This document shows positions 1-64,000 of a stretch of DNA of 64,000 nucleotides, piece by piece. The notes beneath the pieces were generated by a model. The model searched no databases. It saw only the letters and a program-made list of their open reading frames with translations, and was not told the DNA's origin. Position numbers and translations under genes: made by a program. The stretch covers positions 1-64,000 of the forward strand of contig MNXP01000047.1 in assembly GCA_001872625.1 (NCBI GenBank). The letters are read 5' to 3'. How positions within the stretch are numbered: position 1 is the stretch's first letter; each line of letters begins with the position of its first letter. The DNA is from Bacteroidetes bacterium CG2_30_33_31. GTDB taxonomy: Bacteria; Bacteroidota; Bacteroidia; Bacteroidales; UBA1556.

Positions 1-2
1 TG

Positions 3-227
3 ATTAATGTTTTAGTTTATCCCTTCTTCTTAAAAGTATCAGAAAGAACAAGTAAAGAAAATAAATATGTGAGTATCATAAAGATATGCGATTTTGTATC
101 AAAAAATATGTCGGCATTTTTACGTGAAAATAATATGGAGGCCTTGATTGATTCTGCCAGATACTTTTGTCTATACGACTCGCGAAACGATAGGATAAAT
201 TCTATCCAATTGCTTCTCTTAAGTTGA
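3..227 (+). CDS. C-terminal fragment of an unidentified protein (5' end outside window)
   Basis: An open frame enters from the left edge and runs about 74 codons to a TGA at 225-227. The translation begins INVLVYPFFLKVSE and ends INSIQLLLLS. I recognise no family motif. It could be the tail of a real gene or a chance frame; its codon use is similar to neighbouring genes and it has no competing frame. No function can be given. Confidence 0.35.
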   Translation: MNVLVYPFFLKVSERTSKENKYVSIIKICDFVSKNMSAFLRENNMEALIDSARYFCLYDSRNDRINSIQLLLLS

Positions 228-512
228 CGCCTATGCGATAGCTATCGGGAAGCTTCAGCCCATCTTCGCATCCTTTTCTTTAACAGAAAATTTATAAAGA
301 GTATCGAAGATTGAATTTCATTGGAAAATTTGAATTGTATTGCCGATTACATCAGTAATAAAACCACTACTATTGAGAACCGAAATGAGTAAAGTCGAAT
401 TATGGGTGGAACGGTAAACATATCGATGGACGTGCCCCCTGAGCTATAAAGTATTAGCTATTTCAGATAAACAATTTATGCATAATCTTTAATAAATAAT
501 TTCTTTTTCCCT
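228..512. other. Non-coding stretch with a palindromic repeat and no supported gene
   Basis: No frame above 60 codons occurs and no tRNA-like cloverleaf is visible. The left part holds the CGATAGCTATCG palindrome inside a larger stem-loop (listed separately). The rest (about 290-480) is less AT-rich than normal spacer here and may be decayed coding sequence, but I could not tie it to a protein. Confidence 0.4.
232..280. repeat. Stem-loop containing the perfect palindrome CGATAGCTATCG
   Basis: Positions 236-247 form a perfect 12-bp palindrome followed by GGGA. It sits inside a larger inverted repeat in which ATGCGA (233-238) can pair with TCGCAT about 30 bases later, with an inner GGG/CCC pairing. 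From memory, very similar GATAGCTATCGGGA palindromes are dispersed in many Bacteroidota genomes; within this window I see only this copy. Confidence 0.45.
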
Positions 513-543
513 ATTGCCTTATAAAATTATGATGACATCTTTG
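513..543 (+). promoter_or_regulatory. Candidate Bacteroidota promoter (ATTG-N19-CATCTTTG)
   Basis: ATTG at 513-516 is followed after 19 bases by CATCTTTG at 536-543. This resembles the phylum's primary sigma consensus TTTG-N19-21-TAnnTTTG, one base off in the -7 box. It could transcribe purE with a leader of about 135 bases, as an alternative to the closer -7 box at 654-661. Confidence 0.35.
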
Positions 544-653
544 TATTTTCGTTAGAAATAATAAACAAATAAAGATTTATTTATTTGATTAGCAATATTT
601 AAATTATGCATTCACCTAATATAATTTGAATAAAAAAGTAACATGAATAATTT

Positions 654-661
654 TAACTTTG
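654..661 (+). promoter_or_regulatory. -7 promoter box TAACTTTG in front of purE
   Basis: A perfect TAnnTTTG box lies 23 bases before the preferred purE start codon at 685. It falls inside the longest purE reading frame, which starts at 643, and therefore argues that the upstream ATG is not used. The -33 element is not obvious. Confidence 0.5.
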
Positions 662-684
662 TGGCATATTTAAAGCCAAAAACT

Positions 685-1191
685 ATGAAGCCATTAGTGA
701 GCATTATTATGGGAAGCACATCAGATTTGCCTATCATGGAAAAAGCTGCCATATTTCTTAATAACAATAAGATAGCCTTTGAAATGAATGCACTTTCGGC
801 GCATCGGTCGCCTGCAGAGGTAGAAATATTTGCTAAAAATGCGGCTTCGCGTGGGGTAAAAATTATTATTGCAGGTGCAGGAATGGCAGCTCATCTACCT
901 GGCGTTATTGCTGCTTTTACGCCGATTCCAGTGATAGGTGTTCCGATAAATGCCACTCTCGAAGGCATAGATTCTCTTCTGGCAATAGTACAAATGCCTC
1001 CAGGGATTCCTGTTGCCACCGTAGGTATAAATGCTGCTTTGAATGCTGGCATCCTAGCAGCTCAAATGTTGGGCATGAATGATAAAGCTATTTTTGATAG
1101 AACAGTAACTTATAAAGAAAGTCTTAAAGAGAAAATAGTTAAAGCCAATGAGGATTTATCAAAATTAAAATATGATTTTAAGACCAATTAA
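685..1191 (+). CDS. purE: N5-carboxyaminoimidazole ribonucleotide mutase PurE
   Basis: Catalyses the carboxyl shift converting N5-CAIR to CAIR in cytosolic de novo purine synthesis, normally after PurK. The 168-residue product has the usual length and the class I signatures: GSTSDLPIM near residues 10-18, the active-site SAHRSP near 38-43, and the glycine-rich GAGMAAHLPG near 63-72. The frame extends to an ATG at 643, but those 14 codons overlap a perfect -7 promoter box (654-661) and do not resemble PurE; homologues begin close to MKPLVSIIMGS, so 685 is preferred. purK is not in the window. The next gene starts 4 bases after the stop, suggesting co-transcription. Confidence 0.96.
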   Translation: MKPLVSIIMGSTSDLPIMEKAAIFLNNNKIAFEMNALSAHRSPAEVEIFAKNAASRGVKIIIAGAGMAAHLPGVIAAFTPIPVIGVPINATLEGIDSLLAIVQMPPGIPVATVGINAALNAGILAAQMLGMNDKAIFDRTVTYKESLKEKIVKANEDLSKLKYDFKTN

Positions 1192-1195
1192 AATA

Positions 1196-1921
1196 ATGGA
1201 AGTAGATATTTTTATACCTTGTTTTATCGACCAACTGTTCCCAAATGTGGGTTTTAATATGGTTAAGATATTACAAAAACTCGAAGTTGAAGTTCATTAC
1301 AACAAAAAACAAACTTGTTGCGGTCAAATGGCTTTTAACAGTGGATATTGGGATGAAGCCGAAAATCTTGGTGAGAAATTCATCAAAGATTTTTCCTCAG
1401 GAAGATTGATAGTTGGCCCATCAGCATCCTGCATCTCGATGGTGAAAAATTACTATCCACTTCTTTTTCACAACAGCTCTAAACATAATGAATTGAAAAA
1501 TATTAGAAGTAATATTATAGAAATCAGCGACTTTCTTGTAAACTATATGAATGTTACAAATATAGGAGCTGCCTTCAATCATAAAGTTACTGTGCATGAT
1601 TCATGCGCTGGTAAACGAGAGTACGGCTTGACTACCGAAGTCAGAAGCCTACTTAGCAATGTGAGAGATTGTGAGGTTGTTGAGATGGAAGATAGCGACG
1701 AATGTTGTGGCTTTGGAGGCACTTTCTCTGTGAAAAATGAAGCCATAAGTACTGCAATGGCCGAACAGAAAGTCCAACATGCACTAAATACTCAAGCAGA
1801 ATACATTGTTGCCACAGAATCTTCATGTCTTTTGCATCAGCAAGCATATATAAATAAATTTAATTTGCCGATAAAGACAATTCATATAGTGGATATTCTT
1901 GCCTCCGGTTGGGATTTATAG
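1196..1921 (+). CDS. LutA/YkgE-like (Fe-S)-binding oxidoreductase subunit
   Basis: Two cysteine-rich CCG-type motifs are present, TCCGQMAF near residue 42 and DECCGFGGTF near residue 177, with further cysteines in between (HDSCAGKREYG). That is the layout of the LutA/YkgE family, the CCG-domain subunit of L-lactate utilisation and related heterodisulfide-reductase-type complexes. Length (241 residues) fits the family. Its usual partners LutB and LutC are not next to it, so a role in lactate oxidation cannot be confirmed. The start at 1196 follows the purE stop by 4 bases; an upstream ATG at 1172 would overlap purE and adds nothing family-like. Confidence 0.85.
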   Translation: MEVDIFIPCFIDQLFPNVGFNMVKILQKLEVEVHYNKKQTCCGQMAFNSGYWDEAENLGEKFIKDFSSGRLIVGPSASCISMVKNYYPLLFHNSSKHNELKNIRSNIIEISDFLVNYMNVTNIGAAFNHKVTVHDSCAGKREYGLTTEVRSLLSNVRDCEVVEMEDSDECCGFGGTFSVKNEAISTAMAEQKVQHALNTQAEYIVATESSCLLHQQAYINKFNLPIKTIHIVDILASGWDL

Positions 1922-1948
1922 ACAAAAATAAATCACATTAAACCATAA

Positions 1949-2908
1949 ATGGATATAAATAAATCGCCTTTTGCCAAAAGAAGATATAATTCTTATTCGG
2001 AATATTTCAAAAGAATTTTTGGTGAAAGGGTGCAAAAAGTAACTATAGACGCTGGTTTCAGCTGTCCCAATCGCGATGGAACAATTACTGTTGGTGGTTG
2101 TACATATTGCAATAACGACGCCTTCAATCCTTCGTATTGCAGCCCAACAAAAACGGTGAAGCAACAAATTGAAGAAGGAATTGAATTTCATGAGAAAAGA
2201 TATAGAAGAGCTAATAATTTTCTGGCATATTTTCAAGCATATTCTAACACTCACAAACCTTTGGCTGAGTTAAAAAAAATCTATGCCCAAGCCTTGGAAG
2301 TACCTGATATCAAAGGAATAGTTGTAGGAACTCGACCCGACTGTATCGATGAAGAAAAACTAAAATATTTCGCCGAAATAGCAAAAACTCATTACATAAT
2401 AATTGAGTATGGCATAGAATCTTGTTATGATGAAACTCTAAAAAAAATCAATCGAGGACATAATTATCAGCAGGTTGTGGATGCTCTAGAACTCACCAAA
2501 AGTTATGGAATTCATACAGGTGCACATATAATTCTTGGACTTCCTGGCGAAAGCAAAATTATGATGCTCGATGAAGTAAAACTAATTAACAAACTTCCGC
2601 TCGACACAATAAAATTTCATCAATTACAAATAGTTAAAGGAACAGCAATGGCTAAAGATTTTATAAAAAATCCAACAAACTACAATCTCTTTGGACTCAA
2701 AGAATATTTGGACTTTATTGTGGAAATAATCGAACTGTTGAATCCAAAATTTGTAGTTGAACGCTTTGCTGGAGAGGTGCCACCGAGAATGCTCGTAAAA
2801 AGTGGTTGGCAAGGTTTACGCTATGATCAAGTTCTAAATAAAATAGAGAAAAAACTCGAGGAAAATAATACATGGCAAGGTAAAAAATATCTGAATGAAG
2901 TTTTGTAA
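1949..2908 (+). CDS. Radical SAM protein of the YhcC (TIGR01212) family
   Basis: The protein has the family's widely spaced cluster-binding cysteines: Cys39, Cys51 and Cys54, in SCPNRDGT and GGCTYCN. This is the YhcC-type C-x11-C-x2-C arrangement rather than CxxxCxxC. Downstream are [17 protein letters not shown] and [14 protein letters not shown]-like barrel segments. The length (319) is typical. The biochemical role of the family was not known to me; the broader group contains tRNA-modifying and Elp3-like enzymes. It lies 27 bases after the Fe-S protein and probably shares its transcript. Confidence 0.85.
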
Positions 2909-2935
2909 ACAAAAATTACAACAATATTAACTTTA
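2902..2935 (+). promoter_or_regulatory. Candidate promoter (TTTG-N22-TAACTTTA) for the anti-sigma/CnrX-like operon
   Basis: TTTG at 2902-2905 and TAACTTTA at 2928-2935 approximate the Bacteroidota consensus, with spacing slightly long and the last base of the -7 box changed. It overlaps the end of the upstream radical SAM gene. Confidence 0.35.
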
Positions 2936-3045
2936 GCAAAATTAAAATCTACAAAATAATTCATTAACTTGAAGTATTATGATTTTTAAAAAGACTTTGC
3001 AAGTTTCTTAAAAAAGCTGTGTCAATAAGCCCTAAATACGAAATT

Positions 3046-3495
3046 ATGAAATGCTTGGAGGTTGAGAAATTAATTTTAAAAAGCTCAGAAAACCCTGAAA
3101 ATAACATACTTACTGAAGAAATTAAATTGCATATTTCAAATTGCAAAAACTGCAATCAATTTTTCCATAACTCCAATAAAATCGACAATTTTATTCAATC
3201 AAGAAAATTTATTTCTGAGGACGATTTATATTTTAGCAGACTTCTTGCAAGAATTAATAATATTGATAAAACTGAAATTCCACAAAGACAAAATATTTTT
3301 AACGTTAAATATTACCGCACAATTGCGGCATCCATTTTAATAATTGTAGCTGTAGGAATTGGTATTTTGACAGGGAATTTCTCTGCTAACATTTATTCCA
3401 ATAACAGCGAATTATCCAGTGAACAATTAGCCTCTGAAATGGGAGTTGAATTAGTCGACAATAGTTTTGACCTTACAAATTTTAACGAACAATGA
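3046..3495 (+). CDS. Zinc-binding anti-sigma-like membrane protein
   Basis: A short N-terminal domain carries His29-x3-Cys33-x2-Cys36 (LHISNCKNC), the signature of zinc-binding anti-sigma (ZAS) domains. One membrane helix follows near residues 92-110, then about 40 residues on the periplasmic side. This is the plan of small ECF anti-sigma factors. A GTG at 3019 would extend it by 9 residues; the ATG at 3046 is preferred because the conserved part starts there. No sigma gene is adjacent, which is unusual. The stop overlaps the next gene by 4 bases, so the two are translationally coupled. The cognate sigma may be the orphan at 55143, as an inference from the CnrH/CnrY/CnrX arrangement elsewhere. 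Confidence 0.7.
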   Translation: MKCLEVEKLILKSSENPENNILTEEIKLHISNCKNCNQFFHNSNKIDNFIQSRKFISEDDLYFSRLLARINNIDKTEIPQRQNIFNVKYYRTIAASILIIVAVGIGILTGNFSANIYSNNSELSSEQLASEMGVELVDNSFDLTNFNEQ

Positions 3496-4022
3496 CATAT
3501 TTTAAAAGCAAAAATATTTGGTTTTGGGCATTTATTATTCTATTAATTGTAAATATCTCTGCCATTAGCACAATGTTCTATGTGATTCATAACTTCCATA
3601 TTCATGAGGAAATGGAAATGATGACGCCTGATAATCTGCCCGAAAACATTAACAAGAACAGAAACTCTCAGCTTCAAATTAAATTGGGACTCTCTAAAAA
3701 AGAAATGCATGAATTCCATGATTTAAGAATGGAACATGTGGATAAAATGAAAGATAATAAAGATGAGATTAGAACACTCAGATTGCAATTATTTGAAGAA
3801 ATTTCTGCTGAAAAACAGAATAAAAATAAGATAGATTCTATAAAAACGCAGTTGTTAAAAACTCATTCAACTATGATTGATGAATCAATAAGTTTTTATA
3901 ATAAATTGATTGCTGGTAGAACTCCTAAACAAATTGAAAGAATAAACTCAGTTTATAAAAGGATGATGATGCGCGATGGGAATCCTGAGCGAATGAACAA
4001 CAGAATCAACAGGAGAAGATAA
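3492..4022 (+). CDS. Membrane-anchored CnrX/Spy-like periplasmic sensor protein
   Basis: The 176-residue product has an N-terminal membrane anchor (residues about 9-32), a His/Met-rich stretch (HNFHIHEEMEMM, possible metal ligands), and then a highly charged all-helical domain typical of the heavy-metal-resistance/CpxP fold, ending in an Arg-rich tail. In CnrYXH-type systems such a protein senses metal or misfolding and controls an anti-sigma factor. Its 4-base overlap with the anti-sigma-like gene fits that role. No LTxxQ motif is evident here, unlike in the next gene. Substrate specificity cannot be read from sequence. Confidence 0.65.
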   Translation: MTYFKSKNIWFWAFIILLIVNISAISTMFYVIHNFHIHEEMEMMTPDNLPENINKNRNSQLQIKLGLSKKEMHEFHDLRMEHVDKMKDNKDEIRTLRLQLFEEISAEKQNKNKIDSIKTQLLKTHSTMIDESISFYNKLIAGRTPKQIERINSVYKRMMMRDGNPERMNNRINRRR

Positions 4023-4054
4023 TAATATTTTATTCACACACAAATTTATACATT

Positions 4055-4591
4055 ATGAAAAATTCAATTTTAAGAAAAAGTTTTTTAAGAATGCTGCTCT
4101 CAGCATTCTTGGTAATCACAATCTCAGGCACTTCTATGGCTCAAGGAGCTACAGATAAAGATCCGAATGCTACACCTCGACCAAAAGGGGAACTACCAAT
4201 GCTCAACAGAATTCCAAATTTGAATGACACACAAAAAGAGCAAATAAAAAAGTTGCATTTAGCTCTGATAAAGGAAATACAGCCAATTCAAAATCAAATT
4301 GGAGAAAAACAAGCTCGCTTGCGCACACTTTCTTCAGAAGAAAAGCCTGATATGAAATCAATAAATGCAATAATCGATGAGATTAGCATTTTGAAAGCAA
4401 ATACGCAAAAAAAGAGAATGGCTTTTATGCAAGACGTCAGAAAACTTTTGACAGATGAACAGAGAATAATGTTCGACCAACACAATCAAATGTTTTCAAA
4501 AAAAGCCGCAATGCGAAAAGATGGCAACCGACAAGGGCCAATGGGTTGCAATAGACAAGGGCCAATGGGAGGAAAAAAATGTATTAGATAA
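4055..4591 (+). CDS. Spy/CpxP-family periplasmic protein
   Basis: A clear signal peptide ends near SMAQ (residues 1-29) and is followed by a proline-rich linker and a helical domain containing LTDEQ near residue 131, the LTxxQ motif of Spy/CpxP chaperones. The C-terminus has a short direct repeat, NRQGPMG, twice. Family members are ATP-independent periplasmic chaperones or envelope-stress feedback regulators. It is the third gene of the anti-sigma/CnrX-like set, and a strong terminator follows, so the operon ends here. Confidence 0.75.
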   Translation: MKNSILRKSFLRMLLSAFLVITISGTSMAQGATDKDPNATPRPKGELPMLNRIPNLNDTQKEQIKKLHLALIKEIQPIQNQIGEKQARLRTLSSEEKPDMKSINAIIDEISILKANTQKKRMAFMQDVRKLLTDEQRIMFDQHNQMFSKKAAMRKDGNRQGPMGCNRQGPMGGKKCIR

Positions 4592-4616
4592 TTATTTAAT
4601 TTTATGATTATTTGGC

Positions 4617-4649
4617 AAAAACCATCAACGCCCGTTGATGGTTTTTTTA
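4617..4649 (+). terminator. Rho-independent terminator after the Spy-like gene
   Basis: ACCATCAACG (4621-4630) pairs perfectly with CGTTGATGGT (4633-4642), with a 2-base loop extended by flanking A and T runs, followed by a T tract on the + strand. Confidence 0.9.
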
Positions 4650-4680
4650 TTAATTTAGCGCTATGGTTTAATAATGAATT

Positions 4681-5028
4681 ATGAGCAAACTATATAATAT
4701 CGACTTTCTAAAAGACTTGATGGCTGGAAACGAATTGGAAACAAATAATCTGTTGCAATTGTTCATCGACCTTACTCCACCACTTATGGAGAATATGATG
4801 GAAGCTGCAAAAAGAAAGGACTGGATTGAAGCAGGAAATTTAGCCCATAAATTGAAATCGTCAGTACGGCTAATGGGAATAAATTCAATAGTTGATGACA
4901 CCCTATTTATTGAAATAAATGGCAAAGCACAAACAGAAATAAATCTTTTGCCAAGCAAAATAGAGGAACTTTCGATAAAAATTAGCAAAATTGTTGATGA
5001 AATGAAAAATGATATTTCGAAGAAATAA
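4681..5028 (+). CDS. Histidine phosphotransfer (HPt) domain protein
   Basis: A free-standing 115-residue HPt domain. The phospho-accepting histidine lies in LAHKLKSSVRLMG (about residue 57), matching the family signature AHxLKGSSxxxG with Ser in place of the usual Gly. HPt proteins shuttle phosphate between hybrid histidine kinases and response regulators in the cytosol. No kinase or regulator is in the window, so partners are unknown. The predicted fold is a four-helix bundle, and the charged C-terminus could be a coiled coil. Confidence 0.85.
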   Translation: MSKLYNIDFLKDLMAGNELETNNLLQLFIDLTPPLMENMMEAAKRKDWIEAGNLAHKLKSSVRLMGINSIVDDTLFIEINGKAQTEINLLPSKIEELSIKISKIVDEMKNDISKK

Positions 5029-5113
5029 ATTAGCATAAATCAATCTGATAATTTCCAATTAATTCATAGTTATAAACTTTTTAAATATTAGCTGTTAATA
5101 AAATATTATTATA

Positions 5114-5121
5114 TATCTTTG
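5114..5121 (+). promoter_or_regulatory. -7 promoter box TATCTTTG before bactofilin
   Basis: A perfect TAnnTTTG box lies 47 bases before the bactofilin start. The -33 element is poor. Confidence 0.5.
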
Positions 5122-5168
5122 CCTTTGATTGAATATCAAACAAGACAACCCATTAAATATTAAATATT

Positions 5169-5573
5169 ATGGCAAGAAACACAACCGAAGTAGTTACAGC
5201 CGAATTCAATAAAATTGTTGAAGGCACAACAATAAAAGGCGATATTAGTGCAGCTGGCGATATAAGAATTGATGGTACTGTTACAGGAAATTTGAATGTA
5301 AAAGGCAAAATTGTACTCGGACCAAGCGGCAGAATTGAAGGCGACATTGTTTGTAAAAACGCTGAAATTCAAGGAAATGTAAACGCAAATATAAAAGTTG
5401 AAGAGTTACTTTCGCTTAAAGCCACTGCTAAAGTTCAAGGGGAAATTCTTACCAACAAGATTGCAATTGAGCCAGGAGCAAAAATCAGTGGAAGCATAAA
5501 TATGGATAAGCAAATGGGGCATCTAAAAGTAGATAAAACTGATGAAGCAACCAAACAAGAAGCAGCTTCATAA
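5169..5573 (+). CDS. Bactofilin (polymer-forming cytoskeletal protein)
   Basis: Residues about 18-115 form the right-handed beta-helix of bactofilins, seen as short repeats such as GDISAAGDIRIDGTVTGN and GKIVLGPSGRIEGDI, with alternating hydrophobics and glycines. The ends are unstructured, as usual. Bactofilins polymerise without nucleotide and scaffold envelope processes. Linkage to the ATP synthase accessory genes atpZ/atpI is common in Bacteroidota. The last 32 bases overlap the start of atpZ in another frame. Confidence 0.9.
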   Translation: MARNTTEVVTAEFNKIVEGTTIKGDISAAGDIRIDGTVTGNLNVKGKIVLGPSGRIEGDIVCKNAEIQGNVNANIKVEELLSLKATAKVQGEILTNKIAIEPGAKISGSINMDKQMGHLKVDKTDEATKQEAAS

Positions 5574-5766
5574 TTTTGCTAAATACTCTTCGATGGCTTT
5601 TCAAATGGGGATAATTGTGTTTGCTTCTGCCTTTGGCGGGGTAAAACTCGATGAATATATTAGCTCCATGGATTTTCCGCTTTTCACTATTACGCTCACA
5701 ATTTTTGGAGTTTTTGCCGCAGTATATATTTCAATTAAAGACTTTATTAATACAGATAAAAACTAA
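5542..5766 (+). CDS. atpZ: AtpZ-like F1Fo ATP synthase accessory membrane protein
   Basis: The 74-residue protein has two membrane helices and the family features KYSSMAFQM before helix 1 and a GGVKLDEYI-like turn after it. AtpZ with AtpI forms a small ion channel or assembly factor associated with the Fo sector. The start at 5542 overlaps bactofilin by 32 bases. A later ATG (5593) would remove the conserved NFAKYSS segment, so the overlap looks genuine. The gene for AtpI follows with a 1-base overlap; atpB and the rest of the ATP synthase do not follow. Confidence 0.8.
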   Translation: MKQPNKKQLHNFAKYSSMAFQMGIIVFASAFGGVKLDEYISSMDFPLFTITLTIFGVFAAVYISIKDFINTDKN

Positions 5767-6146
5767 TGGAATCTACAAAATCTTTTGCTTTAAAATTAAT
5801 CTATATAACCATTATAATGGAAGTTTTATCTTTTGGATGGTGGTTTTTTATGCCTAAAGAATGGGTGAATAGAAATATTTTTATGAGTCCTCTTTTTTTT
5901 ATGGGAATAACTTTTCTGATAAATAATTTTTTAAATGCTAAACTCCACGGTAAATTTCAGAGCTTTCTAAATCGTTACCTCATAGTAACTACAGCTAAAA
6001 TCCTTGGTTTGCTAATACTAATGGGCGTTTATATTTATATGTTTCCAGAGGATTCCATAAGTTTTGTGATAACTTTTTTTATAAATTATGTGGTGTATTC
6101 TTTCTTTGAAGCAAGAGTATTGGTGCTAAAAAACAAAGAAAATTAG
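5766..6146 (+). CDS. AtpI-like ATP synthase accessory membrane protein
   Basis: The 126-residue protein has four predicted membrane helices (about 10-28, 42-60, 72-92 and 98-118). Sequence alone gives only a weak AtpI identification; position directly after atpZ (TAATG overlap) is the main support. In related genomes a protein of this size sits between atpZ and atpB. Here the next gene is convergent, so the ATP synthase structural genes must lie elsewhere. Confidence 0.6.
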   Translation: MESTKSFALKLIYITIIMEVLSFGWWFFMPKEWVNRNIFMSPLFFMGITFLINNFLNAKLHGKFQSFLNRYLIVTTAKILGLLILMGVYIYMFPEDSISFVITFFINYVVYSFFEARVLVLKNKEN

Positions 6147-6213
6147 GCTATAAAGATAACCTATCACAAAGCTAAAGACAATGATTTTCAATTCCTACAA
6201 CCGAAACAAAAGC

Positions 6214-6507
6214 TTATCTATCTGTGTTAACTTCAGGTAATTGGAACCAATATTCGTGAGTTGCCACTTTACCTTCCATAGTCTTTAAGCGTCTTTCATA
6301 AACCGCAATAACTGGATTAAAAAGGACATCATTTACACCGATTTTGAATTTGTTTTCCTCCTCGGCAATGCTAAAGACTTTATAATTATTCTTCTCCAAA
6401 AACTTAGTCAGAAATTCTAATCTTTCCTTTGAAGAGTCAGTTTCCACAATGCTGCAACGTACACCATTAATTTCTTCAACAATATGTTTACCTTTGAATG
6501 AGGGCAT
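6214..6507 (-). CDS. Small uncharacterised protein at the end of the nuo operon
   Basis: The 97-residue product is soluble, with no signal peptide or membrane helix, starting MPSFKGKHIVEEINGVRCS and ending in a conserved-looking EYWFQLPE segment. I do not recognise a family. It starts 20 bases after nuoN on the same strand, so it is probably the last gene of the complex I transcript. The alternating hydrophobic pattern suggests a small alpha/beta fold. A role in complex I cannot be claimed. Confidence 0.65.
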   Translation of the reverse strand: MPSFKGKHIVEEINGVRCSIVETDSSKERLEFLTKFLEKNNYKVFSIAEEENKFKIGVNDVLFNPVIAVYERRLKTMEGKVATHEYWFQLPEVNTDR

Positions 6508-6527
6508 GATAATTAAATTAAAATTTA

Positions 6528-7949
6528 TTAAATTAAAGAGGAGAAACTGTAAATAGCTTCATAAATAGAAGCAGCAAATCCAACTACAATAATACCAATA
6601 ACGCATAAAAGGAGTCCAACTCTTGCATTAAAATCTGATTTAAAATATGGAATTGGATTATCACTTGGGTCAATAAAAATTGCTTTGGCAACTTTTAAAT
6701 AATAATATAATGATAATGTAGCATTTAAAACCCCGATTAAAACCAAAATATATAAACCTTGACTTGCAGCACTTGTAAAAAGGAAGAACTTGCCAAAAAA
6801 TCCAGCAACAGGAGGAATGCCAGCTAATGAAAACAAAGCTAAAGTCATTACTAAGCTCAGCTTTGGATTGGTTTTATAAAGGCCATTATAATCGTCCATA
6901 TTCTCTTTGCCCGATTCATTATAAATAGCTGATACCACGCCGAAGGCAGCAAGATTTGTAAATATATAAACCAAAATATAATATACTACAGAAGTAGAAC
7001 CCATATCTCCTAAGCCCAAAATACCTACTAAAATAAAACCAGCTTGTGCAATGGAAGAAAATGCTAAAAATCTTTTCATATTATTTTGCCGAATTGCAAA
7101 TAAGTTACCAATAGTCATGGTGGCAACCGCCAAAGCATAAATTAATGGATTCCAAGTATGCGAAATAGCACCAAAGACTTTATACAAGATAATTGTAAAG
7201 ATAAAGATTGCAGCACCTTTTGAAATTACTGATAAATAAGCAGTTATTCCTATGGGGGCGCCTTCATAAACATCGGCAGTCCAAAGATGAAATGGAACCA
7301 ATGAAATTTTAAATCCCATACCAGCAACAAAAAAGATAAATCCTAATATCTGCAAACTGGAATTGCCAAAGTTAGCAGCCACATCAGCAAAATAAATTGA
7401 ACCTGTGGTACCATAAATCATTGATATTCCATAAAGCAAAATGCCTGTTGAAAGCGACGATATTAGCAATAATTTAATACCAGCTTCGGCTGATTTTGCT
7501 TTTTTGGTTTCATAAGCTGCCAATGCTGCAAGTGGAAGCGATGCCAGTTCTAATCCTATGTACATCATTAGAAAGTCTCCCGAGGAAACCATGAAAAACA
7601 TTCCTATTAAAGTGCTTAGCAATAGAATAATATATTCACTTATTTTCTCTTTGTTCTCTTCTTTTCGAAGCCAAGCAGAAGACTGCAGCAAAACTATCAG
7701 AACACCGATATTTAAAATATTTTTAAAGGTGCTTCTGAAAATGTCATTCTGAAACATCCCTCCAAAAAGTTCGCCTTGTGTAACTGGCAGAAAACCAACA
7801 ACCGTCTGTATAAAAAACAAAACTATGGAGAAGTTAATGATTCTGTGCTTAGTTTCTTCTTTTGAAAATATTTCAGCAAATATAATTACTATGACTAATA
7901 ATATTAGTAGTAATTCATGACGCATTAGTAAAAAATTTTGTAAATTCAT
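6528..7949 (-). CDS. nuoN: NADH-quinone oxidoreductase subunit N
   Basis: An antiporter-like membrane subunit (473 residues, about 14 helices) of respiratory complex I. Conserved segments include SSGDFLMMYIGLELASL near residue 120, the lysine-bearing AGMGFKISLVPFHLWTAD (about 210-227), and LFSLAGIPPVAGFFGKF (about 375-391). It is the last canonical nuo gene and follows nuoM by 9 bases. Confidence 0.96.
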   Translation of the reverse strand: MNLQNFLLMRHELLLILLVIVIIFAEIFSKEETKHRIINFSIVLFFIQTVVGFLPVTQGELFGGMFQNDIFRSTFKNILNIGVLIVLLQSSAWLRKEENKEKISEYIILLLSTLIGMFFMVSSGDFLMMYIGLELASLPLAALAAYETKKAKSAEAGIKLLLISSLSTGILLYGISMIYGTTGSIYFADVAANFGNSSLQILGFIFFVAGMGFKISLVPFHLWTADVYEGAPIGITAYLSVISKGAAIFIFTIILYKVFGAISHTWNPLIYALAVATMTIGNLFAIRQNNMKRFLAFSSIAQAGFILVGILGLGDMGSTSVVYYILVYIFTNLAAFGVVSAIYNESGKENMDDYNGLYKTNPKLSLVMTLALFSLAGIPPVAGFFGKFFLFTSAASQGLYILVLIGVLNATLSLYYYLKVAKAIFIDPSDNPIPYFKSDFNARVGLLLCVIGIIVVGFAASIYEAIYSFSSLI

Positions 7950-7958
7950 TATAATCGT

Positions 7959-9476
7959 TTAAAAAATATGAGTATATAAACTACTGAATTGCATTAATTT
8001 AGACAGTATTGGCGAAAGGCTATCCGATATCAAATTTGATAGCCAAAGAGGTGCAACCCCAATTCCTACCAAACAAACTATCAAAGTACCAGCGCTTAGT
8101 TTTTCAAACCATTTAGCATCTTTCAATTCTAAATGATGTTCGTTCCTGACAGGTCCAAAAAGTAGTTTGCCAATCATCCTTAAAACGTAAACAGCACTAA
8201 TAACAATGGAAGATGCTACCAAAATAGTGAGTACTCTATGGAAGATGTCAACATGTTGAAATGCTCCGATAAAGATAATCATTTCGGCTACAAAACCGCT
8301 TAAGCCAGGAAGTCCTAAAGTTGATAAACCAGCAATAATAAATGCCACTCCGAGAAAAGGAATTACTTTTATTAAGCCACCCATTTCATCAATCATTCTG
8401 GTATGTGTTCTGCCATAAATCATCCCAATTAGAGCAAAGAAAAGAGCAGTTGTTAAACCGTGAGAAATCATTTGAATAATAGCTCCATCAAGTGAAGTTT
8501 TATTCATAACCATAAGGGCAAATGTAATAAGTCCTACGTGGCTAACAGAAGCATAAGCATTAATAAACTTCAAATCTTTTTGCCATATTACAGCAAATGC
8601 ACCATAAACAACACTTATGGTTGCCAAAATAATAAATATCCAGCTTAAGGAATTTGCAGCGGCGGGCATCAAATACATGGCAACGCGGAAAGCTCCATAA
8701 CCACCAAGTTTCATTAGTACGCCTGCATGCAGCATAGATACAGCTGTTGGTGCGGAGGCATGACCATCAGGCGACCAAGTATGGAAAGGATATAAAGCGC
8801 CTAAAATCCCAAAACCTACAAAAAGGAAGGGAAAGAAATACATTTGTATGTTTCCAGGAATATTTACCTTAGCAATTTCCATCATATTAAATGTGAAATG
8901 TCCATCAACTGAAGAATTAAAATACAATCCTAATAATCCAACCATCATCAAAGCTGAGCCTCCCATAAGCATCAGGGTTAACTTCATAGCAGAATATTCT
9001 TTTGGACCAGTTCCCCATATACCTATCAAAAAATACATTGGAATTACAGCAATTTCGTAAAATAAAAACATTGTAAATAAATCCAAGGAGATGAAAAATC
9101 CGAAAACTCCTGTGGCAAGAAGTATAAGAAATATAAAAAATTCTTTCTGCAGATAAACCACTTCCCATGAAGCTAATATTCCAGCAAAAATTATTACTGA
9201 CGTCAGCATTATCATGGCTACGGAAATACCATCCACGCCAACAATATAATGTATGTTCAATGTTTTAAACCATTCTATATCTTGATAAAAAACCATAATG
9301 TCGGTAATGCCAGCTTTTCTGATTGCGAAATAAGAAAACATTAACACTAAAGCAGTTATCAATTGTGCTATCATGCCTCCAAGAGCAACAAGCCTTACTA
9401 TCTTATGCGAGGGGCTAATAATAATACCAATCATTGTGATGGTAGGTATTAAAATAAGTAATGATAAAATATTCAT
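7959..9476 (-). CDS. nuoM: NADH-quinone oxidoreductase subunit M
   Basis: The 505-residue antiporter-like proton channel subunit. The conserved glutamate lies in FLFYEIAVIPMYFLIG, and YPFHTWSPDGHASAPTAVSML and GLSGFVAEMI are diagnostic of NuoM/Nqo13. It follows nuoL by 15 bases in the nuo operon. Confidence 0.97.
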   Translation of the reverse strand: MNILSLLILIPTITMIGIIISPSHKIVRLVALGGMIAQLITALVLMFSYFAIRKAGITDIMVFYQDIEWFKTLNIHYIVGVDGISVAMIMLTSVIIFAGILASWEVVYLQKEFFIFLILLATGVFGFFISLDLFTMFLFYEIAVIPMYFLIGIWGTGPKEYSAMKLTLMLMGGSALMMVGLLGLYFNSSVDGHFTFNMMEIAKVNIPGNIQMYFFPFLFVGFGILGALYPFHTWSPDGHASAPTAVSMLHAGVLMKLGGYGAFRVAMYLMPAAANSLSWIFIILATISVVYGAFAVIWQKDLKFINAYASVSHVGLITFALMVMNKTSLDGAIIQMISHGLTTALFFALIGMIYGRTHTRMIDEMGGLIKVIPFLGVAFIIAGLSTLGLPGLSGFVAEMIIFIGAFQHVDIFHRVLTILVASSIVISAVYVLRMIGKLLFGPVRNEHHLELKDAKWFEKLSAGTLIVCLVGIGVAPLWLSNLISDSLSPILSKLMQFSSLYTHIF

Positions 9477-9491
9477 AATTATTAATATTTT

Positions 9492-11411
9492 CTATATAAA
9501 CCAATAAGCGAAAAATAAAACCAAAATAATTGTGCCCGATACAAATACAAAAGCATATTGTTGAAGTTGCCCTGATTGTAATCCTTTAATTTTTATTGAT
9601 GTTGTTTCAATTATCCAAGCAATTCCATCCATTGAGCCATCAATAATATGTTTGTCGAACCAAGCAATTGGCCTAGAAATTAAATTAAAAATAATTTTTC
9701 TTGTAACAAATAAATAAATCTCATCAAAATAGAATTTATTCAATGTTGCTCTGTATAAAAATCCAAGTGAAACTGTAATTTTATCAGGAACATCACTTTT
9801 CTTATGATAAAGTAGAAAGGCTAAGACAATTCCCGATAATGCAATAATCACCGAAGGGATAGCAATGCTAAGGCTTAAAGATGATTCAAAAGCTTTTCCA
9901 TCAGATGTTACAAATGAGCTAAATGGAATAAATCCAGCAAAAGTTGCAGCAAAAGCAAGAATCATCAGTGGAATTGTCATCAGCAATGAAGATTCATGAG
10001 GCTCGTGTTTGTAATCTGTTTTTTTCCCATAAAACACTGTGAAGAATAATCGAGACATATAAAATGCTGTAAGTCCAGCCACTAACACAGAGGAGAAATA
10101 TATTAATTTGTTGTGTTCAAAAGCAGCGGCTAATATTTCATCTTTACTCCAAAACCCTGAGAATGGTGGAATTCCGCTTATTGATAAAACAGCTATTGCA
10201 AAAGTTATAAAAGTTATAGGCATATATTTTCTCAAATTTCCCATGTCTCTTAAGTCGTTGGAATGTATGGCGTGAATAATGGAACCCGCACCTAAAAACA
10301 AAAGACCTTTGAACATTGCATGGGTAAACAGATGAAACATTGAAGCCATATATCCGACTCCTCCTTCGCCACCATATCCAGAAACGCCGAGTGCCAGCAT
10401 CATATAGCCAATCTGAGAAAGTGTAGAGAAAGCCAATATTCTTTTTATGTCGTATTGTGTTATTGCAATTATCGCAGCAAAAAGCGAAGTAAAAGCACCT
10501 ACATAAGCAATAAATTCGAGTGTACCAGGAGCTTGAAAATGATAGACAATAAACATCCGAGCCACTAAATAAACGCCCGCCACTACCATAGTTGCTGCAT
10601 GAATTAATGCCGAAACAGGTGTTGGACCTTCCATTGCATCTGGCAGCCAAATATGTAAAGGAAACATTGCTGATTTTCCTGCACCGCCAATAAAAATTAA
10701 AAACATTCCCCAAGTTAATGCACTCATTCCTAAGAATGAGGCGTGTCCCATTGAAGTGTAAACACTTGCATCATTGTTTGTTAGCACATTGAAATCGAAT
10801 GTTCCAGTATAAAAAGAGACTAATAATATTCCTATTAAAAACCCAAAATCAGCAAATCTTGTTACAATAAACGCTTTGTTTGATGCTGCCACTGCAGAAG
10901 GTTTCTCATAATAATGACCTATCAATAGATATGAAGATAGACCCACCATCTCAAAACCAATATACATCTGAATAATATCGGTAGAAACTACCAAGCCCAG
11001 CATAGAAAAGGTGAAAAGTGATAAGAAAGCAAAAAATCTTTGAAAACCAGAATCGCCTTTCATATATCCAATGCTATAAATATGCACCATAAGCGAAATA
11101 GTGGTAATCACCACCAGCATCATCACAGAAATTGGGTCGAGTAATACTCCCAAATGTATGCTTAGTGAATCTGAAAACTTAAGCCATTCAACATTATAAG
11201 CAGTAATTGATGTAAAAGCTCCATTGATAGGTTCTGCTTTAAAAAAGTAGAAGTAGGCGGTAAGATAGGATAAAATGGTGGTTGTAAATAATCCAGCAGA
11301 ACCAAGTATTCCAGCAAGATTTGGTTTCATCTTCGATCCGAAAAGTCCTAATATAACAAACATTATCAGAGGAATAAGTACAATCCAAATAGTATATGTA
11401 TAATCAATCAT
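9492..11411 (-). CDS. nuoL: NADH-quinone oxidoreductase subunit L
   Basis: The distal antiporter-like subunit, 639 residues, with FPLHIWLPDAMEGPTPVSAL and HLFTHAMFKGLLFLGAGSIIH as signature segments. The long C-terminal lateral helix expected of NuoL is present after residue 540, ending with a final transmembrane helix. The length matches the family. Confidence 0.97.
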   Translation of the reverse strand: MIDYTYTIWIVLIPLIMFVILGLFGSKMKPNLAGILGSAGLFTTTILSYLTAYFYFFKAEPINGAFTSITAYNVEWLKFSDSLSIHLGVLLDPISVMMLVVITTISLMVHIYSIGYMKGDSGFQRFFAFLSLFTFSMLGLVVSTDIIQMYIGFEMVGLSSYLLIGHYYEKPSAVAASNKAFIVTRFADFGFLIGILLVSFYTGTFDFNVLTNNDASVYTSMGHASFLGMSALTWGMFLIFIGGAGKSAMFPLHIWLPDAMEGPTPVSALIHAATMVVAGVYLVARMFIVYHFQAPGTLEFIAYVGAFTSLFAAIIAITQYDIKRILAFSTLSQIGYMMLALGVSGYGGEGGVGYMASMFHLFTHAMFKGLLFLGAGSIIHAIHSNDLRDMGNLRKYMPITFITFAIAVLSISGIPPFSGFWSKDEILAAAFEHNKLIYFSSVLVAGLTAFYMSRLFFTVFYGKKTDYKHEPHESSLLMTIPLMILAFAATFAGFIPFSSFVTSDGKAFESSLSLSIAIPSVIIALSGIVLAFLLYHKKSDVPDKITVSLGFLYRATLNKFYFDEIYLFVTRKIIFNLISRPIAWFDKHIIDGSMDGIAWIIETTSIKIKGLQSGQLQQYAFVFVSGTIILVLFFAYWFI

Positions 11412-11429
11412 ATATTAAATTTTCGAAAG

Positions 11430-11747
11430 TTAATATTTCATTTCGCTAATATTTTCCACATCAATATTATTATACATTCTGTACATATTGATGAACAATG
11501 CAATGGCTATAGATGCTTCGGCTGCTGCAATTGCTACCACAATCAGCACAAAGAAATTTCCTTGCAATTGGTTTGGGAAAAGATATTTATTAAAAACTAA
11601 GAAGTTAATATTTACAGAATTTAATATTAACTCTATCGACATAAGAATTGTAATGAGATTGTGGCGAATAAGAAAACCACAAATACCAACAAAAAACATG
11701 ATGGTGCTTACAATTAAAAAATATTGAATTGGGATGTCTTGTATCAT
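11430..11747 (-). CDS. nuoK: NADH-quinone oxidoreductase subunit K
   Basis: The 105-residue, three-helix subunit (MrpC-like). The conserved buried glutamates are visible in SIELILNSVN and in AAAEASIAIALFI. It lies 18 bases upstream of nuoL. Confidence 0.96.
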   Translation of the reverse strand: MIQDIPIQYFLIVSTIMFFVGICGFLIRHNLITILMSIELILNSVNINFLVFNKYLFPNQLQGNFFVLIVVAIAAAEASIAIALFINMYRMYNNIDVENISEMKY

Positions 11748-11759
11748 AATTTCATATTA

Positions 11760-12266
11760 TTAATTTCCTTTTTTTGCAATAATTACTGCAGAAATCAGTG
11801 CTGCCAACAATAGAATACTTATCACTTCAAATGGGAGTGCGTAACCTTGATGTCCGGTGCTCATAAGCTGCATGCCTATTTCCTTCATATTTACATCGAG
11901 AGTTGGCTCTGTGGATGCATTGAAAGGGAATTTCATTATCGACCAGATGGATATAAAACTTCCTGCCAGACCTGTGAGGCTTGCTGCAATGACATTTGCT
12001 AAGGCAGGGCGTTCGAATTTATGACTTATATGACTTGTGAGTAAAATAGAAAATATAATTAATACCACAATACCTCCAGCATATAAAGTAATCTGAATGG
12101 CAGCCATAAATTCATAGTTTAGTAAAAAATATAATCCTGAGGTTGCCAATAATACTGTAAGTAGGTAAACAGCAGCTCTCAGAATTTTTCTACTCGTAAC
12201 TGTCAATATTGAAAATACCAGGATTAGTCCTGATAAGAAAAAAAACATTAATTGATTTAGTCCCAT
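11760..12266 (-). CDS. nuoJ: NADH-quinone oxidoreductase subunit J
   Basis: A 168-residue membrane subunit with five predicted helices. It carries QITLYAGGIVVLIIFSILL near residues 56-74, the conserved NuoJ region with its helix break. It follows nuoI by 2 bases. Confidence 0.95.
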   Translation of the reverse strand: MGLNQLMFFFLSGLILVFSILTVTSRKILRAAVYLLTVLLATSGLYFLLNYEFMAAIQITLYAGGIVVLIIFSILLTSHISHKFERPALANVIAASLTGLAGSFISIWSIMKFPFNASTEPTLDVNMKEIGMQLMSTGHQGYALPFEVISILLLAALISAVIIAKKGN

Positions 12267-12268
12267 GT

Positions 12269-12763
12269 TTATTCCTGATTAGGTTCTTTACTAGGTTTCT
12301 TTCTTAATGATGAGCCAGGATGGTTAAGCACTTTTGTAAGCTTGTGCCTATCAAAAACAGCATGCTCATATTCTTGTCCCCAGCCTATAGCGTCTGATGG
12401 ACAAGTCTTTATACATAATTCGCAGAATGTACACATAGACAAATGGTATATATGCTTATCGATAATTTTTATAGACTTTCCTGCCTCATTAGTAATTTTA
12501 TCAGTGATGATTTCTATTGAACCATTAGGGCAATTAAGTTCACAAATTCCACATCCTGTGCAAGCATGTTGATTATTTTCGTCATGCATCATAATAACTT
12601 CACCCTTAAATCTTTCGGTCATTTTAAGAGTTTTTCTGTTTTCGGGATATTTCTGTGTTACTATTTGTCCAGGATGTATAAAATAATATCCTGTAACTCG
12701 CATCCCTGCCCAAAGGGATTTTATTGCTCCAAAGATTTCTCCAAAATATTTAAATATATTCAT
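12269..12763 (-). CDS. nuoI: NADH-quinone oxidoreductase subunit I (2x 4Fe-4S)
   Basis: Carries clusters N6a and N6b. Two CxxCxxCxxxCP motifs are visible, CTGCGICELNCP (about residue 68) and CTFCELCIKTCP (about residue 112). At 164 residues the size is normal for NuoI/Nqo9. In an 11-subunit complex without NuoEFG, this subunit together with NuoB lies closest to where an alternative electron donor would dock. Confidence 0.96.
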   Translation of the reverse strand: MNIFKYFGEIFGAIKSLWAGMRVTGYYFIHPGQIVTQKYPENRKTLKMTERFKGEVIMMHDENNQHACTGCGICELNCPNGSIEIITDKITNEAGKSIKIIDKHIYHLSMCTFCELCIKTCPSDAIGWGQEYEHAVFDRHKLTKVLNHPGSSLRKKPSKEPNQE

Positions 12764-12772
12764 ACAATTTAA

Positions 12773-13864
12773 TTATTTAATATACCAGCCCATTAAAACT
12801 ATAAATGCCACTAATACAATATTCATAAGATTTAAGGGTAATAAATATTTCCATTCTAAATTTAGTAATTGGTCTATTCGCAAACGTGGAAAAGTCCATT
12901 TAAACCACATCATCATGAGTATGACGAATATAGTTTTGCCAAAAAACCAGACTATTGGTGGTACATAATCCATTATAGCATTCATTCCATCCCAGCCAGC
13001 GATATGAAATGGCATCCAACCTCCTAAGAACATGGTAGCTGCAATAGATGCCACAATAAACATATTCATATACTCCGCCAAGAAGAAGAATGCAAATTTA
13101 ATTCCTGAATATTCAGTGTGAAATCCTGCTGTAAGCTCAGATTCCGCTTCAGCTAAGTCGAATGGTCCGCGGTTAGTTTCAGCAGTGCTGGCGATTAAAA
13201 ATATAACGAATGCCACTAAAGCAGGAAAATGCCCTTTTATTATCCACCAGCCGTCGGCTTGGCTTTCTATAATTCCACTAAGTTGCATAGTACCAGCAAA
13301 AACTACGATGGCAAGAAGTGAAAGCCCTACAGATAATTCATAGGATATAACTTGTGCTCCACTTCTGATTGCGCCAATCAAGCTATATTTGCTATTGCTC
13401 GACCAACCTGCAAGCAATATTCCTATTACTCCCAAAGAGGAAACAGCAAAGAGATAAAAAATACCAATATTGAAATCTATAGCTTGAAGTCCTTTAGCAA
13501 AAGGTAGGGCAGCAATAGCCATAAAAGAGGCTATTATCACTATGAATGGAGCAAGATTAAAAAGAAAATTGTCGGCGTGTTTTATATTAATAAGCTCTTT
13601 CATCAATAGCTTTATTAAGTCGGCGATAGTTTGGAAAATTCCAAAAGGGCCAACTCTATTGGGACCATATCGATTTTGAATTACTGCACAAACTTTTCGC
13701 TCAGCGTAAACCAATAATAAACCTACAATAGCATAGAACAATAAAAATACTAAGCCTATAATAATTAGTTCAATAATAATTGCCAATAATGGAGACATGC
13801 TGCTATTTAAAGCATTATCGACCCATTTGGTAAATGATGTGAAATCGTATATATTAAAATCCAT
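12773..13864 (-). CDS. nuoH: NADH-quinone oxidoreductase subunit H
   Basis: A 363-residue multi-helix membrane subunit forming the quinone chamber floor. Diagnostic segments are [11 protein letters not shown]-like [13 protein letters not shown] (about 81-93) and [19 protein letters not shown] with its acidic residues (about 229-247). It follows nuoD by 10 bases. Confidence 0.97.
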
Positions 13865-13874
13865 AGTCTAAATA

Positions 13875-14999
13875 TTATCTGTCAATATCAGGAATTACTA
13901 AATCTAATGAACCGCTAATAGCAACAATATCAGCGATTTTATTGCCAGAACCAATTTTGTTTAAAACAAAAAGGTTAGCAAAATTTGGAGTTCTAAATTT
14001 TACTCTAACAGGAAATTTATTGCCATCGCTGATAATGAAAACTCCCATTTCGCCACGTGAAGTTTCTACTCTTTGATAATATTCTCCAACTGGAAGTTTT
14101 ATTATCGGTTTCATTTTAGCTGTATAATCTCCCTCAGGAATATTATCAATCAATTGCTCAATGATATTCATTGATTCCCACATTTCTGCAATTCTCAATT
14201 TATATCGGGTAAAAGTGTCACCAGTAGTATCTAATATTTCTTTGAAATCAACCTTATCATAGGCGCTATAAGGATGATTTTTGCGCACATCGCAAGAAAA
14301 TCCAGAGGCTCTGCCAGAAGGTCCAGTAACGCCATAAGAAATAGCAACCTCTTTCGACATATAACCAATACCTTTTGTACGCATTTGGAAGATTACATTA
14401 TTAGAAAGCAATTGGTCATATTCAGGAAGTTTTTTACGGAAATATTTTATAAACTCTTTAGTTCTTTTTTGAAAATTGGGATGAATATCGTGCATCAATC
14501 CTCCAGGAGTATTAAAGCTGTGCAACAGTCTGGAGCCAAAAGATTCTTCAAAAATATCTAAGATTACTTCGCGGTCGCGTAGCCCATAAAAGAATGTTGT
14601 CAAGGCCCCCAAATCCATTCCAAAAGCGCACCACCAAAGCTGATGTGAGGCTAATCTATTGAGTTCATCGAGTATTGTCCTAATGTATTTCACTCTTTCT
14701 GGAACTTCCACTTCGAGAGCATTTTCTACATTTAAGCATACAGCTTCATTGTTCATGTGAGCTGATAGATAATCAAATCTGTCGGTTAAGTGGATGATTT
14801 GCTGGTAAGTATCTCTTTCGCACATCTTTTCGATGCCACGGTGGATATATCCAATATGAGGAACTACATATTTTACTTTTTCGCCTTGGAGGCTAAGTTC
14901 TAAACGAAGTACACCATGAGTTGATGGGTGTTGAGGTCCCATGTTTATAATGTAATCGTCGCTATTCCTTATTATAATGTCTTGAATCACTTCTTTCAT
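13875..14999 (-). CDS. nuoD: NADH-quinone oxidoreductase subunit D
   Basis: The 49-kDa-type subunit (374 residues) lining the quinone site. The N-terminal signature NMGPQHPSTHGVLRLEL contains the quinone-contacting His, and YIHRGIEK follows. It is a separate gene, not fused to nuoC as in some Bacteroidota. Confidence 0.97.
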   Translation of the reverse strand: MKEVIQDIIIRNSDDYIINMGPQHPSTHGVLRLELSLQGEKVKYVVPHIGYIHRGIEKMCERDTYQQIIHLTDRFDYLSAHMNNEAVCLNVENALEVEVPERVKYIRTILDELNRLASHQLWWCAFGMDLGALTTFFYGLRDREVILDIFEESFGSRLLHSFNTPGGLMHDIHPNFQKRTKEFIKYFRKKLPEYDQLLSNNVIFQMRTKGIGYMSKEVAISYGVTGPSGRASGFSCDVRKNHPYSAYDKVDFKEILDTTGDTFTRYKLRIAEMWESMNIIEQLIDNIPEGDYTAKMKPIIKLPVGEYYQRVETSRGEMGVFIISDGNKFPVRVKFRTPNFANLFVLNKIGSGNKIADIVAISGSLDLVIPDIDR

Positions 15000-15012
15000 A
15001 TATCCTAAATTG

Positions 15013-15471
15013 TTAGCGTTCGATCATTTTAATCTCGTCTTTATAATCTTTTCTTAATGGAAAACCAACCCAATCATCGTCCATTAATAATCTGCGTAAA
15101 TCTGGATGATTATTAAATTTTATTCCAAACATATCGAAAACCTCGCGTTCGTACCATTCAGCAGTTCTCCATATTTCGTTCACTGTATCGAAATTTGGAT
15201 TTTCACGGTCTTCAGTTTTGACTTTCATCACTAAGAAGTGCTTATGAGAGGTGCTTTCGAGATGATAAACTACTGCAAGATGACTTACGTAATCTACACC
15301 TGATAAGCTTATTAGATAATCGAAATCAGTTTCAGGAGTATTATGCAATAATTCGGCTAATTTTTTTAATGAATTTGCTGGGACAAGAACTTCGAGATAT
15401 TGTTTATTTTCTGGAAATTCAATCCCGCTAACCCATTCACTTATCTTTTCTTTTAATTGATCGTTTGTCAT
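15013..15471 (-). CDS. nuoC: NADH-quinone oxidoreductase subunit C
   Basis: The 30-kDa-type subunit, 152 residues, recognised by WYEREVFDMFGIKFNNHPDLRRLL-type sequence near the C-terminus. It pairs with NuoD in the peripheral arm. 13 bases separate it from nuoD. Confidence 0.96.
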   Translation of the reverse strand: MTNDQLKEKISEWVSGIEFPENKQYLEVLVPANSLKKLAELLHNTPETDFDYLISLSGVDYVSHLAVVYHLESTSHKHFLVMKVKTEDRENPNFDTVNEIWRTAEWYEREVFDMFGIKFNNHPDLRRLLMDDDWVGFPLRKDYKDEIKMIER

Positions 15472-15483
15472 AAAATATTCAGA

Positions 15484-16017
15484 TTATTTTTCTTCAACTT
15501 CATTTGGATTAGTAATGCTTTTAGATTTTATCTTGCGTTGAAGTTGCATAACTCCATACAAGAGAGCTTCAGGACGCGGAGGACAGCCTGGAATATAAAC
15601 GTCAACAGGAATAACTTGGTCAACACCACGCAATACCGAATAAGAATTATAGAAAAATGGTCCACCAGAAACTGCGCAAGCTCCCATAGCAATTACATAT
15701 TTTGGGTCTGCCATTTGGTCGTAAAGTCTTAATAATATAGGAACCATTTTATGAACTATGGTACCAGCAACAACCAAAACATCAGCTTGGCGTGGACTTG
15801 CTCTATAAACTTCGATGCCAAAACGAGCAAAATCGTGCCGTGAAGCACCTGCGGCCATCATTTCAATTCCACAACAGCTCGTTGCAAAGGTTAGTGGCCA
15901 CACAGAATTGGATCTTCCCCAATTAACTATATCATCAATGGTGGTTAGAAAGAAATTGTCGCCAGTTTCCTTTAAGGTTTCTAAGGTACTATTATCTAAG
16001 AAATCCTCATTTTTCAT
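15484..16017 (-). CDS. nuoB: NADH-quinone oxidoreductase subunit B
   Basis: Binds terminal cluster N2. Cysteine ligands are visible as [19 protein letters not shown] and PGCPPRPE. The longest frame starts at 16059 and overlaps nuoA by 31 bases; start codons at 16038 and 16017 are alternatives. I chose 16017 because it avoids the overlap and the conserved protein begins after it, but the 16038 codon lies after AAAGGAG and cannot be excluded. Confidence 0.95.
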
Positions 16018-16028
16018 TGATTTAATTT

Positions 16029-16379
16029 TTATACCCATTTTAAAGCTCCTTTCTTCCAAGCATATAACAGCCCGGTAACTAAAATAAAGAAAAATATAAG
16101 AATCTCAATAAAAGCTGTCATGCCCATATCACGCATTACTACTCCCCAAGGAAAAATGAAGACAGTTTCTACATCAAACACAAGATAAATAATTGCAAAT
16201 AAGTAATATCCAACATTAAATTGTATCCATGCATTAGATTTTACTGGAATTCCACATTCGTATGGTTCTGATTTTGCGAAGTTGGTAGATTTTGGGGACA
16301 CAAACATCGAAAATACTATGGCTCCTCCTACTAAAACTACTCCTAACAAGAAAAACAAAACTAAATATTCACTGTTCAT
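16029..16379 (-). CDS. nuoA: NADH-quinone oxidoreductase subunit A
   Basis: A 116-residue, three-helix membrane subunit. The [10 protein letters not shown] loop carries the conserved Cys near the quinone entrance, and [20 protein letters not shown] is the second hallmark. It is the first gene of the 11-gene nuo operon, whose leader runs into the 16380-16760 spacer. Confidence 0.97.
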
Positions 16380-16760
16380 ATATAATATTTATTAGTTAAC
16401 TTTAGGCTGCGAAAGTAAAATAAATTGCTTTATCAAAAGCCACTTTTGATGGGTTTTTAAAATTTGAAACAAAAACTTTAATCTTTAATTGATAATCAAT
16501 GTTTTAAGCTCGTAATTTATATCAAATCTATTTAAATTATTCTGTGAAATGCTGTAAAAATAGGAGTATAAAAACGCAAATCACAGCCAAAAATACTTGG
16601 CAATTATGTTATCAGAAAAGATAAAATTATATTCAATTTATAACTAATAAATTTAGCTAAAAAACAGAAATTAAATTTGAATGAACAACTAATTGAGAAC
16701 AAATATTTTAAGTAAAATCCTAATCATTCGTAATAAATACTTTTTTTCTAACTTTGCCGA
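16380..16760. other. Divergent intergenic region between nuoA and ldcA
   Basis: The 381-base AT-rich spacer must contain the promoter of the nuo operon on the minus strand and that of ldcA on the plus strand. A weak minus-strand -7 candidate (TACTTTCG) lies at 16410-16417. No gene or structured RNA is evident. Confidence 0.55.
16749..16756 (+). promoter_or_regulatory. -7 promoter box TAACTTTG directly before ldcA
   Basis: A perfect TAnnTTTG box ends only 4 bases before the ldcA ATG. If transcription starts about 7 bases downstream, the mRNA is leaderless or nearly so. Confidence 0.55.
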
Positions 16761-17663
16761 ATGAAGCACATAAACAATCTTGTGAGTGGTGATATGGTAG
16801 GAATTATATCCACAGCTCGCAAAATTTCGGAATTAGAGCTAATGCCAGCCATCGAAAAACTTGAAAGCTGGGGCTTGAAAGTTAAACTTGGAAAAAATCT
16901 TTTTTGCCAAAATAACCAGTTTGCTGGAAGCGAAAAACAAAGAGCAGAGGATTTACAGAAAATGCTGGATGATAACAAAATAAAAGCTATTTTTTGTGCT
17001 CGCGGTGGCTATGGAACAGTTAAAATTATTGATTCCATTGATTTCAAAAAATTCCAAAAATCACCAAAATGGATTGTTGGCTATAGCGATGTTACGGTTT
17101 TGCATTCGCATATTCATCAAAATTTTGGCATAGAAACTTTGCATGCCACTATGCCAATAAATTTTCCTATTGATGGAATAAATAATGAAGCGTTAGATTC
17201 TCTTTATGATGCTTTATTTTTTGGAAAAGTAAATTACCAAATTCCAAAACACAAAAACAATATCTTTGGTGAAGCAGAAGGCATAATTACGGGAGGCAAT
17301 CTTTCAATTTTATATAGTCTAATTGGTTCAAATTCAGATATTATAACCGATGGTAAGATTTTGTTTTTTGAAGATTTAGACGAATATTTGTATCATATAG
17401 ACCGCATGATGATGAATATGAAAAGGAATGGCAAATTTAAGAATCCTGCAGCTGTCGTTGTGGGTGGTATGAGCGATATGAATGATAATCAAATCCCTTA
17501 CGGAAAGAGTGCAAATGACATAGTTTCGGAAATTATTGGAAGGCTAAATTTTCCTATTCTTTTCGACTTTCCTGCTGGCCACATTGCAAAAAACAAAGCG
17601 ATAATTTTAGGAAGAAAAGCTATCCTTAAAATTGATGAAAACGGAGGAACCTTTAAACAATAA
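16761..17663 (+). CDS. ldcA: LD-carboxypeptidase (peptidase family S66)
   Basis: Cleaves the terminal D-alanine from cytosolic murein tetrapeptide (L,D-bond) during peptidoglycan recycling. The nucleophile Ser lies in VGYSDVT (about residue 113). The acid and base residues fit FFEDLDEYLYHIDRM (about 212-226) and the C-terminal GHIAKN (about 278). ARGGYGT near residue 82 is the usual oxyanion region. Length (300) is normal. It is followed after 2 bases by the lipid kinase gene. Confidence 0.93.
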   Translation: MKHINNLVSGDMVGIISTARKISELELMPAIEKLESWGLKVKLGKNLFCQNNQFAGSEKQRAEDLQKMLDDNKIKAIFCARGGYGTVKIIDSIDFKKFQKSPKWIVGYSDVTVLHSHIHQNFGIETLHATMPINFPIDGINNEALDSLYDALFFGKVNYQIPKHKNNIFGEAEGIITGGNLSILYSLIGSNSDIITDGKILFFEDLDEYLYHIDRMMMNMKRNGKFKNPAAVVVGGMSDMNDNQIPYGKSANDIVSEIIGRLNFPILFDFPAGHIAKNKAIILGRKAILKIDENGGTFKQ

Positions 17664-17665
17664 TT

Positions 17666-18598
17666 ATGGAAAATATAAAAGATACTTATCTGGTAATCGT
17701 AAATCCAAATGCTGGTGGTAGACAAGGAAAAAAAGATTGGCCTAAGATAGAAGCTATGATTATAGATGCTGGTTTGAAGTACAAAAAAGTGCTTACAGAA
17801 TATAGACATCATGCTATAAAACTTACAAAAATGTATGTTGCTCAGGGTTATAGAAAATTAATTTGTGTAGGTGGCGATGGAACAATTAATGAAGTAGTGA
17901 ATGGAATTATGACTTCAAAAGCAAATCTTCAGGAAGTTTCTTTTGGTGTGATAATGATTGGAACTGGCAATGATTGGGGGAGAATGTTCGATATTCCTAC
18001 CGACTACAAAAAGGCTTTAAAAGTAATAATTGACGCTAAAAAATTTCAACAAGATGTTGGTCGTGTAACTTATTTTTTAGGCAAAGAAATTAAGGAAAGA
18101 TTCTTTATTAATGCTGCTGGTATTGGTTTCGATGCAATGGTGGTGCAAAATGCAAATACAAAAAAAGATAAGGGGAAATCTGGAAAATTTTCTTATCTTA
18201 TCACTCTTTTTAAAACCTTGATGAAATACAAAAACCTAAATATAAATGTAACTATTGAAGACCGACAACTTGTTGGCTCCGAATTATTTACCATGGGAAT
18301 TGGCATAGGAAGATTTAGTGGAGGCGGCATGCAACAAGTACCAAAAGCTGTAGCTGATGATGGATTATTTGATATTATGCTTGTGAATAATATTAGTAAA
18401 GCAAAAATTATTTATAAAATAAAAAAACTTTACAATGGCGAAATACTTGATTTAAAAGAAGTGAATATGTTTAAAGCAAAAAGCTTGGTGGTAAGCTCTA
18501 CCGACAAAGTGATGCTCGAAGTTGACGGAGAATCTCTTGGGCACTCTCCATTTACTTTTGAAATTATACCCGAAAGATTAAATGTGATAGTTAATTAA
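17666..18598 (+). CDS. Diacylglycerol/sphingosine kinase-family lipid kinase (YegS/DgkB-like)
   Basis: The DAGK catalytic motifs are in order: VNPNAGGRQGK (about 11-21), VGGDGTINEVVNG (about 72-84), and GTGNDWGR (about 101-108). The C-terminal lobe has SGGGMQ and EVDGE motifs. It phosphorylates a lipid at the inner membrane face; whether diacylglycerol or a sphingoid base cannot be decided from sequence, and many Bacteroidota make sphingolipids. The stop directly abuts the next start (TAAATG), so the genes are co-transcribed. Confidence 0.9.
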   Translation: MENIKDTYLVIVNPNAGGRQGKKDWPKIEAMIIDAGLKYKKVLTEYRHHAIKLTKMYVAQGYRKLICVGGDGTINEVVNGIMTSKANLQEVSFGVIMIGTGNDWGRMFDIPTDYKKALKVIIDAKKFQQDVGRVTYFLGKEIKERFFINAAGIGFDAMVVQNANTKKDKGKSGKFSYLITLFKTLMKYKNLNINVTIEDRQLVGSELFTMGIGIGRFSGGGMQQVPKAVADDGLFDIMLVNNISKAKIIYKIKKLYNGEILDLKEVNMFKAKSLVVSSTDKVMLEVDGESLGHSPFTFEIIPERLNVIVN

Positions 18599-19804
18599 AT
18601 GATTAAGAAAGTTATACAAATATTAACTATCATTTTTTTAATAGCAAATTCCTCTATTGCCCAAAATCAGAAAAGCGCCATTAGGTATTTGAAAAAGGCA
18701 AATATCGCCTTAGAAAAAATCACATCAGTTCAATATCATGTTACTTTCGAACAAAAAATGCCAGATATCTCGCAAAAGATAATATATGAAGGTGATGTTA
18801 AATATTCACTTAATCCGCGCGATGCTTTTTTTGGTTATGATTTATGGGTAACCAACTCCAAATGGTTCGACAGCTATTATTCTGCTGGAAAAATTTATAT
18901 GATAAATAAAATTGACAGTAATATCTACCCAGATAAATTTCTTGACCCACGAAAAATAAATATAAAAGAGAGCCCTTTTGTAGAAAATACTAACAACGAA
19001 TTTCTATCAATTTATCTTAGAGATAGAAATTTTTATACAAACCTCATTAACAATAGAAATATTGAAATTCAGAAAGTTAAGAATAAGTTTCTTTCCGATA
19101 CAATACATATTGTTGTCAGATATAAAACATCAATAATTGAAAATATTTCAGACACACTTTGGAACCTTCGCTACGATTTATATTTTTTGCACAGGAACAA
19201 AATAAATGTGGAAATAGAGAGAAAAAGTGAAGATATTAAAGGTAAATTTTATTCAAAAATCACTTTTGAAAACATGATTATTAATGCCGATTCCACTCGA
19301 GATTTCTTTCTTTCATACAATTTGCCAAAGGAATATAAGATTATAAAAAGTGATGTAAAAAAAACGATTACAAAACCTCCAGCGACATATTACGCAACAG
19401 CACCCGATTTTGAGCTTGCCGATACAGATGGGAAAAAAGTAAAATTAGCTGATTTCAAAGGGAAAATTGTTTTGCTCGACTTTTGGTTTTCGGCTTGTGC
19501 ACCTTGCATTAAGGCGTCACATTTTCTGGAAGAATACTCAAAAACTTATAATGATAGTGGTTTGGTTATCTTAGGAATGAACACTGTGGATGGAAAAGCA
19601 AAAATAAAAATGCATAACAAAAAATGGGGAATCACCTATAAAAGCTTGATTTGCACCAAAAATATAAAAAATGAATTTGATGTTGGCTCCTATCCCACTT
19701 TTATTTTAATTGACAAAGACGGAATGATAGTATATAAAACAGCTGGCTTTTCGCCCACTTTAATGAAAGCTATTAAAACGAAAATCATTGAATTTTTGCC
19801 TTAG
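18599..19804 (+). CDS. Secreted TlpA-like thioredoxin-fold protein with N-terminal extension
   Basis: A signal peptide (about 1-21, ending IAQ) is followed by about 240 residues resembling outer-membrane lipoprotein-sorting-type beta sheets (VQYHVTFEQKM). A C-terminal TlpA/AhpC-type thioredoxin domain begins near APDFELADTDGKKV. The redox motif is CAPC (near residue 302), and the cis-proline is in SYPTF. Likely a periplasmic disulfide reductase or oxidase. Its 3' end overlaps the convergent ppx gene by 20 bases. The target is unknown. Confidence 0.85.
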   Translation: MIKKVIQILTIIFLIANSSIAQNQKSAIRYLKKANIALEKITSVQYHVTFEQKMPDISQKIIYEGDVKYSLNPRDAFFGYDLWVTNSKWFDSYYSAGKIYMINKIDSNIYPDKFLDPRKINIKESPFVENTNNEFLSIYLRDRNFYTNLINNRNIEIQKVKNKFLSDTIHIVVRYKTSIIENISDTLWNLRYDLYFLHRNKINVEIERKSEDIKGKFYSKITFENMIINADSTRDFFLSYNLPKEYKIIKSDVKKTITKPPATYYATAPDFELADTDGKKVKLADFKGKIVLLDFWFSACAPCIKASHFLEEYSKTYNDSGLVILGMNTVDGKAKIKMHNKKWGITYKSLICTKNIKNEFDVGSYPTFILIDKDGMIVYKTAGFSPTLMKAIKTKIIEFLP

Positions 19805-20687
19805 ATATTTTCTTGAGATGCTTCTCGTACAGAATATGAACCATGCCATCGGCAAGTCCTATTTTAGGAACAATAATGCTTTCAACATTCAGAAAATCCA
19901 AGATTTTTAAATATATCTCAGCCGCTGGAACAATCACATCAGCACGGTCTTCACGAAAACCAAATTTACTCATTCTCTCCTCAATAGTGAGCGAATTTAG
20001 ATAATTATAAGAAGAAAGAAGATTGCTCTTAGCAAGAATTTTGCTCTCACTATCTCCATACAATTTGTTGATTTTATTGATGTTGCCGCCAGATCCAACA
20101 CAAAATACTTGTTCATAATCATCTTTCAAAAATTGAAGCCACGAGAATATTTCCTTCCAAATATTTTTTGGATAACTGTCATTTAAAATTCTCAGAGTGC
20201 CAATTTTGAAAGATTTAAGCTTTATCAAGTGGCCATCAATTTCAACAGAAATATCAGTGCTACCACCACCTACATCAATAAAAATTACAGGATTACTACT
20301 TCCCATTATTTCAAGTTTATTAGTACTTCTGATAATCGATGCCTCTTCCCTCCCACTAATAATTTTAATATCCATGCCTACTTTTTCTTTCACTTCATTC
20401 AAAATTTCAATACTGTTGGCGGCTTCACGCATAGCAGCGGTGGCAAGGGCGCAATATTCTTGAGGCTTGTAAACATCTATCAAAAGCTGAAATGCTTGCA
20501 TGGTTTTTACAAAATCCACCTTACGATTTAACGAAATTTTACCAATGGTAAAGGCATCAATTCCAAGTCGCAAGGGAATTCTTATAAGTGTTGCTTTCTC
20601 TACAACAATCTCATTTTCTATAAGTTGAGCATTTGCAAAAAGCAAACGAACGGCATTAGAACCAATATCAATTACGGCATAGAGCAT
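19785..20687 (-). CDS. ppx: Ppx/GppA exopolyphosphatase-family phosphatase
   Basis: An actin-like ATPase fold with AVIDIGSNAVRLLF at the N-terminus (phosphate 1 loop), ALATAAMREA, and FIDVGGGSTDISV (phosphate 2). At 300 residues it is the short Ppx/GppA form containing only the catalytic domains. Degrades polyphosphate or hydrolyses (p)ppGpp precursors. It sits directly downstream of ppk1 (3 bases), supporting a polyphosphate role. Confidence 0.92.
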   Translation of the reverse strand: MLYAVIDIGSNAVRLLFANAQLIENEIVVEKATLIRIPLRLGIDAFTIGKISLNRKVDFVKTMQAFQLLIDVYKPQEYCALATAAMREAANSIEILNEVKEKVGMDIKIISGREEASIIRSTNKLEIMGSSNPVIFIDVGGGSTDISVEIDGHLIKLKSFKIGTLRILNDSYPKNIWKEIFSWLQFLKDDYEQVFCVGSGGNINKINKLYGDSESKILAKSNLLSSYNYLNSLTIEERMSKFGFREDRADVIVPAAEIYLKILDFLNVESIIVPKIGLADGMVHILYEKHLKKISKAKIQ

Positions 20688-20690
20688 AGA

Positions 20691-22751
20691 TTATTGTTTG
20701 TTTAATTTTTCGAAATAATTGTAGGTTTCATCATGCGTATTTATCTTCCTTTCTTTTCCTGAAGGATTTATGTAATTATTTATTTTACCATTGTCTAAAG
20801 AGCGCGATTTTTGATTGTCTTTCCATTGAATATCAATAAGTTCCTTGATTTGTTTTTTAATATTTACATCTAAAATAGGGCAAATAATTTCAAATCTATG
20901 ATCTAAATTTCGTGTCATTATATCAGCCGAAGAGATGAAATATTCAGGATTTCCACCATTTGCAAAAATAAAGATGCGCGAATGCTCCAAATATCTTCCA
21001 ACAATGCTTCTTGCTTCTATATTTTCACTCATGCCTGGGATACCAGATTTGATAATATTTATACCTCTTATAATTAATTTAAATTTTACACCCTCCTCAT
21101 TTGCTTCATAAATCTTTTCGGCAACTTTATCATCCACTAAACTATTGGCTTTAAGCATCACCCAAGCTTCTTCGCCAAGTCTTTTATTTCGCATTTCTTG
21201 TAAAATCTTGGTAATAATAAAGCTCCTCAAATTAAAAGGAGAAACATGAAGAACTTTAAATTTTGGAGGCAAATATCGCGACTCAAGTAGATTAAAAATA
21301 TTATTAATGTCAGCAGCAATATCCTGATTAGCTGTTAATAAACTCAGGTCTGAATATACTTTTGCGGTAGATTCATTAAAATTTCCAGTGCTTATATTTG
21401 AATAATAAACATTATTTCCATGTTCTTTTCTTCTTACCAAAATTACTTTTGCATGTACTTTAAGTCCTTGAATTGTTGGCAGAACTTTTATACCCTCATT
21501 TTGAAGAGAACGAGCCCAATAAATATTATCTTCTTCGTCGAAACGAGCTTGAAGCTCTATGAAAACCGTAACAATTTTACCATTTCTGGCAGCATTAATA
21601 AGAGCATTCATCACTCTGGATTTCTTTGCAGCTCTATAAAAAGTCATTTTTATACTCTTTACTTGCGGATCTATAGATGCCTCGCGCAAAAAATCGATTG
21701 TATGCTGAAAAGGTTGATAAGGATAATTAATCATGATATCCTTTTTTGCAATTACCGAGAAAATACTTTTATTATCGGGAATGTCGGGATGCGAAACTGG
21801 AGGTTGAGGTTTAAAAGTATGACCTTTGTGCAATTCTGGAAAATTCATAAAATCTTTAAAATTATGATATCTTCCTCCACCTCTCAACTGGTCGTATGAT
21901 GTAATGATATTTAGCTTTTTAGTAACTTTTTTCAACAAAGTTTCTGGCATTTCTTTGTCATACACAAATCGAACAGGCAAGCCTTTCTTTCTCTTTTTTA
22001 CACTGTCGCTCATGATTTCCAGAAAACTTTTTGAAACGTCGTTGTCGATATCCAACTCGGCATCTCTGGTAAATTTTAGAATATAACCTGCAAAAGTGTC
22101 GAAGCCATAAATGCTAAAGATATCGTCGAGATTATAACGTATAACATCTTCAATAAACATAAAAAATATTTTATCATCAATTTTGGGCAAAACCACAAAA
22201 CGCGAAATATCATCAGTAGGAATCTGAATTAAAGCTTGTTTCTCTTTAATTTTTCCTTTACTATCGGTCATTTGTATGGCTAAATAAATAGCTTTATCTT
22301 TCAGATTATAACCACCTTCAAATTTATCTAAAACAATGGGGAAAATAACGGGTCGTACTTTCAGCTGAAAAAATTTCCTTATAAATGTGCCTTGTTCAGT
22401 TGAGACTTCTTTCTCATTTAGCAAAAAAATATTCTGTTTACGCATTGAAACTTGAATCTCATCAAAGGCTGCAGTATATTTAAGCTCTTGATCTTCAACA
22501 TAAGTAAGTATTTCTGCTAACAAGCCTTTGTATTTTTTGGCTTCTTCAGGATGATATTTTACATTAATTTTGATGAGCCTACTTATGGTGGCAATTCTTA
22601 CTTTAAAAAATTCATCGCGATTATTTGAGAAAATTCCCAGAAATCTTATTCTTTCTAAAAGTGGATTTCTTGGGTCTATAGCTTCTTGAAGGACTCTTTC
22701 GTTAAAGTGAAGCCAACTAATTTCACGGTTTATAGTTTTGCCATCATTCAT
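20691..22751 (-). CDS. ppk1: Polyphosphate kinase 1
   Basis: Makes polyphosphate reversibly from ATP. The 686-residue length is standard. Recognisable pieces are the N-terminal REISWLHFNERVLQEA, the ATP-binding region, the phosphorylated His in GLKVHAKVILVRR (about residue 439), NISTGNFNESTAKVYSD, and the second catalytic His in YLEHSRIFIF. It overlaps sixA by 4 bases and is followed by ppx, forming a polyphosphate module. Confidence 0.97.
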   Translation of the reverse strand: MNDGKTINREISWLHFNERVLQEAIDPRNPLLERIRFLGIFSNNRDEFFKVRIATISRLIKINVKYHPEEAKKYKGLLAEILTYVEDQELKYTAAFDEIQVSMRKQNIFLLNEKEVSTEQGTFIRKFFQLKVRPVIFPIVLDKFEGGYNLKDKAIYLAIQMTDSKGKIKEKQALIQIPTDDISRFVVLPKIDDKIFFMFIEDVIRYNLDDIFSIYGFDTFAGYILKFTRDAELDIDNDVSKSFLEIMSDSVKKRKKGLPVRFVYDKEMPETLLKKVTKKLNIITSYDQLRGGGRYHNFKDFMNFPELHKGHTFKPQPPVSHPDIPDNKSIFSVIAKKDIMINYPYQPFQHTIDFLREASIDPQVKSIKMTFYRAAKKSRVMNALINAARNGKIVTVFIELQARFDEEDNIYWARSLQNEGIKVLPTIQGLKVHAKVILVRRKEHGNNVYYSNISTGNFNESTAKVYSDLSLLTANQDIAADINNIFNLLESRYLPPKFKVLHVSPFNLRSFIITKILQEMRNKRLGEEAWVMLKANSLVDDKVAEKIYEANEEGVKFKLIIRGINIIKSGIPGMSENIEARSIVGRYLEHSRIFIFANGGNPEYFISSADIMTRNLDHRFEIICPILDVNIKKQIKELIDIQWKDNQKSRSLDNGKINNYINPSGKERKINTHDETYNYFEKLNKQ

Positions 22752-23239
22752 AATAAAGTTTTTGGCGAAGTAAATAATAATGAAGAAATTGAAATAGTAT
22801 TTAAAGATATTTCGTTCCAGTTTTCAATTTTAAATGAAGCTTGAGCGAGCCCTGAAGTTGGCAACCAATCAATGGTAGAATCAAAATACTCACTCACAAA
22901 TTCTGTTAGCCCAGGATTGTGTCCCACAATCATCAAGTTTTGTATGCTACTATGCTGGCTGCCAATGATGTTTGCAATTCGAGAAGAATGACTTGGATAG
23001 AGATTGCTGTTTTCGGTAAGTTTGCATCCCAGATTTGAAGAAATTATTTTGGCAGTTTGCAAGGCTCTTTTTGCTGGGCTTGAAATAATTAAATCTATTT
23101 TAGCTAAGTTACTTGATAAAAAACTTGCAATACTTTGGGTGCGTTCAATACCTTCGGTAAGGAGCACTCTATCAAAATCATCAACATTTTGATTAGCCCA
23201 AGATGATTTACCATGTCGTAAAATGTATAGTGTTTTCAT
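22748..23239 (-). CDS. sixA: SixA-like phosphohistidine phosphatase
   Basis: A histidine phosphatase of 163 residues. LYILRHGKSSW carries the RHG catalytic motif (about residues 8-10), SSPAKRALQTA has the second Arg, and IVGHNPGL the second catalytic His. Family members dephosphorylate HPt-type phosphohistidines. Linkage to ppk1 is common, and in this case the stop codon overlaps the ppk1 start. A free HPt protein (4681) is also encoded in this window, though no direct link is shown. Confidence 0.9.
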   Translation of the reverse strand: MKTLYILRHGKSSWANQNVDDFDRVLLTEGIERTQSIASFLSSNLAKIDLIISSPAKRALQTAKIISSNLGCKLTENSNLYPSHSSRIANIIGSQHSSIQNLMIVGHNPGLTEFVSEYFDSTIDWLPTSGLAQASFKIENWNEISLNTISISSLLFTSPKTLL

Positions 23240-23299
23240 GAGCCTAAAGATAAAATTATTTTTAAATGCTATAAATATTTTTTTTGAAAACAGTTATAA

Positions 23300-23914
23300 T
23301 CAATCCTGTTTTTTCTGCTTGAAATACTGCTCCATAAGGCGCGAAACGTATTTTCCAAATACATCAAACTCAATATTTATGAGGCTTCCTTTTCGAATAT
23401 TATGAAAATTTGTGTGCTCAAAAGTAAACGGAATTATAGCTACCGAAAACATTCCTTCTTCTGAGTCAACCACTGTAAGGCTAACTCCATTTACCGAAAT
23501 GGAACCTTTTTCGACTGTAATATTATTCTTAGATTTATCGTAGCTAAAATAATACCTCCAACTACCATTTTCTTCTGTAATATTTTCACATACAGCGGTT
23601 TGATCTACATGACCTTGAACAATATGGCCGTCGAATCTATTTTCCATACTCATAGATCTTTCGAGATTTACCTCGTAGTTAGGTCTCCATTCGCTCAGGC
23701 ACGTTTTGTCCAGAGTTTCTTGAATTGCGGTAACCACATATTGGTTTTTTGTTTTATCAATTTTTACTACAGTCAGGCAAACGCCATCATGTGCCATCGA
23801 CTGGTCGACTTTTAATTCTTGAGTTAAATCTGATTCAATTGTAAAGTTGATATTAGTTCTGTCGTGATCTACTGCCACAACTTTTCCCATAGCTTCTATT
23901 ATTCCCGTAAACAT
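23300..23914 (-). CDS. ribE: Riboflavin synthase alpha subunit
   Basis: Dismutates two lumazines to riboflavin. It contains two similar barrels: the first opens MFTGIIEAMGKV and has MAHDGVCLTVV; the second has GHIVQGHVDQTA and SVNGVSLTVVD. 204 residues is standard. No FMN riboswitch is recognisable upstream: the gene starts 10 bases after a T9SS cargo gene. Confidence 0.96.
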   Translation of the reverse strand: MFTGIIEAMGKVVAVDHDRTNINFTIESDLTQELKVDQSMAHDGVCLTVVKIDKTKNQYVVTAIQETLDKTCLSEWRPNYEVNLERSMSMENRFDGHIVQGHVDQTAVCENITEENGSWRYYFSYDKSKNNITVEKGSISVNGVSLTVVDSEEGMFSVAIIPFTFEHTNFHNIRKGSLINIEFDVFGKYVSRLMEQYFKQKKQD

Positions 23915-23924
23915 TTTTTTATAA

Positions 23925-26507
23925 TTACTTGTTTCTGTAAAGCGTTATAGTTCCTTTGATATCGCGCGGTATAATGCCTTCAAGGCGCTGCTCAAACACG
24001 GTGCAAACATAAAAATAAACACCTTCGCTACAATCATTTTTTGAATTCATATCTTTGCCATCCCACAAGATATTGGGGTCGTTGCTTACAAAAACCAACG
24101 CTCCCCAACGATTATATATTTTTAAGTCAATTTTTTCTACATAATCGTAAGGAAAAGGGTGAAAAAAATCGTTGAAATTATCGCCATTTGGAGTGAAAAC
24201 ATTAGGCAACACATAAGGATTACAACCGTCGATATCAACGCAAACAATAGAGCTAAAGTTACTTTGATTACCGTTGGAATCTATTGCCACAACTGAGTAA
24301 CAACCAGCAATAGAGTTAATTGGTGCATGAGTATAGCTTGTATCAAATCTGCTTGTAGAAAAATATATTTCAGTGAAATCACCATTGAAAAAGGGGGTGA
24401 AAAATAATTTGTATTGGGTAATATCATGGGCACATTTGTTACTTGGAATATTCCAAGTAATATAGTTTTTCTTTTGCTGACAGTCATAATTTACATTTAA
24501 TATTGGTGCACAAGGAGGCGTGATATCTTTTGGTATTCCGCAATTTATTTGAGAGAAATTTATTAGTGGTTTTGTAAAGCTATTTGAAAAATATTCGCCA
24601 AGGCTTTTAATTTTGTAGCAATATGTAGTAGCATTTACTAAGTTGGAATCGATATAAAATTTATTTGTGGTAGTGGCAATAGAATCAAATGTATTGGTAA
24701 TATTCTGCTTATAAATAATATAACTTTTGTTGTTCCATGGTACATCTTCATCCCAAACTATTTTCAATTGTTTATCGCTTGGTTCCAATTTAATATAAAC
24801 TGAAGAGGCAGTTTGAGTATTGCCAATTGTGTACCTATTTCCTAACTGATTATTTATAAAATCTATTTTAAAATTATGAACTATTTCGCTAGTATTCAGC
24901 ATTATAGCCTGATAAACTGTATCATTAATATGATTCAGAGAATCAATCAAAATCATACTCAAATTTCCTTTTCCTTCTGAATGGTATATGAGATATTTAT
25001 ATGGACCAGGAATTGCAATTGTGTCCAATTCAGAAGGTTTCGACCATTTCAGAGTTATTTTGCCAGCAAATTTATCGGTAGAATCAACGGTTACATGAGT
25101 CATCACGGGCACATCTTTAGATAGTGAAGCGCAAGCTTCTAAAGAAGGATAACTTTCGGCACTATCGGGGAAAAGAGCTACTATCATATAACAATAATCA
25201 TTACCATGGAGCAGTCCATAACCATTATCATTATCAATATAAGATGTATCTGAATTTGAATTTGTACTGCCAATCTTCACATAGCCAGTCCATGCTGGCA
25301 CTCCAGTTTCGCAACTTGATGGCACATATCCCAAATATCCTTGATGTCGATATATATCATAGCGTTTTACATTTTGGCAATGGTGTTTGTTCCATTTAAG
25401 TTTTATCGAATTCCCTTGAGAAGATGCCTGAAGATTTTTTGGAGAAGTTGCAACAACTTTTATTCTCAAAGTTTTAATATCAACAAGATTGACAGGTGAG
25501 CCATTGTCCTTGGCTTTAAAAGTCATCTGATAAGCTTGCTTTTGAACTTCGGAACAAGAAGGAGTCCAACTAAATATGGACGAAACTGAACCCATGCCAT
25601 AGGTTGGCTGCGAGAATGAAGCTGGATTATTAGGCAAAATAATTGGGCCACCACTGCCTGTGAGCGTAATGATGTCGTTATTTATATCATTGGAAATCAC
25701 ATTAATACTAATAGTGGAATCCACCTCTACGCAAGTGTCCTGCATAGTAGTAATTATTGGTGGGTCATTATTACAAGAGGCTATGGTTATTTGCATGTCG
25801 CGCCTTACACTTCCTATAAAAACTCCAAATCTAAATTCATTAATAATAATTGCAATATTATATTCGCCTTGCTGAGTTGGGCTATCCCAAGTGAAAGTGC
25901 CGGTAATAGGATTTATGCTTAAAGAATAAGATGCTACTGGGAAAGTAAAACCTGGAATATTTATACCACCGCTGCCTTTGCATACTGCTAAAGAATAAGA
26001 TAAGCTATCACCATCGGGGTCATAAGCAGAAGGATTGTGATAAAATGGATATCCAACACAACCATTATCAATTGGTGGATTTAGCAGTTGCACTGAATTA
26101 TTCACACCAATAAATGGATTTATCACAACCACAGTTTCAATGTAGAAGGGCACATTTACAGAATTTGGAATATTTGTAACGCCGCCATTTCTGTTAGGGT
26201 CTTCAATTGAAACCACAAAAGTACCTGGCCCAGTAAATGTGTGATTGCCAGAATATTTGTTTTTATTAGTGTAATTTCCAATATAAACTTTTTGGTAGCG
26301 GTTCACTATTGAATTTGAGCCATCTCCCCAATCTACTGTCAAAGATGGTCTATCGGCAAAACTTATAGAATATGTATAAGTCAGTACTGTAAATTTATAT
26401 GTATAACCTGAAATGTGTTCAAATGTAATTTCTCCCGCACGGTTATGCGTTGCATAAGAGAGAAAAAACATTGCCATAAATCCTAATGAAAGTAATATTT
26501 TAAACAT
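23925..26507 (-). CDS. Large secreted protein with T9SS type B (gliding-motility-type) C-terminal sorting domain
   Basis: A signal peptide (MFKILLSLGF to about residue 20) is followed by about 750 residues of Ig/PKD-like and fibronectin type III-like beta domains (TVDWGDGS, SYDPDGDSLSYSL-like stretches). The type B CTD is clear from LPNVFTPNGDNFNDFF through KIYNRWGALVF to GVYFYVC. Such proteins are exported by SecYEG, then the type IX system, and attached to the surface. The frame extends 10 codons upstream, but a perfect -7 box lies there, so 26507 is chosen. About 860 residues. Likely a surface adhesin or motility-associated protein; the substrate is unknown. Confidence 0.9.
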   Translation of the reverse strand: MFKILLSLGFMAMFFLSYATHNRAGEITFEHISGYTYKFTVLTYTYSISFADRPSLTVDWGDGSNSIVNRYQKVYIGNYTNKNKYSGNHTFTGPGTFVVSIEDPNRNGGVTNIPNSVNVPFYIETVVVINPFIGVNNSVQLLNPPIDNGCVGYPFYHNPSAYDPDGDSLSYSLAVCKGSGGINIPGFTFPVASYSLSINPITGTFTWDSPTQQGEYNIAIIINEFRFGVFIGSVRRDMQITIASCNNDPPIITTMQDTCVEVDSTISINVISNDINNDIITLTGSGGPIILPNNPASFSQPTYGMGSVSSIFSWTPSCSEVQKQAYQMTFKAKDNGSPVNLVDIKTLRIKVVATSPKNLQASSQGNSIKLKWNKHHCQNVKRYDIYRHQGYLGYVPSSCETGVPAWTGYVKIGSTNSNSDTSYIDNDNGYGLLHGNDYCYMIVALFPDSAESYPSLEACASLSKDVPVMTHVTVDSTDKFAGKITLKWSKPSELDTIAIPGPYKYLIYHSEGKGNLSMILIDSLNHINDTVYQAIMLNTSEIVHNFKIDFINNQLGNRYTIGNTQTASSVYIKLEPSDKQLKIVWDEDVPWNNKSYIIYKQNITNTFDSIATTTNKFYIDSNLVNATTYCYKIKSLGEYFSNSFTKPLINFSQINCGIPKDITPPCAPILNVNYDCQQKKNYITWNIPSNKCAHDITQYKLFFTPFFNGDFTEIYFSTSRFDTSYTHAPINSIAGCYSVVAIDSNGNQSNFSSIVCVDIDGCNPYVLPNVFTPNGDNFNDFFHPFPYDYVEKIDLKIYNRWGALVFVSNDPNILWDGKDMNSKNDCSEGVYFYVCTVFEQRLEGIIPRDIKGTITLYRNK

Positions 26508-26524
26508 AAAAAAATTTATTATTG

Positions 26525-26532
26525 CAAAAATA
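26525..26532 (-). promoter_or_regulatory. -7 promoter box TATTTTTG before the T9SS type B gene
   Basis: On the minus strand a perfect TAnnTTTG box ends 17 bases before the ATG at 26507. It overlaps the longest reading frame and decides the start codon. It also separates this gene from the terminated transcript upstream. Confidence 0.5.
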
Positions 26533-26624
26533 GTCAATATTTCGACCCAATGCTTAACGATTATAGTCTTATATTATTTGCAGACACAATTATATTAAAA
26601 TGTTGTCCAATATTATTTTGGAAG

Positions 26625-26656
26625 CAAAAAAAGGGTCGCAAGTTAATGCGACCCTT
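26625..26656 (-). terminator. Rho-independent terminator of a minus-strand transcript
   Basis: A 10-bp perfect stem (26631-26640 with 26647-26656, AAGGGTCGCA/TGCGACCCTT) with a 6-base loop. On the minus strand it is followed by a T tract. It lies 324 bases beyond the end of the polyprenyl synthase gene, too far to be its obvious terminator. Confidence 0.85.
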
Positions 26657-26790
26657 AACCAGGAATATGTCGAGATACACTCGACGCGGCCAATTGGGAG
26701 TAGGCCTTCTCTTTAAAAAACAAATCTTTTAGATATTTTTAGCACTCATTATAATTTCATATTCCTAGCAACATTTTGAATAATCGTATA
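26625..26790 (-). ncRNA. Candidate structured small RNA (about 165 nt, unidentified; 6S-like size)
   Basis: Minus strand. A closing stem pairs 26758-26766 with 26661-26669 (AGGAATATG/CATATTCCT, 9 perfect pairs, extendable by three G-U or G-C pairs). Inside are a perfect 6-bp hairpin (26680-26685 with 26669-26674, GTCGAG/CTCGAC) and a GGCC/GGCC hairpin (26703-26706 with 26688-26691). A strong terminator follows immediately. A possible promoter, TTG-N21-TAACTTCC, has its -7 at 26797-26804. All three minus-strand frames are closed. Size and bubble-like layout resemble 6S RNA, but I cannot match a consensus. Confidence 0.55.
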
Positions 26791-26979
26791 ACTGTGGGAA
26801 GTTACGATTAGATAAATTAAATTTTCAACAATCATTTAAAAAAATAAGAAAGTAATTTGGCAATAATTATTTTACATGCTGATTCTAAGTATTATAAAAT
26901 ACCAGCTTGAATTATTAAGATTAATAAAATTGATTTTGAAAATTTGAATTTTAAAAAAATCCAAAATTTGGAATTTATA

Positions 26980-27948
26980 TTAGTAGTTTCTTCTTACTAA
27001 TTTTTGGCTTAATTCCATTATAATAGACTTTTTATTTGCTTCCAGATTCATGGAATCTAAAATTTGGTAAGCACGATTGCTATAATAATCTATTATCATT
27101 TCTGTTTCTGGTTTGATATTTAAATTGTCGAAAAGTGAAGTAACTTTTTTTACTTTCAAATTATTATCTTTTAATAAAAAAGCAGCATCTAATTTCTTTT
27201 TTACATTGAAATCTGCTTTCTCATAGGCTTTCAAATAAAGGAATGTCTTTTTGTTGGTAATTATGTCATTACCAGTTTTTTTACCGAAAATTTTTTCATC
27301 GCCATAGCTATCTAATAAATCATCCATAAGTTGAAATGCTATGCCGATATTGATGCCAAAATTATAAATAGCCACTTGCATTTCTATTGAGGCAGATGCT
27401 GAAATAGCACCCGATTTTAAACTCCCAGCAATTAAGACAGCTGTTTTTAGCCTAATCATTTCAATATATTCACCGATAGTAACGTTTTTCTGTTTTTCAA
27501 AATCCATATCCAGCTGCTGCCCTTCACACACTTCGCGTGCTGTTCTGTTAAACAACTCCAAAATTTCCTTTAGAATTTTTGGATTTGAACGAGTGATATG
27601 TTCGTAAGCAATTACAAACATTGTGTCGCCGGAAAGGATTGCGGTATTGGCGCCCCATTTCTTATAAACTGTTGGAATTCCACGTCTTATGGGCGCATCA
27701 TCCATAATATCATCGTGAAGCAAAGTAAAATTATGAAATATCTCGAGCCCTAATGAGGCTGGTATAACATCGCTAATTTTGCCATCAAAAACCTGACAAG
27801 CTAAAAAAGCCAAAAGAGGTCTAATCCGTTTGCCGCCTTGCGACATTGAATAACTAATTGGTTGATACAGATTTTCTGGATAATCAGGAATCTGCACCCG
27901 ACTAAATAATTCGGTTATTTGGGATTGTAATTCTTCCAGAGAGTACAT
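26980..27948 (-). CDS. Trans-isoprenyl diphosphate synthase (polyprenyl synthetase)
   Basis: Condenses isopentenyl diphosphate with allylic diphosphates. Both Asp-rich motifs are visible: LLHDDIMDDAPIRRG (first DDxxD, about residue 84) and FQLMDDLLD followed by FGKKTGNDI (second, about residue 213). 322 residues fits geranylgeranyl or longer-chain synthases; the product length, hence quinone or carotenoid precursor, cannot be fixed. A near-consensus -7 box (CATCTTTG, 27970-27977) precedes it on the minus strand. Confidence 0.93.
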   Translation of the reverse strand: MYSLEELQSQITELFSRVQIPDYPENLYQPISYSMSQGGKRIRPLLAFLACQVFDGKISDVIPASLGLEIFHNFTLLHDDIMDDAPIRRGIPTVYKKWGANTAILSGDTMFVIAYEHITRSNPKILKEILELFNRTAREVCEGQQLDMDFEKQKNVTIGEYIEMIRLKTAVLIAGSLKSGAISASASIEMQVAIYNFGINIGIAFQLMDDLLDSYGDEKIFGKKTGNDIITNKKTFLYLKAYEKADFNVKKKLDAAFLLKDNNLKVKKVTSLFDNLNIKPETEMIIDYYSNRAYQILDSMNLEANKKSIIMELSQKLVRRNY

Positions 27949-27977
27949 AATATCATTTTAAATTTGTTACAAAGATG

Positions 27978-28007
27978 ATAAAAAAAAGCCTCCGTTAAGG
28001 AGGCTTT
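27978..28007 (-). terminator. Rho-independent terminator after the TonB-dependent receptor
   Basis: AAAGCCTCC (27985-27993) pairs with GGAGGCTTT (27999-28007) around a 5-base loop; on the minus strand a T tract follows. It lies 27 bases past the receptor stop codon. Confidence 0.9.
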
Positions 28008-28033
28008 AAAGAAAATTTTATGGAATATAAATA

Positions 28034-30751
28034 TTATCTGAAACTAACCTTTACACCTGCATTGAAAGTACGAGGTAATCCCATGAATATTTCAGCAGAA
28101 TTAGCTGTATGGCTCAATGGTTTGGTAGAACCAACACCATAATATCCATTGTATTTTGAATTATCTACAGCATCTTGAACATATTGAGTATTCAACAAAT
28201 TATTTACATGTAGAAATAATTCAACTCCAATATTTCCAGTTGTTTTAGGTGAATAAGCAATATTTAAATCGAGAAGTCCAAAAGATGGAATCTGCCAAAC
28301 TTGTGTTACATCTGTATTTTTAGTTCTGGAGAATGGATCCCAATCAGAAAAATAATTTGTGTTGTAACGATATAAAACTTGAGCTTGCATTCCTTTGATT
28401 GGGAATAAATCAACCCAAACACCATATTGAGTTTGAGGTGCATCTCCAACTTTCAATCCATTGGTATAGAAATTATAGGTAACCAATGAATCCTGAATAC
28501 CTGAAATTTTTCCGTAAGTTTTATAATTTCCAGTAACATCATTAGTATAATTCCAATTTCCAAGAGATGCAATTGCTCCAAAACCAAGGAGATTATTAAC
28601 TCTATAACTTGCTTCAAGTTCTAAACCTTGATGAAGTTCGTTCATACCAAAAATAGAAATATATGTGTCTTCCGTTGGTGAAATCTGAGCAAATTTTGTA
28701 AATGCTCTGTCTTTCCAGCTGGTATAATATACATTACCTTTTACAGATAATTTATTGTCGATGCTTGTATAATCGCCGCCTATTTCAAATGAAGTAAACT
28801 TTTCGTTTGCAGGATTGGAAATCAAAGTACCATCAGCATCATTGATAACATTATCAAAAATAGGAACTTTTGATACTAAACCAAAGTTACCATAAACACT
28901 AAAATTGTTTTTAATTCTGTATGATAACCCACCTTTTATTTGATTTCCTTTTACGTAAGGAGATTCTGAAAACACTTCTGCTCCATTAGCATCCTTGTGA
29001 AAATGATCTGTATATGAATATTTAATCATTGAAAATCCATAAGTTGCATAAGCAGTTATTTTGTCTTTTGTGTATTCTAATTGAGCAAAAGCACCAAACC
29101 AATCAACTGTATTTGTATTAAAATAATTTACTTTTCCGCCTAAACCTTTTAGTCTGGCAGCACCAGTTTCAAATTGGTTACCACTGAAATAATAATATTT
29201 GCCACCCAACAAATCGCGTACTTCATAATAATGTTCAATTTGTGCTGTTCTCCAATCTACGCCAGCTTGACCTTTTAAATTTTCACTGAAATTGATTTTT
29301 AATTTGGAAATTGCTCCAACTGTCCATTGATTATTTACAGAATTTCTTAAGATTCCAAGGGCAGTATCATGCTTGGTAGTATTGTTTTTTAAGGTAGCAT
29401 TATAATCAATAATTCTTGTAGGTTCAGAGGCATAATCCCATTTTATTGAACCATAAGTTCCAGAACCTCCGCCTGTTCCACCTGAATAATATACTGTTGT
29501 AAATTGTGAAATCTTATCACTCCAGTTAGCATACCAATTCAAATTTGCAAGAGGTTTATTATAATAATTTTCTCTTTCGTTCATAAATGTCTTCGAAAAC
29601 CTTGAATGCTCTTTTCCATTCCAAAATTGAGTTCCAGCATAAGAAGAATTTATTGATGAATAATTCTCATTATATAATTGCCCATTATTAGATGTTTTAA
29701 AATGTGCAACGGCTGAATCTGCGCCAATTTTTACTGCAAAAGCGCTATCGTACATTGCCACATTTTGTTTGTAAAGGTTTTGCCCATGGCGCTGAGGCGC
29801 TCCCATCATATAAGCTTCAATTCTATGGTTTTTATTTACATTATAGCTTGCTCCAAAATAATATGCCCAAGCATCTGTCCAAGTTCCATCGATAACTCCA
29901 TCACCAGTTTTACGCACTAATGCAGCACTAACAGCATATTTATTTTTTATTAAGCCTGAATTTAATGCAATAGTATTCTTTTGAAAATTACCCGAGCCGA
30001 ATTCTGTTTTATATGTTATACCTTTATTATTTTCAGCTGGACTTGTAATAATATTCATGGTGCCTCCTATTGATGGAGTAGCTAAATTAACAGCACTCAA
30101 ACCACGTTGCATTTGTATAGAAGAAGTTGCATCACCAATTCCATCCCAATTTGACCAATAAACCCAACCATTTTCCATATCATTAACTGGAACTCCATTA
30201 ATCATAATTGCAACATTGCGTTGATTGAATCCACGAACATTTATACGAGCATCTCCAGCACCACCACCTTGAGCAGTTGCATAAACTGAGGGGGTGTTGT
30301 TCATAACCATAGGAAGATCTTGTCCTCCAAGTTGAAGTGCCATTTGTTTTTTAGAAACATTAGAAAAAGCTACTGGAGTTTCGCGCTCACGAGCTCGATC
30401 GGAAATAATGTTGATACCACCAATACCTATTGAACTTGCATCCAATTTAATGTTTCCAATTTTGGTTGTTTCGCCATTTTTTACTGTAGTCGAAACAGTT
30501 TTCTTTTCATATCCAATAAAGGAAATTTCTAATGTGTAGGTTCCAGCATCAAGTTTCAGGTCAAATTGGCCATCCATATTCGCTACACTACCTTTAGCAG
30601 TACCAGCAACTTTGACTGCTGCGCCAGCAAGGGCTTCGCCATTGGAAGCATCCTGTATTTTGCCAGTAATTGTTCCTTGAGCATAGCCATTGGAAATGCT
30701 CACAAAAATGGTTATCATAACAACCATTAAGTTACGTAAACGATTTTTCAT
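28034..30751 (-). CDS. TonB-dependent outer-membrane receptor with carboxypeptidase-like N-domain
   Basis: A 905-residue protein with a signal peptide (ending about NGYAQ, residue 25). A carboxypeptidase regulatory-like domain follows (GTITGKIQDASNGEALAGAAVKV, to about residue 105), then the plug (INVRGFNQRNVAIMINGVPVNDMENGW) and a long beta-barrel ending in VSFR. No SusD-like lipoprotein is adjacent, so it is not a typical glycan-uptake pair; a siderophore, cofactor or peptide ligand is possible. It is monocistronic by its flanking terminator and large upstream spacer. Confidence 0.93.
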   Translation of the reverse strand: MKNRLRNLMVVMITIFVSISNGYAQGTITGKIQDASNGEALAGAAVKVAGTAKGSVANMDGQFDLKLDAGTYTLEISFIGYEKKTVSTTVKNGETTKIGNIKLDASSIGIGGINIISDRARERETPVAFSNVSKKQMALQLGGQDLPMVMNNTPSVYATAQGGGAGDARINVRGFNQRNVAIMINGVPVNDMENGWVYWSNWDGIGDATSSIQMQRGLSAVNLATPSIGGTMNIITSPAENNKGITYKTEFGSGNFQKNTIALNSGLIKNKYAVSAALVRKTGDGVIDGTWTDAWAYYFGASYNVNKNHRIEAYMMGAPQRHGQNLYKQNVAMYDSAFAVKIGADSAVAHFKTSNNGQLYNENYSSINSSYAGTQFWNGKEHSRFSKTFMNERENYYNKPLANLNWYANWSDKISQFTTVYYSGGTGGGSGTYGSIKWDYASEPTRIIDYNATLKNNTTKHDTALGILRNSVNNQWTVGAISKLKINFSENLKGQAGVDWRTAQIEHYYEVRDLLGGKYYYFSGNQFETGAARLKGLGGKVNYFNTNTVDWFGAFAQLEYTKDKITAYATYGFSMIKYSYTDHFHKDANGAEVFSESPYVKGNQIKGGLSYRIKNNFSVYGNFGLVSKVPIFDNVINDADGTLISNPANEKFTSFEIGGDYTSIDNKLSVKGNVYYTSWKDRAFTKFAQISPTEDTYISIFGMNELHQGLELEASYRVNNLLGFGAIASLGNWNYTNDVTGNYKTYGKISGIQDSLVTYNFYTNGLKVGDAPQTQYGVWVDLFPIKGMQAQVLYRYNTNYFSDWDPFSRTKNTDVTQVWQIPSFGLLDLNIAYSPKTTGNIGVELFLHVNNLLNTQYVQDAVDNSKYNGYYGVGSTKPLSHTANSAEIFMGLPRTFNAGVKVSFR

Positions 30752-31003
30752 AAATAATAGATTTTAATTAATAAATGTTTGTTCCTTACAATTAATTCGG
30801 TACAAATTAAATAAAAAATATTGTAATGACTTATTCATATTATACTCATTGTTAATTAATACCGCTTAATTGTTGAAAACAAAACTAAACCAATACCGCA
30901 GTTTGATTGTTAAGTAAATGTTATTTCTTTAATACAGGTAGACAATTATATCAGAATTGACTGTTATTGTGAAATTTATGCAGATATTTTTTTGGATTTA
31001 ATA
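30752..31003. promoter_or_regulatory. Upstream region of the TonB receptor: -7 box and flanking direct repeats
   Basis: On the minus strand TAGTTTTG (30880-30887) matches TAnnTTTG, giving a leader of about 120 bases. Two direct AATACCGC repeats (30858-30865 and 30892-30899), each followed by TTGTT after a short gap, flank the box and could be regulator sites. No gene lies here. Confidence 0.4.
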
Positions 31004-31600
31004 TTATTTTACACCAATTAACCTAATTACCGAAGATTGCCCGAAATGATGTTTCCCTTCATCTAATGAAAGGATTTTTTCTTCAATTATTAATGAAGAT
31101 AAGCTTTTAAAATCTTCCTCCAATTCATCTTTAGAAAACAGAAGGTCTAAAGATTTTGGACCGCCAGTACCATAATTCAATTGATTTTTATTAAAACCTT
31201 CAAGAATAATCATACCACCTTTTTTTAAATAGCTAATCATTTTTCTATGAACATTCTGCCGGTTAGAATTATGTGCAAAAATTAGAGCCACAACATCGAA
31301 AAAATTTTCTTTCGCAACGAATTCGGAATAAGATTTTAGCGAATACTCAATTGACACATTCATTTCTTTGGCTAATAAGATTGCTTTTTTTTGACCTTCG
31401 ATGCTCGAGTCAAAAGCTACTGATTCCCAACCCTTGGTGGCAGCAAATACACAATTTCTCCCTTCTCCCTCTGCTGGAAAAAGTATTTTTCCTGCCTGCA
31501 ATTTTTTTAATTCATCTTTAAGAAATTCGTTGGGCTTTTTCCCATAGAAATATTCCTCGTTGGAATACCTTTCATCCCATTGGTTTTGAACTTCATTCAT
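31004..31600 (-). CDS. Class I SAM-dependent methyltransferase (TehB-like)
   Basis: The 198-residue protein starts with an aromatic region typical of TehB/thiopurine-type methyltransferases (WDERYSNEEYFYGKKPNEFL). A degenerate motif I follows (ILFPAEGEGRNCVFAA, about 38-53), then VAFDSS (motif II acid) and FDVVALIFAHN. The AEGEG form of motif I is known in this subgroup. The substrate is unknown. It is 37 bases from the CDGSH gene on the same strand. Confidence 0.85.
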   Translation of the reverse strand: MNEVQNQWDERYSNEEYFYGKKPNEFLKDELKKLQAGKILFPAEGEGRNCVFAATKGWESVAFDSSIEGQKKAILLAKEMNVSIEYSLKSYSEFVAKENFFDVVALIFAHNSNRQNVHRKMISYLKKGGMIILEGFNKNQLNYGTGGPKSLDLLFSKDELEEDFKSLSSLIIEEKILSLDEGKHHFGQSSVIRLIGVK

Positions 31601-31637
31601 ATTTTATATATTTTCAGATGTAAGATTTGTACTAAAT

Positions 31638-31874
31638 TTATAAATCGCGATGTGTGTGATCGCAAAAAGGAGGGTTTTTTGAATGAACACATCCGCACCA
31701 TGAGACTTTTGTTGGCTCTTTTATTTCAACTAATAATGGCGAATAACCACTACCTTTATGTGAGCCATCACAAAAAGGATGGTCAGAACTTTCGCCACAT
31801 TGGCAATACCAATATGTACCTGCTTCCATATCGATTTTATTGGAATGTTTTTGAGGAATTTTTCTATCGGGCAT
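31638..31874 (-). CDS. Double CDGSH-type iron-sulfur protein
   Basis: A 78-residue protein with two CDGSH-type 2Fe-2S motifs: CQCGESSDHPFCDGSH (about 24-39) and CGCVHSKNPPFCDHTH (about 60-75). Each has the Cys-x-Cys...Cys...His ligand set. The second replaces DGSH with DHTH. MitoNEET-like proteins of this tandem type are small cytosolic redox or cluster-transfer proteins; no partner is evident. Confidence 0.92.
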   Translation of the reverse strand: MPDRKIPQKHSNKIDMEAGTYWYCQCGESSDHPFCDGSHKGSGYSPLLVEIKEPTKVSWCGCVHSKNPPFCDHTHRDL

Positions 31875-32001
31875 TATGCTAATTTATAATTTATTTGGCA
31901 AAATTACGGATTAATAATCAGCAAAATTTCAGATAATATAATTATCTAACACAAATCAGTTTAATAAAATAAAATAAGGCAAAATGCAAAATTTCAGCAC
32001 A

Positions 32002-33165
32002 TTAATTTGTCAGTAGCGAGCGATTTTGAGTAATAATATCTAATGTAAATTTCTTCAAATCATCATTAGTATCATAAATCATCTGGAGATTTGATGGAAA
32101 TGGAATTGGTTTTAGGCCAATCATTTTTTTTGTTTCTTCGCTAAGCGCCTGAGAATTTCCATAGGCTTTGGCATAGCGAAAAAGGAAAGTTTTTTGGGCA
32201 GTTATTGGAAATGTCTTTATCAATTGACCGCTGCGATTATCGTAGAAATCTATTGTTCCACTGACAATAGCGGATTTTTCTAAACGTGTTTCTTCAACAC
32301 TGCATTTTATATCAACATAATTTGGAACTTTCATATCGTTGCCCAAACTATCTTTTTTAACATTTCCTTTGTTGTCTAAAACGTATTTATCGCCATCACG
32401 AATTTTCTTTGTTTCTTCGGTATGTATCTCTTTTACTTGCTCTGGCGACACGTCAATAGCTTTAAGATTAAGGAATATTTTAAAATCGTAATATGCGTTT
32501 TTATTTTCTTTGGTATCGAAATTCAGCCAACGTTGATTTAAGTTTTTAAGAGTTATTTTAAGTAATTCATTTTCGAAATCTTGTGGCATCACTTGGCGCG
32601 ATTGGTTTTGAATGCGAAATAAAACATTGTTGGTTCCTATCAGCAAAGCTTCATCAGTAAGCTCTCTAACGTTTGGATAATTGGGATAAAAATTATTAAG
32701 CCTAACAAGTTCGTCATAAGCTTTGCGACCGTCCTGACGATTGTTAGATTTTAGTAAATCTTGAGCATGAGCGTACAAAAATTCCGCTGCTTTTCGCTTA
32801 GCTTCGGCGCGCATCTGGTTATAATCTACGTGCACTAAACCAATTTTAGTTAAAACTTGCTGTGGTAATCTTTCTACAACTTCTTGACGCGAATGCATTA
32901 TGTCGTAATGCTTAAAAACCGCTTCCCAAATATCAGGCTGACCGCTGAATCTTAAGGAGTTAATAGCATCATTATCTTTTTGGTTAGCAAGCTCAAAAGC
33001 CTTCTTTAGCACTTCTATTTCCTCGGTCTTGTTATTGTTTTTCATCAGTTTTTTTACTGATTTATGAATTGCAGCATCGTAATTTCCCGATTGTAAATAT
33101 TTTCTGGAACTTGTGCAAGCTGAGATAAAAATTACACTTAAAATTATTACGTAAATCTTTTTCAT
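32002..33165 (-). CDS. Uncharacterised lipoprotein with TPR-like helices
   Basis: A lipoprotein signal with lipobox ISAC (Cys16) is followed by helical repeats (KYLQSGNYDAAIHKSVKKLMKN; AHAQDLLKSNNRQDGRKAYDELVRL) resembling TPRs to about residue 190. The C-terminal half is beta-rich (YVDIKCSVEETRL, GTIDFYDNRSGQLIKTFPI). I do not recognise a named family, though proteins like it seem common in Bacteroidota. Probably attached to the outer membrane's inner leaflet. 387 residues. Confidence 0.8.
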   Translation of the reverse strand: MKKIYVIILSVIFISACTSSRKYLQSGNYDAAIHKSVKKLMKNNNKTEEIEVLKKAFELANQKDNDAINSLRFSGQPDIWEAVFKHYDIMHSRQEVVERLPQQVLTKIGLVHVDYNQMRAEAKRKAAEFLYAHAQDLLKSNNRQDGRKAYDELVRLNNFYPNYPNVRELTDEALLIGTNNVLFRIQNQSRQVMPQDFENELLKITLKNLNQRWLNFDTKENKNAYYDFKIFLNLKAIDVSPEQVKEIHTEETKKIRDGDKYVLDNKGNVKKDSLGNDMKVPNYVDIKCSVEETRLEKSAIVSGTIDFYDNRSGQLIKTFPITAQKTFLFRYAKAYGNSQALSEETKKMIGLKPIPFPSNLQMIYDTNDDLKKFTLDIITQNRSLLTN

Positions 33166-33604
33166 ATTATAAAAATTTGAGTTGGCAACATTATTTTCAA
33201 TTATCCTGCCAAAATATAAAATTTTTTAATACTCAAAATACTATGTTTTGAAATAATTTCAACCATAATATTTTAACAACATCTTATATATTTAGGAGCT
33301 TTCAGGATATAAATCTCTCCCAAAACGGATGATAAATGCCTTGTTGAGAGAATCATTTCCATTTAAGATCTATTATGTTTTTTTGCGATTTACAATATTA
33401 TTTTCTAACTCTTTAAATAGTTTCTATCTTGGATATTGTGAATTAACTCGTTAATAAATATATTATAACAAGATATTGCGTTAATAACGAATTACTAATT
33501 TTAAATTTAGAAATGATATGGTTTTATTGGTGCTATGTCTTTTTTTTTGCAAATCATATAAGTTGAAAACCATTAAATATTTATAGCTATAAAATACTTC
33601 TAAA
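33166..33604. other. Intergenic region with two short palindromes upstream of the vWA-like gene
   Basis: Divergent 439-base spacer. Two palindromes, ATTAACTCGTTAAT (33442-33455) and CGTTAATAACG (33479-33489), share the GTTAAT half-site and could be operators. No perfect TAnnTTTG box or coding frame is found. Confidence 0.35.
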
Positions 33605-35641
33605 ATGCTGATAAATAGATATAGTACAATTCTTTTTTTATTATTTTTTTATATAAATTCCTTTTCTCAGATTAAGAAATTCTCATCAGAAGTTTTGAAT
33701 CATCCGCAAGAGCATGCAAAAGAATTTGAGAAATTATTTAACTACAACGAAGTTATAAAATTTTCAAAAGAAGAATTGCCAAACAGAGTGCTGTTAGAAA
33801 ATGGTTATGTTAAATCCGCAATTATAAACCCAAAAAGTTGGAAACCTGCGAACAACAAAATTATAGTAACACAAATAGATATAATTTTTTCCAAGTATCC
33901 CAAAAACAAAGATTTTTGGATAACAAACTATTATGATTTGTTGGCAGAGAGAGTCAAAGCCATTTTGGCTATTGATTCTACCCTAAATTCTCCAGATTTT
34001 GAATGGAATTTGGTTTTACAAACCGAACCAAACAATGAAGCAGAAGCAAAAAATATGTTCCACGGAATAGCAATAACATATTTTGATATTAAAAATATGC
34101 TCGATTCCACTACTGAAATTGACGAGTCATTTAAGCAAGATTCTATTTATTTTGCAAGGCACGAGCTTAAAGTAAAGAACTTCATTAGGTCGCAGGGGGG
34201 AAGTGAAGATTCAATTGTTTTCAATGTTTTTGAGCGGCATAAGGAATGGAAAAATGCCTTGGTGGTAATGGATTGGACTGGCTCAATGTATAGGTATGGA
34301 GCACAAGCAGTACTTTGGCATACTTTAAATTTTGCTACCTCAGGAATCAAGAATTTTGTATTTTTTAATGATGGGGACGAAACTCCTGATGAAAAAAAAG
34401 TTGTTGGAAGTACTGGAGGAATCTATTTTGCTCAAGCAAAAAATCTTGAGCGCTTGATAAATACTTTTTATCTGGTGGGCAAAAGAGGCAAAGGAGGTGA
34501 TGACCCAGAAAATGATGTAGAAGCTATGATCAAAGGCATGAATAGATTTGAAGATTTTGATGAGTTGATATTAATAGCAGATAATAATTCGTGCATGAGA
34601 GATTTCAGTTTGCTTGCCAATCTCGATGTGAAAGTAAATGTTATAGTTTGTGGAGCAAAATTGGGTATTAACCCACAATATGTTAACTTGGCATATTATA
34701 CTGGTGGCAGTATTCACACAATAGATGAGGATATTGAACATTTAAGCACACAAGTTAAAGATAATGAATTGAAGATAAATAATATCGAATATAAACTTGC
34801 TGATGAAGGATTGTTTACTGTAAAATATCAACAACAAGCATTAAGGTTTCAATCGTGCAATGAGTTCACTACATTGGTTCCATTATCCCCCGATCCACGA
34901 TTGGCCTTTATAGTAAAACACGGAGGAATAACCGATTCCACAGTTTATAAAGTTTTGGGGAGACATCCTCTTTGGGATAATTCGGTGGTAGTGATGGATT
35001 GGACAAAAGGCATGTATGTTAATAGTGCTCAAGCAGTTCTATGGCATAAAACACATCAAAAGATTAGTGGAATTAATTATTTTGTATTTTTCAATGATGG
35101 CAATAATTTACCAAAAAATAAAAAACGAATTGGAAAAACTGGAGGTATTTACTACCAAAAATCTAATAATATTCACAGTGTGGAAAAGAGATTTGATTAT
35201 ATAATAAAGAGAGGCAATGGTGGAAATGATATTGAAAACAATGATGTTGAAGCCTTAATGAGTGCGGCAAATAAGTTTACAAAAACAAATAATTTTATAC
35301 TTATTGCAAATAATCAAAGTTGTGTGAGAGATATCAAACTGATGAAATATTTGAATATCCCAATAAAAATAATACTTACAAATATTGATGGTCCGATAAA
35401 TCCGCAATTTATAAATTTAGCTTATAAAACTGGCGGCTCTATTCACACCTTAAACGACGATATTTATAACTATGTTTTCGCGGCAATTGTCGAAAGCAAT
35501 CAAACACTAATGCTTGGCGGGACTGAATATTCTCTAAATAAAGACGGACTTTTTGAATTTAAAGATAAATCGAAAAACAAGACAAATTGTGAGAAAAACA
35601 ATTCTAAAGGGCTGCTAAATAATATATTGCAAAAGTTCTAA
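33605..35641 (+). CDS. Secreted protein with two tandem vWA-like domains
   Basis: A signal peptide (about 1-22, ending SFSQ) and an N-domain to about residue 195 precede two homologous units (about 200-400 and 440-650). Each has VVMDWT, then AQAVLWH, FVFFNDG, TGGIY, a G-x-GG-D-x-E-N-D-VEA motif, and NPQF/Y-x-NLAY-TGGSIHT. The first keeps a MIDAS-like DWTGS (about residue 222); the second has DWTKG (about 464), so metal binding is probably lost. No T9SS sorting domain or membrane anchor is visible. The family resembles periplasmic vWA proteins; the function is unknown. It ends one base before the convergent wbpB-like gene. Confidence 0.75.
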   Translation: MLINRYSTILFLLFFYINSFSQIKKFSSEVLNHPQEHAKEFEKLFNYNEVIKFSKEELPNRVLLENGYVKSAIINPKSWKPANNKIIVTQIDIIFSKYPKNKDFWITNYYDLLAERVKAILAIDSTLNSPDFEWNLVLQTEPNNEAEAKNMFHGIAITYFDIKNMLDSTTEIDESFKQDSIYFARHELKVKNFIRSQGGSEDSIVFNVFERHKEWKNALVVMDWTGSMYRYGAQAVLWHTLNFATSGIKNFVFFNDGDETPDEKKVVGSTGGIYFAQAKNLERLINTFYLVGKRGKGGDDPENDVEAMIKGMNRFEDFDELILIADNNSCMRDFSLLANLDVKVNVIVCGAKLGINPQYVNLAYYTGGSIHTIDEDIEHLSTQVKDNELKINNIEYKLADEGLFTVKYQQQALRFQSCNEFTTLVPLSPDPRLAFIVKHGGITDSTVYKVLGRHPLWDNSVVVMDWTKGMYVNSAQAVLWHKTHQKISGINYFVFFNDGNNLPKNKKRIGKTGGIYYQKSNNIHSVEKRFDYIIKRGNGGNDIENNDVEALMSAANKFTKTNNFILIANNQSCVRDIKLMKYLNIPIKIILTNIDGPINPQFINLAYKTGGSIHTLNDDIYNYVFAAIVESNQTLMLGGTEYSLNKDGLFEFKDKSKNKTNCEKNNSKGLLNNILQKF

Positions 35642-36598
35642 CTATTTATATTTTTCGAGCATTGGATGATAATCTCCTCTGATTCCAATTGGTTTTGTAT
35701 TTCTAATTTGATGAACAATATCAATACTTTTTCTTGCTTCTTCTAAACCAAAACCATTGCCAGCCAAAATATGTTGATAACTAACAGTATGAAGGTCAGT
35801 AAATCCACCACTAAATTCAATGTCCTCACCTTCAACGCTAATTTCTCTAAAAGTACTTTGACCTTTAGCTAATATTTGAGCAGGCAAATTTTTTGCATCA
35901 ACAGACAATAGCCATCGAACTCTGGCTTTTTTGAGCTGCAAAAATCCAGCAGCAGTTTCATCATCGGCATAATGAACAGTATTAGTAATCACATCGCCAA
36001 AAATATAGGTTAGCATATCATAAAAATGGACTCCAATATTAGTTGCAACTCCACCAGATTTAGCCGCATTACCCTTCCAACTAACAAAGTACCAATGTCC
36101 ACGACTTGTGATATAAGTTAAATCGATATCATAAATCTTATCTTTTGGTCCATTATCAATGCTGTTTTTCAGATCTATAATTGCTTGATGATGACGTAGT
36201 TGAAGAATATTATAAATTTTCTTTCCTGTTTCTTCTTCAATTACTTTAAGGCTATCTATATTCCAAGGATTAAGAACCAAAGGTTTTTCGCAAATAGCAT
36301 TTGCGCCATTTCTAAGAGCAAGTCTAATATGGGAATCATGGAGATAATTTGGAGTGCAAATAGATACGAAATCAACTTTTTTGTCCCCTCTTCTTCTTAA
36401 TTTATCAAGATGACGGTCGAATCTTTCAGGCTCAGTAAAAAAATCTGCATTCGGAAAATAACTGTCGATAATTCCAACGCTATCAAATAAATCGAGGGCT
36501 GCAACTAAATCATTTCCTGTGTCGTGTATAGCTTTCATGTGCCTTGGTGCAATGTATCCAGCGCAACCTATTAGGCCGAAGTTTAGAGCTTTCGTCAT
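35642..36598 (-). CDS. wbpB: Gfo/Idh/MocA-family UDP-sugar 3-dehydrogenase (WbpB/WlbA-like)
   Basis: An NAD-binding Rossmann fold opens with NFGLIGCAGYIAPRHMKAI, followed by VDFVSICTPNYLHDSHI and EKPLVLNP, with catalytic-type histidines in GVHFYDML. In WbpB/WlbA the enzyme oxidises C3 of UDP-GlcNAc uronic acid, the first step toward UDP-ManNAc(3NAc)A. It is followed in the pathway by the aminotransferase and acetyltransferase encoded beside it. 318 residues, typical. Confidence 0.88.
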   Translation of the reverse strand: MTKALNFGLIGCAGYIAPRHMKAIHDTGNDLVAALDLFDSVGIIDSYFPNADFFTEPERFDRHLDKLRRRGDKKVDFVSICTPNYLHDSHIRLALRNGANAICEKPLVLNPWNIDSLKVIEEETGKKIYNILQLRHHQAIIDLKNSIDNGPKDKIYDIDLTYITSRGHWYFVSWKGNAAKSGGVATNIGVHFYDMLTYIFGDVITNTVHYADDETAAGFLQLKKARVRWLLSVDAKNLPAQILAKGQSTFREISVEGEDIEFSGGFTDLHTVSYQHILAGNGFGLEEARKSIDIVHQIRNTKPIGIRGDYHPMLEKYK

Positions 36599-36604
36599 TT
36601 TTTC

Positions 36605-37189
36605 TTAATTTAATTTCTTTACTTTTCCATCACTGAGTTGATATTTTTCATTGCTTTCTGGGCAAATGGCGATATTATTTTTATCAAAAATAAGTCTGTG
36701 ACCAAATTCACTCATCCATCCAATTTGCTTGCCTGGGTTTCCAACAACCAAAGCGTAATCTGGAATCTCTTTAGTAACCACTGTTCCAGCGCCAATAAAT
36801 GCATATTCGCCAATATCATGACCACAAACAATAGTTGCATTTGCGCCAATTGATGCACCTTTTTTAACTAATGTTTTTGAATATTGCCCACGGCGATTCA
36901 CTGCCGAGCGTGGATTGGTTACATTGGTAAAAACCATGGATGGACCAAGAAAAACATCGTCTTCGCATTCCACGCCTGTGTATAGAGAAACATTGTTTTG
37001 AATTTTTACATTTTTGCCCAAAACAACATTTGGCGACACAACAACATTTTGTCCAATATTACAATTATCTCCAAGTTTGCAACCCGTCATAATATGCGAA
37101 AAATGCCAAATTTTAACACCTTCACCTATCTCACACCCTGCATCAATTATGGCAGTTTCGTGAGCAAAATATTTGTTTTTAGTATCCAT
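36605..37189 (-). CDS. wbpD: Left-handed beta-helix N-acetyltransferase (WbpD-like)
   Basis: Hexapeptide repeats run through most of the 194 residues ([36 protein letters not shown]), ending with the acetyl-CoA side loop [17 protein letters not shown]. The insertion [16 protein letters not shown] is characteristic of WbpD/WlbB, which acetylates the 3-amino group made by WbpE. It lies between wbpE and wbpB with spacings of a few bases. Confidence 0.9.
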
Positions 37190-37190
37190 T

Positions 37191-38315
37191 TTAATTTATA
37201 AATTCTAATACTTTTTCTGTAATATATTTAAGTTGATTTTCATCAAGTTCGGTATGCATAGGTAATGAAATCACACTCTCTGAAAGTTTTTCGCTTATTG
37301 GAAAATCTCCTTTTTTATATCTTGCATCGGCATAAGCTTTCTGAAGGTGAATAGGTACAGGATAATAAATCATCATAGGTATTCCATGGTCATTTAAAAA
37401 CTTTTGAAGATTCAGTCTGTCCACATTTTTAATTGTCATGGTATATTGATGAAATACATGACTTGATTTTGAATATCTAAAAGGTGTAGATAATTTGGGA
37501 TTATTTGCAAAAGCATTATCATAAAATGCTGCTGCTTTTCTTCTCGCATTAGCATATTCGTCTAAGTGTTTTAATTTCACATCAAGAATTGCAGCCTGAA
37601 TGGTATCAAGCCGAGAATTTACTCCGATAAAATCATGATAATATCTTACTTTCATTCCGTGATTAACCACAGCTCTAAGTTGTTCGGCAATTGTATTGTC
37701 ATCAGTAAAAATTGCTCCGCCATCACCATAAGCACCAAGGTTTTTAGATGGGAAAAATGATGTACAACCTATATGTCCAATGGTTCCTGATTTTTTTGTA
37801 CTTCCATCGCTAAAATAATAGTCGGCACCAATAGCTTGAGCATTATCTTCTATCACAAACAAATTGTGCTGTTTTGCAATTGCCATAATTTCCTCCATCG
37901 GAGCACATTGCCCAAATAAATGTACTGGAACAATTGCTTTTGTCTTATTTGTAATTGCTCGTTTTATTGCTTCAATATCAATATTATAAGTATTTTCATC
38001 TACATCTACCAAAACTGGCGTTAAACCAAGTAAAGCAATAACTTCAGCCGTAGCAATAAAAGTAAAAGTTGTGGTAATGACTTCATCACCAGGTTTCAAG
38101 CCAAGAGCCATCATAGCAATTTGCAAAGCATCAGTGCCATTGCCACAAGGGATTACATTGGCTGTGCCAAGATATTTTTCTAAATTACTCTGGAAGCATT
38201 TTACTGCTGGTCCGTTTATAAATGCTGTTGATTCTAATATATTTGAAATGCTTTGGTCAACTTCTTCTTTTATTTTAAGGTACTGACTGTTTAGGTCAAC
38301 CATTTTAATATTCAT
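37191..38315 (-). CDS. wbpE: DegT/DnrJ/EryC1 PLP aminotransferase (WbpE-like)
   Basis: 374 residues. The PLP lysine lies in [19 protein letters not shown] (about residue 185), with [15 protein letters not shown] and FTFIATAEV as flanking landmarks. Transfers an amino group to the 3-keto sugar in the diacetamido-uronic acid pathway. The wbpA and wbpI steps (UDP-GlcNAc dehydrogenase and epimerase) are not in the window. Confidence 0.9.
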
Positions 38316-38320
38316 AAATT

Positions 38321-40786
38321 TTATGATTTAAAAATTCGTTCAAAAAATGTTTTTTTCTTAGTTGTAAAATCACTTTCTCCATAATAGTTGCCGTAGCCAT
38401 ATCCATACCCATAACCGTATCCATATCCATAACCGTAACCATATCCATAACCGTAGCCTCCATATCTTTTATTTTCGAAGTCCATATCATTAACTATAAT
38501 CGAAACATTCTTAATTAATTTTGAATTTACAAGTTCTTTTAAAGTGCTTAATGCGCCTTTATTTGTATAGTTTTGGCGAACTACATAAAGTGTTGCATCA
38601 GATCGTTTCATCATAAAAACAGCATCGGTTACCAAACCAATTGGAGGTGAGTCAATGATGATGATATCGTACATACTTCTTAGTTCTTTTAATAGATTAT
38701 CCATCTTGGAGCTCTCTAAAAGTTCTGCTGGGTTAGGTGGAATTGGACCAGAGGTAATAACTTCAAAATTTTCGTATTGAGTTTTCTGAATCATCTCTTC
38801 AATGGTGCATTTTCCTATAAGATAAGTAGTTAACCCTATATTATTATTTACGTCTAAATCTTCATGAAGTTTAGGTTTTCTTAGGTCGCAGCCTATCAAA
38901 ACTGTCCTTTTGCCAGAAATAGAATAAATAGATGCAAGATTTATGGCGTTAAATGTTTTGCCTTCACCACTAAAAGTTGAAGTAAGAGTGATTATTTTTG
39001 ATTCATTATCTGAAACAATAAATTGCATATTTGTTCGAATTGCTCTAAAAGTTTCAGCAATAATAGATTTGGGTTTACTTAGCACAGCAGTATTTCCAAT
39101 GCCTTTATGATGCCCTACAACTCCGAGAATTGGGGAATCAACAACTTTAACAATATCACTTTTATCTCGCACTTTATCATTGAAATAATCGCTTATAAAT
39201 ACAAATCCCATAGGTATTAACAAACCTAACAACAAGGCAATTGTGTAATTTAAAGAGGTTTTTGGAAATATCATTGATGCTGCACGAGAGTTGTCAATAA
39301 TTTTATGGTCGGAAAGATTGCCAGCCTTGGTAATTCCACTTTCTAATCTTTTCTCAAGCAAATACGAATAAATATCTTCATTAATTTTATATTGCCTATT
39401 TATATCTACCAACCTTCTTTCTTTTTCTGGCAAACCATTTATTTCTAATTGTATTGTTCCTAATTGTTCGTTGATATCTTTTAAACCTATTGAAGAAACA
39501 TTTTCAATATTTTGAATATTTTCCAATAGCGCCTTTTCGGTAGATTTTATTCTTTGTTCAACATCCTGAACAACAGGGTTATATTGTGTGGTTGTTGAGC
39601 TATATTGATTTCTTTCGGTGTAAAGTTCGTTAAGTTTATTCACAATGCCAACTAACATAGGTTCATTAATATCCATTATTGCGGGCGCTATCAAACTTTC
39701 TTTTTTTCTATTGGCCTTGCTTATATATTCTTTTAAATATTTGTAATATTTGGAATGAAGTTCAGCTACTGCTTTTTGCTTATCAAGGTCGTAAAGTTTA
39801 TCCAAAGTTCTACCACTTACGTCTTCAATTTTAAGCATTTGGCTATTTACCCTAAAGTTTTGTAGTCTTAATTCAAAGATTCTCAATGAATCTTCAATAC
39901 CAACAAGTTGTTGATCAATAAAATACATTGCATTTGTAGCCTTTTGATTTTTTTCAGATAAATTTGATTCAACATAAGCTGATGCCAATGCATTTATCAT
40001 ATTCATTGCGTTTTCCTGACTTTCATCTTGAATTGAAATTTCTATAAGAGTCGCGTCATTATTAACTTCTTTAGCCTTGAAAACAGAATAATATTTTGCT
40101 GCTAAATAGTCGAGAGATGAAAAATAGAAATAAAATTCTTTGTCATTTCCATAGGGTGCAATAAAATTAAGGGTAAAAGAGAAGCACCCATTTTCATATT
40201 TTTCACCAAAATTCATAATTTTATTTTCTCCATTCGGCAGTGAGTCAATAATATTACTTTTCTCATTTTTACTGTAATCGTAGAGAGAAGAATTTTTAAA
40301 TTGGGGAATAATAAGTTTGTACTGTTTATTGGAAATTAATATAATGTCAATTTTAACTTCAGTAGCCTGAAGATGTGTAGAATCCATAACTACAACAAAT
40401 GGATTTCCGCTAAACATTTGATTTTCACGAATCTTGCCATATCTGTAATATGAAATTTTCCAATCAGTTTTTTGGACAGCTTTTTTGACGGTATTAAAAG
40501 ATTTTATGACGGCAATTTCATTTTGCATAATAATTGGTGGCGTGCCAAGCATTTTTGGCATTATATCCGACATTGGGTTCTGACTAAGTTCATCATTACC
40601 AACTAATATTGTTGCCTTAGCTTCAAAATCGGGATCAGCAAATTTATTGAAAAAATAAGCTGTTAACATAGCAATCACAATCGAGATAAGAAATAATTTC
40701 CAGAAAGCAAGTGCTTTAAAAACAAGTGCTTTTATATCAATGCTATCTTCCTGTTGAACGAACGATAAATTATTATTTGTTTCCAC
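38321..40786 (-). CDS. Wzc-like polysaccharide co-polymerase/tyrosine autokinase with Tyr-Gly repeat tail
   Basis: An 821-residue fusion. N-terminal Wzz-type domain with membrane helix near 35-50, long periplasmic coiled-coil region (about 270-450), second helix near 515-535, and a cytosolic BY-kinase: Walker A STFSGEGKT (about 605), Walker A' VLIGCDLRKPKL, Walker B IIIIDSPP. It controls exopolysaccharide chain length and export by autophosphorylation of C-terminal tyrosines. The tail has 14 tyrosines, including eleven uninterrupted Tyr-Gly pairs (778-799), encoded by an 18-bp DNA repeat. It lies 6 bases from the Wza-like gene. Confidence 0.93.
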   Translation of the reverse strand: METNNNLSFVQQEDSIDIKALVFKALAFWKLFLISIVIAMLTAYFFNKFADPDFEAKATILVGNDELSQNPMSDIMPKMLGTPPIIMQNEIAVIKSFNTVKKAVQKTDWKISYYRYGKIRENQMFSGNPFVVVMDSTHLQATEVKIDIILISNKQYKLIIPQFKNSSLYDYSKNEKSNIIDSLPNGENKIMNFGEKYENGCFSFTLNFIAPYGNDKEFYFYFSSLDYLAAKYYSVFKAKEVNNDATLIEISIQDESQENAMNMINALASAYVESNLSEKNQKATNAMYFIDQQLVGIEDSLRIFELRLQNFRVNSQMLKIEDVSGRTLDKLYDLDKQKAVAELHSKYYKYLKEYISKANRKKESLIAPAIMDINEPMLVGIVNKLNELYTERNQYSSTTTQYNPVVQDVEQRIKSTEKALLENIQNIENVSSIGLKDINEQLGTIQLEINGLPEKERRLVDINRQYKINEDIYSYLLEKRLESGITKAGNLSDHKIIDNSRAASMIFPKTSLNYTIALLLGLLIPMGFVFISDYFNDKVRDKSDIVKVVDSPILGVVGHHKGIGNTAVLSKPKSIIAETFRAIRTNMQFIVSDNESKIITLTSTFSGEGKTFNAINLASIYSISGKRTVLIGCDLRKPKLHEDLDVNNNIGLTTYLIGKCTIEEMIQKTQYENFEVITSGPIPPNPAELLESSKMDNLLKELRSMYDIIIIDSPPIGLVTDAVFMMKRSDATLYVVRQNYTNKGALSTLKELVNSKLIKNVSIIVNDMDFENKRYGGYGYGYGYGYGYGYGYGYGYGYGNYYGESDFTTKKKTFFERIFKS
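38390..38455 (-). repeat. 18-bp-period tandem repeat encoding (Tyr-Gly)11
   Basis: On the coding strand three 18-base units of the form TACGGTTATGGATATGGT (last base or two varying) follow one another, then a partial unit. This gives eleven Tyr-Gly dipeptides. Such repeats can change copy number by slippage in multiples of two residues per 6 bases without a frameshift. Confidence 0.9.
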
Positions 40787-40792
40787 TATTTT

Positions 40793-41599
40793 CTATTTTT
40801 TGAGTTGTAATATTAATGCCATTAGAGCAATAAAGGTTGTGAGCGAGCTGAAGATTATGTTATAAGGAAAGGTTTCAAAGCCCCAAGTTTTGGCATCAAG
40901 AGGTTCTACATAAATAATGTCATTTGGCAACAAATTAAAATTATTGCTGTGGATAAGGTTTCTATCAAGAAGATTTAAAAAATAAATTTGCTCTTTCCCT
41001 TTTTCCTCGCGAATAAGAAAAACTTTTTGTCGATTTCCATAAGGAGTCATATCTCCAGCCAAGGCCAATGCTTCCAGAACATTCATCTGAGATACATAAG
41101 CAGTGTGTCTTCCAGGATGTTTTACCTCGCCGAGAAGTGTTATATTAAATCCCGATAGTTTTACTGTAACTGAGACTTCTGTTAAAAATCTTTGTAATGA
41201 CTCTTCTAATCTTGCCGCGGCTTCATTAATTGTTAGACCTTTAATTTCAACTTTTCCAACAACAGGAAGTTGAATAAAGCCACTATCGTTTACTGTATAA
41301 GAGTTCAAATAAAGTGAGATATCATTGTTATTTGTTCCTAAATTAGAATTTGATACTCCTCCATTAAAAAAATCATATGTTTTTGGATTTAAGCTATTTA
41401 CCTTAATATACAATTCATCTTTTGACTGGATTCGATAGGTAGAAGTGGGTTTTTTGTTTGCCATATTGGTATCAGCAATTGAACTTTCCATTTGCTGTAG
41501 ATATCTCAATTTTTTTTGAGGTATGCAACTTATAATAGAGAATATACTTAGGAAAAGAAAAGCCTTTATGCTAAGTTTTAAAAGAAAATTGTTTCTCAT
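40793..41599 (-). CDS. Wza-like polysaccharide export lipoprotein
   Basis: A lipobox ISC (Cys about residue 25) follows a hydrophobic signal. Then a polysaccharide-export (Poly_export) domain, YRIQSKDELYIKV to VTVKLSGFNI (about 55-155), and a SLBB-like segment, ITLLGEVKHPGRHTAY (about 153-168). The C-terminus has a hydrophobic helix (IIFSSLTTFIALMALIL), the likely outer-membrane anchor. 268 residues, shorter than E. coli Wza but usual for Bacteroidota. Partner of the Wzc-like kinase. Confidence 0.9.
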   Translation of the reverse strand: MRNNFLLKLSIKAFLFLSIFSIISCIPQKKLRYLQQMESSIADTNMANKKPTSTYRIQSKDELYIKVNSLNPKTYDFFNGGVSNSNLGTNNNDISLYLNSYTVNDSGFIQLPVVGKVEIKGLTINEAAARLEESLQRFLTEVSVTVKLSGFNITLLGEVKHPGRHTAYVSQMNVLEALALAGDMTPYGNRQKVFLIREEKGKEQIYFLNLLDRNLIHSNNFNLLPNDIIYVEPLDAKTWGFETFPYNIIFSSLTTFIALMALILQLKK

Positions 41600-42012
41600 T
41601 TGCAGTTAGTTTCAGTAATTATTTATGCCTAAATTAATAGTTTTATATTTTAAAATCAAAGGTTTATCTAATAAATCGAATAGAATAAAAACTTATCTAT
41701 ATTATTTGCAAACTTACATTTTTTATATTTATCTCATCACAATTTGTAGTAAATATCACAAAACTTAATTTTATGATTTTATCTTGAATAAAAAAAACAA
41801 TAAACTTATTATTAAGATTTATTGTCTTAAAAAAACATGAGCAAATTATTAATTTAATTTTTTACAAAATATTTGCCTAAAATTATTAATATCAACGTAT
41901 TGAAATTAAATATTTTACAAATCTATCTTGATGATATTTTTATGTTAATTTGCAATAAACTTAATTTAGGCAACCATTTTATTATTGCTAACTCTCTAAA
42001 AGCATAAGATTG
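41600..42012. promoter_or_regulatory. Divergent spacer between wza-like and sigma genes, with a -7 box
   Basis: On the minus strand TAAGTTTG (41709-41716) is a perfect -7 box for the export operon, giving a leader of about 100 bases. The rest is very AT-rich. An A/T-only hairpin at 41798-41824 is noted but not called. No perfect plus-strand TAnnTTTG precedes the sigma gene, which might be autoregulated by its own sigma. Confidence 0.45.
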
Positions 42013-42573
42013 ATGACTTTTGATGACAAATTACTTGAGTTATGTAAAAAAGGTGAACGTGCGGCACAAGAAAAATTGTTCAGCATCTATTCACCAAATA
42101 TGCTCGGTATTTGTATAAGATATGCCAAGAATCTGCATGAAGCTGAAGATGTTATGCAAGAGGGTTTTATAAAAATCTTTACTAACATTGATGGATTTCG
42201 AGGCGATGGTTCTTTTGAAGGATGGATGAAGCGAATTATGATAAATACTTCCTTGAATCACTATTACAAAGCTAAAAAGAGTAATTTTGAAACAAGTTTT
42301 GATGGCATTCGAGAAAGTAAAATCGTAAGTGAGGATGAAGAGATACCTATTAGTAGGTTTTCGCAAGAAGAAATGATTGACGCCATCAAACTTTTGCCTC
42401 ATGGATACAAACAAGTTTTTAATATGTACGTTTTTGATAATTACAAACATAGAGAAATAGCAGAGCTATTAAATATTTCGGTAAACACTTCAAAATCACA
42501 GCTTTCAAAAGCACGCAACTTTTTAAAGAACATACTTCTTAAAATTGAAAAGGAAAGAAAAATTATTGAATAG
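42013..42573 (+). CDS. ECF sigma-70 factor, cassette 1
   Basis: 186 residues with region 2 (YAKNLHEAEDVMQEGFIKIFTNI, DGSFEGWMKRIMINTSLNHY) and region 4 (LPHGYKQVFNMYVFDNYKHREIAELL, then NTSKSQLSKARNFLK). No TTG-started extension is needed: ATG at 42013 is preferred to the TTG at 42010. It is closely related to the sigma factor at 49640 (same DVMQEGFI, GSFEGW, NTSKSQLS-AR words). The downstream membrane protein begins 3 bases after its stop, and the PKD protein follows that. Confidence 0.95.
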   Translation: MTFDDKLLELCKKGERAAQEKLFSIYSPNMLGICIRYAKNLHEAEDVMQEGFIKIFTNIDGFRGDGSFEGWMKRIMINTSLNHYYKAKKSNFETSFDGIRESKIVSEDEEIPISRFSQEEMIDAIKLLPHGYKQVFNMYVFDNYKHREIAELLNISVNTSKSQLSKARNFLKNILLKIEKERKIIE

Positions 42574-42576
42574 AAC

Positions 42577-44082
42577 ATGAGCAAAAGCGATAATTATATT
42601 GATAAATTATTTCAAGATGGTCTTAGTGATTTCAGCTATAAACCAAGCGATGACTCATTTGAAAAAATATTGAAAGGAGTTGAAATTGCTGAAAAAACTT
42701 ATATTCACAGAAAGAGAAATAAGATATTTGCATGGATAGGATTTTCAGCTGCTACTTTGATTTTAGTTTCATATATTTTCTTCTTAAAAAGCTGCAATGT
42801 AAATGGTTCTATTGCCGATTTTAAATTCAAGAATAGAAATAGCCTGCAAAATTCAAATAAATGGATAGTCAAATTCTCAAAAAACAATCAAGACAAAATT
42901 TATTCTAATCAAAAAAAAGAAATATATAAATTAAAATATTTAGAATCTAATAAAATAATTGATTATAGGGCGAAAAATAATATTCAAAATTCAAATTCAT
43001 CCTATAAATTGTCTCAATTTAATAGCAAGTTTGATAAAGTTCATTTGGTAAAGAAGAATAATTCATTGATTAATACCTCTGGTTTTAATATTTATGATGA
43101 AGCAACAAGCAATAAATTTTCGGCTGTGAAGAAGGAATATGATAATTCTGAAATCTTAATAAAAGAAATCGAAATGAAGGCAACAACCAAAATTTCTGAA
43201 ATCGAAATACCTTTAGAAACATCAAATAATTCAGCTTTAAGTTCTTTAGATACATCAACCCAAAATCAATTATTACCTCTCCCTTCTCCAACAATAACCT
43301 CTGGATTATTGCTTAATTTAGGATTTGGATTCGAGTCAGTTGAGAATAATTTGCCGTCAAATTTTATATATGACAAACCTATGATAGATGGCCAGAATGA
43401 TAATAAAATAAAAACATTTTCCTCATCTTTATTGCTCGAATATAGGTTTTCAAACTTTTTTGTAAAATCAGGCTTAGGAATTTCGGAATTTGGTGAAAAT
43501 ACCACCTTTAATATCACAAATACTTTGCACGACACTTCTGGCGGATATACTTCTTGGGATATAAATAAATATTACACTTACGACACCGTTGGCTATTTTG
43601 ATGATCCTCTGAGACCCGGCCTAATATTTCCAATTTTATCATCAGTGCCTCATATAGATACATTGGCTTCGCAATGGAATTCAAAGGATAATATTACATA
43701 TTCTAAGGAATCAATATTTTCAAAAAACAGATATAGATATATCGAAATCCCATTAATAATTGGTTTTCAATATAATATCAAAAAAATGGGGTTATATGCT
43801 GGCGGTGGAATTTCTTATGGAATTATGACAAATTCTTCTGGAAAATTTATAAATGATAATAATTTGATTGATATCAATTTTAAAGAAACCCCTTTTAAAA
43901 GAAGCAACCTAAATTATATTTTAAATATTGGGACTGATTACGCACTATCAAATAATTGGAATATTTTCATTCAAGCTAATTTTAAAGCAAATATAACTTC
44001 GATATTTAAACCTGAGTTTGACTTAGGGACAAAATATAAAAGTTACGGAATTAATATTGGATTAAGTTACATAATTAAATAG
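42577..44082 (+). CDS. Putative anti-sigma/outer-membrane beta-barrel fusion protein, cassette 1
   Basis: 501 residues. The N-terminus is cytoplasmic and has one YIDKLFQDGLSDFSYKPSDD-SFEKI element. One membrane helix (about 49-70) follows, then a low-complexity Asn/Lys/Ser linker (about 75-245). The C-terminal 240 residues have amphipathic strands ending in an aromatic-rich final strand (SYGINIGLSYIIK), typical of porin/PorT-like outer-membrane barrels. It aligns by eye with the protein at 50179 (YRYIEIPLIIGFQY versus YTYIDIPFSVGYQS). Position after sigma suggests anti-sigma function; this is inference. Confidence 0.7.
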   Translation: MSKSDNYIDKLFQDGLSDFSYKPSDDSFEKILKGVEIAEKTYIHRKRNKIFAWIGFSAATLILVSYIFFLKSCNVNGSIADFKFKNRNSLQNSNKWIVKFSKNNQDKIYSNQKKEIYKLKYLESNKIIDYRAKNNIQNSNSSYKLSQFNSKFDKVHLVKKNNSLINTSGFNIYDEATSNKFSAVKKEYDNSEILIKEIEMKATTKISEIEIPLETSNNSALSSLDTSTQNQLLPLPSPTITSGLLLNLGFGFESVENNLPSNFIYDKPMIDGQNDNKIKTFSSSLLLEYRFSNFFVKSGLGISEFGENTTFNITNTLHDTSGGYTSWDINKYYTYDTVGYFDDPLRPGLIFPILSSVPHIDTLASQWNSKDNITYSKESIFSKNRYRYIEIPLIIGFQYNIKKMGLYAGGGISYGIMTNSSGKFINDNNLIDINFKETPFKRSNLNYILNIGTDYALSNNWNIFIQANFKANITSIFKPEFDLGTKYKSYGINIGLSYIIK

Positions 44083-44089
44083 CAGAAAG

Positions 44090-45865
44090 ATGTTTATGAC
44101 AAAAAAGATTTTTATCTCCCTACTTTTCGTCGCAATTTTTCCAATTCTGGGCTATAGCCAATTGACTGTAATTTACGGTTATGTGAAAAGTAATTCCACA
44201 AATATTGGAATTCCTAATCACCAAGTTAATATTATATCAAGCTACGATTCCTTATTAAATATAGGCATAAATTATAATTCATCTGTTTTTACTTCTTCAA
44301 ATGGATTTTTTGTAGATAGTGTAACCATTCCTTCTGGTCAAAATATTAAATTCTCGATCTCCACTTTAGATTGCCAACAGAGCCATGTAAATAGTACTTT
44401 TTACAGTTCTTTTCCTTTGCCAGCGAACTTGTCAATTTGCAATGCAAATATGAATCAATGTTATTCCGATTTTATGGCTTATCCCGATACTTCAAACCAT
44501 AAGAAATTATATTTTTATAATTTAGCATCTCTAAATATCACTTCATTCTTATGGTCTTTTGGAGATGGGGGCACATCAACATTGGCAAATCCAACACATA
44601 TTTACTCATCCGATGGGAGCTACATAGTTCAATTAACCGTGAATGATTCTATTTCTACATGCAGCAATTCCAAACAAGATACTGTTATTGTAAGTCAGAT
44701 ATTAAATTGCCAAAACAATTTTAATTTCTATCACAATAGTTTACAAATAAATTTTCATGGCTCTATAAATAGTGCTCTTCCAACAGTTTATAAATGGAGC
44801 TTTGGGGATAATACTTTTGCAACTGGACAAAATCCATATCACATATATGCAAATCCAGGAACATTTCAAGTTTGTCTTCACACAATTTCTATTAATCCTA
44901 TGAGTATGGATTCTTGCATAGCTTCTTCCTGCAAGAGTGTAATTGTTCAGGGAATTCCAACTACAAATATTTGGGGTCAGGTTTTTGAAGATACTGGCAA
45001 AGTAGATTTTGCGCAAGTGATTTTATATAAATATAATCCATCTAATTCCGATTATCAAAATTTTGACACTACCAATGTAGTTACCATTGATAGTCTTAAT
45101 TTGAGCTATTATGAATTCTCAAATATTCCTTATGGCAAATATCTCGCTAAAGCTTTTTTAACTAATCAATCTCAGCATCTTACTGAATTTACACCAACAT
45201 ATTCTGGCAATTCAATTTTTTGGAATTTAGCCAACCCTTTTATCATAAATCAGAATGTAAACAATAATTTTATAAATCTGAAAAGAGTTGAAATTGCAAA
45301 AGGTATTGTAAATATGGAGGGGCGAGTGCTTGAAGGTTCTGCAAAAAATCCTGGAGATCCAGTTCCAGAAGTTCCCATTTATATATATGATGTTCAAGGA
45401 GATATATACGGGTTCACTCATTCTGACATGCAAGGAAGATATTCTTTTAATGGATTGGAATACAAAAAATATTATATCTACGCCGATTTTATTAATATGG
45501 ATATTTATCCTGCGGTTATTTGGCCTGACAAAAACAACATTAATCTTACAGAAATTAATATTTACGTAAATAAGAATACTGTAACTTCTTTTCGTGATGA
45601 AAGTGCAAGTATTTCATTTAATATCTTTCCTATTCCAGCAGACAACCAGCTTACTTTAAATCTATTTTCAATACAAAATTCAGATTTTAGCTTTGAGATT
45701 TTAAATTCTTTGGGTCAGATTATTCAAAAAGAAAGTATTCAAATTTTTAAAGGTGAAAATAAAATTACTTTGAATGTTAAAGATTTTCAAAATGGAATAT
45801 ATAGCTTGATGTTTTCGTCAAATAAGGAAGTAATTTTTGCAAAAAAAATAATAATTTCACATTAG
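44090..45865 (+). CDS. Secreted PKD-domain protein with T9SS type A sorting domain, cassette 1
   Basis: 591 residues: signal peptide (ending GYSQ, about 24), carboxypeptidase-like Ig fold (TVIYGYVKSNSTN), two PKD domains (SFGDGGTSTLANPTHIY and SFGDNTFATGQNPYHIY), two more Ig/carboxypeptidase-regulatory-like domains (NIWGQVFEDTG; GRVLEGSAKNPGD), then a type A CTD (FNIFPIPADNQLTLNL to GIYSLMF). Homologous throughout to the protein at 51769. It starts 7 bases after the barrel gene. Surface display through the type IX system is expected; the ligand is unknown. Confidence 0.88.
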   Translation: MFMTKKIFISLLFVAIFPILGYSQLTVIYGYVKSNSTNIGIPNHQVNIISSYDSLLNIGINYNSSVFTSSNGFFVDSVTIPSGQNIKFSISTLDCQQSHVNSTFYSSFPLPANLSICNANMNQCYSDFMAYPDTSNHKKLYFYNLASLNITSFLWSFGDGGTSTLANPTHIYSSDGSYIVQLTVNDSISTCSNSKQDTVIVSQILNCQNNFNFYHNSLQINFHGSINSALPTVYKWSFGDNTFATGQNPYHIYANPGTFQVCLHTISINPMSMDSCIASSCKSVIVQGIPTTNIWGQVFEDTGKVDFAQVILYKYNPSNSDYQNFDTTNVVTIDSLNLSYYEFSNIPYGKYLAKAFLTNQSQHLTEFTPTYSGNSIFWNLANPFIINQNVNNNFINLKRVEIAKGIVNMEGRVLEGSAKNPGDPVPEVPIYIYDVQGDIYGFTHSDMQGRYSFNGLEYKKYYIYADFINMDIYPAVIWPDKNNINLTEINIYVNKNTVTSFRDESASISFNIFPIPADNQLTLNLFSIQNSDFSFEILNSLGQIIQKESIQIFKGENKITLNVKDFQNGIYSLMFSSNKEVIFAKKIIISH

Positions 45866-46677
45866 TTTTTTAATGATGTAAATTTATTTTTCAAGTTGGC
45901 ATACTGTACTAATTCAATCTTAACACTACCAATCATTACCTCGCTCTCGGCCAGAATTGGCAGATGATTTTTGTCATTGGAAATATAAACTATCAATTTA
46001 TCTTCATCCTTAAAAACTCCACCCGTAAGCACCGATGGTTTAAATTTTAAACATTCAACTTTTCCGATACTGGTTTTAATAGTCTGTTTTTCAATATATT
46101 TCAATTTTGTTTGATAAACAGATTCGTCCATAAAGAATGAAATTGAAATATCATCGTTTAGTTTAAAAGTATCGGTATTAAATGTTCTGGCATAATAAAT
46201 TGCTGAAATTAAATCCTGAACATTTTTCCCAATTTTTAGAGACCCTGAAGTTTTGTTTTTATTATTAATATAGTCAACTCGCTGTTTTTCGTGGTAAAAT
46301 TTCACATCACGGCTATCCTCATAATCTCCTTCGCTAATGCGTTTTATAAAATATCTTGGTATCATATAATTTACGTCCACATAAGTTTGGTAAACGTCAT
46401 TCACTTTAAAAAACCAGCTGAAAGCACCTTTGGTTTTACCAATAACTTTTATATTCAAAGTTGTATCGCCTCTAACAATATAATTTTTACTGCTAATTTC
46501 ACTTATCATTTCTCCAGCAGTTACGTTTCCAGTCATAGTAGAAGAATAAAATAACCTGAAGCTGAGTTTTTCTCCATTAGTGAATGCAATATTTGAAACT
46601 TTTTTAAGCTCTTGAAAATTTGCTGACGCGTATAAATTCAAGCCAACAAGAATTATTGTAAAGATGAAGTTTTTCAT
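45862..46677 (-). CDS. DUF3108-family periplasmic protein
   Basis: A signal peptide (about 1-19, ASA) and a beta-rich domain beginning AFTNGEKLSFRLFYS, with GKTKGAFSWFFKVNDVYQTYVD, match the DUF3108 pattern. Related proteins are periplasmic, of unknown function. 271 residues. Its stop overlaps the convergent PKD gene by 4 bases. Confidence 0.8.
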   Translation of the reverse strand: MKNFIFTIILVGLNLYASANFQELKKVSNIAFTNGEKLSFRLFYSSTMTGNVTAGEMISEISSKNYIVRGDTTLNIKVIGKTKGAFSWFFKVNDVYQTYVDVNYMIPRYFIKRISEGDYEDSRDVKFYHEKQRVDYINNKNKTSGSLKIGKNVQDLISAIYYARTFNTDTFKLNDDISISFFMDESVYQTKLKYIEKQTIKTSIGKVECLKFKPSVLTGGVFKDEDKLIVYISNDKNHLPILAESEVMIGSVKIELVQYANLKNKFTSLKN

Positions 46678-46798
46678 AATTTGAAAATTTAAATAATATG
46701 GTCAGCTTCCAAAATCTATTCCAAATTAAAATTTAACCAAAATCGAAAATAATACTATTCAATTTAATACTTAACACAAAATGCCAAAAAATTAATAT

Positions 46799-48979
46799 CT
46801 AATATTTTTCCTTAATGAATGAAAACTCCATTTGTTTTTTAACCAAATCAACACTTTGTACAAAAACCACGACTGCGTCACCAAGTCTGTAGATATTGTT
46901 TGATTTTCTTCCAACAATTTGATAATTCTCTTCATCCAAATAGTAATAATCATCTGTTAGAGAAGCTATTGGAACAAGTCCTTCAGCTTTTACTTCATCA
47001 ATTTCCACAAAAACACCCCATTTGCTCACGCCAGAAATTACGCCAGCAAATTCTTGTCCTACTTTTTCGAGCATAAATTCAGCTTGTTTGTATCTAACAG
47101 ATTCGCGTTCAGCATCTACGGCTTTACGCTCCATGTCGGAGCAATGCTCGCAATATTCTTCAAATTCGGCTTCGTTGACTGATGCTCCTCCATTGAGATA
47201 ATGTTCAATTAGTCTGTGAACCATTAAATCTGGATATCTTCTTATCGGTGAAGTAAAATGTGTATAATATGAAAATGATAATCCATAATGTCCAATATTA
47301 TTTGTTGAATAAATTGCTTTAGCCATTGTGCGCACTGCGATTGTCTCTATCAAATGTTCTTCGCCTTTACCTTTAATTTCGTCGAAAAGTTCATTTAAGG
47401 TGCTGACAAAACTTTTTCTGTTTGTCAAAGAAACTCTATATCCAAACTTTTTAATGAACTCTGCAAAAGTCTGCAGTTTCTCAGGGTTTGGAGAATTATG
47501 AATTCTATAAACAAAAGTTCGTGGCTTGGAAGATTTTCCTTTTACAATGCCAATTCGTTCGGCTATAGTTTTGTTTGCTAGCAACATAAAGTCCTCTATT
47601 AGTTTATGAGCTTCCTTTTGTTGACGGACGTATGCTCCAATAGGCTTGCTGTTTTCGTCAAGTTTAAATCTTATCTCTTGCGACCTAAAAGCAATACTTC
47701 CTTTTTTAAATCTTTCTTCACGGATTTTTGATGATAAATCATTCAGCTTTAACAACAAATCTTTATATTCATCACCTTCAGCTCCTTCAATCATAGCCTG
47801 AACTTCATCATAGCTATAACGTCGGTTGGATTTTATGACAGTTCTGCCAATCCACTCTTTTTTAATTTCAGCTTTATCATTCAATTCAAAAACTGCTGAG
47901 AAAGTAAGCTTTTCCTCGTCAGGTCGCAAGGAACAAACAAGGTTGGATAACTGCTCTGGCAGCATAGGCACTACTCTATCAACCAAATATATAGATGTTC
48001 CTCTGGTATATGCTTCTTTATCAATTGCAGAGCCTTTTTTAACATAATACGAAACATCGGCGATATGCACGCCTACTTCCCAATTTCCATTGCCAAGCTT
48101 CTGTAACGAAAGTGCGTCATCAAAATCTTTTGCATCTTCTGGGTCTATGGTACAAGTAAAAATTTCTCTATAGTCTCTACGACTTTTTATTTCTTCGGTA
48201 CTTACAACATTTTCAATTTTTTTTGCCAATTCCAGTACACTTTTTGGAAATGATATTGGAAAGTCGTTAGCAGCCAAAATTGATTTCATTTCTACATCAT
48301 TATCTCCTGGTTTTCCTAAAATCTCTACGACTTCAGCAAATGGATTTTTCGCATGCTCAGGCCATTCGGTAAATTTCACAATCACTTTGTCGCCATTTTT
48401 TGCACCATTTATTTTGGTCGTTGGAATAAAAAAATCATTTGGTGCTTTGGCTTTGTCGGGAATGAGAAATGCGAAATTCTTAGAAATTTCGATTTTACCA
48501 ACAAATAATTCTGTTGCTCGCTTTAAAACTTCCACAACTTTACCTTCATTTTTATGCCTGCCACGTTTTGGGAAAAGCTGAACTTTCACAGTGTCGCCAT
48601 TGAAAGAATTTCCTGTATTATTAGATGATACAAAAATATCTTCATCGGTATCTTTTGAAATTATATAAGCTTTCCCAGATGCTTTCATATCTACTATACC
48701 AATAATCTGTTGACCAGTAGAAATTTGAGAAATTAAATTTGGATTGAGCTTATGCTTGCTCCTTGATGTTGGAATTAACACCTTTTTGTCCTCGAGTTTA
48801 AATATAAAATTTTGAACAATTTGCTTGCTTGAAGGGTCTGATATTCCTAATTTTTTACAAAGTTGTTTTATGTTTAATGGCTCGTAAGGATTAATGGAAT
48901 ATGCCTCAACAATTTGTTTTTCAAAACTATTGTTTGGAGAAATACTTTTTGATTTCGATTTTTGACTAAATTTTGACAT
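46799..48979 (-). CDS. rnr: Ribonuclease R
   Basis: A processive 3'-5' exoribonuclease, 726 residues. N-terminal winged helix (about 25-85), cold-shock OB domains (about 90-240), RNB catalytic domain with the metal-binding aspartates in TIDPEDAKDFDDALSL (about 282-297) and the SYYTHFTSPIRRYPDLMVHR segment, and a C-terminal S1 domain (EFAGVISGVSKWGVFVEI, about 645-662). All catalytic features are intact. It is monocistronic in position. Confidence 0.97.
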   Translation of the reverse strand: MSKFSQKSKSKSISPNNSFEKQIVEAYSINPYEPLNIKQLCKKLGISDPSSKQIVQNFIFKLEDKKVLIPTSRSKHKLNPNLISQISTGQQIIGIVDMKASGKAYIISKDTDEDIFVSSNNTGNSFNGDTVKVQLFPKRGRHKNEGKVVEVLKRATELFVGKIEISKNFAFLIPDKAKAPNDFFIPTTKINGAKNGDKVIVKFTEWPEHAKNPFAEVVEILGKPGDNDVEMKSILAANDFPISFPKSVLELAKKIENVVSTEEIKSRRDYREIFTCTIDPEDAKDFDDALSLQKLGNGNWEVGVHIADVSYYVKKGSAIDKEAYTRGTSIYLVDRVVPMLPEQLSNLVCSLRPDEEKLTFSAVFELNDKAEIKKEWIGRTVIKSNRRYSYDEVQAMIEGAEGDEYKDLLLKLNDLSSKIREERFKKGSIAFRSQEIRFKLDENSKPIGAYVRQQKEAHKLIEDFMLLANKTIAERIGIVKGKSSKPRTFVYRIHNSPNPEKLQTFAEFIKKFGYRVSLTNRKSFVSTLNELFDEIKGKGEEHLIETIAVRTMAKAIYSTNNIGHYGLSFSYYTHFTSPIRRYPDLMVHRLIEHYLNGGASVNEAEFEEYCEHCSDMERKAVDAERESVRYKQAEFMLEKVGQEFAGVISGVSKWGVFVEIDEVKAEGLVPIASLTDDYYYLDEENYQIVGRKSNNIYRLGDAVVVFVQSVDLVKKQMEFSFIKEKY

Positions 48980-49063
48980 AAATTTATTTTATTCAGTAAA
49001 AGTAATATTTTTAGAATTAATTATTATTAATTTGTTGTTATTTATTTGTAAAAATAAAATTTA

Positions 49064-49071
49064 TACATTTG
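49064..49071 (+). promoter_or_regulatory. -7 promoter box TACATTTG before the TPR gene
   Basis: A perfect TAnnTTTG box 43 bases before the TPR gene start. The same transcript may run on into the sigma cassette 2, because only 81 bases separate the genes and no terminator is seen. Confidence 0.5.
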
Positions 49072-49114
49072 ACCCCGAAATTCATTTGGCAAACAACCTC
49101 TATTTATATATATT

Positions 49115-49558
49115 ATGAAACTAAAATCTGCCTTTATCATACTTTTTATTTATCTAAGTTTTTTGTCATTTTCTCAAAAGGCAAGTAAAACTTCAGATGA
49201 ATATTTCAAAATTGCAAATGAATTTTTTGATAAAAATGATTATGAAAATGCTATCTTGTATTTTGATTCAACAATTTCAATTAAATCAGAACACTCTGAG
49301 GCTTATGCATTTAGAGGAGTTTGTGAATATGAATTAAAGAGGTATAAATCAGCTATTGATGATTTTGATTTGGCATTAATTTTAGAATCTACTTATGCAG
49401 AAGTTTATTTCTTTCGTGGATTGACCTTTATAGAATTGGGCGAAAATACTAAAGCTTGTGAAGATTGGACTACCGCTTATAGCTTAGGTTTAAAAAAAGC
49501 TATGAAGCTGATAATCAATAACTGTGAGCTCGATACAGATAATGAAAAAAGCAAATAA
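49115..49558 (+). CDS. Small secreted TPR-repeat protein
   Basis: 147 residues: signal peptide (about 1-20) then three TPRs (YFKIANEFFDKNDYENAILYFD; AYAFRGVCEYELKRYKSAIDDFD; VYFFRGLTFIELGENTKACEDW). Probably periplasmic, mediating protein contacts. It lies directly upstream of the second sigma cassette on the same strand, so a role in that system is possible but not shown. Confidence 0.85.
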   Translation: MKLKSAFIILFIYLSFLSFSQKASKTSDEYFKIANEFFDKNDYENAILYFDSTISIKSEHSEAYAFRGVCEYELKRYKSAIDDFDLALILESTYAEVYFFRGLTFIELGENTKACEDWTTAYSLGLKKAMKLIINNCELDTDNEKSK

Positions 49559-49639
49559 ATTCAATATTGACAAATAGATAATTGCAAAAAAAATGCAACT
49601 AAATTTCAATTCCTTTTGTCCTAAATACCCAAAAGACCC

Positions 49640-50179
49640 GTGCTAAACGAAAAGGAGCTTATATCGAAGTGCCTTGAAGGAGAGGCGGAGGCCTTAAAGC
49701 AATTGTACGAGAATTATTCTCCCAAATTGTGGCCTGTTTGTCTTCGGTATGCTCGCAATAAAATGTCGGCAGAAGATATAATGCAAGAGGGTTTTATTAG
49801 GATTTATAAATATCTTGAATTTTACAAAGGTGTAGGTTCTTTTGAAGGTTGGCTGCGAAAAACAATGGTAAACACTGCTATAAATTATTATAAAAAAAAT
49901 TTAAAGCAAAACAATGAAAAAGATTTGGATGCTGTTTTTGGAATTGCAAATAATGAAGTTGATGCAATTTCTAAGTTAAGCACAGAAAATATTCTTGAGT
50001 TAATAAGTAGTTTACCTGATGGTTATAGAACTATTTTTAATATGTTCGTCATTGAAGGATATCCACATAAAGAAATTGCTGAAAAGCTTGGAATATCTGA
50101 AAACACATCAAAATCGCAACTCTCAAGAGCAAGAGTTATACTTCAAATGAAAGTAAAAAAATTATTTAATATTGAATAA
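49640..50179 (+). CDS. ECF sigma-70 factor, cassette 2
   Basis: 179 residues; regions 2 (NKMSAEDIMQEGFIRIYKYL, GSFEGWLRKTMVNTAINYY) and 4 (LPDGYRTIFNMFVIEGYPHKEIAEKLGIS, NTSKSQLSRARVIL) are intact. The only suitable start is GTG at 49640, since an in-frame stop lies at 49622-49624 and the next ATG is inside region 2. Close paralogue of the sigma at 42013. Its stop overlaps the ATG of the barrel protein by one base (TAATG). Confidence 0.94.
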   Translation: MLNEKELISKCLEGEAEALKQLYENYSPKLWPVCLRYARNKMSAEDIMQEGFIRIYKYLEFYKGVGSFEGWLRKTMVNTAINYYKKNLKQNNEKDLDAVFGIANNEVDAISKLSTENILELISSLPDGYRTIFNMFVIEGYPHKEIAEKLGISENTSKSQLSRARVILQMKVKKLFNIE

Positions 50180-51762
50180 TGAAGAGTGATTTTGATCAAA
50201 TATTGAGAGAAAAAATGCAGGAGCTAAGTTCAGCTCCTCCAGCAAGCTTGTGGTCGAAAATTGAGAATGCATTGCCCAAATCAAATACTGTAAATAAATT
50301 TGACCAAGCTGTTCAGTCGAAAGTTAGCAAAGTGGAAATGTTACCACCAGAAAAGATATGGTACAAAATCAGATCTTCCATTGGCTTAATAAAAGTGCCA
50401 TTTTATAATACTAAAGCATTCAGATTTTTAGCAGCAGCCTCAGTGGTTTTAGTTTCACTATTAGGATGGAATTACTATACAAATAATTACAATTCAATGC
50501 TATTAATGAAAAATAGCGAAGTCATTTCCAAAAATCATTCGCATAATTCTATAATTGTAAATTTAAAAAATAATTTCCCAAAACAAATCATTATTAAGCC
50601 AAAAAATATCACAAATATTGCCTTGAAAGTTTCGCTTGCAAACAAATCAATACAAAAAACTCAGGATGATATTAAGCAAGAAATTAAAAACTTTTCAAAT
50701 CCAGAAATAAACCAAATACCACAAATTAATATTTCCAAAAGCTTAGCAACAAACCTCACCGAAAAAAGCGAACTATCTATATATCAAGGCAATGATTTTA
50801 ATAAATTTGAAATTGAGACTAATCCTGAGCAAGTAGTATTAACTGAAAATACTAAAGAAAAGTTGCCCAAAGAATCTACTATAGCAGCTGAAGAAAATAA
50901 CAAAACTAAAATTGCAAAAAATCAAAAAATTGAAATATCAGTAAACAAAAATCTCGAATCTATTATCAACATTCTCGACCCAAATTTAAATAAAAACTTA
51001 GATTCTTCCATGGTATCAAATAATGAGTCAAACGAAAATAATTTGAATACAGGAGAAATCCCAAAGAATCCAAGAAATATTGATAAATTTGACATTGGAT
51101 TGTCTTACAGCTCCTCATTTGTAAAATCTGACATCAATAATTTCAATATACAAGATGTTGATTTTACCATGGGTTATCAAAATTTAAATTTTATTGCAAG
51201 AGCAGGAATTGGAGCAAGTTTCTCTTCCGAAAAAGAGCTCTATTTAATGGATTATAAACGTCATCAATTTATAAAATCTCAATTTATTACAGAATCTCTT
51301 TCATATATTTATGATTCAATTTCTCATAGTTTTGCATTAGTTGCTACTGGCCATCAGGAGAGCGTTTACGATAGTGTAAATTATTCATATTCCGCCGAAG
51401 CTACAACAAATTATACATACATTGATATCCCATTTAGCGTTGGTTATCAATCAGATTTTAAATATTTTTCGCTTTTTGCCAAATGTGGATTCGACTATTC
51501 AATTATCATTTCCAGAAAAGTTAATGGATTGTATAACGTAGATAATCAATCGAATATAACAAATTTATATTATCCTATAAAAACTAGAATTAATACAAAT
51601 ATCAGCTATCTATTATCATTAGGAACCTCCATAAAATTAACGGAAAATTTTAGTGCTACAGCTGAGGTGATTTCCAATTTTTACCAAAATCCAATATTTA
51701 TTGAAAGCAAAAAAAGACCTAACTCTTACGGGATAAGGTTTGGAATAACATATTCTCTATAA
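50179..51762 (+). CDS. Putative anti-sigma/outer-membrane beta-barrel fusion protein, cassette 2
   Basis: 527 residues. The cytoplasmic part holds two tandem copies of a motif, FDQILREKMQ...PPASLWSKI (about 4-28) and FDQAVQSKVS...PPEKIWYKI (about 40-65). One membrane helix (about 81-100) and a long Asn/Lys-rich linker (about 110-310) follow. The C-terminal beta-barrel-like region ends SYGIRFGITYSL. No zinc-binding anti-sigma motif is present, so if it binds the sigma factor it does so with another fold. Translational coupling to the sigma gene supports that role. Function inferred only. Confidence 0.7.
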   Translation: MKSDFDQILREKMQELSSAPPASLWSKIENALPKSNTVNKFDQAVQSKVSKVEMLPPEKIWYKIRSSIGLIKVPFYNTKAFRFLAAASVVLVSLLGWNYYTNNYNSMLLMKNSEVISKNHSHNSIIVNLKNNFPKQIIIKPKNITNIALKVSLANKSIQKTQDDIKQEIKNFSNPEINQIPQINISKSLATNLTEKSELSIYQGNDFNKFEIETNPEQVVLTENTKEKLPKESTIAAEENNKTKIAKNQKIEISVNKNLESIINILDPNLNKNLDSSMVSNNESNENNLNTGEIPKNPRNIDKFDIGLSYSSSFVKSDINNFNIQDVDFTMGYQNLNFIARAGIGASFSSEKELYLMDYKRHQFIKSQFITESLSYIYDSISHSFALVATGHQESVYDSVNYSYSAEATTNYTYIDIPFSVGYQSDFKYFSLFAKCGFDYSIIISRKVNGLYNVDNQSNITNLYYPIKTRINTNISYLLSLGTSIKLTENFSATAEVISNFYQNPIFIESKKRPNSYGIRFGITYSL

Positions 51763-51768
51763 TTTTTT

Positions 51769-53517
51769 ATGAAACAAATAATTACATTTATATTTATTTT
51801 TTTGGCAGGAATTTCGCTGCCAATTTCAGCTTACTCTCAAAATTGCGAATCTAATTTTGAGTTTTCAGTTCAAGAAGAAATTTCACCTTTAACATATCAA
51901 TTTCAGGAAAATTGTTTTTCTAATACTCCAATTATAAAATATAGCTGGGATTTTGGCGATGGCAGCACCTCGGCTAAACAAAATCCAGAACATCAATTTC
52001 TTAGCGATAGCGTTTTTTTGGTAAGTCTGACCATACTTACTGCCGATAGTTGTAGTTCCACCCATAGCGATTCGATTCACATCAGCAAACTAATTCCTCC
52101 AACTTGTATGGCTTACTTCACCTTTATTAGAATGAATCAAGCTACAGATTATACATATGCATTTACCGACCATTCGGTGCCGACTTATGGAGATACAATT
52201 AGTACTTGGTTATGGAACTTTGGCGATTTTTCGCAATCTAATGCGCAAAATCCTATTCATCAATATTCAGCCACAGGAAATTACAATGTTCACTTGAGTA
52301 TTTCTACAAAACAAGGATGCAGCTCGAGTTATAGTTTTGTGATAAATATTTTTAACGGCAACTCTCCATGCCAAGCTTCATTTACTTATTCTCAAGATAC
52401 TTCTGGAAATTTATTGCAATATCATTTTCATGATAATTCGAGCCATTCCACTACCATAACAAGTTGGAAATGGTTCTTTGATGACGGTGATAGTTCAATT
52501 TTACAAGATCCAAATCATGTCTTTCCTTTTGCTGGAATATATTTTGTAAAATTAAAAATCAACACCGCTGGCGGCTGTAGCAGCGAAATTACTTTTCCAA
52601 TAAAAATTGCTGACCCAAAAACATATAATGTTTGGGGAAGGGTTTATGCTGGCCAGTATGTAATAGATAAATGCATAGCCTATCTTTATAAAGAATATTA
52701 TAATAATTACTACAAAGCAGTTGATACAGTAAGGCTTACATCAATAAATGATACTCTTGGAGTTTATTATTTCTTTCAGGTTTCCGAAGGAAACCATAAA
52801 GTGAAAGTGCTTTTGCCTAACACCTCTACATTTTCAGATGATTATGCTCCTACATATTTTGGTGACAATGCAAGGTGGCCACAAGGCAACACTCTGTATT
52901 TATTTCAAGATATTTCTTTGGCCAATATAAATTTAGAAAATGTAATACCTTCGGTAGGTCATTGCATGATTTCTGGAAATATTAACTCCACGAATACAAA
53001 CATTTCTACCTTAGCGGGAATTGAATTATTGCTTTATAAAAACTCCGGAGCAATTGCAGATTATGCATTTACCGATGCTCAAGGTAATTTTGCTTTTGAT
53101 GAATTAGCTCCAGGCTCATATTCAGTTTCCGGCGAGATAACTGGTTTATATTCAAATATGATAAATCTTAATTTTAATCAAGATTTTGACACAATTTCTA
53201 ACCTTATAATTAATCTATCAAACACAAGCATTACAGGTTTTTTTATTCGAAATGAAGTTAATAATTTCAAATTTTCTTATTATCCAAACCCTGTTGAAAA
53301 TATTTTAAACATCGAATTTGATAGCTCAATTTTGACTGACCTAAATATTCAAATTAGCTCCATGGATGGGAGGTTGATTAATCAGTATAATATAACAAAA
53401 AATAGTCCCAATTTAATTCAAATTTCAACAGCTAATATTGTTAAAGGAGTTTATTTATTAAAACTTTACGACCTAAAGTCAAAAATCCAAAAAGTAGTAA
53501 AGTTTGTGAAGATTTAA
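51769..53517 (+). CDS. Secreted PKD-domain protein with T9SS type A sorting domain, cassette 2
   Basis: 582 residues: signal peptide (ending AYSQ, about 24), three PKD domains (SWDFGDGSTSAKQNPEH; WLWNFGDFSQSNAQNP; WKWFFDDGDSSILQDP), two carboxypeptidase-regulatory-like folds (VWGRVYAGQYV; ISGNINSTNTN), and a type A CTD (FSYYPNPVENILNIEF to GVYLLKLYD, ending KVVKFVKI). Paralogue of the 44090 protein with one extra PKD domain. A terminator follows. Confidence 0.9.
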   Translation: MKQIITFIFIFLAGISLPISAYSQNCESNFEFSVQEEISPLTYQFQENCFSNTPIIKYSWDFGDGSTSAKQNPEHQFLSDSVFLVSLTILTADSCSSTHSDSIHISKLIPPTCMAYFTFIRMNQATDYTYAFTDHSVPTYGDTISTWLWNFGDFSQSNAQNPIHQYSATGNYNVHLSISTKQGCSSSYSFVINIFNGNSPCQASFTYSQDTSGNLLQYHFHDNSSHSTTITSWKWFFDDGDSSILQDPNHVFPFAGIYFVKLKINTAGGCSSEITFPIKIADPKTYNVWGRVYAGQYVIDKCIAYLYKEYYNNYYKAVDTVRLTSINDTLGVYYFFQVSEGNHKVKVLLPNTSTFSDDYAPTYFGDNARWPQGNTLYLFQDISLANINLENVIPSVGHCMISGNINSTNTNISTLAGIELLLYKNSGAIADYAFTDAQGNFAFDELAPGSYSVSGEITGLYSNMINLNFNQDFDTISNLIINLSNTSITGFFIRNEVNNFKFSYYPNPVENILNIEFDSSILTDLNIQISSMDGRLINQYNITKNSPNLIQISTANIVKGVYLLKLYDLKSKIQKVVKFVKI

Positions 53518-53648
53518 TTTCTTTATTAATAAATGCAACCATTTCTTTAAGGCATTTGTCGTCTGTAAATATTGAGCCAAAGGAATAGGCAAAACGGTTT
53601 AATATTAATAAGTTTGTTTCTTTTCTGTTTGTTTATTATTAATTGCTA

Positions 53649-53681
53649 AAAGCAATCTTTCCCAAGAAGGTTGCTTTTTTT
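53649..53681 (+). terminator. Terminator at the end of cassette 2
   Basis: AAAGCAATCTT (53649-53659) pairs with AAGGTTGCTTT (53667-53677), with one G-T pair, followed by a T tract on the + strand. It can also act weakly on the minus-strand queA transcript, which ends at 53680. Confidence 0.85.
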
Positions 53682-54912
53682 ATTTCAATTGATTGTTTAA
53701 GAAAAATAAGCAACTATCACCATAACTCAAAAATCTAAAATCATTCTGCAAAGCGAAGTTATATGCATCAATCCATTTCTCTCCATAAAAAGCGGCGACA
53801 AGCAAAAGAAGAGTGCTTTTCGGCTGATGAAAATTGGTGATTAAAATATTTACAAACCTAAATTTGTATGAAGGAGCAATAATTAATTGAGTAATACCTT
53901 GTAAAACAGAAATATTATTTGAAATCATATACTTTTCGACCATTTTTAGAGCATCTTTCTGTCCAATCAACTCATCATCTTTATATGTGTATGGTTCCCA
54001 TTGTTTTATATTAAATTCAGCAGATTCATCAAACTTCAACTTCATTGCAAACCAATAAATACTTTCCAAAGTTCGAGTGGTGGTAGTTCCCACTGCAATT
54101 ATATTTCTAGTTGCTATATTTTTTAAAATATTTTTAATGGTATCAAAGGAAATATAAATTTTTTCGTTATGCATTTGATGTTCCAGCATTCTATTTACTT
54201 TCACAGGTTTAAATGTTCCAGCTCCAACATCAAGGGTAACAAAATCATGAATAATTCCAATGTTTTTTGTAGAATTCAGAACTTCCTTTGTAAAATGCAG
54301 ACCAGCCGTAGGTGCTGCAACTGAGCCTTCTTGCTTGGCGTAAACTGTCTGATAACGTTCATTATCGCTGGCTTCATTAGGTCGATTCATATAAGGAGGA
54401 AGAGGTATTGCGCCAAAATGTTCGACAAGCTCGCCAAAAGCAATATTATTGTTATTCCATTCAAATTCAATATATTGTGAATTACCTTCTGTAAAAATAT
54501 ATTTAGCTGAAAATTCAACAATTACTTTGTCAATTTTCACCAAAGCAACTAATTTTTCAGATTTCCACTTTTTAAAATTTCCTACCAAGCATTTCCAAAG
54601 CACATTATTTTTTGCTTGAAAAGAGCTCTCAACTTCTCTTGTAGGTGAAATCGGTTCAAGGAGAAATATTTCGATTTTTGCACCCATTCTCTTATGAAAA
54701 ATCATCCTCGCATGAAATACTTTTGTATCATTAAAAATCATAAGAGAATTAGGAGGCAAATAATTTGATAAGTTTGAAAAATTATCTATCGAGAAATCAT
54801 ATTTTGAAATCAGAAGTTTGCTATTATCTCGCAAAGCTACAGGATGTTGAGCAATTCGATTTTCAGGCAAATTGTAAGTAAAATCTTCTATATTTAATTC
54901 TTGTGGCAGCAT
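53680..54912 (-). CDS. queA: S-adenosylmethionine:tRNA ribosyltransferase-isomerase QueA
   Basis: Transfers the ribosyl part of SAM to preQ1 in tRNA during queuosine synthesis. FTYNLPENRIAQHP near the start, FNDTKVFHARM, the EGSVAAPTAGLHFT segment (about 206) and VTLDVGAGTFKPV are family hallmarks. 410 residues matches the longer Bacteroidota form. The longest frame uses a TTG at 54927, but that TTG is part of a TATCTTTG promoter box, so the ATG at 54912 is preferred. No other queuosine genes are near. Confidence 0.95.
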   Translation of the reverse strand: MLPQELNIEDFTYNLPENRIAQHPVALRDNSKLLISKYDFSIDNFSNLSNYLPPNSLMIFNDTKVFHARMIFHKRMGAKIEIFLLEPISPTREVESSFQAKNNVLWKCLVGNFKKWKSEKLVALVKIDKVIVEFSAKYIFTEGNSQYIEFEWNNNNIAFGELVEHFGAIPLPPYMNRPNEASDNERYQTVYAKQEGSVAAPTAGLHFTKEVLNSTKNIGIIHDFVTLDVGAGTFKPVKVNRMLEHQMHNEKIYISFDTIKNILKNIATRNIIAVGTTTTRTLESIYWFAMKLKFDESAEFNIKQWEPYTYKDDELIGQKDALKMVEKYMISNNISVLQGITQLIIAPSYKFRFVNILITNFHQPKSTLLLLVAAFYGEKWIDAYNFALQNDFRFLSYGDSCLFFLNNQLK

Positions 54913-54924
54913 AAAATTGGGCGG

Positions 54925-54932
54925 CAAAGATA
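54925..54932 (-). promoter_or_regulatory. -7 promoter box TATCTTTG before queA
   Basis: A perfect TAnnTTTG box on the minus strand whose end is 12 bases before the ATG. It implies a leader of only a few bases and fixes the start codon. Confidence 0.55.
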
Positions 54933-55032
54933 ATTAAATTGAATTGCTTTTGAGAGTTTATACCATATACTTTTTAAAAAATGATGTGCTATATGAATTA
55001 TGATTATTTTTGAAAATGTATTAAATACAAAT

Positions 55033-55094
55033 CATACAAAGCGGCAAAAGTTTTAAGACTTATTCGGGTCTTTAGGCGTTGCTTTTTTTGTATG
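55033..55094 (+). promoter_or_regulatory. Long inverted repeat/terminator-like hairpin upstream of the orphan sigma gene
   Basis: CATACAAA (55033-55040) pairs with TTTGTATG (55087-55094). GC/GC and an inner AAGAC/GTCTT hairpin (55055-55059 with 55068-55072) lie inside, and a T7 tract (55083-55089) ends the + strand structure. No + strand gene lies upstream, so it is either an attenuator, the end of a short RNA, or a protein-binding palindrome. Confidence 0.5.
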
Positions 55095-55142
55095 TAAAAT
55101 TGTTTAAATTAGCATAATATCGAGGATTATATCTGAGCATTA

Positions 55143-55715
55143 ATGACTGAAATAGAATTAGTTGAAGGATTAAAAAATGGTGAAAATTTAGCTTTCCAAT
55201 ATTTGGTAGAAAATTATCGCAGGAAAGTGATTTCAACTTGTTTCGGTTTTACAAACGACATAGAAGCAGCTTTAGATTTATCACAGGAAGTTTTTATTGA
55301 AGTTTATCGCTCTGTAGAAAAATTTAGAGGCGAGGCAAAAATTTCTACATGGGTTTTCAGAATTGCCACAAATAAATCATTAAATTGGGTTAGAGATAAC
55401 AAGAAACGCTCTTACTTCAAAAGTATTGAAAGATTTTTTGTATCGGATAAAACACAAATAATGGATTTAGAAGATAAGAATTCGCGAAACGTAATTAAGG
55501 TCATGGAAAATAGCGAAGATTCGATTTCAATTCAGAAGGCTATAGATAAACTACCTGAAAATCAAAGAATTGCTTTTGTTTTAAATAAAATTGACGAGCT
55601 AAATTATAAGCAAGTTTGTGAAGTTATGGATATGTCGATGGCGTCGGTTGAATCATTAATTCATCGTGCAAGATTGAATCTTCAAAAATATTTAAAAGAC
55701 TTAGAAAGAGATTAA
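55143..55715 (+). CDS. ECF sigma-70 factor without adjacent anti-sigma gene
   Basis: 190 residues with region 2 (FTNDIEAALDLSQEVFIEVYRSV, GEAKISTWVFRIATNKSLNW) and region 4 (LPENQRIAFVLNKIDELNYKQVCEVMDMSMASVESLIHRARLNL). It belongs to a different subgroup from the cassette sigma factors (region 4 ends SVESLIHRAR rather than NTSKSQLSRAR). The next gene is convergent after 4 bases, so no partner is encoded here. A cognate could be the ZAS protein at 3046. Confidence 0.94.
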   Translation: MTEIELVEGLKNGENLAFQYLVENYRRKVISTCFGFTNDIEAALDLSQEVFIEVYRSVEKFRGEAKISTWVFRIATNKSLNWVRDNKKRSYFKSIERFFVSDKTQIMDLEDKNSRNVIKVMENSEDSISIQKAIDKLPENQRIAFVLNKIDELNYKQVCEVMDMSMASVESLIHRARLNLQKYLKDLERD

Positions 55716-55719
55716 TTCG

Positions 55720-56418
55720 TTATTTTCGATTATTTTCCAATCCTTTAACCAAGGATATTTTTGCTTCGAACTCCTTAAGGTAAAGAGGTTCAAAATACGC
55801 TAAATTGGTAAATATATTTTCATTAAAAAAACTTTCTGCCAAAGGAATCATATATCTTGCCGAGGGAAGCATATCTTTAAAGATTGCATTTTCGGAATTT
55901 ATAACACCTTTGCATTTCACCGAACCATCGCCAAAGAACAAAACTTTTGACTTCAAAAGCAAATTGCTAAAGCTATTTTGGTCAATTGTAATAGCTTTCA
56001 CCCTTTCCAATTCTTCAAAAGATTTATCGAAAATACTGGTATAAACATCCAATCTCCTTGCGTCAATCATTGGAATTATAAATGAATATTCTTCATCGAT
56101 TTCTTTTGCGGCATTGGCAAAAGCCAAGAGAGTTGGAACAGCAATCAACGGAATATCAAGTGAATAGCATAAGCCTTTTGCAAGTGAAACACCAATGCGC
56201 AAACCAGTATAGGAGCCTGGGCCTTCACTTACTGCCACTGCCGCTAAATCCTTTGAGTTAAAACCAGATTCAGATAGAGTATCCTCAATAAAACTCCCTA
56301 ACATAAGAGAGTGGGAATTGCTATTGCTTGTTTCTCGAAATGCAATAAGCTGTCCATTAAGTGCCAAAGCAACTGAACATATTGCTGTTGAAGTTTCGAT
56401 ATTTAAGATTAATGCCAT
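55720..56418 (-). CDS. tsaB: tRNA threonylcarbamoyladenosine biosynthesis protein TsaB
   Basis: An actin-like ASKHA protein of 232 residues with ILNIETSTAICSVAL at the N-terminus and AVSEGPGSYTGLRIGVSLAKGL (about 62-83), the TsaB signature. It lacks the metal-binding histidines of TsaD, as expected for the accessory subunit. Part of the TsaBDE complex for t6A37 on ANN-decoding tRNAs. It follows adenine deaminase by 3 bases. Confidence 0.94.
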   Translation of the reverse strand: MALILNIETSTAICSVALALNGQLIAFRETSNSNSHSLMLGSFIEDTLSESGFNSKDLAAVAVSEGPGSYTGLRIGVSLAKGLCYSLDIPLIAVPTLLAFANAAKEIDEEYSFIIPMIDARRLDVYTSIFDKSFEELERVKAITIDQNSFSNLLLKSKVLFFGDGSVKCKGVINSENAIFKDMLPSARYMIPLAESFFNENIFTNLAYFEPLYLKEFEAKISLVKGLENNRK

Positions 56419-56421
56419 GAA

Positions 56422-57441
56422 TTAAATTCCGAATTTTCTATCAAACATCTCAATTTCAGAAATTAAATAAGCTTTCCTTTCACTATTTAAAAAAGAAGCA
56501 CTAATTGAGTTTATTGCGAGTAAATAAATTTCATCTTTTGAAAGGTTAAGAGCTTGCTGTACAGCTATATAATTATCATTTATATAACCGCCAAAATAGG
56601 CAGGGTCATCGGAGTTTACCGTGGCTTTTATGCCCAGATTAAGCATCGATTTTAAAGGATGTTGCTGGAGATCATTCACAACTTTTAATTTCAGATTTGA
56701 TAAAGGGCAGACGGTTAGAGCTAACTGCTCTTTCACAATTCTGTCAACAAGATTTGTATCATCGAGGCAGCGGTTTCCATGGTCTATTCTTTCAATTTTC
56801 AGCAAGTCTAAAGAATCTGAAATATATTCTGCAGATCCCTCTTCGCCAGCATGAGCCATTAGTTTGAAACCCAATTTGCCACATTCTTTAAAAATATTTT
56901 CAAATTTTTTTGGTGGATTGCCAACTTCACTGGAATCTAAACCAATACCTAAGATTTTATTTCTCCATGGCAAACTCATTTCTAAAGTTTTAAAAGCTTC
57001 ATCTTCGCTGAGATGTCTTAAAAATGACATTAATAAATAACTGCTAATTCCAAATTTCTGCTGAGCATCATCCATAGCTTTCGAAATACCATTTATTACA
57101 GTTTCAAAAGGAATACCTCTATCGGTATGGGTCTGTGGGTCGAAAAATATTTCAGTGTGAACAACATTGTCAGCATGAGCTCTTTTTAAATAAGCCATGG
57201 TCAAATCATAAAAGTCTTGTTCTTTGATCAATACTTGAGCGCCTTGATAATAAATATCGAGGAACTCTTGAAGGTTTTGAAATTTATAAGCATTTCGCAA
57301 ATCATCAACACTTTTAAATTTAATTGATATTCCATTTCGAGCAGCAATTTCGAACAATAATTCTGGTTCAAAACTACCTTCAATATGAATATGTAGTTCG
57401 GCTTTTGGAATTTGCTTAATATAATTTTCTATATTTTTCAT
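56422..57441 (-). CDS. Adenine deaminase (Add/Aah1-like) or adenosine deaminase
   Basis: A zinc TIM barrel of 339 residues. Metal ligands are in PKAELHIHIEGSF (about 13-25), MAHAGEEG (His about 194, catalytic Glu), HGNRC (His about 219), and TVNSDDPAYFGGY (about 275-287). The DPAYFGGY form of the last motif is that of adenine rather than adenosine deaminases, so adenine to hypoxanthine is the better guess, but both share the fold. Likely purine salvage. Confidence 0.85.
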   Translation of the reverse strand: MKNIENYIKQIPKAELHIHIEGSFEPELLFEIAARNGISIKFKSVDDLRNAYKFQNLQEFLDIYYQGAQVLIKEQDFYDLTMAYLKRAHADNVVHTEIFFDPQTHTDRGIPFETVINGISKAMDDAQQKFGISSYLLMSFLRHLSEDEAFKTLEMSLPWRNKILGIGLDSSEVGNPPKKFENIFKECGKLGFKLMAHAGEEGSAEYISDSLDLLKIERIDHGNRCLDDTNLVDRIVKEQLALTVCPLSNLKLKVVNDLQQHPLKSMLNLGIKATVNSDDPAYFGGYINDNYIAVQQALNLSKDEIYLLAINSISASFLNSERKAYLISEIEMFDRKFGI

Positions 57442-57450
57442 AATGATTTA

Positions 57451-57487
57451 TTTAAAAAAGGCGGACGCAATTATTGCGTCCGCCTTT
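57451..57487 (-). terminator. Terminator after the S46 peptidase gene
   Basis: A perfect 14-bp stem (57457-57470 with 57474-57487, around GGCGGACGCAA) with a 3-base loop; T residues follow on the minus strand. It lies 20 bases past the stop of the S46 peptidase gene and separates it from the deaminase transcript. Confidence 0.92.
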
Positions 57488-57506
57488 AATATTAAAATTT
57501 TTGAAA

Positions 57507-59726
57507 TTATTTTATAAGAGTCATTTCGTCAACAAGATATTTGGCTCCGCCTAATTTGTCGATTAAGAAAAGCACATATCTAATATCCACGCTTATAGTT
57601 CTTTGAATCTTATTTTCGAAGAAAATATCTCCGCTCATTGCTTCCCAGTTACCGTCGAAAGCAATTCCTATTAGCTGACCATCGCCATTGATAACTGGAC
57701 TTCCCGAGTTGCCTCCTGTAATATCGTTGTTGGTAAGGAAACAGACATGCATAGAACCATCGGCATCGGCATATTGACCAAAATCTTTATTATTGTAAAG
57801 CGCTTTCAATTTTGCTGGTACAATAAATTCTTCGTTAGTAGCATCTTCCTTTTCCATCACTCCATCGAGTGTAGTAAAAAAGTCGTAATGCATGGCATCG
57901 CCTGGAATATAATCCTGCACCTGACCATAAGTCATTCTTAGAGTTGAATTTGCATTTGGCGAGTATGTTTTATTTGGATTCATCTTACGAATTCCATCAA
58001 CAAAGAGCCTCTGTCCTTTGTCCATTTCAGCACCATTTTTATCCATTTCACTATAAATAGCTCTTATGCCATTTACCATAGCCAACGTAATGACAAATCC
58101 AGGGTCATTTTCCAATTTCTTCAAGTTTGGAGATTTCAAGAATTCGTGCAATTTAACTGAATCAACAAATATTGATTTATTATAAATTACATCCGCCCAT
58201 TTGGAAATATTGCCTTTATATTTATTGTTAAGAATATCAATTAAATATGTTTTATTATCATTTTTATCTTTTGAAAAAGCCTGATATTTTTTATCTACAT
58301 TATTAAAATACATTCCAATCAACTCAATAAATAAATCTTTGTCAGTAGGTAAATCATAATTTTTAAATTGTTCCATCATGCCAGTTAACATATTGGAAGC
58401 TTGGTCTTTTATGGCATCATTAAATTTAGCTTTATCATCACCTTTTTTTGATGCCTGTGACAGCATAGTCATATAAAGTTGGTATGCACCAAAAGAATAA
58501 TAAATAAATTCAGGCCCCTGAAAAACAGCTTCTTGCATATATTGCATTGGCACTGTTAACTCCGAAGTTTTTTTATAGCCTTCTTCAATCATTTTTAAAG
58601 CATCGCCATAAACAGCTTTTCGTTCTGGAGTAGATTCAGCCCAAATTTGAAAATTATCTTCAATATCTTTTTTCTTATCATATACTTTAAGTCTCTTCAA
58701 ACCACGTGATTGCCCAATAAAATATTTCCAATAGTTGGCGGTTTGCGCATGTTTAGCGGCATATTTAATTCTTATTGCAGCATCAGTATTCATGTGAGCT
58801 TTCATAACTTTAAGCTTTGCATCTCTGATTTCAATAATTGTTGGATCTTTATGATTTAAGTCGTCTTGAATTCCATAAGAAGTCATATATCTGTCTGTCG
58901 TGCCCGGATATCCCCAAATCATGGCAAAGTCATTTTTCTTTACTCCTTTGAGTGAAACCGGCAAAAAATGTTGTGGTTTCAATGGCACATTATCTTTTGA
59001 ATATTCGGTAGCTGAACCGTCAGGAGCGGTATAAATTCTGAACATGGAGAAATCTCCAGTATGGCGTGGCCACATCCAATTGTCGGTATCACCGCCAAAT
59101 TTTCCTACTGATGAAGGAGGAGCACCAACGAGTCTTACATCTTTATATTGATGATATACAAACATATAGAATTCATTTCCATCGAAAAAACTTTTAACGA
59201 CAACTCTAAATTTGCCGTCTTCACTTTTTTCTTTTTTCATAGCGCCGATGGCTTTTCCGATAACAGCATTTCTATTTTCTTCGCTCATTGTGTCAGAAAC
59301 ATTGGCAAGAATTTTAGAAGTTACGTCATCCATATAATTGAGGGTATAAACTATCAATCCTTCCATAGGCAGTTCGTCTTCGTAAGTTTTTGCCCAAAAA
59401 CCATCTGTCAAATAATCGTGATCTACGGATGAATTTGCTTGTATGGTAGTGTAACCGCAATGATGATTTGTAAGATATAGTCCTTTGTCGGAAACGATTT
59501 CTCCTGTGCAGAAAAATCCCATGGATACTATGGCATCTTTCAAACTTGAGTGGTTGATGCTGTAGAGTTCTTCGGCTGTAAGATGCAGCCCCATTCTTTG
59601 CATATCAGTATAGTTTAGTCTTTCAACTAACATAGGCAGCCACATACCTTCATCGGGTGGAGTTTCTGCTCTTACTCCTTGAGCTAAAAATAAGAATAAA
59701 AATAATCCAAATAGATACTTTTTCAT
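57507..59726 (-). CDS. S46-family dipeptidyl-peptidase (DPP7-type)
   Basis: 739 residues with signal peptide (about 1-20). Catalytic His in YLTNHHCGYTTI (about 88) and Ser in TGGNSGSPVING (about 652) are intact, and the helical insert between is present. After the Ser the sequence reads IAFDGNWEAM: Gly in the position where DPP11 has Arg, pointing to DPP7 specificity (N-terminal dipeptides with hydrophobic or neutral P1) rather than Asp/Glu. Periplasmic or surface peptide degradation. Start typical. Confidence 0.94.
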   Translation of the reverse strand: MKKYLFGLFLFLFLAQGVRAETPPDEGMWLPMLVERLNYTDMQRMGLHLTAEELYSINHSSLKDAIVSMGFFCTGEIVSDKGLYLTNHHCGYTTIQANSSVDHDYLTDGFWAKTYEDELPMEGLIVYTLNYMDDVTSKILANVSDTMSEENRNAVIGKAIGAMKKEKSEDGKFRVVVKSFFDGNEFYMFVYHQYKDVRLVGAPPSSVGKFGGDTDNWMWPRHTGDFSMFRIYTAPDGSATEYSKDNVPLKPQHFLPVSLKGVKKNDFAMIWGYPGTTDRYMTSYGIQDDLNHKDPTIIEIRDAKLKVMKAHMNTDAAIRIKYAAKHAQTANYWKYFIGQSRGLKRLKVYDKKKDIEDNFQIWAESTPERKAVYGDALKMIEEGYKKTSELTVPMQYMQEAVFQGPEFIYYSFGAYQLYMTMLSQASKKGDDKAKFNDAIKDQASNMLTGMMEQFKNYDLPTDKDLFIELIGMYFNNVDKKYQAFSKDKNDNKTYLIDILNNKYKGNISKWADVIYNKSIFVDSVKLHEFLKSPNLKKLENDPGFVITLAMVNGIRAIYSEMDKNGAEMDKGQRLFVDGIRKMNPNKTYSPNANSTLRMTYGQVQDYIPGDAMHYDFFTTLDGVMEKEDATNEEFIVPAKLKALYNNKDFGQYADADGSMHVCFLTNNDITGGNSGSPVINGDGQLIGIAFDGNWEAMSGDIFFENKIQRTISVDIRYVLFLIDKLGGAKYLVDEMTLIK

Positions 59727-59750
59727 AATGTTTAAAATTTAATATTATAA

Positions 59751-60749
59751 CTAACTTAACTTTTCAGTGAGAATTTTCATCTCAATAACAGGGCTAACAT
59801 TCTCGTAGAGAATATTATATACGGCTTCCGCAATGGGAAGTTTTACTTGAAATTCTTTATTAATTTCCAACAAACATTTGGTGGCATAATAGCCTTCTGC
59901 TACCATTTTCATTTCGGCCATAGTAGCTTTTACGGAATAGCCTTTGCCTATGTAGGTGCCAAAAAGTCGATTTCTACTAAATTGTGAATAGGCCGTTACC
60001 AGCAAGTCGCCAAAATATTCTGAGGCAACAATTTTGCGAGAAAGCGGGAAAACTTGTTTTAAAAATTTGCGTATTTCCTTCATTGAATTTACAATCAATA
60101 CTGCTTGAAAATTGTCGCCATAGCCTAAACCTATGCATATTCCGTTAGCAAGAGCATAAATATTTTTAAGCATTGCAGCGTATTCAGTACCAGCAATATC
60201 TTTAGAAGTTTTCACTTTTAAATACCATGTTTCTAATTTTTTGCTAAAAAATACGGCTTTATTTTTTTCGAGAAAAGAAATAGTGAGGTAGGAAAGTTTT
60301 TGCATAGCCACTTCTTCAGCATGGCAAGGGCCAGCAATGATTCCGATATTTTCATAAGGCACTGCAAATTTTTCTTTAAAATATCGAGCTACAATTTGGT
60401 TATACTCTGGCACTATTCCTTTGATAGCACTAACGATCATCTTATCTGAAAAATCTTTAACGCCAGATTGTTCAATAGAAATATCTAAAAAAGCTGATGG
60501 AATTGCAAAAACCAAAATGTCGTAGTTTTTAACTATATATTTCAAATCATTAGAGAAGTCGATTTTTTCTGTGGCGTGCTCAACATAAGAAAGATATTGT
60601 GGATTTCTTTTCTTCTCCTTGATGTAATTAATTGTTTCTTGAGAGCGAATCCACCAACCAATATTTTCAACATTATTTTGGAGCAATTTTACTAAAGCCG
60701 TTCCCCAACTTCCACCTCCAATAACTGCAATTCTATCTTTTTTAATCAT
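59751..60749 (-). CDS. gpsA: Glycerol-3-phosphate dehydrogenase [NAD(P)+]
   Basis: Rossmann motif IGGGSWGTALVKLL (about 10-23); active-site Lys region SAIKGIVPEYNQIV (about 107); IAGPCHAEEVA (about 136); and KNIYALANGICIGLGYGDN (about 191-209). Makes sn-glycerol-3-phosphate for phospholipid synthesis. 332 residues, standard. It is preceded on the same transcript by the peptidase gene at 60760 (10 bases). Confidence 0.95.
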   Translation of the reverse strand: MIKKDRIAVIGGGSWGTALVKLLQNNVENIGWWIRSQETINYIKEKKRNPQYLSYVEHATEKIDFSNDLKYIVKNYDILVFAIPSAFLDISIEQSGVKDFSDKMIVSAIKGIVPEYNQIVARYFKEKFAVPYENIGIIAGPCHAEEVAMQKLSYLTISFLEKNKAVFFSKKLETWYLKVKTSKDIAGTEYAAMLKNIYALANGICIGLGYGDNFQAVLIVNSMKEIRKFLKQVFPLSRKIVASEYFGDLLVTAYSQFSRNRLFGTYIGKGYSVKATMAEMKMVAEGYYATKCLLEINKEFQVKLPIAEAVYNILYENVSPVIEMKILTEKLS

Positions 60750-60759
60750 TCAATAGTTT

Positions 60760-62433
60760 TTAAAAGTTAACGATTAATTGCATTATTTTTCCATTTCTCT
60801 TCACCAAAATATTGCATTTTGTATCGAGTTTACATTCTTTCAGAGCATCCATATAATCGTAGATATCTTTAACATCTTTTTCCCCGATTTTGGTAATAAT
60901 ATCGCCTTTAAGGATGCCAGCTTTTGAGCCTGGTTTATCGTCTACCACAGCTTTCACAATTAAACCATCTTCGGCACTGCCATAGTCGGGCACAATTCCC
61001 AAAGTTGGTCCACTTCTATAGTTTTTTGATTCGCCACTTTTAATATTTGCCGCATGAAAACTTATTGATTTTAAAGAATCTATGCTGTTAATGAGTTGTA
61101 AAGAGTAGTTAATAATTTTACTCAATCCATCATAATTAATTTTATTAGCATCATCGGAAGGCTTATGATAATCGTCATGAATTCCAGTGAAGAAAAACAA
61201 AACTGGTATGCTATCGAGGTAAAATGACATCTGGTCGCTACCAGCAATACCATAAGGATTTTTAGAAATTTTTAGCTTGGAATTTCCTTTTGGGAGAATG
61301 GAATCCCACTCATTAGCCGAAGCAGTACCATAAATATAAAGTTCATTTGTGAGGCTATCCATCCGTCCAACCATATCAAAATTAAGCATGCAAAGCACGT
61401 TCTCTTTATTGAGTATTTTACTGTTCATAAGTGCTGAAGATCCAAGTAGACCTTTCTCCTCACCTGAAAAAGCTATAAATAAAATATTATATTTCAATGG
61501 TTTAGATTTCAATTCACGAGCAATTTCCATTATTGAAGCCACGCCAGAGGCATTGTCATCGGCTCCATTATGTATTGCAGGCCCACAATTACATCTTGAG
61601 GTTTCGCCACCAAGCCCAAGATGGTCGTAATGTGCACCTATTACAATATTTTTTGCTGATCCATTATCAATAAATCCCGCAATATTATATGCTTGCTTGT
61701 CAATCTTTTGAATTTCTACTTTTAGAGTAACTTCGGCTTCATCAATGCTATTTAAATAAGTTTGCAAGTCGTCTTTTGCAAATATTATAGGTATAGAAGT
61801 CTTTCCGTTTTTATTGGAAATTAATTTACGTGGGTCGTTGAAAGAGCTGTCGTTATTCACAAAAATAACTGCTTTTGCTCCAAACTTAGTGGCAAGTTCA
61901 ATTTTTTTGTCAATATCGGCATATTCGGAAAAGCTGGAATAATTTGCCATGCCACCTGGAACCGAAACTTCCATAATAAATATTTTTCCATCAAGAATTG
62001 CATGATTCAGATAATCATTATGACTTGGTTTTGAAGACATTATACCATAGCCAACCTTAACAATTTTAGCACTAATGCTGTCATTTTTTGACTTAGACAG
62101 AGGATAGAAACTTGAGTTCGGAAGAAATGATTTACCATTAATTGTTATGCTGGAAGAATTGAAATTTGCACCGTCTTTAAAATCAAAAACTTGATAAAAG
62201 GAATTGCCGAAGAAAGGTAATAATCCAATATTTTTGAATTCAGAAACAATAAAATCTCTGGCTTTTATTTCAAAAATACTTCCCGCCTCTCTACCACCAA
62301 GAGAATCAGCAGCTAAAACTCCTAAATCGATTTTCAAATTATCTTCTTTTGGTTGAGGAATTTTTTTAAAAGAAGAACAAGCCATTAATAATGAGACAAA
62401 TACAAATAGGATAAAACTGAAATACTTTGTCAT
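60760..62433 (-). CDS. M28-family zinc aminopeptidase lipoprotein with PA and PDZ domains
   Basis: Lipobox ACSS (Cys19). A protease-associated domain lies about 120-220 (KIFIMEVSVPGG), inserted before the M28 catalytic part: GAHYDHLG (about 267), NGADDNASGVA (Asp), SGEEKGLLGS (Glu pair), LNFDMVG (Asp) and DDYHKPSDD (His). A PDZ domain closes the protein (about 470-557; VVDDKPGSKAGILKGDIITKIG). 557 residues. Likely an outer-membrane-associated aminopeptidase; PDZ fusions to M28 are known in Bacteroidota. Confidence 0.92.
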   Translation of the reverse strand: MTKYFSFILFVFVSLLMACSSFKKIPQPKEDNLKIDLGVLAADSLGGREAGSIFEIKARDFIVSEFKNIGLLPFFGNSFYQVFDFKDGANFNSSSITINGKSFLPNSSFYPLSKSKNDSISAKIVKVGYGIMSSKPSHNDYLNHAILDGKIFIMEVSVPGGMANYSSFSEYADIDKKIELATKFGAKAVIFVNNDSSFNDPRKLISNKNGKTSIPIIFAKDDLQTYLNSIDEAEVTLKVEIQKIDKQAYNIAGFIDNGSAKNIVIGAHYDHLGLGGETSRCNCGPAIHNGADDNASGVASIMEIARELKSKPLKYNILFIAFSGEEKGLLGSSALMNSKILNKENVLCMLNFDMVGRMDSLTNELYIYGTASANEWDSILPKGNSKLKISKNPYGIAGSDQMSFYLDSIPVLFFFTGIHDDYHKPSDDANKINYDGLSKIINYSLQLINSIDSLKSISFHAANIKSGESKNYRSGPTLGIVPDYGSAEDGLIVKAVVDDKPGSKAGILKGDIITKIGEKDVKDIYDYMDALKECKLDTKCNILVKRNGKIMQLIVNF

Positions 62434-62793
62434 AGAAATTTATTTTCCTCAAGAGGGTTGCAAAAATACAAAATAATATTTTGTAAAAAGCAAAAAGCAT
62501 AGAAGCGAGATTATTTTAGCCACATTTATATAAATTATAGAAGCTAAAAAACTTGCTTTTCGCATGATTAATAATTAACATTAAATATATTTATATTTAT
62601 TATAATCTTATTATATTGTATATTAACACTTTATATAAATATTTCTGATTAATATCATATATTCGTATTTATATACGTGATTGTGTCTATATTTGCAATG
62701 AACAAACATGATAATTTCAAATTTACAAAATTCGTTGCGCTTATTCTAAATATTATTTTTTGAAATCAAACTCAATCATTTAAAAACATAAAT
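62434..62793. other. AT-rich divergent spacer before the SQR-like gene
   Basis: 360 bases with no coding frame. It holds the promoter and palindrome described separately; the remainder is low-complexity A/T sequence without visible structure. Confidence 0.5.
62662..62695 (+). promoter_or_regulatory. Promoter with internal palindrome for the SQR-like gene
   Basis: A perfect -7 box TATATTTG (62688-62695) is preceded after 22 bases by TTCG (62662-62665). The perfect inverted repeat CGTAT-N4-ATACG (62664-62677) overlaps the -33 side and the spacer, a good place for a repressor. The leader is about 90 bases. Confidence 0.5.
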
Positions 62794-64000
62794 ATGTCGA
62801 AAGTAGTAGTAATGGGGGCTGGAATATCGGGACATACGGCCGCGCTATATTTAAAACTTGGATTAGGGAAAAGCCATGAAGTAATTATGGTTAGTCCAAA
62901 TTCAAATTACCAATGGGTTCCATCAAATATTTGGGTTGGTGTTGGTTTAATGACGCCCGACCAAGTGAAATTCAAATTATCGCCAGTGTATAAGCGCAAA
63001 GGCATCACTTACAAGCAAGCCATGGCAAAGTCGATACATCCAGAAGGGGATTCAGGTACCAATAAAAGCTACATAACAATTGAGTATGTAGAAGAAGGCA
63101 AGCAAGGAGCAATTGAGAATGTAGAATTTGATTATCTTATAAATGCCACTGGACCAAAGCTTAACTTCCCAGGTACTCCAGGACTTGGCCCCGATTTGTT
63201 TACGAATTCGGTATGCACATACGATCATGCATTAAATTCGTGGCACAATCTTGAAAAGTCGTTACAGAAAATGGAAAAAGGCGAACATCAAACATTCCTT
63301 ATCGGTGTAGGACATCCAATGGCAACCTGCCAAGGTGCAGCATTTGAATATGCATTAAATATTGCATTCGAAATAGATAAGAGAAAGCTAAGCCATTTAG
63401 CTGATATTATCTGGATATCAAATGAATATGAGCTTGGCGATTTTGGAATGGGTGGAGCTTATGTTAAGCGTGGCGGTTACATCACTCCTACTAAAGTTTT
63501 CACCGAATCTATTCTTGCGGAATATGGAATTCGTTGGATAAAAAGAGCTGGGGTAAGTAAAGTAGAAGATGGCAAAGCATATTACGAATTACTCGATGGA
63601 ACATATCATGAGCAGGAGTTTGATTTTGCTATGCTTATACCTGGTTTTGCTGGAGTTCAAATAAAAGCATTCAATAAAACCGAAGAAGACATTACAGCCA
63701 ATGTTTTTGCAGCAAATGGAATGATGAAAGTTGATGCAGATTATTCGCCAAAAGCTTATGCAGATTGGAAAGCCGAAGATTGGCCTACGATTTATCAGAA
63801 TCCAAGTTATCATAATTTATATGCTTCAGGAATAGCATTTGCGCCTCCGCATACAATGTCGAAACCTATGGAAAGTCCAAATGGGACAAAGATTTTCCCA
63901 ACTCCACCACGAACTGGAATGCCCTCAGGAGTTATTGGAAAAATTGTGGCTCAGAATATTATTCACAGAATAAAAACTGGCAAAACTGACCATCCACATA
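62794..64000 (+). CDS. Sulfide:quinone oxidoreductase-like flavoprotein (3' end outside window)
   Basis: 402 codons are visible with no stop. The N-terminal dinucleotide-binding motif is VVVMGAGISGHTAALYL (residues 4-20), and later NATGPKLNFPG and a C-terminal-side SGIAFAPPHTM are typical of the SQR/flavocytochrome c sulfide dehydrogenase group. Two cysteines (VCTYDHA near 140, MATCQGAA near 178) match two SQR redox or FAD-linked positions; a third C-terminal Cys used by many SQRs is not visible in this part. It may oxidise sulfide and reduce quinone at the membrane, or act on another substrate. Confidence 0.75.
   Translation, partial: MSKVVVMGAGISGHTAALYLKLGLGKSHEVIMVSPNSNYQWVPSNIWVGVGLMTPDQVKFKLSPVYKRKGITYKQAMAKSIHPEGDSGTNKSYITIEYVEEGKQGAIENVEFDYLINATGPKLNFPGTPGLGPDLFTNSVCTYDHALNSWHNLEKSLQKMEKGEHQTFLIGVGHPMATCQGAAFEYALNIAFEIDKRKLSHLADIIWISNEYELGDFGMGGAYVKRGGYITPTKVFTESILAEYGIRWIKRAGVSKVEDGKAYYELLDGTYHEQEFDFAMLIPGFAGVQIKAFNKTEEDITANVFAANGMMKVDADYSPKAYADWKAEDWPTIYQNPSYHNLYASGIAFAPPHTMSKPMESPNGTKIFPTPPRTGMPSGVIGKIVAQNIIHRIKTGKTDHPH

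Follow-up and report, generated by a model that had tools for sequence, protein, structure and literature searches.

A predicted Dma/Reo-type anti-sigma factor reaching from the cytoplasm to an outer-membrane barrel, and its relatives in Bacteroidota

How might a polypeptide that starts in the cytoplasm end in the outer membrane, and what would link it to the sigma factor gene directly upstream? The question is raised by a three-gene operon in the window analysed here, a 64,000-nucleotide stretch (positions 1-64,000, forward strand) of contig MNXP01000047.1 from Bacteroidetes bacterium CG2_30_33_31 (GCA_001872625.1). The intergenic gaps of this operon are -1 and 6 nt, the TAA stop codon of the sigma gene sharing one base with the ATG start codon of the second gene (TAATG), whose product is referred to below as the 50179 protein (Table 1). 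With a probability of roughly 0.85, we propose that this protein is a single-chain, dual-membrane anti-sigma factor that would hold the upstream ECF sigma until a change at the outer membrane frees it to act on its own operon, an outer-membrane (OM) protein gene and a small RNA.

In an AlphaFold2 model built on a 31-sequence family alignment, the C-terminal region forms a closed eight-stranded barrel with block pLDDT values of 89-98, except in one loop near residues 451-470 (75-77), and a Foldseek search against the PDB returns OM barrels among its best matches (OmpA, Ail, NspA, OmpX and OprF), the best target TM-scores belonging to the small barrels NspA, OmpA, OprF and Ail (0.69 for NspA). 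Such a closed barrel had been set beforehand as the test of the first-pass annotation, which had read the protein as one chain running from the cytoplasm to the outer membrane; the same model and matches rule out a beta-sandwich for the C-terminus. Because 77 residues stand before the inner-membrane helix, the protein starts without a signal peptide, as had been supposed. The cytoplasmic motif noticed in the first pass is likewise present, in the form of a tandem pair of hairpins, two clear copies of which are found in the closest orthologs (L066 and L067); the linker is disordered as described, its length being about 200 residues rather than 170-200. Pfam and NCBIfam searches with the 50179 protein give no match and no anti-sigma domain, the hairpin motif has neither a Pfam model nor a match to solved anti-sigma structures in a PDB profile search, and a family profile compared with PDB sequences yields only chance-level matches and weak matches to OM proteins.

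Table 1. Features of the two sigma/anti-sigma operons in the window and of the region downstream
Feature	Position	Strand	Evidence
Probable autoregulatory promoter of paralogous operon, GGCAACC-N16-CTCT	41969..41995	+	promoter motif scan
Paralogous ECF sigma factor	42010..42573	+	Pfam
Paralogous anti-sigma/barrel protein	42577..44082	+	motif 6-29, helix 54-70, barrel 274-500
Paralogous third gene, T9SS type A PKD protein	44090..45865	+	Pfam
Probable autoregulatory ECF promoter TGCAAC-N18-GTCC, 18 nt before sigma start codon	49594..49621	+	motif of related sigma genes; genus orthologs carry same site
ECF sigma factor (ECF21-like), 179 aa	49640..50179	+	Pfam Sigma70_r2 and Sigma70_r4_2 above cut-off
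Anti-sigma/barrel gene, 527 aa, intact ORF	50179..51762	+	ORF, motif, AlphaFold2 model, Foldseek
First cytoplasmic helical hairpin, residues 3-31, probable sigma-binding motif F..hhL......PP..hW..I	50185..50271	+	motif HMM E=4e-11; model helices 3-17/22-31
Second cytoplasmic helical hairpin, residues 40-67, degenerate tandem copy	50296..50379	+	model helices 40-50/58-67; weak motif match 56-68
Inner-membrane helix, residues 78-101	50410..50481	+	hydropathy; model
Disordered periplasmic tether, residues 102-302	50482..51084	+	pLDDT below 50 (block pLDDT 35-49)
8-stranded outer-membrane beta-barrel, residues 303-526	51085..51756	+	model; Foldseek
Operon gene 3: secreted PKD protein, T9SS type A sorting domain	51769..53517	+	PKD_4 5e-36, Por_Secre_tail 5e-11, TIGR04183 above cut-off
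Second ECF-type promoter, 16 nt after last stop codon of operon	53534..53560	+	pattern match; orthologous sites G004, G005, G006; non-syntenic G001
Candidate sigma-dependent small RNA, intrinsic terminator 53648-53678	53569..53678	+	core conservation; terminator scan

The absence of an anti-sigma domain in these searches would suit an ordinary OM protein with an odd start, lying next to a sigma gene by coincidence. Comparison across the phylum makes this account highly improbable, as neighbourhood, N-terminal motif and helix are all retained. A sigma search in 60 genomes of the order (set 1) gave 119 sigma genes, 117 of them with a same-strand partner behind, and a phylum-wide named set (set 2) comprises 80 loci, about 75 of which have the same gene order; over the roughly 190 sigma loci in total, the partners keep the hairpin motif, the membrane helix and the long linker, nearly all having motif and helix. 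The N-terminal motif (F...L......P...W..I) is found by a motif HMM in 166 of 180 partners and in 1 of 180 shuffled sequences, although the fairer figure is the 67 of 73 set 2 partners found by the HMM trained on set 1, since the 180 include part of its training data. Set 1 partners have a strongly hydrophobic 17-residue stretch in 114 of 117 cases, and a positive charge bias at the helix (K+R 3.7 before versus 1.3 after). Fused-barrel partners directly behind related sigma genes number 98 (68 in set 1 and 30 complete ones in set 2, two loci being shared), more than chance would give. Also at odds with a coincidental neighbour are the published relatives discussed below and a natural fusion, L128:2491-4826 (-), in which one chain contains sigma, hairpin, helix and linker, a separate signal-peptide protein providing the barrel.

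The window itself contains a paralogous operon with identical gene order, and the plan that had been seen as common to both middle proteins (N-terminal motif, one hydrophobic helix, C-terminal barrel) is borne out by the positions of motif, helix and barrel, the paralog matching Pfam OMP_b-brl at 4.8e-6, just under the cut-off. The third genes of barrel operons carry a TIGR04183 match in 30 of the 39 scanned, two of the 39 match the NigD1/NigD2 lipoprotein model, and lipoprotein-like third genes occur in L087, L095 and L110, three Bacteroidales relatives recognised by the same barrel profile. A further ECF sigma gene in the window (55143-55715) is without an adjacent partner and lies very far from both operon sigmas on the tree.

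Helix and barrel are separated by 115-355 residues in set 1 (median 203, n=68) and by no fewer than 131 in set 2 (median 200, n=30; two loci common to set 1), so that the linker, which is nowhere shorter than 115 residues among the 98 fused barrels, is long enough to cross the periplasm if extended. Among genus orthologs the linker is 13-24% identical with many gaps, and the barrel 30-44% identical and gap-free. A physical tether would be expected to respect a minimum length while otherwise varying freely. The figures match this expectation, and the reach of the linker, together with the model, the Foldseek matches, the charge bias and the published topology of Dma1/2 and Reo, supports the single chain from cytoplasm to outer membrane that the first-pass annotation had put forward.

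Linkers this long and unconserved would also be easily cut, and the 50179 protein might instead be a precursor, whose barrel is released to the outer membrane and whose anti-sigma part stays in the inner membrane with no standing tether, regulated proteolysis freeing the sigma as in RseA. Separate proteins of this kind do exist: natural REARRANGEMENTS are seen at seven loci of Sphingobacteriales and Cytophagales, where the anti-sigma stops after its periplasmic stretch and a separate signal-peptide protein follows, which in 4 of 4 cases scanned is an OM barrel above the Pfam cut-off. These loci show that the covalent link is not universal and, taken with the L128 fusion, that sigma, hairpin, helix and barrel belong to a single pathway. 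We nevertheless regard the precursor as unlikely, because a scan of the linkers of family members, a check set beforehand, found no conserved cleavage site, the fusion is kept in most Bacteroidales, the 98 proteins respect a lower bound on linker length, and the Dma family is described as spanning outer membrane to cytosol (PMC13088901). An AXAQ-type SPase site follows the helix in 1 of 68 fused barrels, whereas the signal peptides of third-gene proteins have one in 15 of 40 cases and split barrels in 5 of 8, a looser AXA rule separating the groups less sharply (24/68 versus 34/40 and 8/8).

A tethered chain could also act as a mechanical gauge, the barrel being merely an outer anchor and the tether registering distance or tension between the two membranes rather than a ligand. 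Free divergence of the linker sequence would fit such a gauge, as would the replacement of the barrel by a T9SS sorting domain, unrelated to it, with a comparable reach (115-389 residues), but the barrel is the most conserved large part of the protein, gap-free among orthologs, and 30 of 39 operons have a surface-protein gene alongside, which suggests a partner or ligand; we give the gauge slightly poorer odds than the cut precursor.

Under the preferred reading of a standing, signal-sensing tether, the cytoplasmic hairpins of the 50179 protein would probably hold the adjacent ECF sigma, with helix 78-101 anchoring the chain in the inner membrane, some 200 disordered residues crossing the periplasm, and the barrel placed in the outer membrane beside the surface protein from the third gene. 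Barrel assembly, a ligand or the loss of a surface partner, or envelope stress may then act as the trigger, the chain transmitting the signal through a pull or through proteolysis, and the freed sigma would transcribe its own operon, the OM-protein gene and probably the small RNA, promoters for which are described below. In the FecI-FecR-FecA system, the same task is divided among three separate proteins, a TonB-dependent OM barrel, an inner-membrane anti-sigma and an ECF sigma; the two resemble each other in that an OM barrel would signal to an ECF sigma via an inner-membrane anti-sigma, and differ in that the present relay would consist of one chain or, in Sphingobacteriales, of a pair of proteins including a small barrel.

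Closer counterparts, which the first-pass annotation does not mention, have been published. In Bacteroides thetaiotaomicron, Dma1 and Dma2 act with ECF21 sigmas in a topology that runs from cytosol to outer membrane, and dma deletion activates the cognate sigma (PMC13088901); in Bacteroides fragilis and Phocaeicola vulgatus, Reo, the partner of EcfO, is predicted to have the same topology and is proposed to sense OM stress, EcfO and NigD being activated by Reo loss or envelope toxins (PMC9308784, PMC13114119). By its architecture and gene order we file the 50179 protein as a putative Dma/Reo-type anti-sigma, and its topology and role are thus not new. The label "ECF21-like" for its sigma likewise relies on partner architecture and on the published link of such partners to ECF21. 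With Dma1, Dma2 and Dma3, whose sigma factors are the Das proteins, it shares an N-terminal anti-sigma region, one transmembrane helix, a long disordered tether, a C-terminal barrel, an adjacent ECF sigma and a three-gene operon (PMC13088901). Compared by architecture, it differs in its tandem hairpins, in a third gene for a T9SS type A PKD protein where B. thetaiotaomicron has a type of protein of unknown function, and in the conserved sigma-type small-RNA promoter behind the operon. EcfO-Reo is similar in that the sigma is followed by an anti-sigma predicted to extend from cytoplasm to surface and is autoinduced (PMC9308784, PMC13114119), but its regulon is known (nigD, O-antigen length), whereas that of the present sigma is predicted to comprise its own operon, an OM protein and a small RNA.

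This predicted regulon derives from a two-box motif, GCAAC-N17/18-RTCY, which lies upstream of the sigma genes at 64 of 180 classified loci compared with 13 of 1080 control upstream regions, many of the sigma genes carrying it as TGCAAC-N18-RTCY; the motifs were found in the same loci in which they are counted, and whole-genome counts with reversed-pattern controls agree. The pattern TGCAACNWWWYN13GTC has two matches in the window (49594 and 53534) where 0.03 are expected, and motifs of this type occur 14 times in eight genomes of the genus, the reversed control occurring 0 times. Six of these genomes carry the site before the sigma ortholog, and in G002 and G008 it precedes a conserved OM-barrel-like protein of about 250 aa, members of the same family (42-87% pairwise identity) lying behind sites in this genome, G005 and G006, five genomes in total. 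A regulon scan of the own genome returned 7 sites versus 2 and 10 versus 3 in the reversed-pattern control, few in number and several inside genes, so that only the self-promoters and the genus-conserved OM-protein site are trusted there; a sigma-70 promoter scan, with 30 found against 27 expected, was uninformative.

Behind the second promoter of the window lies a U-rich core of about 28 nt, AGTTTGTTTCTTTTCTGTTTGTTTATTA, which is identical in five genomes of the genus. The promoter and core recur at the same place in G004, G005 and G006 and at another place in G001, each time followed by a terminator-like hairpin, and the stems differ in sequence among genomes while each remains terminator-like. 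The segment is best read as a predicted sigma-dependent small RNA. It matches no Rfam family, and a genome search for an extended antisense target of the 28-nt core returned only the core itself, leading us to reject a simple long duplex. At L302 and L303, around positions 1501-1640, a terminator-like hairpin lies no more than about 60 nt behind a sigma-type promoter, with a second sigma-type promoter and an OM-protein gene coming next, and this hairpin region is a candidate second small RNA.

Across the roughly 190 loci the outer module varies between a fused barrel, a separate signal-peptide barrel and a T9SS type B sorting domain. Partners in set 1 end in a barrel in 68 cases, in a type B sorting domain in 22 and in neither in 21 (n=117, the rest being truncated genes); in set 2, fused barrels are found chiefly in Bacteroidales and sorting domains in Flavobacteriales, including the cultured Crocinitomix catalasitica ATCC 23190 (L257) and a Chryseobacterium gleum MAG (L251), most Chitinophagales and Sphingobacteriales having neither. 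The sigma tree requires about 10 exchanges between barrel and sorting-domain ends, a rough number because many branches are weak, and clustering is strong. On these sequence comparisons, barrel and sorting domain appear to be replaceable outer modules of one partner type. A class of short partners (213-287 aa, seven loci of the genus) has no barrel or sorting domain and ends in a conserved basic tail, e.g. GILYKLGIRK.

The sorting-domain class is represented in the own genome by L058:2117-3208 (-) on contig C12, in which motif, helix and linker are followed by a type B sorting domain instead of a barrel (CHU_C 52.7 bits, cut-off 27; TIGR04131 57.0, cut-off 35); the corresponding scores for L257 are 55.9 and 35.4, and its low-confidence model (mean pLDDT 56) was left out of the evidence. 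No cleavable N-terminal Sec signal peptide was found in this class, 39-83 residues standing before the helix and an AXAQ site being present in 0 of 22, and since a T9SS signal is thus carried without a Sec signal peptide, we do not file these proteins as ordinary T9SS type B substrates. Next in the operon at L058, L078, L080, L092, L102 and L175 come an M16-type peptidase-like gene and one for a large protein; M16 was confirmed with Pfam at L058 and L078, and CHU_C was confirmed in the large proteins of L078, L080, L092 and L102. The strict promoter has 20 matches in eight genomes of the class versus 3 for the reversed control. In two Flavobacteriales genomes (G061 and G066), strict promoters away from sigma genes precede type IX cargo genes, five of them complete. 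Type B sorting-domain matches are present in four of the five, two of these matches falling below the TIGR04131 cut-off and CHU_C confirming one of the two, and the fifth gene has a type A tail; a sixth similar promoter-bearing cargo gene is cut by a contig end. Each of these genomes contains three or four related sigma genes, and in G061 no fewer than two belong to the sorting-domain class, so that any of several sigmas may serve the cargo promoters.

We tentatively suggest, at somewhat less than even odds, that a sorting-domain anti-sigma may be engaged by the T9SS at the outer membrane while still anchored in the inner one, so that secretion activity or free capacity would gate an ECF sigma transcribing large T9SS cargo genes, with barrel and sorting domain as interchangeable outer ends of one chain. 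It would be a T9SS counterpart of FlgM, the anti-sigma of FliA that is exported by the flagellar T3SS. FlgM is a possible analogue in that the sorting-domain anti-sigma bears the tag of the very secretion machine for which its kind of sigma seems to transcribe cargo genes, but the T9SS acts at the outer membrane, the anti-sigma here is inner-membrane-anchored, the two sequences are unrelated, and export is a possibility suggested by the tag. In Porphyromonas gingivalis, a T9SS CTD protein is described as feeding back on an ECF sigma via a two-component system (PorA, PorXY-SigP; PMC7712824); the abstract of that paper does not call PorA an anti-sigma, whereas in the class proposed here the sorting-domain protein would be the anti-sigma itself. 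None of the papers searched mentions an "anti-sigma factor" together with a "type B sorting domain", or "anti-sigma" together with "gliding motility-associated C-terminal". If true, such coupling would explain how cells match the production of giant T9SS adhesins to secretion capacity.

The 50179 protein supports the view that single-chain signalling from outer to inner membrane is widespread in Bacteroidota and not an oddity of gut Bacteroides. Beyond the Dma and Reo papers, what appears new is the variety of outer modules, one version being a T9SS export tag; a predicted sigma promoter recognisable across orders, with a small RNA, an OM protein and T9SS cargo among its apparent targets, the first two giving the regulon a layout like that of E. 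coli sigma-E; and the hairpin copy number, which ranges from 1 to 7, the motif being repeated in 22 of 180 proteins. Before the membrane helix, L125 has six and L194 about seven copies, repeats which suggest that several sigma molecules may be held per sensor. Elsewhere in the window, 38321-40786 (-) encodes a probable exopolysaccharide chain-length/tyrosine-kinase-like protein with a C-terminal alternating Gly-Tyr run (GYGYGYG...), adjoined by a probable export lipoprotein gene.
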